Assembly (NCBI RefSeq): GCF_005405905.1
Contig: NZ_BJHU01000005.1
Span: 186,001 to 250,000 of the forward strand
Source: Acidovorax sp. NB1
GTDB taxonomy: Bacteria; Pseudomonadota; Gammaproteobacteria; Burkholderiales; Burkholderiaceae_C
Length of the DNA: 64,000 nucleotides
Direction: 5' to 3'
The translations under genes and the position numbers were made by a program. Positions 1-64,000 of the stretch are shown here, in pieces. The notes beneath the pieces were generated by a model, which saw only the letters and a program-made list of their open reading frames with translations, was not told the DNA's origin and ran no database searches. How positions within the stretch are numbered: the first letter of the stretch is position 1; each line of letters starts with the position of its first letter.

Positions 1-1
1 C

Positions 2-1030
2 AGCGTGGTGGTGCAGGTGGCCGAGCCCGGCACACTGCACCTGGGCGCGCTGCTGCCGGTGCTGTGGCTGGTGCTCAAAAGCCAGCTGGGCGTGTTCCTG
101 TGGCATGGGCTGGTGGTGTGGGTCACGGTGCGCAGCGGGCTCGCACCGCTGCGGCAGCTGGCCCAGCGCATCTCGCGCCGCCGCGCGGGCGACTTGGCGC
201 CCGTGCAGGTGGACAGGCTCTATGCCGAAACCGCCCCCGTGATCCACGAACTCAACGCCCTGCTCGCCCACGAGGCCCAGCGGCTGGAGGCCGAACGGCG
301 CTTTCTGGCCGACGCCGCCCACGAACTGCGCACACCCCTGGCCGCCATCAACGCCCAGGCCCACCAGCTGCTCACCGAGCCCGACCCCGCCGCGCGGGCC
401 GACGCCGCCCATGGGCTGCAGCAGGGCATCACCCGCGCATCGCACCTGCTCACCCAGCTGCTGACCCTGGCCCGCGCCGACGCCGCTGCCCAGCCCGCAG
501 CCCCGGCCGCCGCGCACGACACACTGGATGTGGCCGACCTGCTGCGCAACCGCGTGGCCCTGCTCGTGCCCCTGGCGCGGGCGCGGCGCATCGAACTGGC
601 CCTGAACGCCCCAGAACACCTCAGCGCCCGGCTGGACCGCGAAGGCCTGTGCTCCGTCATCGACAACCTGGTGGACAACGCCATCCGCTACGGCGTGGCC
701 GGTGGCAGCGTGGAAGTCACCCTGGGCGCGGATGGCGCAACTCCCGCAGGCTTCATCGTGCTGCAGGTGCAGGACAACGGCCGGGGCATCGCCCCCGAAC
801 ACCGCGCCCGGGTGTGGGAGCGCTTCTACCGCATCCCCGGCACCAGCGAGGCGGGCACCGGCCTGGGCCTGGCCATCGCGCAGCGCGTGGTGCAGCGCAT
901 GGGCGGCACCCTGGGCTTTGCCGACGGGCTGGACGGGCGCGGCGTGGGCCTGCGCTGCGTGTTGCCGCGCGAGCCGCTGGCCGGGCCCGGGGTGCTGCCT
1001 GGGACTGCATCAACGGAAAAATTTGAATAA
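2..1030 (+). CDS. Sensor histidine kinase (5' end cut by the window)
   Basis: The reading frame is open to the left edge, so the N-terminus lies outside the window. What is visible starts with the last part of a periplasmic segment, a membrane helix (LLPVLWLVLKSQLGVFLWHG), a HAMP-like linker, and then the H-box FLADAAHELRTPLAAI with the phosphorylated His. The catalytic ATPase part follows, with N-box DNLVDNAIRYG, G1 DNGRGIAPEHRARVWERF and G2 GTGLGLAIAQR. The layout is that of QseC/TctE-type membrane kinases, which usually have an OmpR-type regulator just upstream. The partner is not in the window. All catalytic boxes are intact. The signal sensed cannot be told. Confidence 0.9.
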   Translation, partial: SVVVQVAEPGTLHLGALLPVLWLVLKSQLGVFLWHGLVVWVTVRSGLAPLRQLAQRISRRRAGDLAPVQVDRLYAETAPVIHELNALLAHEAQRLEAERRFLADAAHELRTPLAAINAQAHQLLTEPDPAARADAAHGLQQGITRASHLLTQLLTLARADAAAQPAAPAAAHDTLDVADLLRNRVALLVPLARARRIELALNAPEHLSARLDREGLCSVIDNLVDNAIRYGVAGGSVEVTLGADGATPAGFIVLQVQDNGRGIAPEHRARVWERFYRIPGTSEAGTGLGLAIAQRVVQRMGGTLGFADGLDGRGVGLRCVLPREPLAGPGVLPGTASTEKFE

Positions 1031-1077
1031 AAACAGGCTCTACCGCGCGATAGACAAGCCAAAGAAGCTATCAAAAG
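1022..1077 (+). repeat. Dispersed intergenic repeat, copy 1
   Basis: The segment contains the blocks CTACCGCGCGATAGACAAGC and AAGAAGCTATCAAAA, which recur in the same order at other gaps of this window (near 6.2, 9.9, 24.3 and 59.9 kb, and inverted near 39.7 and 62.7 kb). Its start overlaps the last codons of the kinase gene, so it supplies the stop region of that gene. Confidence 0.6.
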
Positions 1078-1147
1078 AGAAGCAAATCCACACCCGCATC
1101 GCTAGCGCAACCGCAGAGGCACGCCCACCCTTTGCCAGAATGGCGCC

Positions 1148-1648
<501 letters not shown>

Positions 1649-1676
1649 CGCTCTTCTGGCGGCCTTGGGGCCATGC

Positions 1677-4481
1677 TCACCGGCTGCGCTCGGCCGACAC
1701 ATGCCCCTTGTTCACATACATGGCCTGGTCGGCCCGGCGCAGCAGGTCGGCGGCGTTGGTGCCGTCCTGGGGGTAGAGGGCGGTGCCCACGGCGGCGGAC
1801 ACCCGGACCACGCGCCCTTCGCCCAGGTCGATAGGTTGTTCGATGGCGCTCAGCACGCGCCCCATGGCCACGGTGATTTCGGCGGGGTCGATGACGGCGG
1901 TGAGCAGCAGCACGAATTCGTCGCCACCAATGCGCGCCGCCGTGTCGTTGGCGCGCACCTGTTCCAGCAGGCGCTGGCCGGTCACGCGCAGCACTTCGTC
2001 GCCCATGTCGTGGCCGTACTGGTCGTTGATGGGCTTGAAGCCGTTGAGGTCCATGTAGCACAGCGCGGCCATGCGGCCGGTGCGGTCGCACAGGGCCAGC
2101 GCCTGGGCCACACGGTCGGCCAGCAGCAGGCGGTTGGGCAGGCGGGTCAGGCTGTCGTGGAAGGCGATGTGCTCCACCTGCTGCTGGTACTGCTTCATGG
2201 CCGTCACGTCCTGCATCAGCCACAGGGATTCGCCATAGGCATTCAGCGCCACGCCATTCACGTCGATCCAGACTTCTTCGCCATTGAGCTTGCGCATGCG
2301 GCGCTGCTGGCGGTAGTGCTGGCCCGAGGCCAGGACGGTATAGGCGTCGCGGCCAAAGGCCAGGAAGTCTTCGCGGTCTACATACATTTCTTCGGTGGTG
2401 TGGCCCTGCAGCTGGCCGGGGGCGTAGCCAAAGATCCGCTCCAGCGCGGGATTGCGCCACAGGATGACGCGGTCCTTGATCTTGGCGATGCCGATCAGGT
2501 CGTTGTGCAGCATGGCCTGCTGCTCCTGGTTGAGGGTGTGCAGCGCCTGCCGCGCCGCATGCAGCTCTGACACGTCGTACATGATGGAGCGGCTCATCAC
2601 AAACTCGCCCGCCGCACCGCGGATCGCGGTGGCGGACACACTCACCCTGCGCGGTGCGGCTCCTTTGCCCAGCAGGGTCAGCTCCAGGGGGCCGATTTTT
2701 CCGGTCTCCTGCAAGATGGGGAAAAATTTCGCAAAGAGCGCCTGGCCTTCGGCATCAAAAAAATCGGCCACCCCCAGCTTGCCCACTACCTCCTCGCGGC
2801 CCACGCCCAGCCAGGACAGCGTCTGCTGGTTGATATGCACGTACTTGCCGTGGCGGTCGAGCGCGTAGTAGCCGCAGGGGGCTTTGTCGTACAGGTCCTG
2901 GAATCGCTCCGAAGCCCGGGCCAGCTCGGCTTCCAGCTGGCGGCGCTCGGTGATGTCGCGGCCCACCGACTGCCATTCCACCAGCTGGCCGTCGTCGTCA
3001 AACAGCGCGCGGTTGCTGAACTGGCACCAGCGCTCGCGGCCATCGCCTGCAAACACGCGGTTTTCGACCACCACCACCGGGTTGGCGGGTGTCACGGTGG
3101 CGAGTCTCTGCGCCACCTGCGGATAGTCGTCGGGGTGCACCACGGGGGCCCACACCCGGCCCAGCAGGTTCTCTCGCTTGAAATTGAACAGCCTGCAGAA
3201 AGCGTCGTTCACAAAAGTCAGGCGGTTGCCACCGTCGAAGCGGCAGATGATTTCGGTCTGGTCTTCCAGGATCGAGAGGTAGCGCTGCTCGCTCCGGTGC
3301 AGGGCCTCGGTGCGCTCCTGCACACGGTGTTCCAGGTCGGCATTGGCGCGCTCCAGTGCAACGCGCCCGTCAATCAGGCCCTGGGTCATGCTTTGCAGTG
3401 CCGAGCGCAGGTGCTGAAACTCCACGGTCTCGGTCTTGAAGTCCACCGCAGCAAACCGCCCGGTGGCCTCGACCTGGCGGGCGGCGTCGGCCAGTTTTTC
3501 CACCGGCTGGCTGAAGCGCCGTGCCGCCCAGTAGGCCGCCCCCACCAGCATCACGGTCATCAGCGCCAGCAGCACGGCCACAATGCTGTGCAGCTGGTTG
3601 ATGGGCTGCAGCGCCAGGTCCAGCGGCTGGCGCGCCACCAGCAGCCAACCCAGGTCGGTGATGGTCTGCGAAGGCACCGGCACCAGGCCGGTGAGGTAGC
3701 GCTGGCCCGGCGATTCGCCCCAGGACATCACCTGAAACTGGCCCTGGCTGGGCAGGATGGGCAGCGCAGAGCGCGGCAGCTCGACGGCCCCGGCGGCGTT
3801 GAGCACGCCGTCCTTGTTGATCAGCAGCACCTCCATGCCGCTGCGGGCCACCGATGCGGGGCTGGAGCGGCGGATGATGTCCTGCACCCAGGCCCAGTTC
3901 ACATGGGCCGAGATCACGCCCTTGAAGACCGAGTCCTGCCCGCGCACGGGCGATGCGTAGTCCATGAAGCGCAGCGGCACGGTGCTGCCGGGCTCGCGCA
4001 GGTGTTTGTCCAGCAGCACGGCGTCGTGGGCGTCGCCGACATAGGGGCCGTTTTTGCCTGCGCCAAACCAGGGCCGTTGCGACACGTTCTGGCCCAGCAG
4101 CAGGTTGCCGGTGGCCACCTGCACCACGCCTGCGTCGTCGGTCAGGCCGATCCACGAATAAAAGGGGTAGGACTGCCGGATCTGCTCCAGGTGCGCCTGC
4201 AACTGCGGGCCATACCCGTCCGGCCGGGTGACCATGGGCAGGTGGCTGAGCAAAGAGATCTCGCGCTCGCGCTCCAGCATGCCCTGGGACAGCGCCAGCG
4301 CAATCGGCTGGCTGGCGTTCATCAGCGACTGGCCGCTGAGTTCGGTGAGGTGGCGGCTGAGCACCTCGTCGGCCACAAAGCCGATGGCCAGCCCGGTGAG
4401 CACGGCCGTGCCCCCAAACAGCAGGGTGAGCCTGGCGCGGGTGGTCTGCAGCCAGTGGGAAACGGGGGACACCAGGGTCAT
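1677..4481 (-). CDS. Membrane diguanylate cyclase with Cache, HAMP, PAS and GGDEF domains
   Basis: This 934-residue protein starts with a short cytoplasmic stretch and a first membrane helix (RLTLLFGGTAVLTGLAIGFV). A periplasmic sensing domain of about 240 residues (dCache-like, with the YPFYSWIGLTDDAGVV type of strand) is followed by a second helix near 280-305, HAMP, a coiled coil, three PAS/PAC modules and a GGDEF domain. The active site GGDEF is intact at residues 852-856, and the product-inhibition site RAND sits five residues before it. It should make cyclic di-GMP in response to a small periplasmic ligand. The frame continues upstream, but the ATG chosen fits the first hydrophobic helix. 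There is no EAL domain. It is convergent with the EVE gene. Confidence 0.9.
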   Translation of the reverse strand: MTLVSPVSHWLQTTRARLTLLFGGTAVLTGLAIGFVADEVLSRHLTELSGQSLMNASQPIALALSQGMLEREREISLLSHLPMVTRPDGYGPQLQAHLEQIRQSYPFYSWIGLTDDAGVVQVATGNLLLGQNVSQRPWFGAGKNGPYVGDAHDAVLLDKHLREPGSTVPLRFMDYASPVRGQDSVFKGVISAHVNWAWVQDIIRRSSPASVARSGMEVLLINKDGVLNAAGAVELPRSALPILPSQGQFQVMSWGESPGQRYLTGLVPVPSQTITDLGWLLVARQPLDLALQPINQLHSIVAVLLALMTVMLVGAAYWAARRFSQPVEKLADAARQVEATGRFAAVDFKTETVEFQHLRSALQSMTQGLIDGRVALERANADLEHRVQERTEALHRSEQRYLSILEDQTEIICRFDGGNRLTFVNDAFCRLFNFKRENLLGRVWAPVVHPDDYPQVAQRLATVTPANPVVVVENRVFAGDGRERWCQFSNRALFDDDGQLVEWQSVGRDITERRQLEAELARASERFQDLYDKAPCGYYALDRHGKYVHINQQTLSWLGVGREEVVGKLGVADFFDAEGQALFAKFFPILQETGKIGPLELTLLGKGAAPRRVSVSATAIRGAAGEFVMSRSIMYDVSELHAARQALHTLNQEQQAMLHNDLIGIAKIKDRVILWRNPALERIFGYAPGQLQGHTTEEMYVDREDFLAFGRDAYTVLASGQHYRQQRRMRKLNGEEVWIDVNGVALNAYGESLWLMQDVTAMKQYQQQVEHIAFHDSLTRLPNRLLLADRVAQALALCDRTGRMAALCYMDLNGFKPINDQYGHDMGDEVLRVTGQRLLEQVRANDTAARIGGDEFVLLLTAVIDPAEITVAMGRVLSAIEQPIDLGEGRVVRVSAAVGTALYPQDGTNAADLLRRADQAMYVNKGHVSAERSR

Positions 4482-4649
4482 GAAAACGGCTGCGGCTGCA
4501 AGTTCAGTTGTGGCCCATTGTGGCACCGGGCCAGGGGGCAGAACCTCGTGAACCCCTCGTGCAAACCCGTGGCCTTGGAGGAAACAAGGGCATAAACCGA
4601 CGCTGGGGCCGCAGCCTGCCCTCCCATCCACAGGGGCTATGCTGCGCCC

Positions 4650-5159
4650 ATGTCCCAACCCGCCGTCAAGACCCTGCTCGTCGTCTACCACTCTGCCACC
4701 GGCGGCACCCGCCAGATGACCGAGGCCGCCTGTGCCGCCGCCCAGGCCGCCGAGCCCACCGTGGCCGTGCGCCTGCTGCACGCTGCAGAGGCCGGGGTGG
4801 CCGATGTGCTGGCGGCCGATGGCTATGTGTTTGCCACGCCCGAGAACCTGGCGGCGATCAGCGGGCAGCTCAAGGACTTTTTTGACCGCTGCTACTACGG
4901 CGCGCTCGACCAGATCAATGGCCGCCCCTATGCCCTGCTGGTCTGCGCGGGCAGCGACGGGCAGAACGCGGCGCGGCAGATGGCGCGCATCGCCACGGGT
5001 TGGCGCCTGAACGCGGTGGCCGAGCCGCTGATCGTGTGCACCCATGCGCAGACGCCCGAGGCCATCCAGGCGCCCAAACACATCGGCGCGGACGACCTGG
5101 CGCGCTGCCGGGCGCTGGGCGAGGCCCTGGCGGTGGGGCTGGCGATGGGTATCTTCTAG
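4650..5159 (+). CDS. Flavodoxin-like NAD(P)H-dependent FMN reductase family protein
   Basis: This 169-residue flavodoxin-fold protein has an N-terminal phosphate-binding loop, VVYHSATGGTRQMTEA, that matches the T/SxTGxT FMN site of flavodoxins and WrbA-like proteins. A central segment, YVFATPENLAAISGQLKDFFDR, resembles the FMN isoalloxazine loop of NADPH-dependent FMN reductases. It is probably a cytosolic quinone, azo or flavin reductase. Its TAG stop shares bases with the stop of the facing methyltransferase gene (a CTAG palindrome), so the two genes end on top of each other. It is divergent from the diguanylate cyclase gene across 168 bp. The substrate is unknown. Confidence 0.82.
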   Translation: MSQPAVKTLLVVYHSATGGTRQMTEAACAAAQAAEPTVAVRLLHAAEAGVADVLAADGYVFATPENLAAISGQLKDFFDRCYYGALDQINGRPYALLVCAGSDGQNAARQMARIATGWRLNAVAEPLIVCTHAQTPEAIQAPKHIGADDLARCRALGEALAVGLAMGIF

Positions 5160-6121
5160 ACCGGCTGGGCCAGCTCCGGCGCCTGGTAAACAAGCACCTT
5201 GAGCGCGCGCTCGGGCTCCACGTCGGCAAACACGGGCGGGTTGGCCACGCGTTCGACCCACTGCAGTTCAGGCGCCAGCTCGCGCATCTGGTCCTGCAGA
5301 AAGTTCACGCCCAGTTCGGGCGCATTCAGGCACAGCAGTGCGTGGCCGCCAGGGGCCAGCAGGTCGGGCAGGCGGCGCATCAACCGCGCGTAGTCTTTGG
5401 TGGCGACAAAGCTGCCCTTCTGGTAGCTGGGCGGGTCCACGATGACCAGGCCATAGGGCCCGCTGCGCGTGATCTTGCCCCAGCTGCTGAAGATATCGTG
5501 CGGCAAAAACGCCGCGCCGGTGGTGATGCCGTTGAGCTGGTGGTTCTGCTGCCCGATGCCGATGGCGCCGTGGCTCATGTCCACGTTGACCACCTGCCTG
5601 GCGCCCGCCTGCAGCGCCACCACCGAAAACGCGCAGGTATAGGCAAACAGGTTGAGCACCTTGAGGCCGTAGCGGTCCTGGCTGCGCGCAGCGGCGTAGT
5701 CGCGCACCCAGCGGCGGCCGGCGGCCATGTCGAGGAACAGGCCGTGGTTTTGCCCGCGCAGCACATGCACCCGGTAGCGTGCCCCGGCCTCAGTCACGAT
5801 GTGCGGGTCTGGCACGGCCCCGGCCATCAGCCGTGTCTCGCTGCGGCCCTCGATGCGCAAGGCCTCGCCCCGGTGCTGGAACACCCAGTTCAGCGGCTCG
5901 CCCGCCGGGGCAATCTGCGCCCAGCGGGCCTGCAACGCGGCGCCGATGGTGGCCAGTTCGTCCTCGGTAGCGGGCGCAAAACTGGTCAGCACCCACACGG
6001 GCGGGTAGGCATCCAGCACCCACTGCTCCGCCCCCGGGTGCAGCCCGCCCCGGCCATGGAAGACGCGCTGCGCCTCGGTGGGCAGGGGCATGGTGGCGAT
6101 GGCGTCGAGCAGGGCTTGCAT
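5156..6121 (-). CDS. Class I SAM-dependent methyltransferase (RlmI/RlmK-like)
   Basis: This 321-residue Rossmann methyltransferase has the SAM-binding strand YGLKVLNLFAYTCAFSVVALQAG and the catalytic motif DPPSYQKGSF, which is the DPPxF/Y signature of the RlmI/RlmK-type RNA (rRNA) methyltransferases. It lacks the N-terminal PUA domain of RlmI. The start at MQALLDAI is chosen because the longer frame upstream runs into a dispersed repeat and would add unrelated residues. Its role is probably rRNA methylation, but the target base cannot be told from sequence. Its stop codon overlaps that of the flavodoxin-like gene. Confidence 0.82.
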   Translation of the reverse strand: MQALLDAIATMPLPTEAQRVFHGRGGLHPGAEQWVLDAYPPVWVLTSFAPATEDELATIGAALQARWAQIAPAGEPLNWVFQHRGEALRIEGRSETRLMAGAVPDPHIVTEAGARYRVHVLRGQNHGLFLDMAAGRRWVRDYAAARSQDRYGLKVLNLFAYTCAFSVVALQAGARQVVNVDMSHGAIGIGQQNHQLNGITTGAAFLPHDIFSSWGKITRSGPYGLVIVDPPSYQKGSFVATKDYARLMRRLPDLLAPGGHALLCLNAPELGVNFLQDQMRELAPELQWVERVANPPVFADVEPERALKVLVYQAPELAQPV

Positions 6122-6144
6122 GGAGGGCGGGCGTTGGGTGGTCA

Positions 6145-6210
6145 GAAAATTCAAGCAAAAAAGGCCGTTACCGCCTTCTGCATATGCCTTGATAGCTACG
6201 CATTTTATAG
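6145..6210 (+). repeat. Dispersed intergenic repeat, copy 2
   Basis: The segment contains CAAGCAAAAAAGGCCGTTACCGCC, then TGCCTTGATAGCTACGCATT and a second GATAGC-like block. It fills the gap between the methyltransferase start and the AraC-type regulator stop. It has the same block order as the copies near 9.9 and 59.9 kb. Confidence 0.65.
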
Positions 6211-6215
6211 CAGCA

Positions 6216-7322
6216 TCAATGATGGCCGTTGGTACCAAGCCACTGCTTGCGCGTGGTGCGCAGCCGAAAGCGCTGGCGGTAGGCCCCCGGGGTGGTGCCG
6301 CTCACGCGGTGGAAGATCTTGCGAAAACTGCCCGTGTCGCTGTAACCGCACTGCTGCGCCACGGCGTCCACGGTGAGGTAGGTGGTCTGCAGCAGCGCCT
6401 GGGCCTGGGCGATGCGCAGCCGGTGCAGGTAGTCCTGCGGGCTCTCGCCGTACACCTGAGCAAACCAGCGCAGCAGTGTGCGCGGGCTGGTGGCGGCGGC
6501 GCGGGCCGTGGCCTGCAGGCTGTAGGGCTCGTTGCGGTGGTCCTGCAGCCAGCGGCGGGCCTGCTCCAGGCTGCCCGCGCCCATGGGGGCGCCGGTGGGG
6601 GTCTCCATGGTGGCGGTGGCAGTGAGCTGGCGCGGCGCATCGAACAGCAGCACATGCGATGCAGCCTGCGCCAGTTCGGCGGCGGGCGTCTGGGCCAGCA
6701 GGTCCAGCACCACTGGCAGGGTGTCCTGCGGGGCGGCCGACGTCCAGAGGGGGCCGTCGCACAGCCAGGGTTTGTCGCGCTGCCAGGCCACCTCGGCCAC
6801 GGGTGCGCTGCCCTGCGCAGGGCCTGGGGCGCTGGCGCTGGACTGCAGCACGATGGACGGCGCAAACGTCCAGGGCAGCGCCACCTGGCGCCCGGCCAGC
6901 AAGCCGCAGTCGGCCAGCAGGCTGGAGCCGTTGAACAGCGCCGCCACCACACCGCCGCTGACCACATGGGCGCGCAACAGGTCGCCAAAGTGCTGGTGGT
7001 GGCGGTGGCTCACCTCGCGCAACTGGGGCCCGGTGGGCACCAGCCAGCCGGGGATGACGATGGCGTGCAGGCGGCCTTGCAGCGCCCCGCTGTCGGGCAC
7101 GGGCGGCGGGGTGGCGCCGCCCTCGCCCGGCGCCAGCAGCCAGTGCCAGCGCATGGGGGCCTGGGCGCCACCGACCCGCATGGCGGCCAGCATGTTCATG
7201 GCACACAGGGCATCGACCACCGCAGCGGCCGTGCTGGCAATGCTGCCCGGCCCCCAGACGATGCCCACGTTCACCCCCCAGGGCGACGGGGTGGCGGGGG
7301 CTTCGGGTTGGTCTCTAGGCAT
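6216..7322 (-). CDS. GlxA-type transcriptional regulator (DJ-1/PfpI + AraC HTH)
   Basis: This 368-residue protein has an N-terminal DJ-1/PfpI-like domain (VNVGIVWGPGSIAS, then GGVVAALFNGSSLLADCGLLAGR). The usual nucleophilic Cys is absent, as is common in the regulator branch. The C-terminal AraC DNA-binding domain has two HTH motifs (YSLQATARAAATSPRTLLRWF and LTVDAVAQQCGYSDTGSFRKIF). It is divergent from the PvdQ-like acylase gene, so it may control that gene and itself. Two direct repeats that look like AraC-type half-sites lie exactly at its start codon. The inducer is unknown. The ATG lacks a clear ribosome-binding site, so the start is the least certain part. Confidence 0.87.
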   Translation of the reverse strand: MPRDQPEAPATPSPWGVNVGIVWGPGSIASTAAAVVDALCAMNMLAAMRVGGAQAPMRWHWLLAPGEGGATPPPVPDSGALQGRLHAIVIPGWLVPTGPQLREVSHRHHQHFGDLLRAHVVSGGVVAALFNGSSLLADCGLLAGRQVALPWTFAPSIVLQSSASAPGPAQGSAPVAEVAWQRDKPWLCDGPLWTSAAPQDTLPVVLDLLAQTPAAELAQAASHVLLFDAPRQLTATATMETPTGAPMGAGSLEQARRWLQDHRNEPYSLQATARAAATSPRTLLRWFAQVYGESPQDYLHRLRIAQAQALLQTTYLTVDAVAQQCGYSDTGSFRKIFHRVSGTTPGAYRQRFRLRTTRKQWLGTNGHH

Positions 7323-7360
7323 GGTGGCGATATTGCCATGGTTCGTGGCCAAATTGCCAT
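7323..7360 (-). promoter_or_regulatory. Tandem 17-nt direct repeat, candidate AraC-type operator
   Basis: Read on the minus strand, ATGGCAATTTGGCCACG is followed 21 nt later by ATGGCAATATCGCCACC (14 of 17 bases identical). The second copy touches the start codon of the GlxA-type regulator. A direct repeat with a two-helical-turn period is the usual geometry of AraC-family sites. The location suggests autoregulation and possibly control of the divergent acylase gene. Confidence 0.55.
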
Positions 7361-7463
7361 CGTGTACAGATGTTACCCGGCAGTAGCATGGCGTCGCCAA
7401 ACACAGCACCCTGCCCGGCCAAGCCCCCGGCAGGTACCGCACAACACCTGGAGACACCACACC

Positions 7464-9869
7464 ATGCGACAGCCAAACGGCCTGCCCACGGGCATGACCA
7501 CCGCCCTTTCCACCCGGCCCGCCCTTTCCATCCTGGCCGCCGCCAGCGCCGCCCTCTTCCTGGCGGGCTGCGCGGGCACAGCGCCGGGCACCCACAGCGC
7601 CAGCAGCACCAATCGCAGCGTGACCATCGAGCGCACCACCTTCGGCATCCCGCACATCACCGCGCAGGACCCGGAAACCCTGGCCTACGGCGTGGCCTAT
7701 GCCTATGCGCAGGACAACGTCTGCATGACGGCCGACCAGCTCGTGACCGCGCGGGGCCAGCGCAGTGCCCACTTTGGCGCCAAGACCATCGGCCTGCTGG
7801 GCCGCCGCTACATCCCCAACGAACAGATCGACCTGTTCATGGCCGCCCACATGGACGACGCCCTGCTCGCGCGCAGTTGGGCCCGCACCAGCGCCCAGGT
7901 GCAGAGCATGGCGCGCGGCTACGTGGCGGGCTACAACCGCTACCTGGCCGACAACGCCGCCACCCTGCCCGAGGCCTGCCGGGGCAAGCCCTGGCTGCAG
8001 CCCATGACACTGGCTGAATACCACCGCATGGCCGAGGTGGTGGCCGTGCAGGCGGGCATTGCCGCGCTGGCCGACGGCATGCTGGGCGCCCAGCCGCCCA
8101 CCGCGAAGGCCGCCCAGGCCCCCGCCTCCGAGGTGAACCTGGCCGATGCCGCCCAGGCCATGCGCGACCTGGGCCTGCTCGACTCGCCCCTGGGCTCCAA
8201 CGCCTGGGCCTTTGGCAAGGACGTGACGGCCAACCGCAGCGGCATGCTGCTGGGCAACCCACATTTCCCCTGGAGCGGCCCCAACCGCTTCTACGAGATG
8301 CACCTCACCATCCCCGGCCAGATGGACGTGATGGGCGTGGGCATCGGCACCTACCCCATGGTCTCCATCGGCTTCAACAAGGACGTGGCCTGGTCGCACA
8401 CCGTGTCTACCGGCAAGCGCTTCACGCTGTACGAACTGGCCCTGGTGCCGGGCGACGCCACCAGCTACCTGGTGGACGGCAAGCCCGAGAAGATGACGGC
8501 CCGCAAGGTCAGCGCCCAGATCCCCGGCGCCGATGGCAAGCTGCAGACGCGCGAGCACACCGTGTGGTCCACCCGCTGGGGCCCGCTGGTGGTGGTGCCC
8601 CGCGCGGGCCTGGGCTGGACCGACAAAACCGCCTACGCCCTGCGCGATGCCAACACCGGCAACACCCGCATGATGGACGCGGCCCTGGCCTTTGCGCGCG
8701 CCACCTCGGTGGGCGAGATGCACAAGGCCCATGCCGCACTGGGCCTGCCCTGGGTCAACACCCTGGCGGCCGACCGCCACGGCCGCGTGCTGTACACCGA
8801 CACCAGCGTGGTGCCCGATGTGGATGCCGCCCAGCTGGAACGCTGCGCCCCCAGCAAACCCGCTGCCGCGCTGCGCGGCGCAGCGGGCCTGGTGGTGCTG
8901 AACGGCGCACGCGCCGACTGCGCCTGGCGCGAGGACAGCACCTCGCCCGTGCCCGGCCTCATCCCCATCGGCCGCATGCCCGTGGCACTGCGCAGCGACT
9001 GGGTGCACAACAGCAACGACAGCTTCGTCTACACCCACCCGGCGCAGAAGTTTGAAGGCATCTCGCCCCTGGTGGGCGACGCCAGCCTGACCCGCCCCCG
9101 CACCCGCGCCGGTCTGGCTGAAATCCCCGAGATGCTGGGCCGGGGCAAGGTCACCTTGCAGGCCATGCAGGACCAGCTGTTCCAGAACCGCAACTTCATG
9201 GCCCAGGTGGTGGTGCCCGACCTGCTGGCCGCCTGCGACAAAGCCCCCACGGCCGAATCCCGCGACGGCTGCGCGGCCCTGAAAGGCTGGGACCGCCGCA
9301 ACAACGTCGATGCCCGCGGTGCCCATGTGTTCCGCGAGTTCTGGCGCACCGCGCGCAACATCCCCGGCGTGCACCGCGTGCCCTTCGACCCTGCGCAACC
9401 CGTGGCCACCCCGGCGGGCCTGAAGATGGACGACGCCACCACCGCCGCCAAGGTGTGGGAGGCCCTGGACGGCGCCGTCAAGGCCATCCGCACCAGCGGC
9501 TACACGCTCGACGCCACCCTGGGCAGCGTGCAACGCCCCGCCATCACCGAAGAAGCGATTGCGCTGCACGGCGGCGAGGAGTTTGAAGGCGTGCTCAACA
9601 ACCTGGGTCGCCAGGAGCCCGCGCCCATCAACAAGGCGGGCCTGCGCATCGACTACGGCACGAGCTACGTGCAGACCGTGACCTTCGACGCCAAGGGCCC
9701 AGTGGCCCAGGCCATCCTGACCTACGGCCAGTCCACCAACCCCACATCGCCCCACGCCAACGACCAGATGCGCGAGTTCTCGGCCAAGCGCTGGCACACC
9801 CTGCCCTTCCACCGCGACGACGTGGTGAAGGCCCGCGTGGGCGAGCCGCTGCGGCTGGTGCGGCCCTGA
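7464..9869 (+). CDS. Penicillin amidase-family acylase, PvdQ-like N-acyl-homoserine lactone acylase (lipoprotein)
   Basis: This is an 801-residue N-terminal nucleophile hydrolase. It begins with a signal peptide ending in a lipobox (AALFLAGC), so it should be a lipid-anchored envelope protein. The alpha-chain segment FGIPHITAQDPETLAYGVAYAYAQD precedes the autocleavage site LGSNAWAFG. The nucleophile is Ser245, the first residue of the beta chain. The beta chain carries GNPHFPWSGPNRFYEMHLTIPG and HNSNDSFV, as remembered for PvdQ/AiiD-type acylases. These cleave the amide of acyl-homoserine lactones, so quorum-signal degradation is a reasonable guess. No siderophore cluster is nearby, so a PvdQ role in pyoverdine maturation is unlikely. 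A GGAG ribosome-binding site precedes the ATG. Confidence 0.88.
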   Translation: MRQPNGLPTGMTTALSTRPALSILAAASAALFLAGCAGTAPGTHSASSTNRSVTIERTTFGIPHITAQDPETLAYGVAYAYAQDNVCMTADQLVTARGQRSAHFGAKTIGLLGRRYIPNEQIDLFMAAHMDDALLARSWARTSAQVQSMARGYVAGYNRYLADNAATLPEACRGKPWLQPMTLAEYHRMAEVVAVQAGIAALADGMLGAQPPTAKAAQAPASEVNLADAAQAMRDLGLLDSPLGSNAWAFGKDVTANRSGMLLGNPHFPWSGPNRFYEMHLTIPGQMDVMGVGIGTYPMVSIGFNKDVAWSHTVSTGKRFTLYELALVPGDATSYLVDGKPEKMTARKVSAQIPGADGKLQTREHTVWSTRWGPLVVVPRAGLGWTDKTAYALRDANTGNTRMMDAALAFARATSVGEMHKAHAALGLPWVNTLAADRHGRVLYTDTSVVPDVDAAQLERCAPSKPAAALRGAAGLVVLNGARADCAWREDSTSPVPGLIPIGRMPVALRSDWVHNSNDSFVYTHPAQKFEGISPLVGDASLTRPRTRAGLAEIPEMLGRGKVTLQAMQDQLFQNRNFMAQVVVPDLLAACDKAPTAESRDGCAALKGWDRRNNVDARGAHVFREFWRTARNIPGVHRVPFDPAQPVATPAGLKMDDATTAAKVWEALDGAVKAIRTSGYTLDATLGSVQRPAITEEAIALHGGEEFEGVLNNLGRQEPAPINKAGLRIDYGTSYVQTVTFDAKGPVAQAILTYGQSTNPTSPHANDQMREFSAKRWHTLPFHRDDVVKARVGEPLRLVRP

Positions 9870-9890
9870 GCGGCTCCATGGCCTGGAAAT

Positions 9891-9946
9891 CTGAAGGTTT
9901 CTAGGCCGTTACCGCGCGTCCATCATGCCTTGATAGCTATCAAATA
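9891..9946 (+). repeat. Dispersed intergenic repeat, copy 3
   Basis: TAGGCCGTTACCGCGCGTCC followed by TGCCTTGATAGCTATCAAAT fills the gap between the convergent acylase and NtrC-type genes. It shares block order with the copies near 6.2 and 24.3 kb. Confidence 0.7.
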
Positions 9947-9992
9947 ATGAGCAGATAATCCACCCGCGGCCCCGCTGCGGGTGGGACCAGGG

Positions 9993-11459
9993 TCAACGCA
10001 GCCCCAGCCGCGTGAGCTTTTTGACCAGGCCCACGCGCGAGATGCCCAAGCGGCGGGCGGCTTCGGACTGGTTGCCGCCTGCGGCGGCCAGGGTGTCGCG
10101 GACCATGCGGGTTTCCAGCTCGGTCAGTGCGGCATCGAGCGGGCCGGTGCCTGCGGGGGCTGGGGCGGTGTCTGCACCGGGCGCCGGAGCCTCGGCCGCC
10201 ATGTCGCCGCTGGCCAGTTGCAGCAGGGGCGCGTCCACCTCGTGCTGCGGGGGCATCAGCAGTGCACCGGCGGATTCGACCACCGCTTTCAGCTCGCGCA
10301 CATTGCCGGGCCAGTCGCGCGCCATCAGCCAGGCCAGGGCGTCGGCCGACAGCCGGGCGCTGTGCGCCACGCGGTGCAGAAAGCGCGTGGACAGCAGTGG
10401 GATGTCGGCGGGGCGTTCTGCCAGCGACGGGGTGCGCAGCACCACGCCCTTGAGGCGATAGAACAAGTCTTCGCGGAAAGTGCCCTCGCGCACCATGGCC
10501 TCCAGGTCGCGGTGCGTGGCGGCCACCACGCGCACTTCGGCGCGCTTTTGCGCGCGGCCACCCACGGGCACAAAGGTGCCCTCCTGCAAGAACCGCAGCA
10601 GCTTGACCTGCATGGGCGGCGGCATTTCGCCCACCTCGTCCAGAAACAGCGTGCCACCGTGTGCGGCCTCGACCAGGCCCGCCTGGTCGCGGTAGGCGCC
10701 GGTGAAGCTGCCCTTCATGTGGCCGAACAGCTCGCTCTCCAGCAGCTCGGCCGACAGCGCGCCGCAGTGGATGGCCACAAAGGGCGCGGTGCGGCGGGCG
10801 CTGTGGGCATGCAGGGCACGCGCCACCAGCTCTTTGCCCGTGCCCGTGGGGCCCAGCACCAGCACGCTGACCTGGGTGGGCGCCACGCGGCGCACCAGCG
10901 CCCGCAGTTGCACCGTGGCCGCCGCCTGGCCCACCAGGCCCATGTCGTCCAGGCCCTGGGCATCCAGCGCCTGCCCGGCCCGCAGTGCGGCCAGCTCGCC
11001 ATCCAGGCGGGCCTTGTGCAGCCCGCGCGCCACCACAAAACGCAGCATGTCGGGGTCGATGGGTTTGGTGAGGAAGTCCCAGGCGCCCAGCTCGGTGGCG
11101 CGCAGGGCCAGCGCATGGTCGCCATGGCCGGTCAGCACCACCACGGGCACGGGGGCAAAGCGCGGAATCAGCTCCAGGCCGATCTCGGGGTCCATGTGCG
11201 GGGGCATGGCCAGGTCCAGCAAGACCAGCTCGGGGCGGCGCTGGGAAAAAGCTGCCAGGGCTTGCGTGCCATCGCCCGCCAGCGTGACCTCGTGGCCCAG
11301 GCTGCGCAAGAAGGCACCACCCAGGCGCTGGAAAGCGGCTTCGTCGTCCACCAGCAGCACATGGCCGTGGCCTGGCGCGCTGGTGAGGCCTGGGTCGCCG
11401 CCTGCCTCGGCATTCTGCGCAGCAAGGGGGGCGGATGAGTCGTTGAAAGAGGGGTTCAT
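9993..11459 (-). CDS. NtrC-family sigma-54-dependent response regulator
   Basis: This 488-residue protein has a receiver domain with phosphorylation site Asp82 (LVLLDLAMP) and acidic pocket VDDE at 37-40. The AAA+ domain has Walker A LGPTGTGKELVARALH, the sigma-54 contact loop GSFTGA (GAFTGA family) and Walker B GTLFLDEVGEMP. A C-terminal Fis-type HTH (NQSEAARRLGISRVGLVKKL) follows. It activates RpoN-dependent promoters when phosphorylated. Its ATG overlaps the stop of the upstream kinase gene in an ATGA arrangement, so the pair is translationally coupled. Walker A has P in place of the usual E after LG, a mild variant. Target genes are not apparent in the window. Confidence 0.93.
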   Translation of the reverse strand: MNPSFNDSSAPLAAQNAEAGGDPGLTSAPGHGHVLLVDDEAAFQRLGGAFLRSLGHEVTLAGDGTQALAAFSQRRPELVLLDLAMPPHMDPEIGLELIPRFAPVPVVVLTGHGDHALALRATELGAWDFLTKPIDPDMLRFVVARGLHKARLDGELAALRAGQALDAQGLDDMGLVGQAAATVQLRALVRRVAPTQVSVLVLGPTGTGKELVARALHAHSARRTAPFVAIHCGALSAELLESELFGHMKGSFTGAYRDQAGLVEAAHGGTLFLDEVGEMPPPMQVKLLRFLQEGTFVPVGGRAQKRAEVRVVAATHRDLEAMVREGTFREDLFYRLKGVVLRTPSLAERPADIPLLSTRFLHRVAHSARLSADALAWLMARDWPGNVRELKAVVESAGALLMPPQHEVDAPLLQLASGDMAAEAPAPGADTAPAPAGTGPLDAALTELETRMVRDTLAAAGGNQSEAARRLGISRVGLVKKLTRLGLR

Positions 11460-13297
11460 GGGGCGGGCGAGCGGGGAAAGCTCAGCGTGAAACAGGTGCT
11501 CCAGGGCGCACGCTCGGTCAGCGCCACCGTGCCGCCGTGTGCCGCCATGGTGCGGGCCACGATGGCCAGGCCCAGCCCGGTGCCGCCGGGGCTGCGCGAG
11601 GCAAAGGGCTCAAACAGCCGGTCGCGGATTTCGGCGGGCACGCCGGGGCCTGCGTCGCACACATGCAGCAGCACGGTGGTGCCGGTGGTTTCGGCGTCGA
11701 TGTGCACATGGCTGTGGGTGTGGGCCGCTGCCGAGGCGTTGGCATCGCTGCCGGGTGCAGTGGCCATGCGGGCGTTTTCAAACAGGTTGGTCAGCGCCTG
11801 GTCCACACGGCGCGGGTCGGCCTGCAGCCACAGCGGTTGCTCCAGCCCCGGCCCGAAGCTCACATCGGGCAGGCGCATGGCGGCGTTGCGCACCTGGGCC
11901 GCCAGATCGATGGTGCTCGGTGCCAGCTTCCAGGGCTTGGCAAAGTCCAGCAGGTCGTGCGTGAGGTGCGCGATGCGGGCCACCTGTTCGGCCACTTCGC
12001 GCCGGGTGTCGCCCGGCGCGGCGGCCACCGCCATGGAGATGATGTTCAGCGGGTTGCGAATGTCGTGCGCCACCGTGGCCGCCAGGGCCCCCAACTCGGC
12101 CAGGCGGGCCTGCAACTGGCGCTCGCGCTCGCGGGCGGCAAACTGCTGGGCCTGCTCCACGCGCTCTGCTGCCTCGGCCACCACGGTGCCAAACAGCTCG
12201 GCCACATGGCGCGGTCCGGGGGGCGCGGCGTCCCAGCCCTGCAACGACACGGCCCAGCCCTCGCCCGCGCGGCCACACACCAGCTGCGGCGTGCTGCTGG
12301 CGGCGGCGGGGGCCTCGCCAATGTGCACTTCCACCTGCGTGCCGATGCGTGCGCTGAGCAAGGCAGCTGCGTGTTCGGCCAGGGACTGGGGCGTTTCGGC
12401 CGACCCCAGCGTGCGGCGCCAGGCGGCCAGGTCGGCGGCAGACACGTCGGCACCCGGGTACACCAGCCGCTCGGCCACCCGCCGCACGGGGCCGTTGAGA
12501 GCCAGCACACTGGCTGCCACGGCCAGGCCGCCCAGCCAGCGCGACTCCAGCGGCAGCAAGGGCGTGAGCGCCACCACCACCAACCCCAGCGCCAGCAGCA
12601 GCGCCCACACCAGCGCGCGGCGCGCCCAGGCATTGGCCACAAACACACCGTAGCGCAGGATGCCGTACACCAGGATCAGCGAATAGAACGGCAGGCCCAG
12701 CAGCGGAAACGGGTAGATCGGCAGATCGAGCACCGCAATGCCATAACCCGCCAGGCACAGCAGGCCCCACAGGCACGACGCGGTGACGGCCGCAATCTGC
12801 CGGAGCTTCTGCCCATCGCCCAGGCGGCGTGCGCGCAGCAAGGCGTGCAGCAGCACCCACACCCCGCCAATGCCCAGGATGACCCAGGCCATGCTGGCCA
12901 CCATGCCCACCGGGTCGGCCACTGCAAGCCAGCCAATGTCGCGGTGGTGAATCAAATGCCCGGGCACCAGGATGATGGAAACCACGGTGGCACCGCCCCC
13001 CAGCGCGTAGGCCGCCGCCACCCCCCAGCGCCCCAGGTCCACACGGCAGAAAACGGTGCAGAAGTGAAAGAACAGCGCCGAAGTGAAAGGCGCCGTGGCC
13101 AGCAGGCGCATGGCCACGGGCTCAGCCTCGGGGCCGATCCAGTTGGGCAGCTCGTTGCCCACCATCCACAGCGAAATGCCGGTCAAAAACGTGGCCAGCA
13201 GGCGCGCGCCCGCCACGCGGTCGGCCCAGGCCAGCAACAGGGCGGCCAACACCAGGGTTTCGAGCACCGAAAACCCGAGGACGGCGTGGATCAGCAT
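11456..13297 (-). CDS. Multi-pass membrane sensor histidine kinase, partner of the NtrC-type regulator
   Basis: This 613-residue protein has an N-terminal half with about seven to eight membrane helices (from VLGFSVLETLVLAALLLAWA to LVWALLLALGLVVVAL) and no large periplasmic loop. A GAF-like segment of about 150 residues precedes the H-box LAATVAHDIRNPLNIISMAV. The ATPase domain has N-box LTNLFENARMAT and G2 GGTGLGLAIVART. Such kinases sense within or near the membrane. The frame runs on upstream, but the ATG chosen directly precedes the first helix. It forms a two-gene operon with the regulator (4-nt overlap). Confidence 0.88.
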   Translation of the reverse strand: MLIHAVLGFSVLETLVLAALLLAWADRVAGARLLATFLTGISLWMVGNELPNWIGPEAEPVAMRLLATAPFTSALFFHFCTVFCRVDLGRWGVAAAYALGGGATVVSIILVPGHLIHHRDIGWLAVADPVGMVASMAWVILGIGGVWVLLHALLRARRLGDGQKLRQIAAVTASCLWGLLCLAGYGIAVLDLPIYPFPLLGLPFYSLILVYGILRYGVFVANAWARRALVWALLLALGLVVVALTPLLPLESRWLGGLAVAASVLALNGPVRRVAERLVYPGADVSAADLAAWRRTLGSAETPQSLAEHAAALLSARIGTQVEVHIGEAPAAASSTPQLVCGRAGEGWAVSLQGWDAAPPGPRHVAELFGTVVAEAAERVEQAQQFAARERERQLQARLAELGALAATVAHDIRNPLNIISMAVAAAPGDTRREVAEQVARIAHLTHDLLDFAKPWKLAPSTIDLAAQVRNAAMRLPDVSFGPGLEQPLWLQADPRRVDQALTNLFENARMATAPGSDANASAAAHTHSHVHIDAETTGTTVLLHVCDAGPGVPAEIRDRLFEPFASRSPGGTGLGLAIVARTMAAHGGTVALTERAPWSTCFTLSFPRSPAP

Positions 13298-13494
13298 GCA
13301 AGAACCGATGGGGTGGGAGCGCTGCGCATGGCGGGGACCTGTTCCTGGAGTTAACGATTGCGGCTGCGCGCACTGTAAACCAAGTATGCAGGTCGGCCCG
13401 CGAATTTCAATGAAATCAAGCACTTGCAGTGCGTTCAGTGCCTGGCCCGGGTTTCGCAATAGGGAGTGCAACCACCACTCTTGCCCAGCCCGCC

Positions 13495-14187
13495 ATGTCT
13501 GCCCTTTTCAGTCCCGCACCCCGCACTTGTGATGCCGCCCCTGCCCACCCTGCCCAGGCGCTGGACCTGCGCGCCATGGTGGGCGCCGCAGCCTGGGCGC
13601 GCTTGCCCGCCGCCGTGCAACGCCGCTTTGGCACCGCACACGCCGATGTGGCCTATGAAGGCCAGATGGAACTGCGCTGCTCGCGGGTCGGCCATGTCTA
13701 TGCCGCGCTGACCCGGGTCTGGGGTGGCCCGCTCACCCACATCAACACCACCGCCCTGCCCGCCACGGTGCGCGTGAGCGACAACGGGTGCGGTGGCGTG
13801 GTGTGGGAGCGCTGCTTTCACACCGGCGCCGACAGCGGCGCGGGCCGCACCGTGCGATCCACCAAGGAGCTGGGGCCCGATGGGCGCCTGCTGGAGCGCA
13901 CCGATGGAGGCCTGGCCATGTCGCTGGACGTGCTGGAAGAAGACGGCGCGCTGGTGTTTCGCAGCCGCCGCTTCTGGTGGGTGCGGGGGAACCTGCGCAT
14001 CCCCGTGCCGGCCCTGCTGACACCGGGGACCTGCCGCGTGGCACACACCGACCTGGGCGGCGGGCAGTTCCGCTTCACGCTGAGCATGGTGCACCCCTGG
14101 TGGGGGGAGACCTTCCACCAGTCCGGGGTGTTCACCGACCCCTGCACTGAAGACTCCAGCCCTGACTATTCTCTCAACGCGCTTTGA
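13495..14187 (+). CDS. DUF4166 domain-containing protein
   Basis: This 230-residue protein has no signal peptide and matches the DUF4166 type: WARLPAAVQRRFGTAHADVAYEGQM near the start, conserved Gly/Arg-rich strands, and the C-terminal FTLSMVHPWWGETFHQSGVF. DUF4166 domains often occur next to or fused with SDR-type saccharopine-like or epimerase-like proteins, and here the next gene is an SDR fusion 29 bp downstream. A longer start (GTG, 22 codons upstream) is possible. A weak AGGGAG lies between the two starts. Function unknown. Confidence 0.75.
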   Translation: MSALFSPAPRTCDAAPAHPAQALDLRAMVGAAAWARLPAAVQRRFGTAHADVAYEGQMELRCSRVGHVYAALTRVWGGPLTHINTTALPATVRVSDNGCGGVVWERCFHTGADSGAGRTVRSTKELGPDGRLLERTDGGLAMSLDVLEEDGALVFRSRRFWWVRGNLRIPVPALLTPGTCRVAHTDLGGGQFRFTLSMVHPWWGETFHQSGVFTDPCTEDSSPDYSLNAL

Positions 14188-14216
14188 AGCGCACACAACA
14201 ACAAGGACACCCGACC

Positions 14217-15710
14217 ATGAGTGCCATGACCCCTCTTTTTATGCTGCTCTCCGTGCAGGCCGCCATGGGCGCGTTTGACAACTGGTGGCACCACGAGCTG
14301 CAGGCCCGCCTGCCCCATCGCCCATCGGCCCGGTATGAGCTGGCGTTGCATGCGGCACGCGAGGCGATCTATGGCGTCGTCTTTTTCGGGCTGGCCTGGT
14401 TTGCGTGGCATGGCGCCTGGGCGGCCCTGCTTGCCGCCCTGCTGCTGACCGAGCTGGGCATCACCCTGGCGGACTTTCTGGAAGAGGACCGCACCCGGCG
14501 CCTGCCCCCGCTGGAGCGGGTGCTGCACACGCTGCTGACCATCAGCTACGGTCTGTTCTTGGGGCTGATGGCGCCCGTGCTGTGGGGCTGGCTGCAGCAG
14601 CCCACCGCCCTGGTGGTCGCGCCCCATGGCTGGGTGTCGTGGTTGTTTACCGCGTTTGCGCTGGGGGTGTGGGCCTGGAGCGTGCGCAACCTGCGGGCTG
14701 TATTGCGCCTGCGCCGCGCAGCGGCACCTGCAGCCCAGCCCCAAGCTGTGCCGGGCAACAGCCAGCACCACACCGCCCCTGCCACGCTGGTCACCGGAGC
14801 CACGGGGTTTGTGGGCAGCGCCCTGGTGGCGCAGCTGGTGCAGGACGGCCAGCGTGTGATCGTGCTGACGCGCGATGTGCTGCAGGCCCGCGCGAGCCTG
14901 GGCCCGGGCGTGTGGGCCGTGGACACGCTGGACGCAATCCCGCCAGAAACCCGCATCGACGCCGTGGTCCAGCTCGCCGGGGCGCGGGTGCTGGGCATGC
15001 CCTGGACGGCCGCGCGCAGGCGTGTGCTACTGGCCAGCCGGGTGGACACCACCATGGCCGTGGTCGCGCTGATGCGGCGCCTGCACCACCGCCCTCGTGT
15101 GCTGGTCAGCGCATCGGCCGTGGGCTTTTATGGCGCGTCGCCCAACGCCTCGATGGAGCCGCTAGATGAAGCCGCGCCACCACGCCCGGGCGAGTTCCAG
15201 TCCGACCTGTGCGCAGCCTTCGAGCACGAGGCCCGGCGCGCCGAAGCACTGGGCGTGCGTGTGGTGCGCCTGCGCCTGGGGGTGGTGCTGGGCAACGGCG
15301 GCGGCGCCTATCCGATGCAGGCCCTGAGCGCCCGCCTGGGCCTGGGCGCCGTGCTGGGCCACGGCCGCCAGGCCGCGCCGTGGATCCACCTGGCGGATGC
15401 TGTGGGGCTGATCCGGTTTGTGCTGGACCGCAACGATGTGCAGGGGCCCATCAACGCGGTGGCGCCCGATGGCGTGTCGCAGCGCAGCTTTGTGCAGGCC
15501 CTGGCCGCGTCGTTTGGGCAGCGCGTGTGGCTGGCCATGCCAGCCGCCCCACTGCGCTGGGCGCTGGGCGAGATGGCCACCCTGCTGCTGGACGGGCAGA
15601 ACGTAGTGCCCCAGGCGGCAGTGGCCCTGGGTTACCAGTTTGTGCACCCTGATCTGCCGGGTGCCTTGCGGGATCTCGCGGCTGGTGGCGAAGGCGGCAG
15701 GGCACCGTGA
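14217..15710 (+). CDS. Fusion of a membrane domain with a TIGR01777-type SDR epimerase
   Basis: This 497-residue protein has two parts. Residues 1-185 hold about four membrane helices (for example AIYGVVFFGLAWFAWHGAWA) with an FDNWWHHELQARLPHRPSARYELALHAAREAIY-like opening (conserved HHE and HAARE). From about residue 195 comes an NAD(P)-binding SDR domain with TGATGFVGSALVAQL, the VQLAGARVLG strand, VSASAVGFYG and WIHLADAVGLIRF, typical of the YfcH/SDR39U1 (TIGR01777) group. A CcdC/DoxX-like origin for the membrane part is not supported by motifs I can see. It is preceded by an AAGGAC ribosome-binding site and probably co-transcribed with the DUF4166 gene. Confidence 0.8.
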   Translation: MSAMTPLFMLLSVQAAMGAFDNWWHHELQARLPHRPSARYELALHAAREAIYGVVFFGLAWFAWHGAWAALLAALLLTELGITLADFLEEDRTRRLPPLERVLHTLLTISYGLFLGLMAPVLWGWLQQPTALVVAPHGWVSWLFTAFALGVWAWSVRNLRAVLRLRRAAAPAAQPQAVPGNSQHHTAPATLVTGATGFVGSALVAQLVQDGQRVIVLTRDVLQARASLGPGVWAVDTLDAIPPETRIDAVVQLAGARVLGMPWTAARRRVLLASRVDTTMAVVALMRRLHHRPRVLVSASAVGFYGASPNASMEPLDEAAPPRPGEFQSDLCAAFEHEARRAEALGVRVVRLRLGVVLGNGGGAYPMQALSARLGLGAVLGHGRQAAPWIHLADAVGLIRFVLDRNDVQGPINAVAPDGVSQRSFVQALAASFGQRVWLAMPAAPLRWALGEMATLLLDGQNVVPQAAVALGYQFVHPDLPGALRDLAAGGEGGRAP

Positions 15711-15723
15711 TGCGGCGGCCGGG

Positions 15724-16353
15724 CTACTGGGCCCGGCCCCACCCCAGCGCCACATGCTGCAGCAGCATGATGGTCTTGCCGTCCTGGATTGTGCCGTTGG
15801 CAATGCCCGCCAGGGCGTCGGCCAGCGGCATCTCGATCACCTCGATGTCTTCACCCTCCCCCTCCAGGCCGCCGCCAGTACGGATGCGGTCGCCGGGCTC
15901 GTACTCGGCCACAAAGAAGTGCAGCTTCTCGGTCACCGAGCCCGGGCTCATGTAGGCCTCGAACACCTTGCGCGGCTGGCGCACGCGGTAGCCGGTTTCT
16001 TCCTCGGCCTCGCGGCGGATACAGGTTTCGGGGTCGTCGCCGTCGAGCAGGCCCGCGCAGGTCTCGATCAGCAGGCCGTCGGTACAACCGTTGAGAAAGG
16101 CGGGCAGCCGGAACTGGCGCGTAAGCACCACCGTGCTGCGGCGTGGGTCGAACAACAGCAACGCAGCGCCGTTGCCCCGGTCATAGGCCTCGCGGCTCAT
16201 CGTCTGCCATTCGCCATCGCGCCTGCGCAGTGAGCAGGTGACCTTGCGCAGCACATACCAGTTGTCGGACAGCACCTGCACCTCCAGCAGTTTTACATGC
16301 TCGGTGCGGGCGTTCAGCTCGGCGACGGGGATTTCGGGCACGGGGCGGCTCAT
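15724..16353 (-). CDS. nudK: GDP-mannose pyrophosphatase, Nudix hydrolase NudK
   Basis: This 209-residue protein follows E. coli NudK (191 residues) closely as I recall it: LSDNWYVLRKVTCSLRRRDG, REAYDRGNGAALLLFDP, VVLTRQFRLPAF, then the Nudix box region IETCAGLLDGDDPETCIRREAEEETGY and MSPGSVTEKLHFFVAEY. The metal-binding REAEEETGY core is intact. It hydrolyses GDP-mannose to GMP and mannose-1-phosphate. Its short N-terminal extension (SRPVPEIPVAELNARTEH) is longer than in E. coli. It is divergent from a DeoR regulator whose promoter is flanked by a perfect inverted repeat, so the two may be co-regulated. Confidence 0.88.
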   Translation of the reverse strand: MSRPVPEIPVAELNARTEHVKLLEVQVLSDNWYVLRKVTCSLRRRDGEWQTMSREAYDRGNGAALLLFDPRRSTVVLTRQFRLPAFLNGCTDGLLIETCAGLLDGDDPETCIRREAEEETGYRVRQPRKVFEAYMSPGSVTEKLHFFVAEYEPGDRIRTGGGLEGEGEDIEVIEMPLADALAGIANGTIQDGKTIMLLQHVALGWGRAQ

Positions 16354-16426
16354 GCATGGCTCCCTTCGGGCTGGCTTGGGTGGCAACGTACGCCTGGCGC
16401 CAACGCTGACGCGGTGCGGTTTGGTG

Positions 16427-16476
16427 GTTTGTGCATGGTTTTGACAAGGTTGATTTACACAATATCATGCACAAAC
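16427..16476. promoter_or_regulatory. Perfect 11-bp inverted repeat flanking a sigma-70 promoter
   Basis: GTTTGTGCATG at the left and CATGCACAAAC at the right are perfect complements with 39 bp between centres. Between them lie TTGACA (16441-16446) and TATCAT (16463-16468) with a 16-nt spacer, reading toward the DeoR gene. Further TGCA cores continue to the right. This is the expected layout for a repressor that blocks its own promoter, and it lies 74 bp upstream of the divergent nudK start. Confidence 0.65.
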
Positions 16477-16511
16477 ATGCAATTTCGTGCAATCACCTTG
16501 TCCAACCACTC

Positions 16512-17291
16512 ATGCTGACCACCCAACGCAAACAGCTCCTGCTCGCTCGACTTCAGCAGGACGGCCAGATCGTGGCCAAGGCCTTCAGCGAGGAGCTGGG
16601 CATCTCGGAAGACACCGTGCGGCGCGACCTGCGCGAGCTGGCCGCCGAGGGCCGCTTGCAGCGTGTGCATGGCGGCGCCCTGCCCGCCTCGGCCGCTGTG
16701 AGCAGTCTGCAAGTGCGTGAGCAGCTGGCCCCCGAAGACAAGCGCGCCCTGGGCCGCGCCGGGGCCGCGCTCGTGTTGCCCGGCCAGGTGGTGATCCTGG
16801 ACGGAGGCACCACTTCGCTGCAGGTGGTGCAGCACCTGCCGCTGGACTTGCGCGCCACCGTGGTCACGCACAGCCCCACCGTGGCCGTGGCGCTGGCTGG
16901 GCATACGCAGGTGGAGGTGCTGGTGCTGGGCGGCCGGTTGTTCCGCCATTCCATGGTGAATGTGGGTGCCAGCGTGGTCGAGGCCGCCGCCCAGTTGCGG
17001 GCCGACCTGTACCTGATGGGTGTGACCGGCGTGCATGCCGAGGCCGGCCTGACCACGGGAGACTTTGAGGAAGCCGCCGTCAAGCGCGCCCTGCACCAGC
17101 GGGCGGCAGAGACGGTGGTGCTGGCCTCGCTCGACAAACTGGGCACGGCATCGCCGTTCAGCGTTGCCCCCTTGCGCGAACTAGCCGCACTGGTGGTGCC
17201 CGCCGCCACGCCACAGGCGCTGCGCAAAAAGCTGCAGGCCGGTGGCGCCAAGGTGGAGATCGCTGCAGGCAATCAGGCAATCAGGCAGTAG
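16512..17291 (+). CDS. DeoR/GlpR-family transcriptional regulator
   Basis: This 259-residue protein has the DeoR HTH at the N-terminus (FSEELGISEDTVRRDLRELAAEG followed by LQRVHGGALP) and a ribose-isomerase-like sensor domain (VILDGGTTSLQVVQHLP, GGRLFRHSMVNVGA, LYLMGVTGVHAEAGLTTGD). Such proteins repress sugar genes and respond to phosphorylated sugars. The ATG follows a strong promoter by about 40 nt with no obvious Shine-Dalgarno. No sugar operon lies directly next to it; the nearest candidate targets are itself and nudK. Its 3' end overlaps the convergent LysR gene by 11 nt. Confidence 0.9.
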   Translation: MLTTQRKQLLLARLQQDGQIVAKAFSEELGISEDTVRRDLRELAAEGRLQRVHGGALPASAAVSSLQVREQLAPEDKRALGRAGAALVLPGQVVILDGGTTSLQVVQHLPLDLRATVVTHSPTVAVALAGHTQVEVLVLGGRLFRHSMVNVGASVVEAAAQLRADLYLMGVTGVHAEAGLTTGDFEEAAVKRALHQRAAETVVLASLDKLGTASPFSVAPLRELAALVVPAATPQALRKKLQAGGAKVEIAAGNQAIRQ

Positions 17292-18186
17292 CGGCGCCAG
17301 TGCCCTGGCGCAGGTGCGCGACCAAGGCTGCGGCAAAGCCCGTCAGCACTGCGCCCTTGCGCACGCAGATCTGCAGATCGCGCTGCGCCCACGGTTCGTC
17401 CAGCTCCACCAGCACCGGCGGCTCGCTCAGGCCCGCCACCTGCAAGGCCGCGCCCCGGGGCACCAGGCCAATGCCAACGCCCGCGCCCACCATGCGGCAC
17501 ACGGCTTCAAAACTCCGCACCTGAATGCGCACGTCCAGATGCCGCCCCAGCGCGGCGGCGGCATTGGTCGTGAAGGTATGGATGGCCGAACCCGCGTGCA
17601 GCATCACAAAGGCCTGGTCCAACACCTCGGCAAACCCCACACGGCCGCGCCCTGCCAGCGCATGGCCTGCGGGCACGATGAGCACCAAGCGGTCTTGCCG
17701 ATAGGGCGCCAGCTCTACCCCGGCGCCCGTGCCGCTGTCCGCCAGCACCCCCACCTCGATCTCGCCGTTGGCCACGGCCACCACAATTTCGGCGCTGGTG
17801 CGCTCTTCCAGGCTCACGCTCACCTGGGGGTGTCGTTTGAGAAAGCCCGCCAGGTCATCGGGCAAAAAGGTGTGGGTGGCATGCGTGTTGGCCCACAGGC
17901 TCACATGGCCGCGAATGCCGGTGGCAAAGGGCGAGAGGTTGGCATGCATCTGCTCGATGCTCGCCAGCACCTGGCGGGCGTTGCGCAGCAGGGCCTCGCC
18001 CGCACGGGTCAGCGCCACGCCCCGCGTCTGGCGCTCGAACAGCGAGGTGTTCAGCGCCTCCTCCAGCCGCCGCAGCCGGTGGCTGGCCGACGACGGCGCC
18101 AGGTAGGCGCGCGCGGCACCGCGCGTGAGGTTGCGCTCTTCGGCAATGGCAACAAACAGGCGCAGGTCGGTGAGGTCGTAGTGCAA
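17281..18186 (-). CDS. LysR-family transcriptional regulator (TTG start)
   Basis: This 301-residue protein has an N-terminal winged HTH (FVAIAEERNLTRGAARAYLAPSSASHRLRRLEEAL) and a periplasmic-binding-type effector domain (HVSLWANTHATHTFLPDDLAGFLKRHP; LAPYRQDRLVLIVPAGHALA). An in-frame stop lies 12 nt upstream, and the only start that keeps the conserved DLRLFVAIAEE block is a TTG, so translation may be weak. It is divergent from an EamA exporter gene, the classic arrangement for an LTTR and its target. The gap holds a T-N11-A type box and a long palindrome. Confidence 0.88.
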   Translation of the reverse strand: MHYDLTDLRLFVAIAEERNLTRGAARAYLAPSSASHRLRRLEEALNTSLFERQTRGVALTRAGEALLRNARQVLASIEQMHANLSPFATGIRGHVSLWANTHATHTFLPDDLAGFLKRHPQVSVSLEERTSAEIVVAVANGEIEVGVLADSGTGAGVELAPYRQDRLVLIVPAGHALAGRGRVGFAEVLDQAFVMLHAGSAIHTFTTNAAAALGRHLDVRIQVRSFEAVCRMVGAGVGIGLVPRGAALQVAGLSEPPVLVELDEPWAQRDLQICVRKGAVLTGFAAALVAHLRQGTGAATA

Positions 18187-18197
18187 GGCGGGCTTTC

Positions 18198-18239
18198 AGA
18201 ACGTGTTCACGATCTCGCAGGGGATCGTGAACACGTTCT
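18198..18239. promoter_or_regulatory. Perfect 17-bp inverted repeat upstream of the LysR gene
   Basis: AGAACGTGTTCACGATC and GATCGTGAACACGTTCT are exact complements separated by eight bases (TCGCAGGG). The repeat starts 11 nt upstream of the TTG start of the LysR gene. It could be a DNA-binding site or a hairpin in the leader of that mRNA. It has no T-run, so a terminator is unlikely. Confidence 0.6.
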
Positions 18240-18242
18240 TAA

Positions 18243-18261
18243 CGTTCGTCGAATACGAACG
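18243..18261. promoter_or_regulatory. LysR-type box (T-N11-A palindrome)
   Basis: CGTTCGT-CGAAT-ACGAACG is a 7-bp-arm palindrome containing the T-N11-A core TCGTCGAATACGA. It lies between the divergent LysR and EamA genes, where LTTR recognition sites are normally found. Confidence 0.55.
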
Positions 18262-18377
18262 CATGGTTGCGAGATCAGCAATTGTGCCCTGCAGCATATG
18301 AGAGCAGGATGCCAGCCGTCTCATAAAAAGCACGCAAATCGTTCGGCCAAACCGCACAAAACGCGCAAACCCATTCC

Positions 18378-19328
18378 ATGCCCTGGAAAAACTGGTCCTC
18401 CGAACGCCTTGGTCTTGCCCTTGCCATCCTGGCAGCGCTGGGCTTCTCCTTCAAAGCCATCTTTGTGAAGCTGGCCTATGCCGTGCCCCAGGCCGTGCCG
18501 GTGGATTCCGTCACCCTGCTGTGCCTGCGCATGGCGTTTTCGGTGCCGGTGTTTGCCTGGGTGGGCTGGCGGGCCAGCCGCAACCTGGCTCCGCTGACGG
18601 GCCGCGACTGGCTGGCCATCGTGGCGCTGGGCCTGCTGGGCTACTACGGCGCGAGCATCCTCGACTTCATCGGCCTGCAGTACATCACCGCCAGCCTGGA
18701 GCGGTTGATCCTCTTCACCTACCCCACGCTCACCATCGTGATCGGCGTACTGTTCATGGGCAAGCGGGCCTCCCGCCGGGAGCTGGGGGCGCTGTTGTTG
18801 TCCTACGCAGGCATTGGCCTGGCCTTTGCGCACGACCTGCATGTGGCGGGCGATTCGCACGCCGTGTTGGTGGGCGCAGGGTTTGTGTTTGGCTCGGCCG
18901 TATCGTATGCGTTCTACCAGGCGGGCAGCGAGCCCGCCATCCGGCGCATGGGCGCGGCGCGCTTCACGGCACTGGCGATGCTGGTTTCCACAGGCGCCAC
19001 TCTGCTGCATTTTGTGGTGTCGCAACCTGTGGGCGCGCTGGTGCAGCCCGCGCCGGTCTACCTGCATGCGCTGGGCATGGCCGTGTTCTCCACCGTGTTG
19101 CCCGTGTTCATGACGTCGGCCGCCATCCGCCGCATTGGCGCCTCCAAAACCGCGCTCATCGGCACGCTAGGCCCCATCCTGACGATCTTTTTTGGCGTCT
19201 GGCTGCTGGATGAACCGTTGACCTGGTGGCAGATGGGGGGTGCGGCGCTGGTGCTCGCGGGGGTGATGCTGATCGGGCGCCGCAGCGCACCTACTCCCTT
19301 GCCGAAGGCTGCCAAGCCTGCAATGTAG
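18378..19328 (+). CDS. EamA-family (DMT superfamily) exporter
   Basis: This 316-residue protein has ten predicted membrane helices in two EamA halves. The first half runs from LGLALAILAALGFSFKAIFVKLAY to YPTLTIVIGVLFMGKRASRREL. The second runs from VLVGAGFVFGSAVSYAFYQAGS to IGTLGPILTIFFGVWLLDEPLTWWQ. The end-of-half motif (LFMGKRASRRE / WLLDEPLTWWQ) is typical of the family. Members export amino acids or metabolites, and the substrate cannot be assigned here. Control by the divergent LysR regulator is likely from position. The C-terminal tail is short and polar. Confidence 0.88.
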   Translation: MPWKNWSSERLGLALAILAALGFSFKAIFVKLAYAVPQAVPVDSVTLLCLRMAFSVPVFAWVGWRASRNLAPLTGRDWLAIVALGLLGYYGASILDFIGLQYITASLERLILFTYPTLTIVIGVLFMGKRASRRELGALLLSYAGIGLAFAHDLHVAGDSHAVLVGAGFVFGSAVSYAFYQAGSEPAIRRMGAARFTALAMLVSTGATLLHFVVSQPVGALVQPAPVYLHALGMAVFSTVLPVFMTSAAIRRIGASKTALIGTLGPILTIFFGVWLLDEPLTWWQMGGAALVLAGVMLIGRRSAPTPLPKAAKPAM

Positions 19329-19349
19329 GCCCGCCGTCGGCCAGACTGG

Positions 19350-20396
19350 CTAGGGCAGGTTTTCCCGAAAGATGACCTGGCTGCGGGTGGCCTCCACACC
19401 GCTCGTGGCGTCCCGCCCGTCCCGCAGGTTGGCAAAGATACGCACGCAGTTCATCACCGCGCCGAGCGGGTTCTGCGTGATGACCGCATCCATGGTGCCG
19501 TCGATCAGCAGAGCGCGGGTGTCGGGCGTGAGGCCGTGGCCGATGAAGACCACCTTGTGCTCCAGCCCGGCTTCCTTGAGGGCGCGGCCGATGCCTTCTG
19601 CGCCGCCACCGATGTTGTAGATGCCGGCCAGGTCGGGGTGCTGCTCCAGCAGACTGCGCGCCTGCTGGTAGTTGCGCTCGGCGTCGTCCTGGCCCTCGCG
19701 CACACCCACCACTTGCACCAAAGGGAATTGTTCTTCGAACAAGTGCAGAAAGCCTGCCTCGCGCTCCTCGTGCGCGCGGTAGCGCAGCGAGCCCACGATC
19801 ATCGCCACGCGGGCGTTGCGGCTGAGCGCCAGCGGGCCCATGAAGCGGGCAATGAGGTAGCCCGCGGTGCGGCCCGCCGCACGGTTGTCCAGGCCCACAT
19901 AGGCCGCCCGGCGCGAGCTCGACAGGTCCGAGATCAGCGTGACGGTGGGCACACCCTGCTCGGCCAGTTGGGCCACGGCCTCACGCACCACGGGGTGCTC
20001 CAGCGCCATGAAGGCAATGCCGTCGCATCGCTTGCCGTGGTGCAGCAGCGCTTTGGCCAAAGCATCTGGGTTGAAGCTCTCGATGTAGGCTGCCTGGCAG
20101 CGCACGTTGAACGGTGCCCAATGCTCCTGCGCGTAGCCGATCACATCGCCCAGCATCTGCAAAAAGCGGTTGCTGCCCTCGGGGATCAGCACCATCAAAC
20201 GCAGGGGCTGCGGCTGTGCCTGCAGCGTGGCTTGCGCCTCTGCCTGCGGCAAATACCCCAGGCTGATGGCCGCCTGCATCACGCGCTGCACGGTGGCACT
20301 GCGTACGCCCGCGCGCTGGTTGAGCACCCGGTCCACCGTGGCGGTGGAGACACCAGACAACTGGGCGATATCAGGGATGCGGGGGTGTTTGGACAT
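19350..20396 (-). CDS. LacI-family transcriptional regulator
   Basis: This 348-residue protein has the N-terminal LacI HTH (IPDIAQLSGVSTATVDRVLNQRAGVRSATVQRVMQAA) and a sugar-binding-protein-like sensor (LMVLIPEGSNRFLQMLGDVIGYAQE, CDGIAFMALEHPVVREAV, YVGLDNRAAGRTAGYLIARFMG, GIYNIGGGAEGIGRAL). The VGLDNRAAGRTAGYL block is typical of periplasmic-binding-type folds with a carbohydrate ligand. It is divergent from the transporter/RuBisCO-like operon, so it is the likely repressor. A 9-bp perfect inverted repeat lies just upstream. A start three codons further up (MIF) is possible. Confidence 0.9.
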   Translation of the reverse strand: MSKHPRIPDIAQLSGVSTATVDRVLNQRAGVRSATVQRVMQAAISLGYLPQAEAQATLQAQPQPLRLMVLIPEGSNRFLQMLGDVIGYAQEHWAPFNVRCQAAYIESFNPDALAKALLHHGKRCDGIAFMALEHPVVREAVAQLAEQGVPTVTLISDLSSSRRAAYVGLDNRAAGRTAGYLIARFMGPLALSRNARVAMIVGSLRYRAHEEREAGFLHLFEEQFPLVQVVGVREGQDDAERNYQQARSLLEQHPDLAGIYNIGGGAEGIGRALKEAGLEHKVVFIGHGLTPDTRALLIDGTMDAVITQNPLGAVMNCVRIFANLRDGRDATSGVEATRSQVIFRENLP

Positions 20397-20409
20397 AAAA
20401 ATCAATCAA

Positions 20410-20444
20410 AATCCATCATTGCATTTGCTGGTATTTGATGGATT
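20410..20444. promoter_or_regulatory. Candidate LacI-regulator operator (inverted repeat)
   Basis: AATCCATCA and TGATGGATT are perfect complements with 17 bases between them, in the divergent gap 14-48 bp upstream of the LacI gene. The spacing is longer than a single LacI palindrome, so this may be two half-sites or a looped pair. No better palindrome is seen in the gap. Confidence 0.5.
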
Positions 20445-20548
20445 CTGCGGATAGTATCACTGCAGCTTCGGTGCCGAAAGGCATCAAATTCGATCAGTAC
20501 AAACCCTAGATTGCGGCGGCACAGACCGACTGCACAGGAGACAAGCCC

Positions 20549-20608
20549 ATGCCTGATATCCCTTCTTCGTTCCGCCGACGCGCGCCCTGCACCGCCCGCC
20601 TGGGCTAG
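20549..20608 (+). CDS. Short leader ORF (19 residues) at the head of the ABC operon
   Basis: An ATG preceded by an excellent GGAG ribosome-binding site opens a 19-codon frame, MPDIPSSFRRRAPCTARLG, which ends 17 nt before the permease ATG. The permease itself has no good ribosome-binding site, so it may depend on translation of this leader. The frame differs from that of the permease. It has four Arg codons and one Cys. It is not recognised as a known leader peptide. It could also be the remains of a frameshifted start. Confidence 0.45.
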   Translation: MPDIPSSFRRRAPCTARLG

Positions 20609-20625
20609 ATCGCTGCTGCGGCTCC

Positions 20626-21309
20626 ATGCAATACGAATTCGACTTTGCCAGCGTGCTGGCCAACTGGCCCCAGTTTCTGGAAGGGGCCTGGATGACCATC
20701 CTGCTGTCCTTCCCGGCCACGGTGATTGGTTTTGTGGGCGGCACGCTATTGGCAATTGGCCGGCGCGGCAACACGCCTTGGGTGGCCAAGACCTGCGGTG
20801 CCTATGTGGAAGTGCTGCGCAACACGCCGCTGCTGGTGCAGGTGTTTCTGGTGTTCTTCGGCCTGGCCAGCCTGGGCTGGAAGGTGCCTGCATTTGCAGC
20901 GGCGTTGCTGACGCTGGTGATCAACGTGGCGGCCTACACCTGCGAAATCATGCGCGCCGGCATGGACTCCATCCACAAGGGCCAGATCGAGGCCGCCGAA
21001 TGCCTGGGCCTGACGCGGCGGCAGGTGTACTGGCATGTGGTGCTGCGCCCGGCCATGGAGAAGGTCTACCCCGCGCTCACCAGCCAGTTCGTGCTGCTGA
21101 TGCTGGCCTCGTCCATCACCTCGCAGATCTCGGTGGAGGAGCTGACGGCCATCGCGGCCCGCGTGCAGTCTGAAACCTTCCGCCCCTTCGAGGCCTACAT
21201 CCTGGTCGCCGTGGCCTACCTGGTGCTGTCGCTGCTGATGCGCGCCGGGCTGTGGCTGTTCGGTCAGATCGTGTTCACGCGCCAACGCAAACTGAGGAGC
21301 GCCAAATGA
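20626..21309 (+). CDS. Polar amino acid-type ABC transporter permease, subunit 1
   Basis: This 227-residue inner-membrane permease of the HisMQ/GlnP type has about five helices, starting with WMTILLSFPATVIGFVGGTLLAIG. The EAA loop is AAECLGLTRRQVYWHVVLRPAM, the site that docks to the ATPase. It opens the transporter operon and is coupled to the second permease by an ATGA overlap. There is no clear Shine-Dalgarno before its ATG. A heterodimer with the next gene product is expected. The family mostly moves amino acids, but the operon context here is acid-sugar catabolism. Confidence 0.9.
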   Translation: MQYEFDFASVLANWPQFLEGAWMTILLSFPATVIGFVGGTLLAIGRRGNTPWVAKTCGAYVEVLRNTPLLVQVFLVFFGLASLGWKVPAFAAALLTLVINVAAYTCEIMRAGMDSIHKGQIEAAECLGLTRRQVYWHVVLRPAMEKVYPALTSQFVLLMLASSITSQISVEELTAIAARVQSETFRPFEAYILVAVAYLVLSLLMRAGLWLFGQIVFTRQRKLRSAK

Positions 21310-21992
21310 TCGACGGTGGACTGAATGCACACCACCTGCAGTACCTGCTGTTCGGCGCGCTGTGGACCATCGGCCTGTCGCTGATCGCCTTTGTGGGCGG
21401 CGGCCTGGCCGGGGGCGTGATTGCGCTGTGCCGCGTCAGCCCCATCAAGGCGGTGCGCTGGACCACGATTGCGTGGATCCAGATCATCCAGGGCACGCCG
21501 CTGCTGGTGGTGCTGTTCCTGTGCTACTTCGGCCTTTCCATCATGGGGCTGGAGCTGCCCGCCATCGTGGCCGCCAGCATCGCGATGATTGTTTACGTCA
21601 GTGCCTACCTGGGCGAAATCTGGCGCGGTTGCATCGAATCGGTGCCGCGCACGCAGTGGGAGGCGGCCGAATGCCTGGCCCTGTCGCGCACCCAGCGCAT
21701 GCGGCTGGTGGTGCTGCCCCAGGCGGTGCGCATTGCCACCCCGCCCACGGTGGGCTTCATGGTGCAGATCGTCAAGAACACGTCGCTCGCGTCCATCGTG
21801 GGGTTCATCGAGCTGGTGCGTGCCGGGCAGCTCATCAACAACTCCATCTTCCAGCCGTTCACCGTGTACCTGCTGATTGCCATCGTGTACTTCGCAATGT
21901 GCTATCCGCTGTCGGTCTGGAGCCGCAAGCTGGAGCAGCGCCAGCAGTTTGGAAACCGTGGCACGGCCACCCCTTCTGTGACCACCGCATGA
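21306..21992 (+). CDS. Polar amino acid-type ABC transporter permease, subunit 2
   Basis: This is a 228-residue HisMQ-type permease with a first helix LLFGALWTIGLSLIAFVGGGLAGGVIAL and the EAA motif AAECLALSRTQRMRLVVLPQAV. The sequence QGTPLLVVLFLCYFGL is the typical substrate-path helix. It starts inside the stop codon of subunit 1 and should pair with it in the membrane. Its last codons overlap a possible upstream start of the ATPase gene. Confidence 0.9.
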   Translation: MIDGGLNAHHLQYLLFGALWTIGLSLIAFVGGGLAGGVIALCRVSPIKAVRWTTIAWIQIIQGTPLLVVLFLCYFGLSIMGLELPAIVAASIAMIVYVSAYLGEIWRGCIESVPRTQWEAAECLALSRTQRMRLVVLPQAVRIATPPTVGFMVQIVKNTSLASIVGFIELVRAGQLINNSIFQPFTVYLLIAIVYFAMCYPLSVWSRKLEQRQQFGNRGTATPSVTTA

Positions 21993-22006
21993 AACGAGAA
22001 GACACC

Positions 22007-22789
22007 ATGAACCTCGCCCGAGACGCTGCCGTGCAACCCTCCCAGCCAGCGGCTTCGCCTGCGCACACCGTCGTTGAGCTGAAGGATGTGCACAAGAGCT
22101 TCGGCAGCAACCAGGTGCTCAAGGGCGTGTCGTTCGCCATTCCTAAGGGCCAGGTCGTTGCCATCATCGGCAAGAGCGGGTCGGGCAAAAGCACCGCGCT
22201 GCGCTGCATCGACCGGCTGGAGATCATTGACAGCGGCACCATCCACGTGTGCGGCCACGCGGTGCACGACCCGGCCATCGACCTGCGCCAGCTGCGGCAG
22301 GACGTGGGCATCGTGTTCCAGAGCTACAACCTGTTCCCGCACCTCACGGTGGAGCAGAACATCACGCTCGCGCCCAAGGCCGTCAAGAACCTGCCCGCCG
22401 CCCAGGCGCGTGCCATTGCCGCACGCACACTGCAGCAGGTGGGCCTGGCCGACAAGGCGCAGGCCTACCCCGAGCAGCTATCGGGCGGCCAGCAGCAGCG
22501 CGTGGCCATTGCACGGTCGCTGGCCATGGAGCCGCAGGTGATGCTGTTCGACGAAGTGACCTCGGCGCTGGACCCACAGCTCACCGGCGAGGTGCTGCGC
22601 GTCATCGAATCGCTGGCCCAGGGCGGCATGACCATGGTGCTGGTCACCCACGAGATGGAATTCGCCGCGCGCGTGGCCGACACAGTGATCTACATGCACG
22701 AGGGCAAGGTCTGGGAGACCGGCCCCGGCGACATGCTGAAGAACCCGCAAACGGCCGAGCTGCGCGACTTTCTGTCGCACGGGCTGTGA
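22007..22789 (+). CDS. ABC transporter ATP-binding protein (GlnQ/HisP type)
   Basis: This 260-residue ATPase has an intact Walker A (GKSGSGKSTALRC), Q-loop (IVFQSYNLFPHLTV), signature (LSGGQQQRVAIARSLAMEP) and Walker B (VMLFDEVTSALDP). It also has the H-loop (VTHEMEFA). These match the polar amino acid uptake family (family 3). An ATG 18 nt upstream overlaps the permease stop, but the chosen ATG has an acceptable AGAAGA-type site. It powers the two permeases encoded just upstream. Confidence 0.93.
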   Translation: MNLARDAAVQPSQPAASPAHTVVELKDVHKSFGSNQVLKGVSFAIPKGQVVAIIGKSGSGKSTALRCIDRLEIIDSGTIHVCGHAVHDPAIDLRQLRQDVGIVFQSYNLFPHLTVEQNITLAPKAVKNLPAAQARAIAARTLQQVGLADKAQAYPEQLSGGQQQRVAIARSLAMEPQVMLFDEVTSALDPQLTGEVLRVIESLAQGGMTMVLVTHEMEFAARVADTVIYMHEGKVWETGPGDMLKNPQTAELRDFLSHGL

Positions 22790-22839
22790 TCCGTTCCTTT
22801 TTTGATTCCCTTGCCAAAAACCACCAGGAGACATTTCAC

Positions 22840-23640
22840 ATGACCGCTTCCCGCACCCGCATCCTGCGCCGCGCCCTGCTCGCCACCGCCGCAGCCGCCC
22901 TGTGCCTGCCCGCCATGGCAGACCTGGCCGAGATCAAGTCCGCCGGCAAACTGCGCGTGGGCATCGACTTTGGCGCGCCGTTCTATGGCTATGTGGACGA
23001 GAAGATGAAGCCCGTGGGCTCGGACGTGGAAGCGGCCGAGTTGCTGGCCAAGGACCTGGGCCTGACGCTGGAGATCGTGAACACCACCAACTCCGCGCGC
23101 ATCCCCAACCTGTTGTCGAACAAGGTGGACCTGATCATCTCGTCGCTGTCGATCACGCCCGAGCGCCAGAAGGCCGTGGACTTCTCCATGCCCTACGGCG
23201 CCATCCAGGCGGCCGTGGGCGCGCCCAAGAGCCTCAAGCTCACCAGCATCGACGATCTGGCGGGCAAGACGGTGGCCGTGACGCGCGGTGGCCCGCAGGA
23301 CAAGATCGTGACCGAGCGCGCGCCGCAGGCCAAGGTGGTGCGCTTTGACGATGAATCCGCCTCCATCACCGCTGCCGCCACGGGACAGGCCGACATCGTG
23401 GCCATCACGCCGCCCATCATCACGGCCATTGCCAAGAAGAACCCGGCGCGCGAGTTCGAGACCAAGTTCATCCTGCAGTCTTACCAGTTGGGCATGGCCA
23501 TGCGCAAGGGCCAACCCGAGCTGATGAAGGCCGTCAACGGCTGGATCAAGACCAACCTGACCAACGGCAAGCTCAACGACATCCACCTGAAGTACGCGGG
23601 CGTGCCGATCCCCAAGGAAATCATCGACGGCGCCAAGTAA
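22840..23640 (+). CDS. Periplasmic solute-binding protein, family 3
   Basis: This 266-residue protein has a signal peptide (RRALLATAAAALCLPAMA, cleaved near residue 27) followed by the family-3 start AEIKSAGKLRVGIDFGAPFYGYVDE. SSLSITPERQKAVDFSMPYG and VAVTRGGPQDKIVTE are the usual hinge and second-lobe blocks. The ligand-binding Arg/Asp positions seen in amino acid binders are not clear to me, so the ligand may not be an amino acid. A GGAG site precedes the start. It completes a four-gene transporter unit. Confidence 0.9.
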   Translation: MTASRTRILRRALLATAAAALCLPAMADLAEIKSAGKLRVGIDFGAPFYGYVDEKMKPVGSDVEAAELLAKDLGLTLEIVNTTNSARIPNLLSNKVDLIISSLSITPERQKAVDFSMPYGAIQAAVGAPKSLKLTSIDDLAGKTVAVTRGGPQDKIVTERAPQAKVVRFDDESASITAAATGQADIVAITPPIITAIAKKNPAREFETKFILQSYQLGMAMRKGQPELMKAVNGWIKTNLTNGKLNDIHLKYAGVPIPKEIIDGAK

Positions 23641-23736
23641 GCGCTGCACCGTAGGCAAAGGCGAGTGACGGCCGGTGGGCAATGCCCCCGTTCAGCGCTG
23701 CCCTGCCCTGACGCATCACCATCAAAGGAAATTCTT

Positions 23737-24279
23737 ATGAGCCGTCACTTCGGCGCCATCCGCCAGCTGGGCTATGTGGTCCACGACATCGAAGCCGCCA
23801 TGGACTACTGGAGCAACACCCTGGGCGTCGGCCCCTGGTTCTACAACCCCAAGGTTCCGATCAAGAACTACGTCTACCGGGGCGAGTCGCACGAACCGCA
23901 CAACTCGGTGGCGCTCGCCAACTCGGGCTACGTGCAGGTCGAGCTGATCCAGACCCGCAACGACGTGCCATCGATGTACCGCGACTTTTTGCAGGCCGGG
24001 CGCACCGGGCTGCAGCACGTGGCCTACTGGACCAGCGACTACGACGCCGACCTGGCACGCCTGACTGCCCAGGGCTTCAAGGCGGTGATGAGCGGCGAGG
24101 TGGGCGAGAAAGGCCGCTTTGTGTACTTTGACACCGAGTACCACCCGGGCACGGTGATCGAGCTGTCGGAAGTGGCCGGCCCCAAGGGCCGCATGTTCGA
24201 CCTGATCCGCGCCGAGTCGGAAACCTGGGACGGCAAGACCGACCCGGTGCGCCCCTTCCCGGACCTCTCCAAGATCTGA
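23737..24279 (+). CDS. VOC-superfamily protein (methylmalonyl-CoA epimerase-like fold)
   Basis: This 180-residue protein has two betaalphabeta repeats of the vicinal oxygen chelate fold: IRQLGYVVHDIEAAMDYWSNTLGVGPW and GLQHVAYWTSDYDADLARL. Likely metal ligands are the Gln/His region near residue 10, Glu in VQVELIQ, His in LQHVAYW and Glu in GTVIELSEV. Members are isomerases, epimerases or dioxygenases, and a role in rearranging a sugar-acid intermediate of this operon is inference. It lies 96 bp after the binding-protein gene, with AAAGGAA before the start, and 74 bp before the RuBisCO-like gene. Confidence 0.82.
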   Translation: MSRHFGAIRQLGYVVHDIEAAMDYWSNTLGVGPWFYNPKVPIKNYVYRGESHEPHNSVALANSGYVQVELIQTRNDVPSMYRDFLQAGRTGLQHVAYWTSDYDADLARLTAQGFKAVMSGEVGEKGRFVYFDTEYHPGTVIELSEVAGPKGRMFDLIRAESETWDGKTDPVRPFPDLSKI

Positions 24280-24280
24280 T

Positions 24281-24337
24281 TTCAAGCCAAATAGCCCTTT
24301 ACCGCCTGTCCATAAAGCGCTAGCAGCTATCAAAACC
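24281..24337 (+). repeat. Dispersed intergenic repeat, copy 4
   Basis: TTCAAGCCAAATAGCCCTTT, then ACCGCCTGTCCATAAAGCGC and TAGCAGCTATCAAAAC fill the gap between the VOC and RuBisCO-like genes. The block order is the same as in copies 1-3. Confidence 0.7.
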
Positions 24338-24353
24338 ATAGTGCACTCTGCCC

Positions 24354-25634
24354 ATGTCCCCAGACCGCTTTGAAGCCACCTACCTGATCGAAACCCCGCT
24401 GGACCCCGCCCACGTGGCCGAGGTGCTGGCGGGCGAGCAATCGTGTGGCACCTTCACCCGGGTGGAGGGCGAGACCGATGCGCTGCGCGAACGCGCCCGC
24501 GCCACGGTCGAATCCATCGAGCTGCTGGACGTGGCGCCCGCGCCGTCGCTGCCCAATGGCTGGATGCAGCGGCGCGGCATGTTCGGCACACCACAGACCT
24601 GGCAGCGCGCCCGGCTGCGCGTGAGCTTCCCCTGCGGCAACATCGGCCCCAACCTGCCGACGCTGGCGGCCACGGTGTCGGGCAACCTGTTCGACCTGGG
24701 CGAGGTCACCGGCTTGCGACTGGAGTCGATGAAGCTGCCGCGCGCCTACCGCGAGCAGTTTGATATGCCCCGCCAAGGTATTGCAGGCACACGCGCGCTG
24801 ACCGGCGTGCAGGGCCGCCCGCTCATCGGCACCATCATCAAACCCAACGTGGGTTTATCGGCCGAAGAAACCGGTGAACTGGCGGGCCGCCTGTGCGCCG
24901 CTGGGGTGGACTTCATCAAGGATGACGAGGTGTGCGCCAACCCGGTGCACGCCCCGCTGGCCGACCGCGTGAAATCCGTGATGCGCCGTGTGCGGGCCCA
25001 CCAGGACAAGACCGGCAAGCTCGTGATGGTGGCGTTCAACATCACCGACGAAACCGATGCCATGCGCCGCCACGCCGACCTGATTGCCGCCGAGGGTGGC
25101 AGCTGTGTGATGGTCAGCCTGAACTGGTGCGGCTACTCCGCCATACAGACGTTGCGCCGCCACACCCCGCTGGCCCTGCACGGCCACCGCAACGGCTACG
25201 GCGCCCTGTCGCGCCACCCGTTGCTGGGCTTTTCGTTCAATGCCTGGCAGACGCTGTGGCGCCTGGCGGGTGTGGACCACATGCATGTACACGGCCTGCA
25301 GGGCAAGTTCTCGCAGACCGATGAGGAAGTGATCGAATCCGCGCACAACACCCTGGCGCCCCTGTGCGAAGGGCTGGACGACCGCGTGCTGCCCGCGTTC
25401 TCCAACGGCCAATGGGCTGGCACGGTGCCCGCCACCTGGGACAGCGTGCGCAGCAACGACCTGCTGTTCATGTCCGGCGGCGGCATTCTGGCCCACCCCG
25501 ATGGCGCGGCCGCTGGCGTGGCCAGCCTGCAGCAGGCCTGGGACGCGGTGCAGAACGGCGAGACGCTGGCCCAGCGTGCGGAACATGCCGTTGAACTGCG
25601 CCACGCCATTGACTTCTTTGGCAAGAAGCACTGA
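24354..25634 (+). CDS. RuBisCO-like protein (form IV, OiaX/OiaT-like)
   Basis: This is a 426-residue RuBisCO large-chain family member. Aligned by eye to spinach RuBisCO, catalytic positions are kept: Lys163 in IIKPNVG (K175), Lys189-Asp190-Asp191-Glu192 in FIKDDEV (K201/D203/E204, the carbamylated Lys and Mg ligands), His278-Arg279 in LHGHRNG (H294/R295), HMH before GLQGK, and Lys318 in the loop-6 region. Loop 6 itself is QGKFSQT, not GKLEG. This points to a RuBisCO-like enzyme acting on a phosphorylated acid sugar by decarboxylation or hydrolysis, not carbon fixation. A DUF1537 kinase follows 3 bp later, as in known OiaK/OiaX pairs. Confidence 0.88.
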   Translation: MSPDRFEATYLIETPLDPAHVAEVLAGEQSCGTFTRVEGETDALRERARATVESIELLDVAPAPSLPNGWMQRRGMFGTPQTWQRARLRVSFPCGNIGPNLPTLAATVSGNLFDLGEVTGLRLESMKLPRAYREQFDMPRQGIAGTRALTGVQGRPLIGTIIKPNVGLSAEETGELAGRLCAAGVDFIKDDEVCANPVHAPLADRVKSVMRRVRAHQDKTGKLVMVAFNITDETDAMRRHADLIAAEGGSCVMVSLNWCGYSAIQTLRRHTPLALHGHRNGYGALSRHPLLGFSFNAWQTLWRLAGVDHMHVHGLQGKFSQTDEEVIESAHNTLAPLCEGLDDRVLPAFSNGQWAGTVPATWDSVRSNDLLFMSGGGILAHPDGAAAGVASLQQAWDAVQNGETLAQRAEHAVELRHAIDFFGKKH

Positions 25635-25637
25635 ACC

Positions 25638-26984
25638 ATGTCCACCACAGCTCCCCGGTTTGGCTGGTACGGCGACGACTTCACCGGAGCCACCGACACC
25701 CTGGCCGTGCTCGCACGGGCAGGCCTGCGGTCCATGCTGTTCATGGGCGTACCCAGCGCAGAAGCTCTGGTCGCCGCCGGGCCGCTGGACGCCGTGGGCA
25801 TTGCAGGCGCCGCGCGCGCCATGCCGCCCGAAGCCATGCGCGCAGAACTGGCCCCCGTGGGCCGCTTTTTCAGGCAGATCGCACCCACCGTGTTGCACTA
25901 CAAGGTGTGCTCCACCTTCGACAGCGCTCCGCATGTCGGCAACATCGCCTGCGCCATCGAGACACTGCACCCCAGCGTGGACAACCGCTGGGTACCCATC
26001 CTCGGCGGCCAGCCCAGCCTGGGCAGATACTGCGCCTTCAGCAACCTGTTTGCTGCGGCCGGCACGGGGGGGGCCGTCTACCGCATTGACCGGCACCCGA
26101 CGATGCACCGGCACCCGGTGACCCCCATGGCAGAAGCCGACTTGCGGGTGCACCTGGCGCAGCAGGGTTTGCAAGGCATCACGGCACTGCATTACCCGCT
26201 GTACGAAGCAGACACCTTGCCCAGCTCTCTGAACACCCTGCTGGGCCATGGCGCGACCGCTGCGCCCGAGGTGTCCGACACGCCATTCGTGCCTACGCTG
26301 CTGGACCTGACCAGTGCAGACCATCTGGCCAGCGTGGGGCGCCTGCTGTGGCAGCAAGCCCAGCGCGGCCGCTTGCTCGCCGTGGGGCCCAGCTCCGTGG
26401 CCCAGGCGCTGATCGCGTGCTGGGGTGCGCGGGTCAGCCAACCCGCCCCTGCCTTGGCACCATCGCCTGGCCCTGTGCTCGCCTGGGCGGGCAGCCTGTC
26501 ACCCATCACAGCGGCCCAGGTCCAGGCCGCAACGTCCTATCAGCGCATCCCGGTGGACGCGCACCGGCTGGCCCATGACACCGACTACGCCCAGGCCACC
26601 CAACGCGCGATATGCGCCGGGCTGCAGCAGGGGCATCATGTGCTGGCCTACACCGGTACCACGGACGGAGCTCCTGCCCCGTCCGGTGGTGCTTCAGCGG
26701 CCGTCGCCGCCGCCAGTGCGGCCCTGGTCGCCCGCGTGGTGCAGGCGCAGGCCGACAACGGCACTCCGCTGCGGCGCATTGGCATTGCGGGGGGCGATAC
26801 CTCCAGCCACGCGGTGCAGGCGCTGCAGCTGTGGGGGCTGTCGTACCAAACCACGGTCTGCCCCGGGGTCACGCTGAGCCGCGCGCACAGTGCCGACCCG
26901 TCCCGCGACGGGCTGGAGCTGATGCTCAAGGGGGGGCAGATGGGCGGAACGGACCTTTTCGAAAGACTGCTGGGCGTGGGCTGA
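25638..26984 (+). CDS. Four-carbon acid sugar kinase family protein (DUF1537)
   Basis: This 448-residue kinase has the N-terminal DUF1537 sugar-binding signature FGWYGDDFTGATDTLAVLARAG. The C-terminal nucleotide-binding domain has AGGDTSSHAVQALQLWGL and a conserved Gly-rich end (LMLKGGQMGG). Family members phosphorylate acid sugars such as threonate, erythronate or 3-oxo-isoapionate. Its partner, the RuBisCO-like protein, lies immediately upstream, so it very likely makes the phosphorylated substrate of that enzyme. The actual sugar acid cannot be read from sequence. Confidence 0.87.
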   Translation: MSTTAPRFGWYGDDFTGATDTLAVLARAGLRSMLFMGVPSAEALVAAGPLDAVGIAGAARAMPPEAMRAELAPVGRFFRQIAPTVLHYKVCSTFDSAPHVGNIACAIETLHPSVDNRWVPILGGQPSLGRYCAFSNLFAAAGTGGAVYRIDRHPTMHRHPVTPMAEADLRVHLAQQGLQGITALHYPLYEADTLPSSLNTLLGHGATAAPEVSDTPFVPTLLDLTSADHLASVGRLLWQQAQRGRLLAVGPSSVAQALIACWGARVSQPAPALAPSPGPVLAWAGSLSPITAAQVQAATSYQRIPVDAHRLAHDTDYAQATQRAICAGLQQGHHVLAYTGTTDGAPAPSGGASAAVAAASAALVARVVQAQADNGTPLRRIGIAGGDTSSHAVQALQLWGLSYQTTVCPGVTLSRAHSADPSRDGLELMLKGGQMGGTDLFERLLGVG

Positions 26985-27002
26985 TGGCAATGTCCAGGCG
27001 TT

Positions 27003-27026
27003 AAAAAAGCCCGCACATGGCGGGCT
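27003..27026 (-). terminator. Rho-independent terminator of the aspartokinase gene
   Basis: On the minus strand the stem AGCCCGC/GCGGGCT with a short loop is followed by a run of six T. The stem is between the convergent kinase and aspartokinase genes. It ends the minus-strand transcript. On the plus strand the hairpin lacks a T-run. Confidence 0.85.
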
Positions 27027-27090
27027 ACTGGGCAGGCCTTGCACGAAGGCCCAAGGGGAAAGCAACGCGACAGGCCCCCCTGTTATCCCA

Positions 27091-28512
27091 TCACACGCGA
27101 GGCACCGGGGTCCCCGAGTTCACGCACAGCGCCATGTTCAGCGCCTTGATCGCGGTCTTGTAGTCCTCGCGTTCGATCACGAACTGCATGTTTACCTGAC
27201 GCAGGGTCTGAGACACGCAATTCACGTTGACGCGGGCATCGGCCAGCGCCTGCGCGGCCTTGGCCAGCACGCCGGGGATGCCGATGTTGGAGCCAATGGT
27301 GCACACGATCGCGCTGGGCTTGATCGTCACGACCTGGTAGTCCTTCTGCAGCTCGGCCACCAGCTCGGGCGTGACCTGGTTGTCCCACACCAGATGGGCG
27401 ATGGAGTTGGCGTTGGTCGCCTTGAGGATGTAGCTCACATCGTGCTTGCAGAACACGTTCATCAGCCCCGCATCAAAGCCCACAGTGCCCACCATGCTGG
27501 GGTCGTGGATCTCGATCAGCGTGACCTTGTCGGTGCCCGTGACGATCTCCACGCGCGCGCGCTCGCCCACAAAGTCTTTCGTAATGAGCGTGCCGGGGTG
27601 GTCGGGCTCAAAGGTGTTCTTCAGGCGGATCGGGATGCCGGCCAGTTCCATGGGCTTGGCGGCTTTGGGGTGAATGGCTTCCATGCCCACGTCGGCCAGC
27701 TGGTCGGCCACGTCGTAGTTGGTGGCGCCCACCACGATGGCGTTTTCCAGGCCCACGAGGTTGGGGTCGGCAGAAGACAGGTGGAATTCCTTGTGGATCA
27801 CGGCCTCGGCGGGACGCACTTCCACGGCGATCTTGCTGAAAGTGACCTCGGAGTAGCCGCGGTCAAACTCACGCATGATGCCTTCGGTGCCCTTGGTGTA
27901 GCCGGTGGCCACCACGACCTTGTCGCTCAGGTCCAGGCCCTTGAAACTGTTGGCAATGCGCTCGTCAATCGTCCAGGCTTCGTTGTCGTCAAAACCGGCC
28001 AAGTCCATCAAGATGGCGTTGACGCCGTTGGCCTTGAGGATCTCGACCGAGTTGAACGCGCTGTGCGATTCGCCAATCGAGGCCAGCACTTCTCGCGCCG
28101 CGAGCAACACGTCCTTGCGGCTCAGGTAGCCGCTGGCCAGCACGTGCTGCATGGCGTTCAGGTATTCACGGGCCTGGCCAATGCGCTGGTCGATGAAGGC
28201 ATCGGCCACGTCCAATGGCAAGCGCAGATCGGCATAGCCGGCGTTGATCTTTTTCAGGCTGGCTGCCAGGTTGGTCAGCGCATCTTGGTAACCCTTGCCT
28301 TCGGCAAACAGCGCGTAGATGCCGCGCTCGCCCGTCTTCTTGTGCTCCAGCAGCTGGTTCGTCACGCCCGAGTAGGCGGACACCACGTAGATCCGGCCGT
28401 TGATGCGCTTGGGGTCGTGCAGCACGATGTGGCGCAACACATCGCCAAAGGCGGTCATCGAGGTGCCGCCGATCTTCTCGACAGAGATCTTGGAGTTTTG
28501 AACGTCTTGCAT
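27091..28512 (-). CDS. Aspartate kinase, ectoine-type (Ask_Ect-like)
   Basis: This 473-residue kinase begins ISVEKIGGTSMTAFGDVLRHI and continues INGRIYVVSAYSGVTNQLLEHKKTGERGIYALFAEG. This opening is remembered from the Ask_Ect group, in contrast to the KFGGTSV start of housekeeping aspartokinases. The C-terminus has two ACT-like regulatory units (VTLIEIHDPSMVGTVGF and AIVCTIGSNIGIPGVLAKAA). It makes aspartyl phosphate for lysine, threonine, methionine or ectoine. No ectABC genes are near it in the window. It is transcribed alone and ends at a clear terminator. Confidence 0.85.
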   Translation of the reverse strand: MQDVQNSKISVEKIGGTSMTAFGDVLRHIVLHDPKRINGRIYVVSAYSGVTNQLLEHKKTGERGIYALFAEGKGYQDALTNLAASLKKINAGYADLRLPLDVADAFIDQRIGQAREYLNAMQHVLASGYLSRKDVLLAAREVLASIGESHSAFNSVEILKANGVNAILMDLAGFDDNEAWTIDERIANSFKGLDLSDKVVVATGYTKGTEGIMREFDRGYSEVTFSKIAVEVRPAEAVIHKEFHLSSADPNLVGLENAIVVGATNYDVADQLADVGMEAIHPKAAKPMELAGIPIRLKNTFEPDHPGTLITKDFVGERARVEIVTGTDKVTLIEIHDPSMVGTVGFDAGLMNVFCKHDVSYILKATNANSIAHLVWDNQVTPELVAELQKDYQVVTIKPSAIVCTIGSNIGIPGVLAKAAQALADARVNVNCVSQTLRQVNMQFVIEREDYKTAIKALNMALCVNSGTPVPRV

Positions 28513-28680
28513 GGACTGACAGGCTCAGGGGAGCAAAAAGGTTGGAAAGCTGGACGGGTGCTCTGCCAAGGGGCTCAGCGGCAGGAAACCCTCTATTTTC
28601 CACGACTTTTACCGGGGTGCTTTGACGTGAACCTGAGGGATGCGACCCTTGGCTTGAACCGGGTCGAAGACCCATGCGTT

Positions 28681-29874
28681 TTACCGGGCCACCGCATCCG
28701 CCTCGGCCTCAGGCCACAGCTTGGGAAACAAAAAGCGCAGCGCATGCTGTGGCAGCCCAAACCGCACCTTGCCCTGCGGCGAGTCGGACTTAAGCAGGCC
28801 GCGCCGCACCAGTGCGCCCAGTGCATCGGTGGCGCCCCGGTCGCTCATGCCCAGCATGGACTTGAAGTCGCCGCGCGCCATCTCTTCGCCACTCAGAAAC
28901 AGGTAGTGCAACCCACGCAGGGACTCTTGCCGAACGCCCGATTTTTCTACCGTGGCTTCGAATACCAGGCAGGCGGCAATGCGGGCCTTCAGGGTCTCGA
29001 AGTCCAGCATGCCGGCCATGAAGCCCACCTGGTCCTGGCAGACATCCAGCACATAGTCGCTCCAGGCCACCAGCGCCTGTTCACTCAGGTTGCCGCGCCC
29101 GTCCAGGTCGCCCCGGCGCGCGCTGTCTGCGTCGGCCAGCAGCGCGTAGTACCGCTCGGTGCTGCGCGCAAAACCCCGCAGCGGCGACCACAGCCCTCCC
29201 GTGTAGCCCAGTGCACTCAGCAAGGTATGCGTTTGCAACCGCATGACACGCCCGTTGCCATCCACAAACGGGTGCACCCAACCCAGGCGCTGGTGCGCGC
29301 AGGCCAGGGCCACCAGCGCTGCCTCCCCCCGGCGCACGCTGCCGTAGCAAGATGCCCATCGCGCAAGAAACTGCGGCACGCTGGACCACGCCGGCGCCAC
29401 ATGCTGACCAACCTGCACCTCGCGCTGGCGCAAAGCGCCGGGAACAATGGGCTCGTTTTCTGCAGTCACCAGATCCGAGACCGGCAAGCGGCCAAACAAC
29501 TCACTGTGCAGCACCTGCACCGCGTCCACGGAATACAAGGCCCGCGCGCCCTCCAGTCCGGCGTAGCGCTGCTCCAGAGCCTGCTCTGCCTCAATATGCG
29601 CCACGGCCAGGCGCTGCTTGGCTGCCAGCACGGCATCTTGCGAAAAGTCTTGGCGCAGCGCCTGCTCAATCTCGTGCGGGCGCGTGTGCTGGCCCTCGAT
29701 GCGGTTGGTGTAGTAGGAGTTCATGCTGCGCAGCAAGGTGCGCAACTCGGGCGGCACCCGGGTGCCTGCCAGCAATGTGGCGGCACGGGACAGATCGTGC
29801 GCCTTGGCCAGCAGAGGCTCCATGCGCAAATCGGATGGAAGCAAGGGTTCGAACTGATGGGGCGCAGTGTACAT
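28681..29874 (-). CDS. Fic-family AMP-transferase with N-terminal inhibitory helix
   Basis: This is a 397-residue protein. The Fic motif HPFVDGNGR (His201) is complete, so it should transfer AMP or another nucleotide part from ATP onto a protein hydroxyl. The inhibitory motif TNRIEG (Thr56 to Gly61, S/TxxxEG) lies N-terminal to Fic, which makes it a class II, self-inhibited enzyme. The C-terminal region (QESLRGLHYLFLSGEEMARGDFKS to SDRGATDALGALVRRGLLKS) looks like a winged helix, so DNA binding or autoregulation is possible. No partner antitoxin gene is adjacent. The upstream gap is AT-rich with direct repeats. Confidence 0.87.
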   Translation of the reverse strand: MYTAPHQFEPLLPSDLRMEPLLAKAHDLSRAATLLAGTRVPPELRTLLRSMNSYYTNRIEGQHTRPHEIEQALRQDFSQDAVLAAKQRLAVAHIEAEQALEQRYAGLEGARALYSVDAVQVLHSELFGRLPVSDLVTAENEPIVPGALRQREVQVGQHVAPAWSSVPQFLARWASCYGSVRRGEAALVALACAHQRLGWVHPFVDGNGRVMRLQTHTLLSALGYTGGLWSPLRGFARSTERYYALLADADSARRGDLDGRGNLSEQALVAWSDYVLDVCQDQVGFMAGMLDFETLKARIAACLVFEATVEKSGVRQESLRGLHYLFLSGEEMARGDFKSMLGMSDRGATDALGALVRRGLLKSDSPQGKVRFGLPQHALRFLFPKLWPEAEADAVAR

Positions 29875-29880
29875 GGCTTT

Positions 29881-29974
29881 ATTTTGCCAACTTTAAAACC
29901 ATTGTAAATATTTGATTTAATTAAATATTTATCAATCTATGCCAATAATTTTGCCAACTTTTCTGCCAACTTCA
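29881..29974. repeat. AT-rich region with TTTTGCCAACTTT direct repeats upstream of fic
   Basis: ATTTTGCCAACTTT occurs exactly twice, 67 nt apart (29881 and 29948), and a third partial copy TGCCAACTTC follows. Between the two copies lies AAATATTTGATTTAATTAAATATTT-type AT-rich sequence with an inverted repeat. The base composition differs sharply from the rest of the window. These may be binding sites for the Fic protein itself or part of an acquired segment. Confidence 0.55.
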
Positions 29975-30021
29975 ATGCGCCACCCGCCTCCATCAGTACA
30001 GTGCGGCATGGACAAAGAAAA

Positions 30022-30051
30022 GCCGCGCAGCCCTTTCGGAATCTGCGCGGC
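30022..30051 (-). terminator. Rho-independent terminator after lpdA
   Basis: GCCGCGCAG and CTGCGCGGC form a 9-bp stem, and the minus strand continues into TTTTCTTT. It ends the aceE-aceF-lpdA transcript. An 8-bp palindrome GCTACTGAATCAGTAGC lies between it and lpdA; the same 17-mer with one change occurs inside hscA. Confidence 0.75.
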
Positions 30052-30090
30052 CAGCTACTGAATCAGTAGCAACCTTAAGAGAGGCTCAGC

Positions 30091-31941
30091 TCATTTCTTC
30101 TGCGGCGGCACATCCGTGCAGCTGCCGTGCGCGATCTCCGCCGCCATGCCGATGCTTTCGCCCAGCGTGGGGTGCGGATGGATGGTCTTGCCGATGTCCA
30201 CGGCGTCCGCGCCCATCTCGATGGCCAGGGCGATCTCGCCGATCATGTCGCCCGCATGCGTGCCCACCATGCCGCCGCCAAGGATCTTGCCGTGGCCGTG
30301 GGCCTCGGGCGAGTCGTCGAACAGCAGTTTGGTCACGCCTTCGTCGCGGCCGTTGGCGATGGCGCGGCCAGAGGCCGTCCAGGGGAACAGGCCCTTCTTG
30401 ACCTTGATGCCTTGCGCCTTGGCCTGGTCTTCAGTCAGGCCCACCCATGCCACTTCGGGGTCGGTGTAGGCCACGGATGGAATCACGCGGGCGTTGAAGG
30501 CGGCGGCTGCCAGTTCCTTGTTGCCCTGCAGTTCGCCAGCGATGACTTCAGCTGCCACGTGCGCCTCATGCACCGCCTTGTGCGCCAGCATGGGCTGGCC
30601 CACGATGTCGCCGATGGCGAAGATGTGCGGCACGTTGGTGCGCATCTGGATGTCGACGTTGATGAAGCCACGGTCTGTGACGGCAACGCCAGCCTTTTCG
30701 GCGGCGATCTTCTTGCCGTTGGGCGTGCGGCCCACGGCCTGCAGGACCAGGTCGTACACCTGCGGTTCGGGGGCAGTGCCGCCCTCTTCCGCTGGCGCGA
30801 ACGTGACCTTGATGCCTTCGGGGGTGGCCTCGGCGCCCACTGTTTTCGTCTTCAACATGATGTTGTCGAAGCGCTTGGCGTTCATCTTTTGCCAGATCTT
30901 GACGAGATCGCGGTCCGCGCCCTGCATCAGTCCGTCCATCATTTCCACCACGTCCAGGCGTGCGCCCAGGGTGCTGTAGACGGTGCCCATTTCCAGGCCG
31001 ATGATGCCGCCGCCCAGGATCAGCATGCGCTTGGGCACTTCCTTGAGCGCCAGGGCGCCGGTGGAATCGACCACGCGCGGGTCGTTGGGCATGAAGGGCA
31101 GGCGCACGGCCTGGCTGCCAGCAGCGATGATGGCGCGCTTGAAGGCGATGACCTTCTTGGTGCCCGTCTTCTCTTGGCCAGTGCCGGTGGTTTCTTCCAC
31201 TTCAAGGTGGTTGGCGCCGACAAAAGCACCGTAGCCGCGCACGGTGGTCACCTTGCGCATCTTGGCCATGGCGGCCAGGCCGCCGGTGAGCTTGCCGATG
31301 ACCTTTTCCTTGTGGCCGCGCAGCTTGTCGATGTTGACGGCAGGCGCACCAAAGTCCACGCCCAGGTCGGCCATGTGGCTGACCTCGTCCATGACGGCTG
31401 CCACGTGCAGCAGCGCCTTGGAGGGGATGCAGCCCACGTTCAGGCACACGCCACCCAGGGTGGCATAACGCTCGACGATGACGACCTTGAGGCCCAGGTC
31501 GGCCGCGCGGAAGGCGGCGCTGTAGCCACCGGGGCCGCCGCCGAGCACGAGCACGTCGCAATCCAGGTCGGCAGAGCCAGCAAAGCTGGATGCTACTGGA
31601 TTGATAGCTGCTTGGGCTTGCTGAACGGGCGCAGGGGCCTGTTTTTGCTCAGAAACTGCAGGCGCTGGGGCGGCCGCAGGTGCTGGAGCTGCTGCGCCTG
31701 CGCCCTGCACTTCCAGCGTCAGCACCACCGATCCTTCGGCGATCTTGTCGCCGAGCTTCACTTTCAGCTCTTTGACCACGCCTGCATGGCTGGAGGGGAT
31801 CTCCATGGAGGCCTTGTCGGACTCCACGGTGATCAGGCTCTGCTCTGCCTTGATGGTGTCGCCGGGCTTGACCAGCACTTCGATGATGGCCACTTCGGCG
31901 AAGTCGCCGATGTCGGGCACCTTGATGTCGATGATTGCCAT
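30091..31941 (-). CDS. lpdA: Dihydrolipoyl dehydrogenase with N-terminal lipoyl domain (E3 of PDH)
   Basis: This 616-residue E3 starts with a lipoyl domain (lipoyl Lys43 in [11 protein letters not shown]). A flexible Ala/Pro/Gln linker follows, and then the FAD domain with [19 protein letters not shown], the redox disulfide [17 protein letters not shown], the NAD site [12 protein letters not shown] and the C-terminal [11 protein letters not shown] active-site His. It reoxidises dihydrolipoyl groups of the pyruvate dehydrogenase complex. It is encoded 19 bp downstream of aceF. The linker DNA between the lipoyl and E3 domains looks like a copy of the dispersed intergenic repeat (see findings). 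Confidence 0.96.
31601..31650 (+). repeat. Dispersed repeat embedded in the lpdA linker
   Basis: TTGATAGCTGCTTGGGCTTG followed by GGCGCAGGGGCCTGTTTTTG reads along the inverse form of the intergenic repeat near 39.72 kb, with the TTNATAGCTGCTTG start, the GGCG/GCGCG block and the GGCC-TTTTTGCT end in the same order. It is in frame with LpdA and encodes part of the [16 protein letters not shown] linker. Confidence 0.55.
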
Positions 31942-31960
31942 GGTGTGTCTTGCCCTTCCG

Positions 31961-33625
31961 TTACATCACGATGCGGCGGAAGTCCGCCAGCAGCGAGGCA
32001 AAGTACACGTTGAAGCGTGCGGCGGCGGCACCGTCGATCACGCGGTGGTCCCAGCTCAGGGAGAGCGGCAGGATCAGGCGCGGGGCGAACTGCTTGCCGT
32101 CCCACTTGGGCTCCAGGCTGCTCTTGCACACGCCCATGATGGCGACTTCAGGGGCGTTGATGATGGGCGTGAAATAACGACCACCAATGCCACCCAGCGA
32201 GCTGATGGAGAAGCAGCCGCCGGTCATGTCGGCCGGGCCGAGCTTGCCGTCGCGCGCCTTCTTGGCCAGGTCGCCCATTTCCTGGCTGATCTGGACGATG
32301 CCCTTCTTGTCAGCGTCACGGATAACGGGCACCACGAGGCCGTTGGGCGTGTCGGCCGCAAAACCGATGTGGAAGTAGTTCTTCATCACCAGCTGGTCGC
32401 CGTCGAGGGAGCTGTTGAACTCAGGGAACTTCTTGAGCGCGGCCACTGCGGCCTTGATCATGAAGGCGAGCATCGTGACCTTGACGCCACTCTTCTCGTT
32501 CTCCTTGTTGAACTGCACGCGGAAAGCTTCGAGGTCGGTGATGTCCGCGTCGTCATGGTTGGTGACGTGCGGGATGACGACCCAGTTGCGGTGCAGGTTG
32601 GCGCCGCTGATCTTCTTGATGCGGGAGAGGTCCTTGCGCTCCACCGGGCCGAACTTGGTGAAGTCCACCTTGGGCCAGGGCAGCAGGTCCAGACCCACGC
32701 CGGAACCGCCGGACGCCGTTGCGGGCGCCTTGGCGGCCTGGGCCTTGGTTTGCACCGCGCCTGCCATCACCTGCTTGGTGAAGGCGGCCACGTCGTCCTG
32801 GGTGATGCGGCCCTTGGGGCCGGTGCCCTTGACTTCGTCGATGGGCACGCCCAATTCGCGGGCGAACTTGCGCACCGAAGGCGACGCATGGGGCAGGCCT
32901 GCGGTGGGGGTGCCGGGTTGGTGGGCGGGGACCGAGGCTGTGGCAGCGGCGGGTGCTGCAGCCGCGGCGACAGCAGGGGCAGCCGCAGCCATAGGGGCTG
33001 GCGCCGATGCAGCGGCCGCAACGGGGGCGGGGGCTGCGGCGGCCGTGCCTTCGAGCACAGCGACCAGGTCACCAATGTTGACGGTGTCGCCGATCTTGAC
33101 CTTGAGCTCCTTGAGCACGCCGGCGGCGGGCGATGGGATCTCCATGGAGGCCTTGTCGGATTCGACGGTAAACAGCGATTGCTCGACCTTGATGGTGTCA
33201 CCCACCTTGACCAGCATCTCGATGACGGCCACGTCCTTGAAGTCGCCGATGTCGGGGACGCGCACTTCGACCGGGCCAGCAGCCGCAGGGGCCGCAGCTG
33301 CCGGGGCTGGTGCTGCCGCCACTGGGGCGGGAGCAGCTGCTGCAGGAGCCGCCGGTGCCGCCGCCGGGGCTGCGGCAGCGCCCGCGTCAGCGGACTCCAC
33401 CACAGCGATCACGGAGCCTTGCTTGACCTTGTCGCCCAGCGCAATCTTGAGTTCCTTGACCACGCCCGCATGGCTGGATGGGATCTCCATCGATGCCTTG
33501 TCGGATTCGACGGTGATGAGCGACTGCTCGGCCTTCACGGTGTCGCCCACCTTGACCAGCAACTCGATCACGCCCACTTCGTCGAAGTCCCCAATGTCCG
33601 GGACTTGAATGTTGACCAATGCCAT
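31961..33625 (-). CDS. aceF: Dihydrolipoyllysine-residue acetyltransferase (E2 of PDH)
   Basis: This 554-residue E2 has two lipoyl domains (Lys43 in [11 protein letters not shown] and a second [11 protein letters not shown] near residue 165), Ala/Pro-rich linkers, a peripheral subunit-binding domain ([27 protein letters not shown]) and a catalytic domain with the chloramphenicol-acetyltransferase-like [13 protein letters not shown] motif. It transfers acetyl groups to CoA. It sits between aceE and lpdA with 19-bp gaps on both sides. The frame extends upstream, but [10 protein letters not shown] matches the lipoyl domain start of the paralogous LpdA. Confidence 0.96.
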
Positions 33626-33644
33626 TGTTCTGTCTCCGATCGTT

Positions 33645-36353
33645 TTATGCGTAGAGCGGGTTGATCTTGTCAGCATTGATGCCGTACTTGGCGATCGCCT
33701 CGGCCACCTTGGTGGCGGGCAGCACGCCGTCTTCGCTCAGCGCCTTGAGGGCGGCCACGACGATGTAGTGGCGGTTCACCTCGAAGTGCTCGCGCAGCTT
33801 GCTGCGGAAGTCGCTGCGGCCAAAGCCGTCGGTGCCCAGCACCTTGTAGTTACGGCCCTTGGGAACAAAGGGGCGGATCTGCTCGGCATAGGCCTTCATG
33901 TAGTCGGTGGATGCGACCACGGGGCCGGTGCTGGTGCCCAGTTGCTGCGCCACAAACGGCACGCGTGGTGTCTCCAGCGGGTGCAGCAGGTTCCAGCGGT
34001 CGGCGTCCTGGCCTTCGCGGGTGAGTTCGTTGAAGCTCGGGCAGCTCCACACATCGGCCTGCACGCCCCAGTCGGCGGCCAGCAGGGTTTGCGCGGCCAG
34101 CGACTCGCGCAGGATGGTGCCCGAACCCAGCAGCTGCACGCGGGTGCCGCCCTCGGCGCCGGGCTTGCACAGGTACATGCCCTTGATGATCTGCTCTTCG
34201 GTCCCCGCCGTGAGGCCGGGCATGCTGTAGTTCTCGTTGAGCAGCGTGATGTAGTAGAAAACGTTCTCTTGCTGCTCAACCATGCGCTTCATGCCCTGGT
34301 GCATGATCACCGCGACTTCGTGGGCGAAGGTCGGGTCGTAGCTCACGCAGTTGGGAATGGTGTTGGCCAGGATGTGGCTGTGGCCGTCTTCGTGCTGCAG
34401 GCCTTCCCCGTTGAGCGTGGTGCGGCCCGAGGTGCCGCCCAGCAGGAAGCCACGCGCCTGCATGTCACCCGCTGCCCAGGCCAGGTCGCCAATGCGCTGG
34501 AAGCCGAACATGGAGTAGTACACGTAGAACGGCACCATGATGCGGTTGTTGGTGCTGTAGCTGGTGGCGGCAGCGATCCAGCTGGCCATGCCGCCGGCTT
34601 CGTTGATGCCTTCTTGCAGGATCTGGCCAGCCTTGTCTTCCTTGTAGTACATCACCTGATCACGATCGACCGGGGTGTAGAGCTGGCCCTTGGGGTTGTA
34701 GATGCCGATCTGGCGGAACAGGCCTTCCATGCCGAAGGTGCGGGCCTCGTCCACCAGGATGGGCACCACGCGGGGGCCCAGGGCTTGGTCACGCAGCAGT
34801 TGCGTGATGAAGCGCACATAGGCTTGCGTGGTGGAGATTTCGCGGCCTTCGGCCGTGGGCTCCAGAATGGCCTTGAAGGTATCCAGCGCGGGCACGGTGA
34901 AGCTCTCGTCGGCCTTTGCACGGCGGTGTGGCAGGTAGCCACCCAGGGCCTGGCGGCGCTCGTGCAGGTACTTCATCTCCGGCGTGTCGTCGGCCGGCTT
35001 GTAGTAGGGGATGTCGGCCAGCTGGCTGTCGGGGATCGGGATGTTGAAGCGGTCGCGGATGTACTTGATGTCTTCGTCCGACAGCTTCTTGGTCTGGTGC
35101 ACGGTGTTCTTGCCTTCACCGGCCTTGCCCATGCCGTAGCCCTTGACGGTCTTGACCAGCAACACGGTGGGCTGGTTCTTGTGCTCGTTGGCGGCATGGA
35201 AGGCGGCGTACACCTTGGCGGGCTCGTGGCCACCACGGCGCAGCTCGAACACCTCTTCGTCGGTCATGTGCTCGACGAGCTTGAGGGTTTCGGGGTACTT
35301 GCCGAAGAAGTTCTTGCGCACGAAGGCGCCGTCATTGGCCTTCATGGCCTGGTAGTCGCCGTCCAGCGTTTCCATCATCAGCTGCTTGAGCTTGCCGCTC
35401 TTGTCGCGGCGCAGCAGCTCGTCCCAGCCATTGCCCCACAGCAGCTTGATCACATTCCAGCCCGCGCCACGGAACTCGCCTTCGAGCTCTTGCACGATCT
35501 TGCCGTTGCCCCGAACCGGGCCATCCAGGCGCTGCAGGTTGCAGTTGATGACGAACACGAGGTTGTCGAGGTTTTCACGCGCGGCCAGGCCGATGGCACC
35601 CAGGGATTCGGGCTCGTCCATCTCGCCGTCGCCGCAGAACACCCAGACCTTGCGGTTGGCGGTGTCGGCAATGCCACGGGCATGCAGGTATTTGAGGAAG
35701 CGGGCTTGGTAGATGGCCATCAGCGGGCCCAGGCCCATGGACACCGTGGGGAACTGCCAGAACTCGGGCATCAGCTTGGGATGCGGGTAGCTGGACAGGC
35801 CCTTGCCGTCCACTTCCTGGCGGAAGCTGTCGAGCTGCGTTTCGGTCAGGCGGCCTTCAAGGTAAGCGCGGGCGTAGATGCCGGGGGCGCTGTGGCCTTG
35901 GATGTACAGCAGGTCACCGCCGTGGCCTTCGCTCTCGGCATGCCAGAAATGGTTGAAACCGGCACCAAACATGCTGGCCACCGAGGCGAAAGAGCCAATG
36001 TGGCCGCCCAGGTCGCCGCCGTCGGCGGGGTTCAGGCGGTTGGCGCGCACCACCATGGCCATGGCGTTCCAGCGCATGTAGGCGCGCAGGCGCTTTTCGA
36101 TGGCGATGTTGCCGGGGCAATGGGCCTCTTTTTCAGGCTCGATGGTGTTGACGTAGCCCGTGTTGGCCGAGAACGGCAGGTCAATGCTGCTCTGGCGGGC
36201 GTGTTCAAGAAGCTGCTCCAGGAGGAAATGGGCGCGCTCAGGGCCCTCCTTGTCGATCACGGCGGACAGAGCGTCCATCCATTCACGGGTTTCCTGTTGA
36301 TCGGCGTCCGTGCCGATGCCGAAACCGGCCTGAGGGTCGGGCTGAGCTGACAT
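33645..36353 (-). CDS. aceE: Pyruvate dehydrogenase E1 component, homodimeric
   Basis: This 902-residue protein is of the AceE type. It has FSANTGYVNTI near the N-terminus, the thiamine diphosphate motif GDGEMDEPESLGAI with VFVINCNLQ, and the C-terminal ADTRPFVP-like block PFVPKGRNYKVLGTDGFGRSD. It decarboxylates pyruvate and loads the acetyl group onto E2 lipoyl arms. It is the first gene of the aceEF-lpdA operon. The start follows an AGGAGACAAC-type site. The AT-rich 168-bp gap shared with a divergent kinase gene holds the operon promoter, which I cannot assign precisely. Confidence 0.97.
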   Translation of the reverse strand: MSAQPDPQAGFGIGTDADQQETREWMDALSAVIDKEGPERAHFLLEQLLEHARQSSIDLPFSANTGYVNTIEPEKEAHCPGNIAIEKRLRAYMRWNAMAMVVRANRLNPADGGDLGGHIGSFASVASMFGAGFNHFWHAESEGHGGDLLYIQGHSAPGIYARAYLEGRLTETQLDSFRQEVDGKGLSSYPHPKLMPEFWQFPTVSMGLGPLMAIYQARFLKYLHARGIADTANRKVWVFCGDGEMDEPESLGAIGLAARENLDNLVFVINCNLQRLDGPVRGNGKIVQELEGEFRGAGWNVIKLLWGNGWDELLRRDKSGKLKQLMMETLDGDYQAMKANDGAFVRKNFFGKYPETLKLVEHMTDEEVFELRRGGHEPAKVYAAFHAANEHKNQPTVLLVKTVKGYGMGKAGEGKNTVHQTKKLSDEDIKYIRDRFNIPIPDSQLADIPYYKPADDTPEMKYLHERRQALGGYLPHRRAKADESFTVPALDTFKAILEPTAEGREISTTQAYVRFITQLLRDQALGPRVVPILVDEARTFGMEGLFRQIGIYNPKGQLYTPVDRDQVMYYKEDKAGQILQEGINEAGGMASWIAAATSYSTNNRIMVPFYVYYSMFGFQRIGDLAWAAGDMQARGFLLGGTSGRTTLNGEGLQHEDGHSHILANTIPNCVSYDPTFAHEVAVIMHQGMKRMVEQQENVFYYITLLNENYSMPGLTAGTEEQIIKGMYLCKPGAEGGTRVQLLGSGTILRESLAAQTLLAADWGVQADVWSCPSFNELTREGQDADRWNLLHPLETPRVPFVAQQLGTSTGPVVASTDYMKAYAEQIRPFVPKGRNYKVLGTDGFGRSDFRSKLREHFEVNRHYIVVAALKALSEDGVLPATKVAEAIAKYGINADKINPLYA

Positions 36354-36521
36354 GCGTTGTCTCCTGTAGATGTGGCAGCAAATTTAGTACGTTGGCTCTA
36401 GTTTCGCACATTTTTTCAAAATTTCAAATGGTGCTTTTTCATTCCATATAGTGATATTTTGCTGCAGATGCACATCTACTGACTGGGAGAATGCAGGGCA
36501 CGGCTCCCCTACACTTGGAGG

Positions 36522-39083
36522 ATGGATTCGATGCCCCCTGCCCCCTCCCCCACGGCTGCGACCGTGGCTGCGCCCATACGCTGGTGGCGCAAGTGGTGGC
36601 GCGGCTTGTCGCCCACCCGCCAGGACCGGTTTGCCGCCCTGGCCCCCCTGGCTGCCGTGCTGATGTTTCTGGCGGCCATCGTGGCGGCTTTCTGGTACCT
36701 GCGGGCCGAAGAGGCCGAGCGCGAGCAAGAAGCCCTGCGGCGCGATGTGGAATACGCTCAGCAGCGCGTGCGCCTGCGCCTGCTGGAGCGCCAGGAACAG
36801 CTCATGCGCATTGCGCGCGACCTGTCCAACCAGGACCTGGGCCGCGCTGAGTTTGTGGGCCGCGCCGAAGCGCTGATCAGCCAATACCCCGAGCTGCAGG
36901 CTATCACCTGGATCGACGACCGCCGCCGCATTCGCGCCAGCCATGCCGCACCCACGCTGGCCAGCAACGAACTGCGCATTGCTGGCGAAGTGCTCAAACC
37001 CGGCGACACCGCCGACACCTTCGGCCTGGCACGCGACCTGCAGCAGCCCGTGTATGCCCAGCCCGCCGCCACCTCGGGTGATGCCACGCCGCTGCTGCAA
37101 CTGCAGGTGCCGCTCAACAACCAGGGCAAGTTCAGCGGCGTGGTGCTGGGCGAATATTCCATCGACAGCCTGCTGCGCTATGGCACCCCCACCGAGGTGC
37201 TGGCGCGCTATGCGGTAACGCTGCTGGACAGCAAGAGCCAGGTGTTGGCCGGCACACCGCTCGGGCCGCGCAACAAGGCCACCCAGCTCCTGCCCTGGAC
37301 GCCCAAGGCCAACGAATACGAGATCCCTGTTTCCCCCGTGGGCAATGGCCTGGTGCTGCGCGCGCAGGCCTACCGCACGTCCCTCGGCGTGGTCGGCAGC
37401 GGCCTGTTCTGGCTGGTGGGAACGCTGAGTGCAATGACGGCCTGGATGCTGATCGCCACCTGGCGCCACACCCGGCGCCGCATGCAGGCACAAGAGGCGC
37501 TGGTGGCCGAGACCAACTTCCGCCGCGCGATGGAAAACTCCATCCTCACCGGCATGCGTGCCCTGGACATGGAAGGCCGCATCAGCTATGTGAACGCCGC
37601 TTTTTGCCAGATGACAGGCTGGAACGCGGAAGAGCTGGTGGGACTGAAGGCGCCCTTCCCCTACTGGCCCGAGGCCGACCACGAAACCCTGCAAGCCAAG
37701 CTGCGTGACGAGCTGCGCGGCAACACCATGGCAGGCGGCTTTCAGGTGCGGGTCAAGCGCAAGAGCGGCACGCTGTTCGATGCCCGCCTGTATGTGTCGC
37801 CCCTGATCGATGCCCACGGCCAGCAGACCGGCTGGATGACCTCGATGACCGATATCACCGAGCCCAACCGCATCCGCGAACAGCTGTCGGCGTCGCACGA
37901 GCGCTTCACCATCGTGCTGGAGTCGCTGGACGCCTCGGTGTCGGTGGCGCCGCTGGGCAGCGAGGAGCTGCTGTTTGCCAACAAGCTTTACCGCCAGTGG
38001 TTTGGCTCGCAGACCGGCGGGCACCTGCAACTGGTGGCGCAAGCGGGCGTGGTACCTGTAGCGGGTAAAGAGCACGGCGGCATGGACGACGAAGACGGCC
38101 TGATGGGCCTGCCCACCGATCCGCTCACCAGTGCCCGCACCGAGAACGCCGAAATCTACCTGCCCGACCTGGGCAAATGGCTAGAAGTGCGCTCGCGTTA
38201 CCTGAACTGGGTGGACGGCCGCCTCGCGCAGATGGTGATCGCGACCGACATCACCCCCCGTCGCCTGGCCGAAGAGCAGGCCGAACGCCAGGCCGAGCGC
38301 GCGCAGTCCGTGAGCCGCCTCATCACCATGGGCGAGATGGCTTCGAGCGTGGCGCACGAGCTGAACCAGCCGCTCACGGCCATCAACAACTACTGCAGCG
38401 GCATGGTCTCGCGCATCCAGAGCGGCCAGCTGACCGAAGAGGCGCTGCTCACGGCCCTGCAAAAAACGGCCCACCAGGCCCAGCGCGCGGGCCAGATCAT
38501 CCAGCGCATCCGCTCCTTCGTGAAGAAAAGCGAACCCAACCGGGCGCTGGCCGATGTGCACTCGATGGTGAACGAAGCCGTTGAGCTGGCCGACATCGAG
38601 CTGCGCCGCCACAACGTGCGCCTGACCCACTACGTGGCCGCCCGCCTGCCACCCGTGATGGCCGACACCATCCTGATCGAGCAGGTGCTGGTCAACCTGA
38701 TGAAGAACGGCGCTGAAGCCATCCAGCATGCCAACCGCCCCGCTGCAGGCCGCAGCGTGGAGCTGCGCGTGGTGCCCAAGCAGATCGAAGACCGGCAGGT
38801 GGTGGAGTTTTCAGTGCAGGACACCGGCAAGGGGCTGGCGCCCGAGGTGCTCGAACGCCTGTTCGAAGCCTTCTTCTCCACCAAGGCCGAAGGCATGGGC
38901 ATGGGCCTCAATCTGTGCCGCAGCATCGTCGAGTCGCACCAGGGCCGGATGCAGGCGGAGAACCTCTACAATGGCCCGGAGGTTATCGGCTGCAGGTTCT
39001 CCTTCTGGCTGCCGCTTGCCAAGCCTGCCGATGGCACTACAAATTCTGTAGCAAACGTACAAAACCCAAGGACTGTTGCATGA
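36522..39083 (+). CDS. PAS-containing sensor histidine kinase (DctS/FixL-like)
   Basis: This 853-residue protein has a first membrane helix near residues 38-60, a periplasmic region of about 220 residues, and a second helix near 288-310. Two PAS domains follow (starting at RRAMENSILTGMRALDMEGRISYVN and in the ERFTIVLESLDASVSV region). The H-box is MASSVAHELNQPLTAINNYC, and the ATPase boxes are NLMKNGAEAI, DTGKGLAPEVLERLFEAF and GMGMGLNLC. This architecture with a FixJ-type partner recalls the C4-dicarboxylate sensors of Rhodobacter. It is coupled to its regulator by an ATGA overlap. The ligand is not proven. Confidence 0.87.
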   Translation: MDSMPPAPSPTAATVAAPIRWWRKWWRGLSPTRQDRFAALAPLAAVLMFLAAIVAAFWYLRAEEAEREQEALRRDVEYAQQRVRLRLLERQEQLMRIARDLSNQDLGRAEFVGRAEALISQYPELQAITWIDDRRRIRASHAAPTLASNELRIAGEVLKPGDTADTFGLARDLQQPVYAQPAATSGDATPLLQLQVPLNNQGKFSGVVLGEYSIDSLLRYGTPTEVLARYAVTLLDSKSQVLAGTPLGPRNKATQLLPWTPKANEYEIPVSPVGNGLVLRAQAYRTSLGVVGSGLFWLVGTLSAMTAWMLIATWRHTRRRMQAQEALVAETNFRRAMENSILTGMRALDMEGRISYVNAAFCQMTGWNAEELVGLKAPFPYWPEADHETLQAKLRDELRGNTMAGGFQVRVKRKSGTLFDARLYVSPLIDAHGQQTGWMTSMTDITEPNRIREQLSASHERFTIVLESLDASVSVAPLGSEELLFANKLYRQWFGSQTGGHLQLVAQAGVVPVAGKEHGGMDDEDGLMGLPTDPLTSARTENAEIYLPDLGKWLEVRSRYLNWVDGRLAQMVIATDITPRRLAEEQAERQAERAQSVSRLITMGEMASSVAHELNQPLTAINNYCSGMVSRIQSGQLTEEALLTALQKTAHQAQRAGQIIQRIRSFVKKSEPNRALADVHSMVNEAVELADIELRRHNVRLTHYVAARLPPVMADTILIEQVLVNLMKNGAEAIQHANRPAAGRSVELRVVPKQIEDRQVVEFSVQDTGKGLAPEVLERLFEAFFSTKAEGMGMGLNLCRSIVESHQGRMQAENLYNGPEVIGCRFSFWLPLAKPADGTTNSVANVQNPRTVA

Positions 39084-39706
39084 GCTTGATCCCGAAAAAA
39101 GGCACTGTTTACGTCGTAGACGACGACGAAGCCGTCCGCGATTCCCTGCAGTGGCTGCTGGAAGGCAAGGACTACCGCGTACGTTGCTTTGATTCGGCCG
39201 AGACCTTTCTCTCCCGCTACGACCCGCGCGAAGTCGCTTGCCTGATCGTGGACATTCGCATGGGCGGCATGACCGGCCTGGAGCTGCAAGACCGCCTGAT
39301 CGAGCGCAAGTCCCCCCTGCCCATCGTGTTCATCACCGGCCACGGCGACGTGCCCATGGCCGTGAACACCATGAAGAAAGGCGCGCTCGACTTCATCCAG
39401 AAGCCGTTTGACGAGGAAGAACTGGTCGGCCTGGTCGAGCGCATGCTGGACCATGCCCGCGAGAGCTTCGCTGGCTACCAGCAGGCCGCCAGCCGCGACG
39501 CCCTGCTCTCCAAGCTCACCAGCCGCGAAGCCCAGGTGCTCGAACGCATCGTCGCCGGCCGCCTGAACAAGCAGATCGCCGACGACCTCGGGATCAGCAT
39601 CAAGACGGTGGAGGCGCACCGCGCCAACATCATGGAAAAGCTCAACGCCAATACCGTGGCTGACCTGCTCAAGATCGCTCTGGGCCAGAACGCGCCCAAG
39701 GGCTGA
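39080..39706 (+). CDS. FixJ-family response regulator
   Basis: This 208-residue protein has an N-terminal receiver with VVDDDEAVRDSLQWLLEG, phosphorylated Asp in LIVDIRMGGMTGLEL and Lys in FIQKPF. The C-terminal LuxR-type HTH is LTSREAQVLERIVAGRLNKQIADDLGISIKTVEAHRANIMEKL. It activates target promoters when phosphorylated by the kinase encoded just upstream. DctR/FixJ relatives control C4-dicarboxylate or microaerobic genes. The targets here are unknown; aceE and folD are neighbours only. Confidence 0.92.
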   Translation: MSLIPKKGTVYVVDDDEAVRDSLQWLLEGKDYRVRCFDSAETFLSRYDPREVACLIVDIRMGGMTGLELQDRLIERKSPLPIVFITGHGDVPMAVNTMKKGALDFIQKPFDEEELVGLVERMLDHARESFAGYQQAASRDALLSKLTSREAQVLERIVAGRLNKQIADDLGISIKTVEAHRANIMEKLNANTVADLLKIALGQNAPKG

Positions 39707-39717
39707 GGACCACTCAC

Positions 39718-39780
39718 TTTTTAATAGCTGCTTGCGCTTATCCAGTGCGCGTAAACGGCATTTTTGACTTGTATTTTTGA
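39718..39780 (-). repeat. Dispersed intergenic repeat, copy 5 (inverse orientation)
   Basis: TTTTTAATAGCTGCTTGCGC, TTATCCAGTGCGCGTAAACG and GGCATTTTTGACTTGTATTT lie between the response regulator and folD, right up to the folD start. It is the cleanest copy of the inverse form in the window. Confidence 0.75.
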
Positions 39781-39781
39781 T

Positions 39782-40636
39782 ATGACAGCACAGCTCATCG
39801 ACGGCAACGCCCTCTCCCGCCAACTGCGCACCGATGTGGCGCAACGCGCTGCGGCTTTGAAAACCCGTGGCGTCACGCCCGGGCTCGCCGTGGTGCTGGT
39901 GGGCGACAACCCGGCCAGCCAGGTCTATGTGCGCAACAAGGTCAAGGCCTGTGAAGACAGCGGCCTGCACTCGGTGCTCGAAAAGTACGACGCCGACATG
40001 ACCGAGGCCGCGCTGCTGGCCCGCGTGGAAGCGCTCAACAACGACCCGGCCATCCATGGCATCCTGGTGCAATTGCCCTTGCCCAAGCACATCGATGCGC
40101 AAAAGGTGATCGAGGCCATCTCGCCGGCCAAGGATGTGGACGGCTTCCACATCGCCAGCGCGGGCGCGCTGATGACTGGCATGCCCGGCTTCTGGCCCTG
40201 CACGCCGTACGGTTGCATGAAGATGCTGGAGAGCATCGGCTACAGCCTCAAGGGCAAGCACGCCGTGGTCATCGGCCGCAGCAACATCGTGGGCAAGCCC
40301 ATGGCGCTCATGCTGCTGGGCCAGAACGCCACCGTCACCGTATGCCACAGCGCCACCCAGAACCTGAAGGCCCAGACCCTACAGGCCGACGTGATTGTGG
40401 CTGCCGTGGGCAAGCGCAATGTGCTGACCGCCGACATGGTCAAGCCCGGCGCCGTTGTGATCGATGTGGGCATGAACCGCAACGACGAAGGCAAGCTCTG
40501 CGGCGACGTGGACTTTGATGGCGTCAAGGAAGTGGCAGGCTGGATCACCCCCGTGCCCGGCGGGGTTGGCCCCATGACCATTACCATGCTGCTGGTCAAC
40601 ACCATCGAAGCCGCCGAGCGCACCGCTGCGCACTGA
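39782..40636 (+). CDS. folD: Bifunctional methylenetetrahydrofolate dehydrogenase/cyclohydrolase
   Basis: This 284-residue FolD has the N-terminal substrate segment [30 protein letters not shown] (catalytic Tyr and Lys in the YVRNK motif), [11 protein letters not shown], and the NADP site [18 protein letters not shown]. The C-terminal [16 protein letters not shown] is also present. It interconverts methylene-, methenyl- and formyl-tetrahydrofolate. The ATG chosen follows the dispersed repeat; a longer frame adds only repeat-derived residues. It is 81 bp upstream of an M3 oligopeptidase gene. Confidence 0.97.
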
Positions 40637-40717
40637 GCCCACCGCTCAGTGCCCCCGAGGTCGGTGTCGGCCGCTTTGCAACTTGAACCTGTGCCACCTG
40701 GCGCCATCTAATTTCGC

Positions 40718-42763
40718 ATGAGCAACGCCCTTCTCGACTTCTCCGACCTCCCCCCGTTCGACCGCATCACGCCGCAGGACGTCGCCCCGGCGATGGATGT
40801 GCTGCTGGAGCGCGCCAACCAGGCGCTGGAGACGGTCACCGCCCCGGACTTTCCGGCCCGCTGGGATGCCATCGCCCAGGTGCTGGATGTCGCCACCGAG
40901 CAGCTGGGGCGCTCGTGGGGCGCCGTGAGCCACCTCAACAGCGTGGCCGACACGCCCGAGCTGCGGGCCGCCTACAACGCCGCCCTGCCCCGTGTCACCG
41001 AGTTCTGGACCCGCCTGGGTGCCGACGAGCGCCTGTACGCCAAGTACAAGGCCATCGATCCCGCCACCCTCACGCCCGAACAGCGCCAGGCCCACTCGAA
41101 TGCCGTGCGCAACTTTGTTCTCTCGGGTGCCGAGCTGACCGGTACTGCCAAGGAGCGGTTCGCCCAGATCCAGGAACGCCAGGCCGAGCTGAGCCAGAAG
41201 TTCAGCGAAAACGCGCTGGACGCGACCGACGCCTACGCCTACTACGCCACGGCCGAAGAATTGGAGGGCATCCCTGCCGACGTACAGCAGGCCGCCCTGG
41301 CTGCGGCGCAGGCCGAAGGCAAAGCGGGTTACAAGCTCACGCTCAAGATGCCCTGCTACCTGCCGGTGATGCAGTTTGCCGCGCGCAGCGACCTGCGCTC
41401 CAAGCTCTACCGCGCTTATGTCACCCGTGCTTCCGAGCAGGCTGAAGGCGACGGCCGCAAATTCGACAACTCCGCACTCATCGGCGAGATCCTGGCGTTG
41501 CGCCGCGAAGAGGCCCAATTGCTGGGCTACGCCAACTTCGGCGAAGTCTCCGTGGTGCCCAAGATGGCACAGTCGCCCGCCGAGGTGATCCGCTTCCTGC
41601 GCGACCTGGCCCGCCGTGCCCGGCCTTATGCCGAAAAAGACGTGGCCGACCTGCGCTCCTTCGCCGCTGAACATCTGGGGCTGAGTGACCCACAGGCCTG
41701 GGACTGGCCCTACATCTCTGAAAAACTCAAGGAAGCGCGTTACTCCTTCAGCGAGCAGGAACTCAAGGAATACTTCACCGCCCCCAAGGTGCTTGCAGGC
41801 CTGTTCAAGATCATCGAGACGCTGTTCGAAGTGTCGATCCGCCGCGACTCGGCGCCCACGTGGCATCCGGCTGTGGAGTTTTACCGCATTGAACGCAACG
41901 GCGCCCTGGTGGGTCAGTTCTACCTGGACCAACCCGCACGCACCGGCAAACGCGGCGGCGCCTGGATGGACGATGTGCGCACACGCTGGCTTCGCCCCGA
42001 CACCGGCGCACTGCAAACGCCGGTGGCCCACCTGGTCTGCAATTTTGCAGACGCTGTAGATGGCAAGCCACCCCTGCTGACACACGACGATGTGATCACG
42101 CTGTTCCACGAATTCGGCCACGGCCTGCACCACATGCTCACGCAGGTGAACGAGCGCGATGTCTCCGGTATTGGCGGCGTGGAATGGGACGCGGTGGAAC
42201 TGCCCAGCCAGTTCATGGAGAACTTCTGCTGGGAATGGGACGTGCTCAAGCACATGACCGCCCATGTGGGCACGGGTGAACCCCTGCCCCGCGCCCTGTT
42301 CGACAAGATGATTGCGGCCAAGAACTTCCAAAGCGGCATGGCCACGCTGCGCCAGATCGAATTTGCGCTGTTCGACATGCTGTTGCACACCGAACACGAC
42401 CCTGCACAGGACTTTATGCCCTTGCTGACGCAGGTGCGGCAGGAAGTGGCCGTGCTGCAGCCGCCCCCTTTCGGCCGCACGGCCCACACTTTCAGCCACA
42501 TCTTTGCGGGTGGCTACGCGGCCGGGTACTACAGCTACAAGTGGGCCGAGGTACTCAGCGCCGACGCGTATGCTGCCTTTGAAGAAACAGCGGGCAGCGA
42601 TGGCCTGCCCAGCACCGAAACCGGACGCCGCTACCGCGAAGCGATTCTGGAAGCGGGCGGCAGCCGCCCCGCCATGGAGTCCTTCAAAGCCTTCCGGGGC
42701 CGGGAGCCTAGCCTGGACGCACTGTTGCGCCACCAGGGCATGGCCGAGGAATTGACCGCCTGA
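40718..42763 (+). CDS. prlC: Oligopeptidase A, M3 family
   Basis: This 681-residue metallopeptidase has the zinc site HEFGH at residues 464-468 (ITLFHEFGHGLHHMLTQVNERDVSG) and the third-ligand block GVEWDAVELPSQFMENFCWE. The length and the N-terminal LLDFSDLPPFDRITPQDVAPAMD opening fit the PrlC/OpdA group. It degrades short peptides, including signal peptide remnants, in the cytosol. It follows folD in the same direction, an order often seen in Burkholderiales. Confidence 0.94.
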   Translation: MSNALLDFSDLPPFDRITPQDVAPAMDVLLERANQALETVTAPDFPARWDAIAQVLDVATEQLGRSWGAVSHLNSVADTPELRAAYNAALPRVTEFWTRLGADERLYAKYKAIDPATLTPEQRQAHSNAVRNFVLSGAELTGTAKERFAQIQERQAELSQKFSENALDATDAYAYYATAEELEGIPADVQQAALAAAQAEGKAGYKLTLKMPCYLPVMQFAARSDLRSKLYRAYVTRASEQAEGDGRKFDNSALIGEILALRREEAQLLGYANFGEVSVVPKMAQSPAEVIRFLRDLARRARPYAEKDVADLRSFAAEHLGLSDPQAWDWPYISEKLKEARYSFSEQELKEYFTAPKVLAGLFKIIETLFEVSIRRDSAPTWHPAVEFYRIERNGALVGQFYLDQPARTGKRGGAWMDDVRTRWLRPDTGALQTPVAHLVCNFADAVDGKPPLLTHDDVITLFHEFGHGLHHMLTQVNERDVSGIGGVEWDAVELPSQFMENFCWEWDVLKHMTAHVGTGEPLPRALFDKMIAAKNFQSGMATLRQIEFALFDMLLHTEHDPAQDFMPLLTQVRQEVAVLQPPPFGRTAHTFSHIFAGGYAAGYYSYKWAEVLSADAYAAFEETAGSDGLPSTETGRRYREAILEAGGSRPAMESFKAFRGREPSLDALLRHQGMAEELTA

Positions 42764-42828
42764 GCCCGCCCAGCGGACACCATCCCCCACGCCGCCAGCC
42801 CACAAAAACTGGAGTAAGGAGAACAACC

Positions 42829-43479
42829 ATGCAGAAATCCTTGTTTGCCCCCTTGTTGGCCTCGCTGCTGATGACACTGGCTGGCGCCAGTGCACAAGCG
42901 CAGGGTGTCTACCGCATCGTCGGGCCGGATGGCAAGGTGACGTTCTCCGACCGCCCGCCAGCCGATGCTCCGGCGCAGGCAGCACGCACTACCGGTCCGG
43001 CGCCAGCGCCTGCCAGCGGCGCAGCGCTGCCGTATGAGTTGCGGCAAATTGCGACGCGCTTCCCTGTCACGATTTACACGGGCAATGACTGTGCCCCTTG
43101 CGTGGGCTTGCGCAACGCTCTTGTCGCCAGAGGCGTGCCATTCAGCGAGCGCACCGTGTCCACCAATGAAGATGTGGCAGCGCTGCAGCGCCTGAGCGGA
43201 TCGGCCAGCCTGCCGTTTGGCAGCATTGGCGGCCAGCAACTGCTAGGGTTCTCCGACGCGGAATGGACACAGTACCTGGATGCGGCGGGCTATCCAAAGC
43301 AGTCACAACTGCCGGCCAACTACCAACAGCCCGCCGCTACGCCACTGGTGGCGGTCAAGTCGGCTGCAACGGTTCCTGCGGCAGAGAAACCCAAAGCGGC
43401 AGCCCCTGTACGACCCGCACCGGTGGCCCGCCCTATTGATGGCCCAACGCCCAGCAACCCGGCTGGTATCCGCTTCTGA
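42829..43479 (+). CDS. Exported DUF4124/glutaredoxin-like protein
   Basis: This 216-residue protein has a signal peptide (FAPLLASLLMTLAGASAQAQG). A DUF4124-type stretch (GVYRIVGPDGKVTFSDRPPAD) and a glutaredoxin-like domain with the redox motif CAPC (VTIYTGNDCAPCVGLRNALVARGVPF) follow, then FGSIGGQQLLGFSDAEW and an Ala/Pro-rich tail. The CxxC suggests a thiol-disulfide exchange role in the periplasm, but no partner is encoded nearby. It has a strong AAGGAGAA site and is followed by a terminator. Confidence 0.83.
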   Translation: MQKSLFAPLLASLLMTLAGASAQAQGVYRIVGPDGKVTFSDRPPADAPAQAARTTGPAPAPASGAALPYELRQIATRFPVTIYTGNDCAPCVGLRNALVARGVPFSERTVSTNEDVAALQRLSGSASLPFGSIGGQQLLGFSDAEWTQYLDAAGYPKQSQLPANYQQPAATPLVAVKSAATVPAAEKPKAAAPVRPAPVARPIDGPTPSNPAGIRF

Positions 43480-43515
43480 CGGGCACCATAACGTCGCTGC
43501 ACCCGACAAAAGAAG

Positions 43516-43542
43516 GGGGTCCTACGGGACCCCTTCCTTTTT
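43516..43542. terminator. Bidirectional terminator between the glutaredoxin-like gene and rpiA
   Basis: GGGGTCC/GGACCCC with a four-base loop is followed by TTCCTTTTT on the plus strand. The minus strand ends in a weaker TTCTTTT. It separates the convergent glutaredoxin-like gene and rpiA. Confidence 0.75.
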
Positions 43543-43587
43543 CATAACGCTTCTGCGCTATCGCACAAACGTTTGTCAGCAAGCCAC

Positions 43588-44283
43588 TCAAAGGGAATAG
43601 TCCAGCGTCTTGACCCCCTGCGCCGTCCCCAGCAGGCACACCGTAGCCTTCTGGTGGGCAAACACCCCCACGGTCACCACGCCCGGCCACTGGTTGATCT
43701 GCGATTCGAACGCCAGCGGGTCGGTGATCGACAGGCCCTTCACATCCAGGATGTGCTGGCCGTTATCGGTCACCAGCGGCTGGCCGTCCTTGAGGCGCAG
43801 GCTGGCCTGACCGCCCATGGCCTCGAAACGGCGCGCAATATGGTTGGCCGCCATGGGGATCACTTCGACCGGCAGGGGAAACTGACCCAGCGCCTGGACC
43901 AGCTTGGACTCATCAGCGATACAGACAAAGCGCTCGGCCAAGGCCGCCACGATCTTCTCGCGTGTCAGTGCCGCGCCACCGCCTTTGACCATGTGGCCCT
44001 GGCCGTCGATTTCATCAGCGCCATCGATGTAGACCGAGAGCGACTTCACTTCGTTGGCATCGAACACAGGAATGCCGAGCGCCTTCAGGCGCTCGGTGCT
44101 TGCCACAGAACTGGATACAGCGCCTTTGATCTGGTCCTTCATGCCCGCCAGCGCATCGATGAACTTGTTGACCGTGGAGCCTGTGCCCACTCCCACAATC
44201 TCGCCGGGCACCACATACTGCAGCGCGGCTTGGCCAACCAGGGTCTTGAGTTCGTCTTGTGTCAGGGGAGTCATCGTCGTCAT
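43588..44283 (-). CDS. rpiA: Ribose-5-phosphate isomerase A
   Basis: This 231-residue RpiA has [63 protein letters not shown] (catalytic region) and [11 protein letters not shown]. It interconverts ribose-5-phosphate and ribulose-5-phosphate. Two candidate starts (MTTM and MTPL) are nine bases apart; the first is used. It is divergent from pyrD, sharing a gap of only 36 bp, so their promoters must overlap the genes. Confidence 0.95.
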
Positions 44284-44319
44284 GGGAGAAAATCGGGGGT
44301 AATCCTGAATTATCCCCCC

Positions 44320-45372
44320 ATGTCCCTGATCCCCTACGCCCTCACCCGCCCCTTTCTCTTCGGCATGGACGCCGAAGCCGCCCACGAACTCACCATGGAC
44401 ATGCTGGCACGCGGGCAACGCACGCCGCTGCAGTGGGCCTGGTGCAACGAAACCGTCCATGATCCCGTCACGCTGGCGGGTCTTACCTTTCCGAACCGGG
44501 TGGGCATGGCAGCGGGTCTGGACAAGAATGCACGCTGCATCGACGCACTGGGCGCCATGGGCTTTGGCTTTGTGGAGGTGGGCACCGTCACACCCAAGGC
44601 GCAGCCTGGCAACCCCAAGCCGCGCATGTTCCGTCTGCCCGAGGCCCGCGCCCTCATCAACCGCCTGGGCTTCAACAACGAAGGCCTGGAAGCCTTCTTG
44701 CGCAACGTGCAGCAAGCGCAGTTCCGCAAACAAAACCGCCAGCACCCCATGCTGCTGGGCCTGAACATCGGCAAGAACGCCAGCACCCCCATCGAGAATG
44801 CCACCAGCGACTACCGCACCTGTCTGGAAGGTGTGTACCCGCATGCGGACTATGTGACGGTCAACATCAGCTCGCCCAACACGCAGAACCTGCGCGCGCT
44901 GCAAAGCGATGAAGCGCTGGACGCCCTGCTCTCCGCCATCGCTGAGCGCCGCGAGACACTGGCCACCCGGCACGCCAAGCGCGTGCCTGTGTTCGTGAAG
45001 ATTGCCCCCGACCTGGATGAAGCCCAGGTCGCCGTGATTGCCGCCACGCTGCAGCGCCATGGCATGGACGGGGTGATCGCCACCAACACCACCATCAGCC
45101 GTGCGGCGGTGCAAGGCATGCGCCATGCTGAGGAAACAGGCGGGCTCAGCGGCGCGCCCGTGCTGGAGGCCAGCAACCAGGTCATCCGGCAACTGCGTGC
45201 CGCTCTGGGCAGCCGCTTTCCGATCATTGGCGTGGGCGGTGTGATGAGCGCCGAAGACGCGGTGAGCAAGGTCCGCGCTGGCGCGGATGTGGTGCAGATC
45301 TACACCGGCCTGATCTACGAAGGGCCTGCCCTGGTCGTCAAGGCGGCCAAGGCCATCAAGGCCATGGCCTGA
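44320..45372 (+). CDS. pyrD: Dihydroorotate dehydrogenase (quinone), class 2
   Basis: This 350-residue protein is of the membrane-associated class-2 type. It has an N-terminal helix region ([23 protein letters not shown]), [57 protein letters not shown] (catalytic Ser) and [30 protein letters not shown]. It oxidises dihydroorotate with quinone as acceptor in pyrimidine synthesis. The start agrees with other PyrD proteins (MSLIPYAL). Confidence 0.96.
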
Positions 45373-45435
45373 GCCTGGGAGCGCCCGGGAGCCTGAGGTC
45401 AGTCCTCGGATTCAACCCTCCGCGCCCCAAAAAAT

Positions 45436-45453
45436 AGCCACTGTGCAGTGGCT
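45436..45453 (-). terminator. Terminator between pyrD and the yqjK-like gene
   Basis: AGCCACT-GTGC-AGTGGCT is a 7-bp-stem hairpin. The minus strand runs into ATTTTTT, so it ends the yqjD-yqjE-yqjK transcript; the plus strand has CTTCTCTTT and may also stop pyrD. Confidence 0.75.
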
Positions 45454-45494
45454 CTTCTCTTTGCTGATGAACGAAGCCTAACCCCACCAGGTGC

Positions 45495-45842
45495 TCATCG
45501 TCGCAGGCGCAGCACCATGGGCAGCAGAACACCTGCCCAGCGGATCAAACGCCGTGGCCCGGCTATCACGGCCACACCTGCCATGGCCGCCACGGCCAGC
45601 GGATGTTCGCGGGCAAAACCCGCAGCACGCACTGCCAGCGAGTCCTCCGCGCCCCCGGCGGCGGCATGCTGGCTCTGCGCCAATGCCTGGGCCTCGGCAC
45701 GCGCGGCACGGCGCGCGCGCAGCCGCTCGCGCTGCAAGGCGATGCGGTCAAGGATGCGCTGCTGCTGGGCGGTGGGCGGGGGCAGCACGGATCGGCTTTG
45801 TCCCGGTACTGCAGGCCGGGAAGCGTTAGAAGGTGTACTCAC
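45495..45842 (-). CDS. YqjK-like small membrane-associated protein (GTG start)
   Basis: This 115-residue basic protein has a charged helix RILDRIALQRERLRARRAARAEAQALAQ and a C-terminal hydrophobic part (HPLAVAAMAGVAVIAGPRRLIRWAG). It starts with GTG inside the stop codon of the upstream holin-like gene (GTGA overlap). In E. coli the third gene of the yqjD-yqjE-yqjK set is similarly small and basic. Function unknown. Confidence 0.72.
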   Translation of the reverse strand: MSTPSNASRPAVPGQSRSVLPPPTAQQQRILDRIALQRERLRARRAARAEAQALAQSQHAAAGGAEDSLAVRAAGFAREHPLAVAAMAGVAVIAGPRRLIRWAGVLLPMVLRLRR

Positions 45843-46234
45843 AGCCGCTCCTTGATGTCGCGCCAGTCCTGGGCCAACTCGTTGCGCGTCAGTGCAAAAC
45901 CGTTGCCCGCGCGCTGCGCCACGGACACCAGTGCCACCAGCGCTGCCACCCACCCCAGCGTCCAGACGCCAGCCACCAACCAGGCGACCAGAGTGCGCTG
46001 CGGCGTGTCCCAGAAGTGCACCAGCACCGCGAGCGACAGCATGATCAATGCCACCACCGTGAGCCCGGTGACCACAATGGTCAGCACCAACAACTGCTGA
46101 ATCCGCTGTTTCAGGTCGGCCCACTCCAGGCGCGCCAAGTCCACGCGGTCTTCCACCGCAATGGCCCCCTCAATCACGTTGGCGCGCCAGCGCGCCGCCA
46201 GGCCTTCCAGGCCCAGGAGCGACAGCCAGTTCAT
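45839..46234 (-). CDS. YqjE-like phage holin-family membrane protein (DUF1469)
   Basis: This 131-residue protein has two long membrane helices (LLVLTIVVTGLTVVALIMLSLAVLVHFW and VAWLVAGVWTLGWVAALVALVSVAQ) after an amphipathic N-terminus with DRVDLARLEWADLKQRIQQL. This is the DUF1469/YqjE layout. It is the middle gene of a yqjD-yqjE-yqjK-like operon; the set is linked to ribosome/inner-membrane association and stress in E. coli. Confidence 0.78.
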   Translation of the reverse strand: MNWLSLLGLEGLAARWRANVIEGAIAVEDRVDLARLEWADLKQRIQQLLVLTIVVTGLTVVALIMLSLAVLVHFWDTPQRTLVAWLVAGVWTLGWVAALVALVSVAQRAGNGFALTRNELAQDWRDIKERL

Positions 46235-46285
46235 GCGGGGCGTCCCTCAGGGCCTGCCATGGTCAGCATGCGCATGGCCGGGCGC

Positions 46286-46588
46286 TCAGCGGCGCGCAAG
46301 CAGAAAACCAACCAAGGCGCCCACCGCCAATGCAGCACCCGCCACACGCCAGGGTTCGTCGTGGGCATAGCGGTCGGCGGCCAGGGCGGCTTCCTTGGCT
46401 TGGCGGGCTGCGTCTTGCGCGGCACGCACAGCGGACTCGCGCACGTTGTGCATGCCATCGTCCAGGCGCTGGCGCAGCAGTTTGATCTCTGGCACTGCAT
46501 CCAGATCCTTGTTGGCCAGCAAGCCGCGCAGGTCGGAAACCAGTTTTTCCAGTTCGCCTTGGGTGGTGGTGGTGTCGGAAGCATTCAT
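46286..46588 (-). CDS. YqjD/ElaB-like DUF883 protein
   Basis: This 100-residue protein has a long amphipathic helix (LEKLVSDLRGLLANKDLDAVPEIKLLRQRLDDGMHNVRESAVRAAQD) and a C-terminal membrane helix VAGAALAVGALVGFLLARR. This is the DUF883 pattern of YqjD/ElaB, which bind ribosomes at the inner membrane in stationary phase. A GAAAG site and the MNASD start fit. It leads the three-gene operon. Confidence 0.82.
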   Translation of the reverse strand: MNASDTTTTQGELEKLVSDLRGLLANKDLDAVPEIKLLRQRLDDGMHNVRESAVRAAQDAARQAKEAALAADRYAHDEPWRVAGAALAVGALVGFLLARR

Positions 46589-46735
46589 AAAAGCAGCCTT
46601 TCTTTCAATCAACAAGCGGTTTGGAAAACCCCAGTACGGGGACCTCGGTTCATCTTAGCCACCCGCCCAGAGACCCCTCGTAGGACGGGGGCGCAAGAGG
46701 TTACGGATTGCAACAGCCTTGCCCCAGATCAAACC

Positions 46736-47833
46736 TCAAACCAGCGCAGCCACCTGCTCTGCAATCGCCAGGGAACTGGTCAGGCCGGGCGATTCGATCC
46801 CAAACAGATTCACCAGCCCGGGCACCCCATGGACCGCAGGCCCCTGGATCACAAAATCGGCCGCAGGCTGGCTTGCATCGTGGATCTTTGGGCGGATGCC
46901 TGCGTACCCCGGAGCCAGGGCTCCATCGCGCAGGCCGGGCCAGTACTTGCGCACCTCGGCATAGAAGGCATCGCCCCGCGTTGGGTCCACCAGCAGGTCG
47001 TCGGCCGATGTGACCCACTGCACATCCGGCCCGAACTTGGCCTGACCACCCAGGTCGAGCGTGAGATGTACCCCCAGCCCTGCAGCCTCAGGCACCGGGT
47101 AGATCAGGCGGCTGAAGGGGGCCTTGTCGGTCAGCGTGAAATAGCTGCCCTTGGCAAAGTGCGCTGTGGGCACATGCGTGGGGTCCAGCCCTGAAAAGTA
47201 GGCCGCCAAGGCCGGTGCGTGCAAACCGGCCGCATTCACAACGCTGCGGGCCTGCAGGCGCGTGCCGTCGGCCGCTTCCAAATAGATAGCATCTTCCGCG
47301 CACTGGGCGCGCGCAAGAGGCGAATTGAATGCCACAAGTCCGCCCGCGTTCTCCAGGTCGCCCTGCAGGGCCAGCATCAGTGCATGGCTGTCCACAATGC
47401 CCGTACTGGGCGAAAGCAGCGCGCCCACACATTCCAGCGCAGGCTCCAGTGCCAGGGCTTCGTCGCGGCTGAGCCACTGCAGGTCGAGCACTCCGTTGGC
47501 CTGCGCACGCGCCTGGATCGACTCCACGCTGGCCAGCTGCGCGGCCGACGTGGCCACCAGCAGCTTGCCGCAGCGCCGGTGTGGCACCCCGCGCTCCGCG
47601 CAGTAGGCGTACAGCAGTTCCTTGCCCCGCACGCACAAACGCGCCTTGAGCGAGCCGGTAGGGTAGTACAGCCCGGCATGGATCACCTCGCTGTTGCGCG
47701 AGCTGATGCCCGTGCCAATGGCATCGGCCGCCTCCAGCACCAGCACCTCGCGCCCCTGCAAGGCCAGGGCACGGGCCACGGCCAAGCCCACCACACCCGC
47801 GCCCACCACCACACAATCCACCGTATCGGTCAT
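46736..47833 (-). CDS. FAD-dependent oxidoreductase, L-2-hydroxyglutarate dehydrogenase-like
   Basis: This 365-residue DAO-fold flavoprotein has the FAD-binding motif [20 protein letters not shown], then [28 protein letters not shown], a second NAAGLHA block and the C-terminal [23 protein letters not shown]. The [12 protein letters not shown] and IESPGLTSS blocks are the hallmark of the L2HGDH/LhgO group. It likely oxidises a 2-hydroxy acid. It is 48 bp downstream of the amidohydrolase gene, which suggests an operon. A stretch of its DNA resembles the dispersed repeat. Confidence 0.82.
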
Positions 47834-47881
47834 TCGTCCGCTCCTTCCGCTGCAAACCAGCCTTTCTCCCCCAGACTGGTG

Positions 47882-48922
47882 TTATGCCTGCTCAAACCCA
47901 TCCAGTACGTTGACGGCATTGGTCCCCAGTTCGGCAGCGGCATACCCACCCTCCAGCACAAACACGGTGGGCAGGTCCAGACGGGCCAGACGCTCGCCCA
48001 GCCGGGTGAAGTCAGAAGACGCAAGCGCAAAGCGGGAGATCGGATCGCCCTCGAAAGCATCAAGGCCCAGCGAGATCACCAGCGCATCGGCCTGATAGCC
48101 AGCGATGCGCGTGCAGGCCTGCTCCAAAGCAGCGAACCAGGTGGCTGCGCTGGTGCCCGCAGGCAGCGGCAGGTTCAGGTTGTAGCCGGTCCCCTTCCCT
48201 TCGCCCACTTCGTCCGCATGGCCGAGGTAGAACGGGTACTCCGTGCGGGGATCGCCATGCAGGCTGACGAAGAACACGTCATCACGGTCGTAAAAAATGC
48301 TTTGGGTGCCATTGCCATGGTGGTAGTCCACATCCAGCAAAGCCACGCGCCGGGCGCCCTGGTTGCGTAGCGCCTGCGCAGCCACGGCGGCGTTGTTCAA
48401 GAAGCAGTAGCCGCCCATGAAATCGGGCCCGGCGTGGTGGCCTGGTGGGCGCGTGCAGCAAAAGGCGGCGCGGGCTCCTTGCCCCACGCGTGCAGCGGCG
48501 CTCGCTGCGGCATCGGCTCCGGCCTTGGCTGCCGCCCAGGTGCCTGCGGCCATGGGCGTACCGTTGTCCATGGAGTACAGACCCAGGCGGGCCACGAAGT
48601 TGTCGGGCTCGACATCACTGCGCAGTGTGCGCACCGGCCAGACCGAGGGAAACGGCTGGACCGCCGCGTTGGCGACGGGGTCGAGCGCGAGCCATTGCTG
48701 CCAGGCGGTCTGCAAAAAGGCGAGGTAACGCGGTGCATGCACCTGCGCCAGCACAGGGTTGCTATCCACATCTGGGGCCAACATCCCGTGGCCACGGGCA
48801 CGCAAGGCCTCCTCCACATAGTCCACCCGCGCAGGCTTCTCGAAACAGGGCACCCGCTCGCCCCGGAAAAATTCGTGGACAGGGGCGTGCCCTTGGTGCA
48901 GGGGATTGTGAAAAGTGATCAT
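47882..48922 (-). CDS. Histone deacetylase-family protein, acetylpolyamine amidohydrolase-like
   Basis: This 346-residue zinc amidohydrolase has the family blocks CTRPPGHHAGPDFMGGYCFLNNAAVAAQAL, VALLDVDYHHGNGTQSIFYDRDDVFFVSLHGDP and ISLGLDAFEGDP. They hold the zinc ligands (Asp/His in DVDYHHGNG and Asp in LGLDAFEGD) and the active-site His pair. The YCFLNNAAVAAQ loop suits acetylpolyamine amidohydrolases. It removes acetyl groups from polyamines or other amines. The start MITFHNP is typical; a longer frame is judged untranslated. Confidence 0.86.
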   Translation of the reverse strand: MITFHNPLHQGHAPVHEFFRGERVPCFEKPARVDYVEEALRARGHGMLAPDVDSNPVLAQVHAPRYLAFLQTAWQQWLALDPVANAAVQPFPSVWPVRTLRSDVEPDNFVARLGLYSMDNGTPMAAGTWAAAKAGADAAASAAARVGQGARAAFCCTRPPGHHAGPDFMGGYCFLNNAAVAAQALRNQGARRVALLDVDYHHGNGTQSIFYDRDDVFFVSLHGDPRTEYPFYLGHADEVGEGKGTGYNLNLPLPAGTSAATWFAALEQACTRIAGYQADALVISLGLDAFEGDPISRFALASSDFTRLGERLARLDLPTVFVLEGGYAAAELGTNAVNVLDGFEQA

Positions 48923-49081
48923 CGTCTGGGCGCCAGCAAGCAGTGAAAGGAAAGGTGCAGCGGGCCACGCGCCGCCGCAGGAAACCAAGCCCGACACTGT
49001 AGCGGCTTGGCAAGATGCCGAAGCCTTGTCTCACCCCTGCGTGCGCCGATGTCCGCACCCACAAACGGCACCCGCAAGAAA

Positions 49082-49114
49082 AAACCCCTGCAGACCAGAA
49101 ATCTGCAGGGGTTT
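49082..49114 (-). terminator. Terminator after the tRNA-Val genes
   Basis: AAACCCCTGCAGA and TCTGCAGGGGTTT form a perfect 13-bp stem with a seven-base loop. The minus strand then has TTTTTTC. It ends the tRNA-Val transcript and separates it from the HDAC-like gene. Confidence 0.9.
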
Positions 49115-49118
49115 GTAT

Positions 49119-49193
49119 TGGTGGGTGATACATGGATCGAACATGTGACCCCTGCCGTGTGAAGGCAGTGCTCTACCGCTGAGCTAATCACCC
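49119..49193 (-). tRNA. tRNA-Val (anticodon CAC), copy 2 in transcription order
   Basis: A 75-nt gene with encoded CCA. The acceptor stem GGGTGAT/ATCACCC, D arm TAGCTCAGCGGTAGAGC and anticodon arm CTGCC-TTCACAC-GGCAG with anticodon CAC fit. The T arm ACATG-TTCGATC-CATGT is complete. It is identical to the copy 51 nt away. Confidence 0.96.
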
Positions 49194-49243
49194 GTCGCAC
49201 ACACGTTGAAGCAAGGTTGTTGCGCGAAAGTTTGTCGAAAGCG

Positions 49244-49318
49244 TGGTGGGTGATACATGGATCGAACATGTGACCCCTGCCGTGTGAAGGCAGTGCTCTA
49301 CCGCTGAGCTAATCACCC
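49244..49318 (-). tRNA. tRNA-Val (anticodon CAC), copy 1
   Basis: Same 75-nt sequence as the neighbouring copy, with CCA encoded and all stems complete. Both copies lie on the minus strand with 50 nt between them and share a terminator, so they are probably made as one precursor. The anticodon CAC reads the Val codon GTG, frequent in this GC-rich genome. Confidence 0.96.
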
Positions 49319-49356
49319 GTGTCGCTGTGACAAGCCTTAGATTATGGCACAGCTTT

Positions 49357-50070
49357 TCAGGCCGACTGAGAAGTTCGCCAAATTGTTTTGCCTCCGCTGG
49401 CCTTGTCGATCTGGGTCAGCACCTCGGCATGCGCGGCATGCTCCTGCTCGCTGGCGCGCAGCACCGGCAGCGCCAGGCCACGCAAATCAATGGCAGCCAC
49501 CTTCACGCCGTCAGCACCCTCCTGGGCATCATCGGCCATGAGCAGCGCGTCCTGCCCGCGCGTGAGGTTGATGTACACATCGGCCAACAGCTCGGCATCC
49601 AGCAAGGCGCCATGCAGCGTACGGCCCGAGTTGTCCACGCCCAGGCGGTCGCACAGGGCATCGAGCGAATTGCGCTTGCCAGGGTACATCTCCTTGGCCA
49701 TGGCCAAGGTGTCGGTCACGCTCTCCACATAGGTGCGGAACGCGGGGCGCCCCACCAGTTCCAGCTCCTTGTTCAGAAAACCCACGTCGAACGCAGCGTT
49801 GTGGATGATGATTTCGGCGCCTTGCAGGTACTGCAGGATGTCGTCCACCACCTCGGCAAACTTGGGCTTGTCCTTCAAGAACTCGTTGCTGATGCCGTGC
49901 ACCTTCAGCGCGTCTTCGTGGCTGTCGCGGCCCGGATTGAAGTACAGGTGCAGGTTGTTGCCGGTGAGCTTGCGGTTGAGCAGCTCCACACAACCCAGTT
50001 CAATGATGCGGTCGCCGCCCTCGGCCGAGAGGCCGGTGGTTTCGGTGTCGAGAACGATCTGCCGTGTCAT
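49357..50070 (-). CDS. dnaQ: DNA polymerase III epsilon subunit (proofreading exonuclease)
   Basis: This 237-residue DEDDh exonuclease has Exo I IVLDTETTGLSAEGGDRIIELG, Exo II IIIHNAAFDVGFL and Exo III HGALLDAELLADVYINL with the catalytic His. It proofreads the replicative polymerase. The extended C-terminus (beyond about residue 180) carries the polymerase-binding region. Only one base separates its start from the fdx stop, so it is probably at the end of the isc operon transcript. Confidence 0.94.
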   Translation of the reverse strand: MTRQIVLDTETTGLSAEGGDRIIELGCVELLNRKLTGNNLHLYFNPGRDSHEDALKVHGISNEFLKDKPKFAEVVDDILQYLQGAEIIIHNAAFDVGFLNKELELVGRPAFRTYVESVTDTLAMAKEMYPGKRNSLDALCDRLGVDNSGRTLHGALLDAELLADVYINLTRGQDALLMADDAQEGADGVKVAAIDLRGLALPVLRASEQEHAAHAEVLTQIDKASGGKTIWRTSQSA

Positions 50071-50071
50071 T

Positions 50072-50410
50072 TCAGTGGTTTTCCTTGGCGTGGTTGATCG
50101 TGTACTTCGGAATTTCCACAGTCACATCGGTCTGCGCCAGGATGGCTTGGCACGACAGGCGCGACTGCGGCTCCAGGCCCCATGCGCGGTCGAGCAGGTC
50201 TTCTTCCTCTTCCTCGGCCTCGTTGAGCGAGTTCAGCCCCTGGCGCACGATGACGTGGCAGGTGGTGCAGGCGCAGCTCATGTCGCAGGCGTGCTCGATG
50301 TTGATGTGGTTGTCCAGCAGCGCCTCGCAGATCGACGTGCCTGCGGGGGCCGTGATTTCGGTGCCTGCGGGGCAGTACTCGGGGTGGGGAAGAATCTTGA
50401 TGACGGGCAT
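50072..50410 (-). CDS. fdx: ISC-type [2Fe-2S] ferredoxin
   Basis: This 112-residue ferredoxin has the cluster Cys pattern HACDMSCACTTCHV followed by RLSCQA, matching the C-x5-C-x2-C plus distant C pattern of Fdx of the isc operon. It passes electrons for cluster assembly on IscU. It follows hscA by 41 bp and directly precedes dnaQ. Confidence 0.95.
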   Translation of the reverse strand: MPVIKILPHPEYCPAGTEITAPAGTSICEALLDNHINIEHACDMSCACTTCHVIVRQGLNSLNEAEEEEEDLLDRAWGLEPQSRLSCQAILAQTDVTVEIPKYTINHAKENH

Positions 50411-50451
50411 GGGATGGTCTTGTTTTTGTTCGACAGATGCGGTCGGCTATA

Positions 50452-52323
50452 TCAGAGGGCCTGCACGTTCTTGCCAGCGAGTGCCTGCTGGATGCCACGG
50501 TTCATGCGCTGGGCCGCAAAGGCTTCGGTGCCCTTCGCCAGTGCATCGGTGGCCGCTTCGATGACGGCGGCATCGTCAACGTCGCGCTGGTGGCGCAGGG
50601 CCACCATCAGGGCGTCAATCGCGGCGCGCTCCTGCGGGCTCAGCACGTCGCCATCGGCGTCCAGCGCGCTCTGGGTGGCGAGCAGCATGCGGTCGGCGTC
50701 CACGCGGGCCTCGACCACGGCGCGGGCCTTCATGTCCTGCGCCGCCGTGGCAAAGCCGTCCTGCAGCATGCGCGCGATCTGCTCGTCCGAGAGACCATAC
50801 GACGGCTTCACATCAATGCGCGCCTCCACGCCACTGCCCTGCTCCTTCGCGCTCACGCTCAGCAGGCCATCGGCATCGACGGTAAAGGTCACGCGGATGC
50901 GGGCTGCACCAGCGGCCATGGGCGGAATGCCGCGCAGCTCAAAACGCGCAAGGCTGCGGCAGTCCTGTACCAGGTCACGCTCGCCCTGCACCACGTGGAC
51001 CGCCAACGCGGTCTGCCCGTCCTTGTAGGTGGTGAAATCCTGCGCCTTGGCCGTGGGGATGGTCTCATTGCGCGCCACGATGCGCTCAACCAGCCCCCCC
51101 ATGGTTTCGATGCCCAGCGACAGCGGGATCACATCCAGCAGCAGCAGGTCGCCTGCCGTGTTGTTGCCCGCGAGCTGGTTGGCCTGGATGGCGGCCCCCA
51201 GGGCCACCACCTCATCAGGGTTCAGGTTGGTCAACGGCTCTTTGCCAAAAAATTCGGCCACCGCGCGTTGCACCCGGGGCATGCGGGTGGAGCCGCCCAC
51301 CATCACCACACCCTGCACCTCGTCGCGCGCCAGGTGGGCATCGCGCAGCGCGCGGCGCACGGCGGCCATCGAGCGGGCGGTCAACTCGGCGGTCGCGGCT
51401 TCAAAGTCTGATTTCTTGACATCAAAATGGGCTTCACCGCCTGATAGCATTGCCTTGAATGCTACCGAATCAGTAGCGGTCAATGCTTCCTTGCAGGCGC
51501 GTGCAGCCATGCGCACGGCCGATTTGTCGGCGGCGGTGACGGCTTCCAACCCCAGTTGCTGCAGCACCCAGTCGGCCAGCGCGGCGTCGTAGTCGTCCCC
51601 CCCCAGGGCCGAGTCACCACCGGTGGCGATGACTTCGAACACGCCTTGCGTCAAGCGCAGGATGGAGATGTCAAAGGTGCCGCCCCCCAGGTCGTACACG
51701 GCGTAGACACCTTCGCTGGCGTTGTCCAGGCCATAGGCAATCGCCGCCGCCGTGGGTTCGTTGATCAGGCGCAGTAGGTGGATGCCCGCGAGCTTGGCCG
51801 CATCCTTGGTGGCTTGGCGCTGTGCATCGTCGAAGTAGGCGGGCACGGTGATGACCGCGCCATACAGATCGTCATTGAAAGTGTCTTCGGCCCGGTAGCG
51901 CAGTGTGGCCAGAATCTCGGCGCTGACCTCTACCGGCGACTTGTTGCCGTCCACCGTAGCCAGACTGACCATGCCCCCTGCACCTGCGTCGTTGGCGTGA
52001 ACAAAGTCGTAGGGCAGCTTGCCTGCCTCTGCCACGTCCTTCAGGCCCCGCCCCATGAAACGCTTGGCCGAGGCGATGGTGTTGCGCGCGTCCTGGGCCT
52101 GCGCGGCCACTGCGTCGTATCCGATCTGGCGCCCACCGTTTTCCAGGTACCGCACCACCGAAGGCAGCAGCACCCGGCCCTGGGCATCGGGCAGGCATTC
52201 AGACACGCCATTGCGCACAGCGGCAACCAGAGAGTGGGTGGTGCCCAGGTCGATGCCTACGGCGATGCGCCGTTGGTGCGGGTCGGGGGACTGGCCGGGT
52301 TCGGAAATCTGCAGAAGCGCCAT
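50452..52323 (-). CDS. hscA: Fe-S assembly Hsp70 chaperone HscA
   Basis: This 623-residue Hsp70 has the N-terminal [16 protein letters not shown], the [40 protein letters not shown] block and [14 protein letters not shown]. Length and operon position fit HscA. It works with HscB to release clusters from IscU. The start at [10 protein letters not shown] matches HscA and avoids the longer upstream frame. One stretch (around 51.43-51.48 kb) reads like a dispersed repeat inserted in the frame. Confidence 0.95.
51421..51477 (+). repeat. Dispersed repeat embedded in hscA
   Basis: ATCAAAATGGGCTTCACCGC, CTGATAGCATTGCCTTGAAT and GCTACCGAATCAGTAGC follow the order of the intergenic repeat near 59.92 kb (GGCCTCTACCGCCTGATGG ... 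GTAGCTATCAATATCAG). The terminal 17-mer differs by one base from the palindrome 3' of lpdA. It is in frame and encodes [18 protein letters not shown]. Confidence 0.5.
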
Positions 52324-52394
52324 GAAATTTCGGGTCTCAACGTGGTGGAGCCTGCCGTCACGCAAACGGAGGCTCAGGGGAAAGCAAAACCGCT

Positions 52395-52913
52395 CTATTG
52401 TCCCAGTTGCTCTCGGCGACGTTCAATGTCGTCGGCAAATCGCGCAATGAACATGAGGGCTCTGACCTGGCGGGCTGCGCCTGCGTAGTCCTGTTGCTGG
52501 TCGATGAGCTGCCCGCAATGCGCCAGCGCGGCGCGGCGCGCCTGCTCTACCTCGTCATCCAATGCGTCCAGCGCACTGTCTGCACGCGCGTCTTCCAGCG
52601 CCTCGCGCCACTCCATCTGCTGCATGAGGAAGGCTGCGGGCATGGCCGTGTTGTCTTCGGCGTTGATGGGTGCGCCGTGCAACTCGCACAGGTAGGCGGC
52701 GCGGCGCATCGGGTCCTTCAGGCGCTGGTAGGCCTCGTTGATGCGCACCGACCATTGCATGGCCACGCGCTGCGCGGCCGGGCCTTGCGCCGCAAACTTG
52801 TCGGGATGGGCTTCGCGCTGCAGTTCCTTCCAGCGCGTATCGATGGCGCTGCGCTCCTGGGCAAAGCAGCGCTCAAGGCCAAACAGTTCGAAGTCGTCAG
52901 ATTGCAGATTCAT
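52395..52913 (-). CDS. hscB: Fe-S assembly co-chaperone HscB (J-protein)
   Basis: This 172-residue protein has an N-terminal J-domain ([33 protein letters not shown], with the HPD triad) and a C-terminal helical bundle ([20 protein letters not shown]) that binds IscU. It stimulates the HscA ATPase. The gap upstream to iscA holds a strong hairpin. Confidence 0.95.
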
Positions 52914-52943
52914 GCGCGGAGGACGAGAGGGAAAACCAAGAAA

Positions 52944-52974
52944 AAACCGCCAGCACAGAGCGCGTTGGCGGTTT
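52944..52974 (-). terminator. Intra-operon terminator-like hairpin between iscA and hscB
   Basis: On the minus strand AAACCGCCA...TGGCGGTTT forms a 9-bp stem with a 13-nt loop, followed by six T. It has all the signs of an intrinsic terminator, yet it lies inside the isc operon. It may reduce hscBA-fdx relative to iscRSUA. Confidence 0.8.
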
Positions 52975-52997
52975 GGCGTGACATCAACCCAAGACGT

Positions 52998-53321
52998 TCA
53001 GACGCGGAAGCTCTCCCCACAACCGCAGCGGTCCCGCTCGTTGGGGTTGTTGAACTTGAAGCCTTCGTTCAGGCCCTCGCGCACGAAGTCCAGCTCGGTG
53101 CCGTCGATGTAGGCCAAGCTCTTGGGGTCGATCAGCACCTTGACGCCGTGGTTTTCAAACACGATGTCCTCGGGCTCGCTGTCGTCCACATATTCCAGCT
53201 TGTAGGCAAGCCCCGAGCAGCCGGTCGTCTTGACCCCCAGGCGCACACCCAGGCCCTTGCCTCGGCGGGTAAGGTAGCGGTTGACGTGCCGGGCAGCGGC
53301 TTCTGTCAGCGTGATGGCCAT
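52998..53321 (-). CDS. iscA: Iron-sulfur cluster assembly protein IscA
   Basis: This 107-residue A-type carrier has three conserved Cys (in [10 protein letters not shown] and [10 protein letters not shown]). It starts [13 protein letters not shown] as usual. It carries Fe-S clusters from IscU to apo-proteins. It is 20 bp downstream of iscU. Confidence 0.95.
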
Positions 53322-53341
53322 ATTGCTCTCGGTGAATGCGC

Positions 53342-53746
53342 TCAGGCAGCGGCTGTTGTGGTGGCTGCGTGTTTGGTCTTGTAGTCCAGTACGGCGGCCT
53401 TGATGGCGTCTTCGGCCAGGATGGAGCAGTGCACCTTCACGGGCGGCAAGGCCAGTTCTTCGGCGATTTCGCTGTTCTTGAGGGCTGCCGCTTCGTCCAG
53501 CGTCTTGCCTTTGACCCATTCGGTCACCAGCGACGACGAGGCAATGGCCGAGCCGCAACCATAGGTCTTGAAACGTGCGTCTTCGATCACACCAGTGGCG
53601 GGATTCACCTTGATCTGCAGCTTCATCACGTCGCCGCAGGCGGGCGCGCCCACCATGCCGGTGCCCACCGAATCATCACCCTTGTCGAACGAACCCACGT
53701 TGCGGGGGTTCTCGTAATGGTCAACCACTTTGTCGGAGTAAGCCAT
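53342..53746 (-). CDS. iscU: Fe-S cluster scaffold protein IscU
   Basis: This 134-residue scaffold has the three cluster Cys in [22 protein letters not shown] and [11 protein letters not shown], and the HscA-recognition LPPVK motif. It assembles [2Fe-2S] clusters from IscS sulfur. Located between iscS and iscA. Confidence 0.97.
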
Positions 53747-53785
53747 GATGTGTACCTCTTCAATTCTTCAAAAATCTTCAGGGAT

Positions 53786-55006
53786 TCAGTGCGCAGCCCA
53801 CTGGATGGTGCTGATATCGATGCCATCCTTGTACATCTCCCACAGCGGGCTCAACTCGCGCAGGCGGGCGACGTTCTCGCGGATGGTGGAAATCGCGTAA
53901 TCGATCTCTTCTTCGGTCGTGAAACGGCCAATGGTCATGCGCAGGCTGCTGTGGGCCAATTCGTCGCTACGGCCCAGGGCGCGCAGCACATAGCTGGGCT
54001 CCAGGCTGGCCGATGTGCAGGCAGAACCGGACGACACGGCCAGACCCTTGATGCCCATGATGAGCGACTCGCCTTCGACGTAGTTGAAGCTCATGTTCAG
54101 GTTCTGCGGCACACGGCGCTCCATGCTGCCGTTGATGAACACTTGCTCGATGTCCTTGAGGCCGTCAAGCAGGCGCTGCTGCAGCGCGTGGGCCTTGGCA
54201 TTGCTCTCGGCCATTTCTTCCTTGGCGATGCGGAAAGCTTCGCCCATACCCACGATCTGGTGGGTGGGCAAGGTGCCCGAGCGCATGCCACGCTCGTGGC
54301 CGCCACCGTGCATCTGCGCTTCCAGACGCACGCGGGGCTTGCGGCGCACATACAGGGCACCCACGCCCTTGGGGCCATAGGTCTTGTGGGCTGTCATGCT
54401 CATCAGATCGACGGGCAAGGTGGCCATGTCGATGGCAACGCGGCCGGTGGCCTGCGCCGCATCCACGTGCAGCAGGATGCCCTTTTCACGGCACAGCGCG
54501 CCGATGGCGGGGATGTCCTGGATCACGCCGATTTCGTTGTTCACGAACAGGATGCTGATCAGAATGGTGTCAGGGCGGATGGCCGCCTTGAGCGCGTCCA
54601 TGTTGACCAGGCCGTCTTCCTGCACATCCAGATAGGTGGCTTCAAAGCCCTGGCGCTCCAGCTCGCGCATGGTGTCCAGCACGGCCTTGTGTTCGGTCTT
54701 GAGCGTGATGAGGTGCTTGCCCTTGCCCTTGTAGAACTGGGCAGCGCCCTTCAGTGCGAGGTTGATGGACTCGGTGGCGCCGCTGGTCCAGACGATTTCG
54801 CGGGGGTCGGCACCAATCAGGTCAGCCACTTGCACACGCGCCTTTTCGACGGCTTCCTCGGCTTCCCAGCCCCAGGCGTGGCTGCGCGACGCCGCGTTGC
54901 CAAAATGCTCGCGCAGCCAGGGGATCATGGCGTCCACCACACGGGGGTCCACCGGGGTCGTGGCGCCATAGTCGAGATAGATGGGGAAGTGCGGGGTCAT
55001 GTCCAT
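53786..55006 (-). CDS. iscS: Cysteine desulfurase IscS
   Basis: This 406-residue PLP enzyme has [34 protein letters not shown] (PLP Lys), [13 protein letters not shown] and the active-site loop [17 protein letters not shown]. It supplies persulfide sulfur to IscU and other acceptors. A longer frame exists, but the start at [10 protein letters not shown] gives the usual length; MTPHFPIY two codons later is an alternative. Confidence 0.96.
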
Positions 55007-55118
55007 GGCTGGCTCAGTAAAGGTGTCTGGCTGGCAGATTTGCAGGAAAAGGTCGATATTCAGGAAAACGCGTTCAGGGCGGTGCCGACCCCAAGGGCCG
55101 GCGCGAGCACTGCAGGTG

Positions 55119-55655
55119 TCAGGATTTCGCGAAAACGTTGCCCAGCGCGAACACCGAGTTGGGCGCATTCACGCGGATGGGCTTGACCACCGGCGTCGTG
55201 GAGATGGCACGGCGCACCACGGGCTTGTCTTCGATCTGCACACCCTTGGCGAGCTGTTCGTCCACGAGTTTTTGCAGGGTCACGGAGTCGAGGAACTCCA
55301 CCATGCGCTGGTTGAGCGATGCCCACAGCTCGTGCGTCATGCAACGGCCGGCTTCGCCCAGACAGTTTTCCTTGCCACCGCACTGCGTGGCATCAATCGG
55401 CTCGTCCACCGACACAATGATGTCGGCCACCGTGATGTCGCCCGCCTTGCGGGCCAGGGTGTAACCGCCGCCGGGGCCGCGGGTGGATTCCACCAGTTCA
55501 TGGCGCCGCAGCTTGCCAAAGAGCTGCTCGAGGTAGGACAGCGAAATCTGTTGGCGCTGGCTGATCGCAGCCAAGGTGACGGGGCCGTTGTTCTGACGCA
55601 GTGCCAAGTCAATCATGGCAGTGACCGCAAAACGGCCTTTGGTGGTGAGACGCAT
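55119..55655 (-). CDS. iscR: Fe-S cluster regulator IscR
   Basis: This 178-residue Rrf2 regulator has the winged HTH ([33 protein letters not shown]) and cluster ligands Cys92, Cys98, Cys105 and His108 ([20 protein letters not shown]). The spacing to the last Cys is one residue longer than in E. coli. With its [2Fe-2S] cluster it represses the isc operon. It heads the operon, and a candidate IscR site lies upstream of it. Confidence 0.95.
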
Positions 55656-55804
55656 TGCAAGCTCCTTGTGCTGAGGCTCGTTCGTTAAAGAAACTGCCTG
55701 CGCTGGCTAGTGGTCAGCACGGGCACCGTCTCCGCCCCTTACTCCACACAGCGTTCTGCGCGGAGCCCTTCATCGCTGGGCTTTGTTCTTGAGTGTTTTG
55801 TGCA

Positions 55805-55839
55805 AGTATAACACAAATCCCTATTGAATTTGTCGGGAT
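55805..55839 (-). promoter_or_regulatory. isc operon promoter with candidate IscR box
   Basis: On the minus strand ATCCCGACAAATTCAATAGGGAT is an imperfect palindrome like the type-1 IscR site. It is followed by TATACT (a -10 element) seven bases later, and it covers the weak -35 region. That is the expected arrangement for repression of iscRSUA by IscR. Confidence 0.55.
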
Positions 55840-55898
55840 AAAAAACCAACAGGTCGCAATTTGGCCTGGATTGTATTTTCCGACCGTCACCTACCCGG

Positions 55899-57989
55899 TC
55901 ACAAGGCCACCGAATCGCCTCCGTGCGCGCCAAACGCCTGATCCTTGAGCCGCGACAGCTGATCCCGCACGCGGGCCGCCTGCTCGAACTCCAGGTTGCG
56001 CGCATGCTCCAGCATGAGCTTCTCCAGTCGCTTGATCTCGCGCGCCACATCCTTCTCGGACATGTCCTCGACCTTGGCGCGCTGCAGGGCTTCCTGCTCC
56101 AGTCGCTCGGCATCCTTGCCCGCTTTTTCGCTGTAAACCCCGTCAATCAGGTCTCTTACCCGCTTGACAATGCTGCGCGGCGTGATTCCGTGGGCCTCGT
56201 TGTGTGCGATCTGCTTGATGCGGCGGCGTTCCGTCTCGCCCATGGCTTTTTTCATGGACTCGGTGATGCGGTCGGCATACAGGATGGCCTTGCCATTGAG
56301 ATTGCGCGCCGCGCGGCCAATGGTCTGGATCAGGCTGCGCTCGGCGCGCAGGAAGCCTTCCTTGTCGGCGTCCAGGATGGCCACCAACGACACCTCGGGG
56401 ATGTCCAGCCCCTCGCGCAGCAGGTTGATGCCCACCAGCACATCAAACGCGCCCAGGCGCAGGTCGCGGATGATCTCCACGCGCTCCACCGTGTCCACGT
56501 CGCTGTGCAGGTAGCGCACCTTCACGCCGTTGTCGGTGAGGTAGTCGGTGAGCTGCTCGGCCATGCGCTTGGTCAGCGTGGTGATGAGCACGCGCTCCTC
56601 CTTTTCCACGCGGATGCGGATTTCCTGCAGCACATCGTCCACCTGGTGGGTGGCGGGGCGCACCTCCACAATCGGGTCCACCAGGCCGGTGGGGCGCACC
56701 ACCTGGTCCACGATCTGGCCGGAATGGGTCCGCTCATAGTCTGCCGGCGTGGCGGTCACAAAAATCACCTGGCGCATGCGCTGTTCGAACTCCTCGAACT
56801 TGAGCGGCCGGTTGTCCAGCGCTGAAGGCAGGCGAAAGCCGTACTCCACCAGCGTGGTCTTGCGCGCACGGTCGCCGTTGTACATGGCGCTGAGCTGGCC
56901 GATCATCTGGTGACTTTCATCCAGGAACATCAGCGCATCGCGGGGCATGTAGTCGGTGAGCGTGCTGGGCGGGTCGCCCGGCGCGGCGCCCGACAGGTGC
57001 CGGGTGTAGTTCTCGATGCCCTTGCAGTGCCCCACCTCGCTGAGCATTTCCAGGTCAAAGCGCGTGCGCTGCTCCAGGCGCTGAGCCTCCACCAGCTTGC
57101 CATCTGCCACCAGCTGCTGCAGGCGCTCGGCCAGTTCCAGCTTGATGGTTTCGACGGCGGCGAGCACCTTGTCGCGCGGTGTCACGTAATGGCTGCTGGG
57201 GTACACGGTAAAGCGCGGAATCTTCTGTTTGACGCGCCCCGTGAGCGGGTCGAACAGCTGCAGGCTCTCGATCTCATCGTCAAACAGCTCGATACGGATC
57301 GCCAGCTCGGAATGCTCGGCCGGGAACACGTCAATCGTGTCGCCTCGCACGCGGAACTTGCCGCGCGAAAAGTCCGCCTCGTTGCGCTGGTACTGCATGC
57401 GGATCAGCTGGGCAATCACGTCACGCTGCCCCAGCTTGTCGCCCACGCGCAGCGTCATCACCATGCGGTGGTAGCTCTCGGGCTCGCCAATGCCGTAGAT
57501 GGCCGAGACGGTGGCCACGATCACCACATCGCGCCGCTCCATCAGGCTCTTGGTGCAAGACAGCCGCATCTGCTCGATGTGCTCGTTGATCGCGCTGTCC
57601 TTCTCGATGAACAGGTCGCGCTGCGGCACATAGGCCTCGGGCTGGTAGTAGTCGTAGTAGCTCACGAAATACTCCACGGCGTTCTTGGGGAAGAACTCGC
57701 GGAATTCGCTGTACAGCTGCGCGGCCAGCGTCTTGTTGGGCGCAAAGATGATGGCCGGGCGGCCCATGCGCGCGATCACATTGGCCATGGTGAAGGTCTT
57801 GCCCGAGCCCGTCACACCCAGCAAGGTCTGGAAGGTTTCGCCGTCATGCAGGCCCTCCACCAGCTTGGCAATGGCCTCGGGCTGGTCACCTGCGGGGGGA
57901 TAGGGTTGAAACAGTTCGAAGGGGGAATCAGGGAAGCGGACGAACTCGCCGTCTTGCTTTTCAGTTATGACTTCGGTGATATCTGGCAT
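55899..57989 (-). CDS. uvrB: Excinuclease ABC subunit B
   Basis: This 696-residue UvrB has Walker [15 protein letters not shown], the beta-hairpin [12 protein letters not shown], the helicase motifs [12 protein letters not shown] and [17 protein letters not shown], and a C-terminal UVR domain binding UvrC ([24 protein letters not shown]). It loads onto damaged DNA with UvrA. No LexA-like box is seen in the short upstream region. It is followed by the isc operon in the same direction, with 243 bp between. Confidence 0.97.
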
Positions 57990-58095
57990 GGGGCGTGGTC
58001 AACGGGTGGAGCAGGCCGCCCGTTAAAATCGGCGGAACCCGGCACAGTACACCACGCCCGGATTCTTCGCTACTGACAACCTTTCAAGGATTTTC

Positions 58096-59292
58096 ATGTC
58101 TCTGTTCACCGCCGTCGAAATGGCCCCCCGCGACCCCATCCTGGGCCTCAACGAGCAATTCAACGCCGACACCAACCCCAACAAGGTCAATCTGGGTGTT
58201 GGCGTTTATTTCGACGACAACGGCAAGCTGCCCCTGCTGCAATGCGTGCAGGCCGCAGAAAAGACCATGATGTCCACCCCCACGGCCCGTGGCTACCTGC
58301 CCATCGACGGCATCGTGGCCTATGACAACGCCGTCAAGAGCCTGGTTTTCGGCGCCAACAGCGAACCCGTCACCTCCGGCCGCGTGGCCACGGTGCAGGC
58401 CATCGGCGGCACCGGCGGCCTGAAGATCGGTGCTGACTTCCTGAAAAAGGTCAGCCCCAGCGCCAAGGTGCTGATCTCCGACCCCAGCTGGGAAAACCAC
58501 CGCGCGCTGTTCACCAACGCCGGTTTTGAAGTGGACACCTACGCGTACTACGACGCCGAAAAGCGCGGCGTGAACTTCGAAGGTTTCCTGGCCAGCCTGA
58601 ATGCAGCCGTCCCCGGCACCATCGTTGTGCTGCACGCCTGCTGCCACAACCCCACCGGCTATGACATCACGCCCGCCCAGTGGGACCAGGTCATCGCCGC
58701 CGTCAAGGCCAAGGGCCTGACGCCCTTCCTCGACATGGCCTACCAGGGCTTCGGCCACGGCATCGCCGAAGACGGCGCCGTGATCGGCAAGTTCGTGGCC
58801 GCTGGCCTCACCTTCTTCGTCTCCACCTCGTTCTCCAAGAGCTTCAGCCTGTACGGCGAGCGCGTGGGCGGCCTGTCGGTGCTGTGCACGGACAAGGAAG
58901 AAGCCAGCCGCGTGCTGAGCCAGCTCAAGATCGTGATCCGCACCAACTACTCCAACCCACCCATCCACGGTGGCGCGGTGGTGGCCGCCGTGCTGAACAA
59001 CCCCGAGCTGCGCGCGATGTGGGAAAAGGAACTGGCCGAAATGCGCGTGCGCATCAAGGCCATGCGCCAGAAGCTGGTCGATGGCCTCAAGGCCGCCGGT
59101 GTGAAGCAAGACATGAGCTTCATCACCACCCAGATCGGCATGTTCAGCTACTCCGGCCTGTCCAAGGACCAGATGGTGCGCCTGCGCAATGAATTCGGCG
59201 TGTATGGCACGGACACTGGCCGCATGTGCGTCGCTGCCCTGAACAGCAAGAACATCGACTACGTCTGCCAAGCCATTGCAAAGGTCGTCTGA
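58096..59292 (+). CDS. Amino acid aminotransferase, class I (AspC/TyrB-type)
   Basis: This 398-residue PLP enzyme of the aspartate/aromatic aminotransferase group has PLP Lys248 (in SFSKSFSLYGERVG), HACCHNPTGYDITPAQW and NYSNPPIHGGAVV. It probably exchanges amino groups between aspartate or aromatic amino acids and 2-oxoglutarate. An AAGGA site precedes the ATG. It is divergent from uvrB with a gap of about 106 bp. Confidence 0.92.
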   Translation: MSLFTAVEMAPRDPILGLNEQFNADTNPNKVNLGVGVYFDDNGKLPLLQCVQAAEKTMMSTPTARGYLPIDGIVAYDNAVKSLVFGANSEPVTSGRVATVQAIGGTGGLKIGADFLKKVSPSAKVLISDPSWENHRALFTNAGFEVDTYAYYDAEKRGVNFEGFLASLNAAVPGTIVVLHACCHNPTGYDITPAQWDQVIAAVKAKGLTPFLDMAYQGFGHGIAEDGAVIGKFVAAGLTFFVSTSFSKSFSLYGERVGGLSVLCTDKEEASRVLSQLKIVIRTNYSNPPIHGGAVVAAVLNNPELRAMWEKELAEMRVRIKAMRQKLVDGLKAAGVKQDMSFITTQIGMFSYSGLSKDQMVRLRNEFGVYGTDTGRMCVAALNSKNIDYVCQAIAKVV

Positions 59293-59914
59293 GCGCGATG
59301 AGAAGGCGGCGCTTGCGCGCCGCTTTGTGAGCGAAACGCTCCAGAACCCGCACAACGCGGCCCTTCTGGAGCGTTTGCCGTTTCTGGGCCTGCCCGATGC
59401 GTGGCTGGTCGCGGGCTGCCTGTTCCAGACGGTGTGGAACCTGCGCTCTGGCCTGGCGCCCACGGCGCACATCAAGGACTACGACCTGTTTTACTTTGAT
59501 GCATCGGATCTGTCCGAAGCGGCAGAACAGGCCGTTCAGGACCGCGCCACCGCCCTCTTTGCCGACCTGCCCATCACCGTCGAAGCCAAGAACCAAGCCC
59601 GCGTGCACCTCTGGTACGAGCGCTGGTTTGGTTACCCGTATGCGCCGCTGCAGTCCGCCCGCAACGGGATCGAGCGTTTTCTGGTGCCCTGCACCTGCGT
59701 GGGTTTGCAGCCTGGCAGCACGCCACTGGCCCCACCGTTGCTGTACGCCCCGTACGGCCTCGCGGAGCTGTATGCCGGGCTGATGCGCCCGAACCCGGCC
59801 TGCCCCCACCTGCCGCTGTTCCAGGCCAAGGCTGACAGTTACCGGGAGCGCTGGCCGTGGCTGACTATCCAGCCGATGTTGCCCGCCACTGGCACATTGC
59901 CTGATGGTTTTTAG
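59276..59914 (+). CDS. Nucleotidyltransferase-family protein (DUF925)
   Basis: This protein of about 212 residues has LGLPDAWLVAGCLFQTVWNLRSG followed by HIKDYDLFYFDASDLS, which fits the DUF925/NTP_transf_6 pattern with a conserved KDYDLFYFD acidic motif. It has no close neighbours of related function. The start is uncertain: a TTG overlaps the aminotransferase end by 17 nt, and GTG at 59327 (VSETLQNPHN) would give about 195 residues. Confidence 0.72.
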   Translation: MQRSSERDEKAALARRFVSETLQNPHNAALLERLPFLGLPDAWLVAGCLFQTVWNLRSGLAPTAHIKDYDLFYFDASDLSEAAEQAVQDRATALFADLPITVEAKNQARVHLWYERWFGYPYAPLQSARNGIERFLVPCTCVGLQPGSTPLAPPLLYAPYGLAELYAGLMRPNPACPHLPLFQAKADSYRERWPWLTIQPMLPATGTLPDGF

Positions 59915-59964
59915 CCTTTTTGGCCTCTACCGCCTGATGGATAAGCGTGAGTAGCTATCAATAT
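59907..59964 (+). repeat. Dispersed intergenic repeat, copy 6
   Basis: TTTTTAGCCTTTTTGGCCTC, TACCGCCTGATGGATAAGCG and GTAGCTATCAATATCAG fill the gap between the convergent DUF925 and dioxygenase genes. The DUF925 stop codon lies within the first block. Confidence 0.7.
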
Positions 59965-60000
59965 CAGAGCAATTGACCAAAGCTGCGCCGTTGCAGCCCA

Positions 60001-60924
60001 TCACCCCCACAGCACCGACCGCATCGAAATCGACGCCGACTGGTAGCCGGTGTTGAAGAAACGCGGCATTTCGCTGGCCTCCACCGCACCGGCGGCGTAC
60101 AGCAGCGGCAGGTAGTGCTCATAAGTGGGATGTGCCTGCTGGGCCACGGCACCCAGCTTCTGGAAGTCTTGCAAGGCGCCCAGTTGACCCTTTTTGATCT
60201 GCTCCTGCACCACGGTGTCGAACTCGGTGGCCCAGTCGTAGGCTTCGTTGGCGGCCGATCCACGGCGGGATGCGCGCAGGTTGTGCACCACGTTGCCGCT
60301 GCCCACGATCAGCACGCCCCGCTCGCGCAGGGCCTTGAGCTGCTGGCCCAGCGCATAGTGCTCGGCCGGGGCGCGGCTGTAGTCCATGCTGAGCTGCATC
60401 ACCGGGATGCGCGCCTGGGGAAACATGGGTTTGAGCACCGACCAGGTGCCGTGGTCCAGCCCCCACTCACCGTCGTCCACACCCAGCGCAGCGCCCGTGG
60501 CCGGTGATTTCAGCTCCTTGGCCAGGCTGCGCGCCACGGCCGGTGCGCCCGGCACCGGGTACTGCTGGTCAAACAGCGCCTGGGGGAAGCCACCAAAGTC
60601 GTGGATGGTCTTGGGGTTGGCCATGCCGGTCAGCTGCCAGCCGCCGCGCGTGAGCCAGTGGGCCGATACGCACAGGATGAGCTGCGGCTGCACCGCGCGC
60701 GCCATCAGCTCCGCACCCATGGCCTGCCAGCTGCGGCGCCAGGCGTTGTCCTCGATGGCGTTCATGGGGCTGCCATGGCCCACAAACAGCACCGGCATGC
60801 GGGGCGAGGGCTTGAGCGCCTGCAACGCAGGGGCCGTGGCGGCACTGCTCAGGGACGTGGTCATGAAAGCTCCCGGAAAGGCGGCCAGGCCCGTGAGGGC
60901 GGCCAAAGAGGTTCTGCGTTGCAT
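60001..60924 (-). CDS. ygiD: YgiD-like 4,5-DOPA dioxygenase extradiol with N-terminal signal
   Basis: This 307-residue LigB-type extradiol dioxygenase has the metal-binding FVGHGSPMNAIEDN, ILCVSAHWLTRGG, GLDHGTWSVLKPMFPQA and SGNVVHNLR motifs (candidate metal ligands His in GHGSP, SAHW and DHGTW). It opens extradiol rings of catechols such as DOPA in E. coli YgiD. Unusually, it begins MQRRTSLAALTGLAAFPGAFM, which looks like an export signal (possibly Tat); the second Met (MTTSLSS) could be the true start, and then the enzyme would be cytosolic. Confidence 0.85.
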   Translation of the reverse strand: MQRRTSLAALTGLAAFPGAFMTTSLSSAATAPALQALKPSPRMPVLFVGHGSPMNAIEDNAWRRSWQAMGAELMARAVQPQLILCVSAHWLTRGGWQLTGMANPKTIHDFGGFPQALFDQQYPVPGAPAVARSLAKELKSPATGAALGVDDGEWGLDHGTWSVLKPMFPQARIPVMQLSMDYSRAPAEHYALGQQLKALRERGVLIVGSGNVVHNLRASRRGSAANEAYDWATEFDTVVQEQIKKGQLGALQDFQKLGAVAQQAHPTYEHYLPLLYAAGAVEASEMPRFFNTGYQSASISMRSVLWG

Positions 60925-61040
60925 GGATCAGGGAGCGTAACAAATTATGTATAACGCAGGGAGTGAGCCCGGGCGCGCCATGAAGTTCCGGCGCCGCCCC
61001 CTCCATTCAAAAACCACAATACCGAGACACCCTCCCACCC

Positions 61041-61931
61041 ATGCCCACCGCCCTGCCCCAGCCCCTGCGCAACACCCGTGTCCTCAGCCTTGCCCTCAAC
61101 CTGCCCGGCCCCGCCGCCCTGATGCGCTGCGTGCGCATGGGGGCCGACTGCACCAAGCTCGAACCTCCGCCCGCGCCGGGCTACCCCAGTTCCGACCCCA
61201 TGGGCATCTACAGCCCCGCAGCCTATGCCACGCTGCACGATGGCGTGCGGGTGGTGCATGCCCACCTCAAGACCCCCGAGGGCCAGGCCACGCTGCACGC
61301 GGAGCTGGCCCGCGCTGATGTGCTGATCACTTCCTTCCGCCCCTCGGCGCTCACCAAGCTGGGCCTCGGCTGGGACGTTCTCCAGGCCAAATTCCCTCGT
61401 TTATCACTGGTTCGCATCGTGGGCGCAGCCGCCGAGCGGGCCGAAGAGCCCGGCCACGACCTCACCTACCTGGCCGATGCCGGCCTGGTGACCGGCACCG
61501 AGATGCCGCCCACGCTCTACGCCGACATGGGCGGCGCTCTGATGGCCAGCGAAGCCGTGCTGCAGGCCCTGCTGGAGCGCGCCCACACCGGCAGCGGCGT
61601 GTGCATCGAAGTGGCCCTGGCCGACGCCGCCGCCTGGCTGGCCCAGCCGCGCGACTGGGGCCTGACCACGCCCGATGGCGACGTGGGCGGCAACCACGCG
61701 GGCTATCGCATCTACCCCTGCGCCGACGGGCGTGTGGCCGTGGCTGCGCTGGAGCCGCACTTTGCTGCCAGCCTGTGCGCAGCCGCCGGCCTGCCTGCCA
61801 CGGGCGACCCGCAGGTGCTGCGCGCCCCCGCCACCCACGCGGCCGTGGCGGCGTTCCTGCGCACGCAGACCCGTGCCCAGCTGGATGCGCTGGCGGTGGC
61901 GCAGGACATTCCCTTGCACACCCTGGCCTGA
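61041..61931 (+). CDS. CaiB/BaiF CoA-transferase-family protein, alpha-methylacyl-CoA racemase-like
   Basis: At 296 residues this is shorter than usual CaiB/BaiF proteins (about 380-400). The catalytic residues of AMACR-type racemases can be placed: His in PGHDLTYL, Asp in LYADMGGALM, and Glu in AALEPHFA. The N-terminal part (LPQPLRNTRVLSLALNLPGPAALMRCVRMGAD) is normal. It may racemise 2-methylacyl-CoA esters or act as a CoA transferase. It is followed 16 bp later by a CSD-DUF1294 gene. Confidence 0.83.
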   Translation: MPTALPQPLRNTRVLSLALNLPGPAALMRCVRMGADCTKLEPPPAPGYPSSDPMGIYSPAAYATLHDGVRVVHAHLKTPEGQATLHAELARADVLITSFRPSALTKLGLGWDVLQAKFPRLSLVRIVGAAAERAEEPGHDLTYLADAGLVTGTEMPPTLYADMGGALMASEAVLQALLERAHTGSGVCIEVALADAAAWLAQPRDWGLTTPDGDVGGNHAGYRIYPCADGRVAVAALEPHFAASLCAAAGLPATGDPQVLRAPATHAAVAAFLRTQTRAQLDALAVAQDIPLHTLA

Positions 61932-61947
61932 AGGCAGCCCGCCGCCG

Positions 61948-62640
61948 ATGCAAAAACAAGGCACCGTCATCCGCTGGGACACCACGCGCGCGTTCGGCTT
62001 TATCCGCAGCCCCGAAACCTCTGCCGATGTGTTCTTTCATGTGCGGGACTACCAGGGCAGCGCAGCGCCCCGCGAGGGGCTGGCCGTGGTCTACGAAGAA
62101 ATCCACGTGGGCGGCAAGGGCCCCCGGGCAATGGCGGTGCAGCCTGCGGCCCAGGCCGGCGGCGCAACCCGCCCAGCCGCCAGCGCGGCTACAACAGCGC
62201 CTCCGCGTAAGGCACCGCACGCGCGCGCCCCTGCATCGCCACCCGCCCCGCGCCGCGAGCGCCCGGCAAAAAAGCACCAGGAGGCCCATGCCCCTGCCCT
62301 GCCCACCCTGCTCCTGATGCTGGGCTGGGCCGCGCTGCTGGCCTGGGGCGTCTGGGCGGGCAGGCTCCCGCTGTGGTCACTGGGCGCTGCTGCGGCCATC
62401 AACCTCCTGACCTTTGTCACCTATGCCATGGACAAAAGCGCCGCACAAAGTGGCCGGTGGCGCACACCAGAAAAACACCTGCACCTGCTCAGCCTGGCAG
62501 GCGGCTGGCCGGGTGCGTGGTGCGCGCAGCAGTGGCTGCGGCACAAGTCGAGCAAGCAGGAGTTCCGCACCGTGTACTGGGCCACGGTGGTGCTGCATTG
62601 CGCAGCGCTGGCGGCATGGGTCGGCGGATGGCTGCGATAG
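61948..62640 (+). CDS. Cold-shock domain protein fused to DUF1294 membrane domain
   Basis: This 230-residue protein has an N-terminal cold-shock domain (MQKQGTVIRWDTTRAFGFIRSPETSADVFFHVRDY with the RNP1/RNP2-type core), an Ala/Pro/Arg-rich linker and a C-terminal membrane DUF1294 domain (LMLGWAALLAWGVWAGRL, FVTYAMDKSAAQSGRWRTPEKHLHLLSLAGGWPGAW). This fusion is seen in other bacteria. It may tie RNA binding to the membrane. Function unknown. Confidence 0.85.
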   Translation: MQKQGTVIRWDTTRAFGFIRSPETSADVFFHVRDYQGSAAPREGLAVVYEEIHVGGKGPRAMAVQPAAQAGGATRPAASAATTAPPRKAPHARAPASPPAPRRERPAKKHQEAHAPALPTLLLMLGWAALLAWGVWAGRLPLWSLGAAAAINLLTFVTYAMDKSAAQSGRWRTPEKHLHLLSLAGGWPGAWCAQQWLRHKSSKQEFRTVYWATVVLHCAALAAWVGGWLR

Positions 62641-62648
62641 CAGCCATC

Positions 62649-62721
62649 GAAATGCTTCTATTTTGATAGCACAAAGAGAATGATAGACGCGCGGTAACGG
62701 CCATTTTTGCTTGTATTTTGA
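62649..62721 (-). repeat. Dispersed intergenic repeat, copy 7 (inverse orientation)
   Basis: CGAAATGCTTCTATTTTGAT, AGCACAAAGAGAATGATAGA and CGCGCGGTAACGGCCATTTT, followed by TGCTTGTATTTTG. The end block CGGTAACGGCCATTTTTGCTTGTATTTT matches the inverse copy near 39.72 kb. Confidence 0.75.
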
Positions 62722-63128
62722 GCACCCGGTGCACCTCCGAGGCCACAGCACAGGGACAGACACTGGGGGTCATTTCCGGCACCACACCAGTGGTGCCCCA
62801 GGGGCCCGGCAACTGCCGCTGCGCAGGCTGTGCGCCCTGCCTGAACAAACGGCGCTGGCACGCTAGCCCCACACGCTGGCAGCAGCAGATGGCTCTGCAA
62901 GCACTGCGGCCCCTTAGCCTGCCAAACTTTGCATGCGTCTGCCAAATGATCGCTATATAGTGGCCCGCAGGCACTGCACCACCCAACCAGCAGCCGGGCC
63001 CGGGAAGCCTTTTCCGGGCAGAGGCGACTTGCACAAGGCGCAGGCACAGCAAAGCAACAAATGCGCGCTGGCCATGAATCACCATGGCCAGCGCGCCTGG
63101 CAACGAAGCATGAGGCGGGGGACCATCC
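62722..63128. other. Intergenic region with a long hairpin upstream of the PAS-sensor gene
   Basis: I see no convincing gene here. The short frames are shadows without family motifs. A perfect 14-bp stem (GCGCGCTGGCCATG / CATGGCCAGCGCGC, 63063-63096, loop AATCAC) stands 32 nt upstream of the next ATG, within the likely 5' untranslated region. A weaker CCGGGAA/TTTCCGG hairpin lies further upstream. No T-run follows, so these are more likely regulatory than terminators. Confidence 0.5.
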
Positions 63129-64000
63129 ATGAATGTGTTGCAGCAGCCAGTCGAGCGAAAACCGGTGCCGCTGACCCTGCGGGTCACCTGGCCGTTCATC
63201 GTGATGGTGCTGCTGTTGGCCGCCTGCGCCACGGCCAGTCTGCAGGTCTTGTCCGGCGTGCGCGCCTTTGTGGCGGGCGAAAGCCTGTGGACCAAGGGCC
63301 AGAAGGACGCCATCTACCACCTGCACCAGTACGCAATCAATGGCTCGCCCCAGGCGTTTGACGGGTTCGCGCGTGCCATGGACATCCCCCTGGGCGACCG
63401 GACGGCGCGGCTGGCCCTGCAGCCCGGCCAGGTGCAGACGGATGTGGCGCGCGAGGGTTTTCTGCGCGGCGGCAACCACCCGGACGACATCGACAGCCTG
63501 ATCTGGCTGCTGCGCTACTTCGACCACCTGGACCTGGTGAAAAAACCCGTGAGCCACTGGCTCATCGGCGATGAATACATCAACGCACTGCGCGAGCTGT
63601 CGCACGACATCCACCAGCACAACACCGACGGCACGGCAGACGCTGCCATGCGGCAGCGGTGGCTGGACACCATCCACCAGATCAACGCCGGTGTCACTCC
63701 CGTCGCCCGCAACTTCAGCGAGGCCCTGGGCGAAAGCTCGCGCCAGATCGTGCTGCTGCTGATGTGGACCAACATGGGCATGGCGGCTGTGCTGATCGTG
63801 CTGACCCTGTGGCACACCCACGGCCTGCTGGAGCAGCGCCGCCGCGCCGAACAGGCCCTGGAGGCCGAACGCGAGCAGGCCCGCACCACCCTGACCGCAA
63901 TCGGCGACGGCGTGGTGACCACCAACACCCAAGGCCAGGTGGTCTACATGAACCCCGCCGCCGAGGCCCTGCTGGCCCGCCCGGCCACCGAGGCCAGGGG
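63129..64000 (+). CDS. PAS-domain membrane sensor protein (3' end cut by the window)
   Basis: About 290 residues are visible. A membrane helix (TWPFIVMVLLLAACATASLQVL) is followed by a periplasmic region of about 165 residues, a second helix (QIVLLLMWTNMGMAAVLIVLTLW), a charged coiled coil (LLEQRRRAEQALEAEREQA) and the start of a PAS domain (LTAIGDGVVTTNTQGQVVYMNPAAEALL). The output domain lies outside the window, so it could be a histidine kinase or a GGDEF/EAL protein. No strong Shine-Dalgarno is present before the ATG, though GGGG lies nearby. Confidence 0.72.
   Translation, partial: MNVLQQPVERKPVPLTLRVTWPFIVMVLLLAACATASLQVLSGVRAFVAGESLWTKGQKDAIYHLHQYAINGSPQAFDGFARAMDIPLGDRTARLALQPGQVQTDVAREGFLRGGNHPDDIDSLIWLLRYFDHLDLVKKPVSHWLIGDEYINALRELSHDIHQHNTDGTADAAMRQRWLDTIHQINAGVTPVARNFSEALGESSRQIVLLLMWTNMGMAAVLIVLTLWHTHGLLEQRRRAEQALEAEREQARTTLTAIGDGVVTTNTQGQVVYMNPAAEALLARPATEAR

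What the first reader, a model, noticed from the sequence alone, without database searches (positions are those of the whole stretch)
20397..26984. Unassigned acid-sugar pathway: family-3 ABC transporter, VOC protein, RuBisCO-like protein and DUF1537 kinase under a LacI repressor
Seen: one strand carries a leader ORF, two HisMQ-type permeases, a GlnQ-type ATPase, a family-3 binding protein, a VOC protein, a RuBisCO-like protein with most RuBisCO catalytic residues (K163, K189/D191/E192, H278, K318) but a changed loop 6 (QGKFSQT), and a DUF1537 kinase, divergent from a LacI gene. Known: OiaK/OiaX-type pairs (DUF1537 kinase plus RuBisCO-like enzyme) degrade 3-oxo-isoapionate. Inference: a similar phosphorylation-decarboxylation pathway, but without ApnL/ApnO genes here, with a transporter family normally used for amino acids, and with a VOC enzyme that may do an isomerisation. 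The substrate may be new.
Basis: partly seen in the sequence, partly recalled or inferred. Interest (0 to 1): 0.75.

Follow-up and report, generated by a model that had tools for sequence, protein, structure and literature searches.

The report
Divergent RuBisCO-like acid-sugar catabolic operon
A soil- and plant-type bacterium carries a self-contained, widely shared gene set that probably imports a sugar acid, phosphorylates it and breaks it with a cousin of the CO2-fixing enzyme RuBisCO; it resembles the known apiose pathway but is a separate branch whose substrate we could not identify.

Summary
The genes are as described. The RuBisCO-like protein (RLP) and DUF1537 kinase score 403 and 294 bits against OiaX/OiaK equivalog cut-offs of 700, and the RLP forms its own clade (SH-aLRT 100). 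The same genome also carries an apionate-type locus (kinase over the OiaK cut-off, 727 bits) and an L-threonate otn operon, so this is a third DUF1537 system. In 80 named loci holding close RLP relatives, VOC is present in 80, LacI in 78 and the kinase in 79, once fused to the RLP. The family-3 ABC transporter is not diagnostic: 13 of 80 have it, 67 have TRAP transporters. On the RLP tree VOC needs 2 changes, the transporter 9. One locus keeps LacI, TRAP and VOC but has an Oia-type RLP and kinase (L172), suggesting related chemistry. Proposed mechanism (inferred): VOC isomerises a 2-oxo acid to the 3-oxo acid, DUF1537 phosphorylates it, the RLP cleaves it by decarboxylation or OiaT-like cleavage. 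A conserved ATCA-N6-ATCA operator points to a one-operon LacI regulon. The substrate remains unknown.

The parts
19350..20396 (-). LacI-family regulator (ATG at 20396; sugar-binding Peripla_BP_4 domain)
   Evidence: at least 55% identity in 78 of 80 named loci
20404..20418 (+). operator-like site 1, AATCAAAATCCATCA (direct repeat ATCA-N6-ATCA)
   Evidence: 111 such repeats in 58 LacI intergenic regions against 0.18 expected in single-letter shuffles
20482..20496 (+). operator-like site 2, CATCAAATTCGATCA
20549..20608 (+).
   Evidence: frame read directly from the sequence
20626..21309 (+). ABC permease 1, polar amino acid (family 3) type
   Evidence: HEQRo_perm_3TM above cut-off
21306..21992 (+). 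ABC permease 2, same type
21989..22789 (+). ABC ATPase, GlnQ-like (alternative ATG at 22007)
22840..23640 (+). family-3 solute-binding protein, signal-peptide-like start (by eye)
23737..24279 (+). VOC protein, 180 aa; proposed metal ligands Q10, E69, H94, E142 invariant in 28 sequences
   Evidence: pLDDT 91.9; 3gm5 Z 16.8
24354..25634 (+). RuBisCO-like protein, 426 aa, own clade; solved relative 3nwr
25638..26984 (+). DUF1537 (SBD_N/NBD_C) acid-sugar kinase

Best explanation
A LacI-controlled catabolic operon for one imported sugar acid. Shown: gene content, its conservation, and the kinship of each protein. Inferred: the ABC transporter (a TRAP transporter in most relatives) imports a sugar acid that is a 2-oxo acid or becomes one. 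The VOC protein, by the metal-assisted enediolate proton transfer typical of its fold, isomerises it to the 3-oxo acid. The DUF1537 kinase phosphorylates the terminal hydroxyl. The RLP, with an almost complete RuBisCO active site including the carbamate lysine and loop-6 lysine, breaks the C-C bond of the 3-oxo acid, most simply by decarboxylation to an enediolate that is protonated to a ketose phosphate. The scheme copies the otn logic (2-oxo-tetronate isomerase, 3-oxo-tetronate kinase, 3-oxo-tetronate 4-phosphate decarboxylase) with VOC in the isomerase role and RLP in the decarboxylase role; an SDR dehydrogenase sits in front in 9 of 80 loci. A C4 acid would give dihydroxyacetone phosphate and a C6 acid a pentulose phosphate, so no further genes would be needed.
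For: Constant core in 80 named loci: VOC 80, LacI 78 (the 2 without lie on contigs of 6,047 and 4,752 bases), kinase 79 (L061's contig ends just after the RLP). RLP and kinase fused in one 878-aa ORF in L077. VOC changes twice on the RLP tree, the transporter nine times. E60, N123, K175, K201, D203, E204, H294, R295, H325, H327 and K334 equivalents kept in 94 of 94 window-type rows. VOC model: best match is a putative methylmalonyl-CoA epimerase, an isomerase-type fold. The DUF1537 family includes curated 3-oxo-acid kinases that this protein matches below cut-off. Among gene clusters found in the 97 loci compared, none beyond regulator, transporter, VOC, RLP and kinase is constant (cluster list seen, per-locus table cut in the middle). 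Operator matches in the own genome point to this operon only. Named otn enzymes are present separately in the own genome.
Against: No substrate, product or activity is known. In 71 of 80 named loci no SDR of this type is found, so the source of the oxo group is unexplained there; the own genome gave no SDR10 match at E 1e-40, without a positive control. VOC proteins also do epimerisations, dioxygenations and other chemistry. Q at the first proposed metal position differs from the usual His of methylmalonyl-CoA epimerases (ligand mapping recalled). Module exchange with an Oia-type pair (L172) argues for a branched, isoapionate-like substrate rather than a linear one.
Confidence: 0.5

Rival explanations
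1. A second entrance to the known 3-oxo-isoapionate route: VOC makes 3-oxo-isoapionate (or the same skeleton) from an isomer, a carbon-skeleton ketol shift replacing ApnO; the kinase makes the 4-phosphate; the RLP works like OiaT (transcarboxylation/hydrolysis to 3-phosphoglycerate and glycolate, products recalled) and not like OiaX.
For: L172 keeps LacI (61%), TRAP (74-75%) and VOC (79%) with an Oia-type RLP and kinase, and G559 has no other RLP at E 1e-80. Window-type and Oia-type RLPs keep E60, N123, H325 and H327 equivalents; the four OiaX rows have D, G, Q, Q. No match to the D-erythrulose-4-phosphate isomerase model in the own genome; the OiaX locus L181 carries one over the cut-off.
Against: The own genome already has an apionate-type locus with its own transporter, kinase and RLP. 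The two own-genome RLPs are only 49% identical and the types differ at the K177 position (N in 94 of 94, S in 19 of 19). A single clear exchange case.
Confidence: 0.28
2. VOC is an epimerase that sets a stereocentre, and the RLP is an isomerase or tautomerase (like MtnW or the R. rubrum RLP, recalled) that does not break a C-C bond.
For: Nearest solved VOC relatives are methylmalonyl-CoA epimerases. [quoted passage not shown]
Against: The characterised relatives named in PMC6302742 (passages read) act on C-C bonds, and the CO2-handling lysine K334 is kept. The two MtnW models score far lower than OiaX: 152 and 119 against 403 bits.
Confidence: 0.12
3. The operon degrades an amino-acid-like or opine-like compound, as the transporter family suggests.
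For: Family-3 permeases and binding protein; best PDB relatives are amino acid binding proteins and ancestral cyclohexadienyl dehydratases.
Against: 67 of 80 named loci use TRAP transporters and none of 80 has both types; TRAP substrates are typically carboxylates (PMC5812351, passage). None of the window's core genes is a transaminase or ammonia lyase.
Confidence: 0.06

Closest known systems
D-apionate catabolism through OiaK with OiaX or OiaT (Carter et al. 2018; not held, cited second-hand from PMC6302742)
   Same: DUF1537 kinase plus RLP as adjacent genes; same superfamilies; RLP about 40-53% identical to the Oia-type and OiaX rows compared, with shared catalytic residues
   Different: RLP and kinase below the equivalog cut-offs and in their own clades; LacI rather than GntR; VOC instead of ApnO; K177 position N instead of S or A
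otn operon (L-threonate dehydrogenase, 2-oxo-tetronate isomerase, 3-oxo-tetronate kinase, 3-oxo-tetronate 4-phosphate decarboxylase)
   Same: a DUF1537 kinase; the proposed order oxidise, isomerise, phosphorylate, decarboxylate
   Different: VOC and RLP would replace the hydroxypyruvate-isomerase-type isomerase and the otn decarboxylase; kinase 148.5 bits against cut-off 350; an otn set exists elsewhere in the genome
PDB 3nwr, 'a rubisco-like protein'
   Same: clade level by score: 648 bits over 422 residues
   Different: solved structure only; the entry name gives no function (organism Burkholderia fungorum is recalled)

Membership tests
OiaX (NF042437, 3-oxo-isoapionate-4-phosphate decarboxylase) | score over the curated cut-off of 700 bits | tested here: not met
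   402.8 bits; three RLPs L181, L183, L185 score 779-782. The own C6 RLP also fails (430.0), and none of 276 genomes of the class passes
OiaX (NF042437, 3-oxo-isoapionate-4-phosphate decarboxylase) | groups with OiaX in a tree | tested here: not met
   32 window-type rows form one clade, SH-aLRT 100, apart from OiaX rows L181 and L185 (quick method, no bootstrap)
OiaK (NF042436, 3-oxo-isoapionate kinase) | score over the curated cut-off of 700 bits | tested here: not met
   293.6 bits; own-genome C6 kinase 727.3. The test is strict: the kinase next to OiaX in L181 has only 465.9
OiaT (transcarboxylase/hydrolase) | C-C cleavage to 3-phosphoglycerate and glycolate (recalled) | not testable with these tools
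   no model or reference sequence labelled OiaT appeared in any call; needs an assay
D-apionate pathway | ApnO/ApnL genes in the operon | tested here: not met
   none among the window's operon genes; an ApnO-like gene, named by context, lies in the separate C6 locus
3-oxo-tetronate kinase OtnK (NF043035) | score over the curated cut-off of 350 bits | tested here: not met
   148.5 bits; the own-genome C21 kinase scores 649.5
RuBisCO, forms I-III | active-site lysines K175 and K177 with loop-6 K334 (recalled definition) | tested here: not met
   K175 and K334 kept, K177 is N in 94 of 94 window-type rows
methylmalonyl-CoA epimerase (TIGR03081) | score over the curated cut-off of 114.95 bits | tested here: not met
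   28.3 bits; fold shared
RuBisCO/RuBisCO-like superfamily | RuBisCO_large catalytic domain | tested here: met
   PF00016, 221 bits
DUF1537 acid-sugar kinase superfamily | SBD_N and NBD_C domains | tested here: met
   PF07005 150.6 bits, PF17042 90.1 bits

The most novel reading that the evidence does not exclude
A RuBisCO-superfamily reaction not yet described, on a substrate without a known catabolic route: a VOC-type 2-oxo/3-oxo acid isomerase feeds a DUF1537 kinase and an RLP that decarboxylates the 3-oxo acid phosphate straight to a central ketose phosphate. One bold version: the substrate is 2-carboxyarabinitol (hamamelonate, the dephosphorylated plant RuBisCO inhibitor; recalled), and the RLP runs the RuBisCO carboxylation step backwards on its 3-keto phosphate. 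Nothing in the calls points to that compound in particular.
Probability: 0.35. Interest if true: 0.75.

Novelty: new variant of a known kind. Interest (0 to 1): 0.55.

Why it matters
RuBisCO-like proteins show which chemistry the RuBisCO active site can do besides CO2 fixation, and few have known functions. This clade keeps more of the RuBisCO active site than the OiaX rows do, is tied to one further enzyme (VOC) across many genera, has a crystal structure without a stated function, and comes with what looks like a single-operon regulator. The substrate can therefore be sought by ligand screening and simple genetics, and would add a carbon source for soil and plant-associated bacteria.

Tried and rejected
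Ligand from a solved relative: the TRAP binding protein of these operons best matches 4oan (450 bits; Z 34.6), whose density I recall as modelled with 2-acetolactate. The entry title is cut off in the tool, and the review PMC5812351 (passage) lists 2-acetolactate among newly assigned TRAP ligands without naming 4oan. I looked at 18 neighbourhoods: the seven with a protein 80-89% identical to 4oan (L229, L230, L231, L232, L234, L235, L237) show no RLP in the printed stretch and lie near ORFs that look like acyl-CoA ligases (by eye). So 4oan is a neighbouring subfamily and I do not transfer its ligand.

Other TRAP variants of window-type loci (L112, L167) have no close solved relative (best 149 and 155 bits). 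The own-genome C6 binding protein is close to 4pdd (527 bits), which concerns the apionate-type locus only.

Regulon search for a missing dehydrogenase: six matches to ATCAAANNCNATCA in the own genome, two here; the other four lie inside called ORFs. No further target.

G845 (L227) keeps LacI, DctP and VOC without the large TRAP membrane gene, RLP or kinase beside them; its only RLP at E 1e-80 is in an ApnO-type locus about 5 Mb away on the contig. I read it as a decayed operon, not as evidence of exchange.

First idea that window G375 stands for RuBisCO S379 was wrong: it aligns with the G403 loop, so no claim is made there.

Literature: searches listed no paper that I recognised as describing this gene set; I read passages of PMC5812351, PMC6302742, PMC7325909 and PMC9833052 only. 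The primary papers (Carter 2018, Zhang 2016, Vetting 2015) are not held, so 'not in print' is not shown. One search was for hamamelonate and carboxyarabinitol terms.
Full report
The window carries, divergent from a LacI-family gene, two family-3 permeases, an ATPase, a family-3 binding protein, a VOC protein, a RuBisCO-like protein (RLP) and a DUF1537 kinase, at the stated coordinates and close together.

It is not the OiaX/OiaK pair as the curated models define it. The RLP scores 402.8 bits against the OiaX equivalog (cut-off 700) and the kinase 293.6 against OiaK (cut-off 700). The cut-offs are strict: the own-genome C6 RLP scores 430.0, none of 276 genomes of the class passes the OiaX cut-off, and the kinase beside OiaX in L181 scores only 465.9 against OiaK. 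The tree is the better evidence: among 57 RLP rows the 32 window-type rows form one clade with SH-aLRT 100 (quick search, no bootstrap, long outgroup branches flagged by the tool). The kinase tree of 50 rows shows the same division with weaker support, 87 and 90.

The genome has three DUF1537 genes and two RLPs. On contig C6 lies an apionate-type locus: kinase over the OiaK cut-off (727.3), RLP, TRAP transporter, GntR-like regulator and an ApnO-like gene (ApnO named by context and recall, no model confirmed it). On contig C21 lies an otn operon: L-threonate dehydrogenase 453 (cut-off 350), 3-oxo-tetronate kinase 650 (350), 2-oxo-tetronate isomerase 409 (325) and 3-oxo-tetronate 4-phosphate decarboxylase 227.5, just under its cut-off of 250. 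So the window operon is the third system, and by elimination its substrate is probably neither D-apionate nor L-threonate; redundancy cannot be excluded.

The unit is widespread and constant. Of these 80, VOC (at least 60% identity) is present in 80, LacI (55%) in 78, the kinase (40%) as a separate gene in 78 and fused to the RLP in one more (L077, 878 aa without a stop); the remaining one, L061, ends just after the RLP. The family-3 binding protein (60%) is present in 13, the main TRAP type (45%) in 65, another TRAP type in 2, and ABC together with main TRAP in none; an SDR (cluster 10; 60%) is present in 9. These 80 were chosen for RLP similarity, so they show what goes with this clade, not its frequency. 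Frequency: 18 of 119 relatives including the own genome hold an RLP at least 71% identical (one of them a partial match), and 8 of 397 genomes across the phylum, again with the own one, at least 59%.

On the RLP tree VOC needs two changes, which fit the base of the window clade and L172; the transporter needs nine and the SDR six (57 rows, transporter labelled in 42). VOC therefore belongs to the chemistry and the transporter is interchangeable.

One natural exchange is informative. L172 has LacI (61%), both TRAP proteins (74-75%) and VOC (79%) in window-type order, but its RLP and kinase belong to the Oia type, and that genome has no other RLP at E 1e-80. This suggests that the two RLP/kinase pairs do similar chemistry. 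It is one case; G845, which looked like a second, seems to be a decayed operon. Other loci combine Oia-type RLP and kinase with SDR genes and TRAP or family-3 ABC transporters, without VOC (L034, L170, L171, L236). So the same core has at least three front ends: ApnO-like, SDR, and VOC with or without SDR.

Residues: across 117 aligned RLP rows (94 window-type, 19 Oia-type, 4 that I placed in the OiaX group, of which 3 were scored against the model; rows partly redundant), the equivalents of E60, N123, H325 and H327 are kept in all window-type and Oia-type rows and are D, G, Q, Q in the four OiaX rows. K175, K201, D203, E204, H294, R295 and K334 are kept in all 117. The K177 position is N, S and A respectively, without exception. 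By this the window type resembles the Oia type more than the decarboxylase OiaX.

VOC: 28 sequences at 68-98% identity to the window's, with Q10, E69, H94 and E142 invariant, modelled at pLDDT 91.9, closest to 3gm5, a putative methylmalonyl-CoA epimerase (Z 16.8 over 139 residues, next 13.0; profile match 69.7 bits). That these four are metal ligands follows from recalled epimerase structures.

Regulation: in 58 LacI-adjacent regions (58 of 93 LacI rows passed my start filter; some are near-duplicates) the direct repeat ATCA-N6-ATCA occurs 111 times, in 54 of 58, against 0.18 expected in single-letter shuffles. The window has two copies. The own genome has six matches to a stricter form, two of them here and four inside called ORFs. 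The regulon is most likely this operon alone; LacI binding itself is not shown.

Mechanism. Nothing here measures activity. The scheme I commit to is uptake, VOC isomerisation to a 3-oxo acid, phosphorylation by DUF1537, and C-C cleavage by the RLP. No further gene cluster is constant in the loci compared, which suggests that the products enter central metabolism directly: dihydroxyacetone phosphate from a C4 acid, pentulose phosphate from a C6 acid, or 3-phosphoglycerate plus glycolate by an OiaT-type reaction. The own genome gave no match to the D-erythrulose-4-phosphate isomerase model (control hits in 7 of 14 genomes, none over the cut-off), which speaks mildly against an OiaX-like product. 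PMC6302742 (passages) reports that RLPs catalyse decarboxylation and transcarboxylation/hydrolysis of 3-oxo-isoapionate 4-phosphate. The pathway steps of otn and OiaT beyond the model names are recalled.

Novelty: a new variant of a known kind, the DUF1537 kinase plus RLP acid-sugar pathway. The substrate, the VOC reaction and the RLP product are open. Nine literature searches listed nothing that I recognised as this gene set, but the primary papers are not in the library.

Noticed in passing
L077:9950-12583: RLP and DUF1537 kinase fused in one 878-aa open frame in Paenalcaligenes niemegkensis.
   Followed up: yes
L003 (own genome C6:36000-54000): Apionate-type locus: GntR-like regulator, OiaK-type kinase over cut-off, RLP, TRAP transporter, ApnO-like dehydrogenase; its binding protein is close to PDB 4pdd.
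   Followed up: partly
L246:2470-9828 (own genome C21): otn operon with L-threonate dehydrogenase, 3-oxo-tetronate kinase, 2-oxo-tetronate isomerase, a decarboxylase just under cut-off and a GntP-family permease.
   Followed up: yes
window 20404-20418 and 20482-20496: The LacI-family operator appears to be a direct repeat (ATCA-N6-ATCA, about one helical turn), in 35 of 58 loci present as exactly two copies, mostly 73-90 bases apart, instead of the palindrome usual for the family (recalled).
   Followed up: partly
L034:2313-8849: In a same-genus genome: Oia-type RLP and kinase, SDR and a family-3 ABC transporter (binding protein 44%, permeases 59-62% to the window) without VOC or LacI: another front end.
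   Followed up: partly
L184:7879-16219: RLP, kinase, a beta-keto-acid cleavage enzyme-like protein (below cut-offs), two SDRs and a TRAP transporter in one stretch.
   Followed up: no
L227:6647-9492: Probable remnant: LacI, DctP and VOC left without the large TRAP membrane gene, RLP or kinase beside them.
   Followed up: partly
L229, L230, L231, L232, L234, L235, L237: Orthologues of the 4oan TRAP binding protein sit with TRAP membrane genes and near, by eye, acyl-CoA ligase-like ORFs; no RLP in the printed stretch.
   Followed up: no
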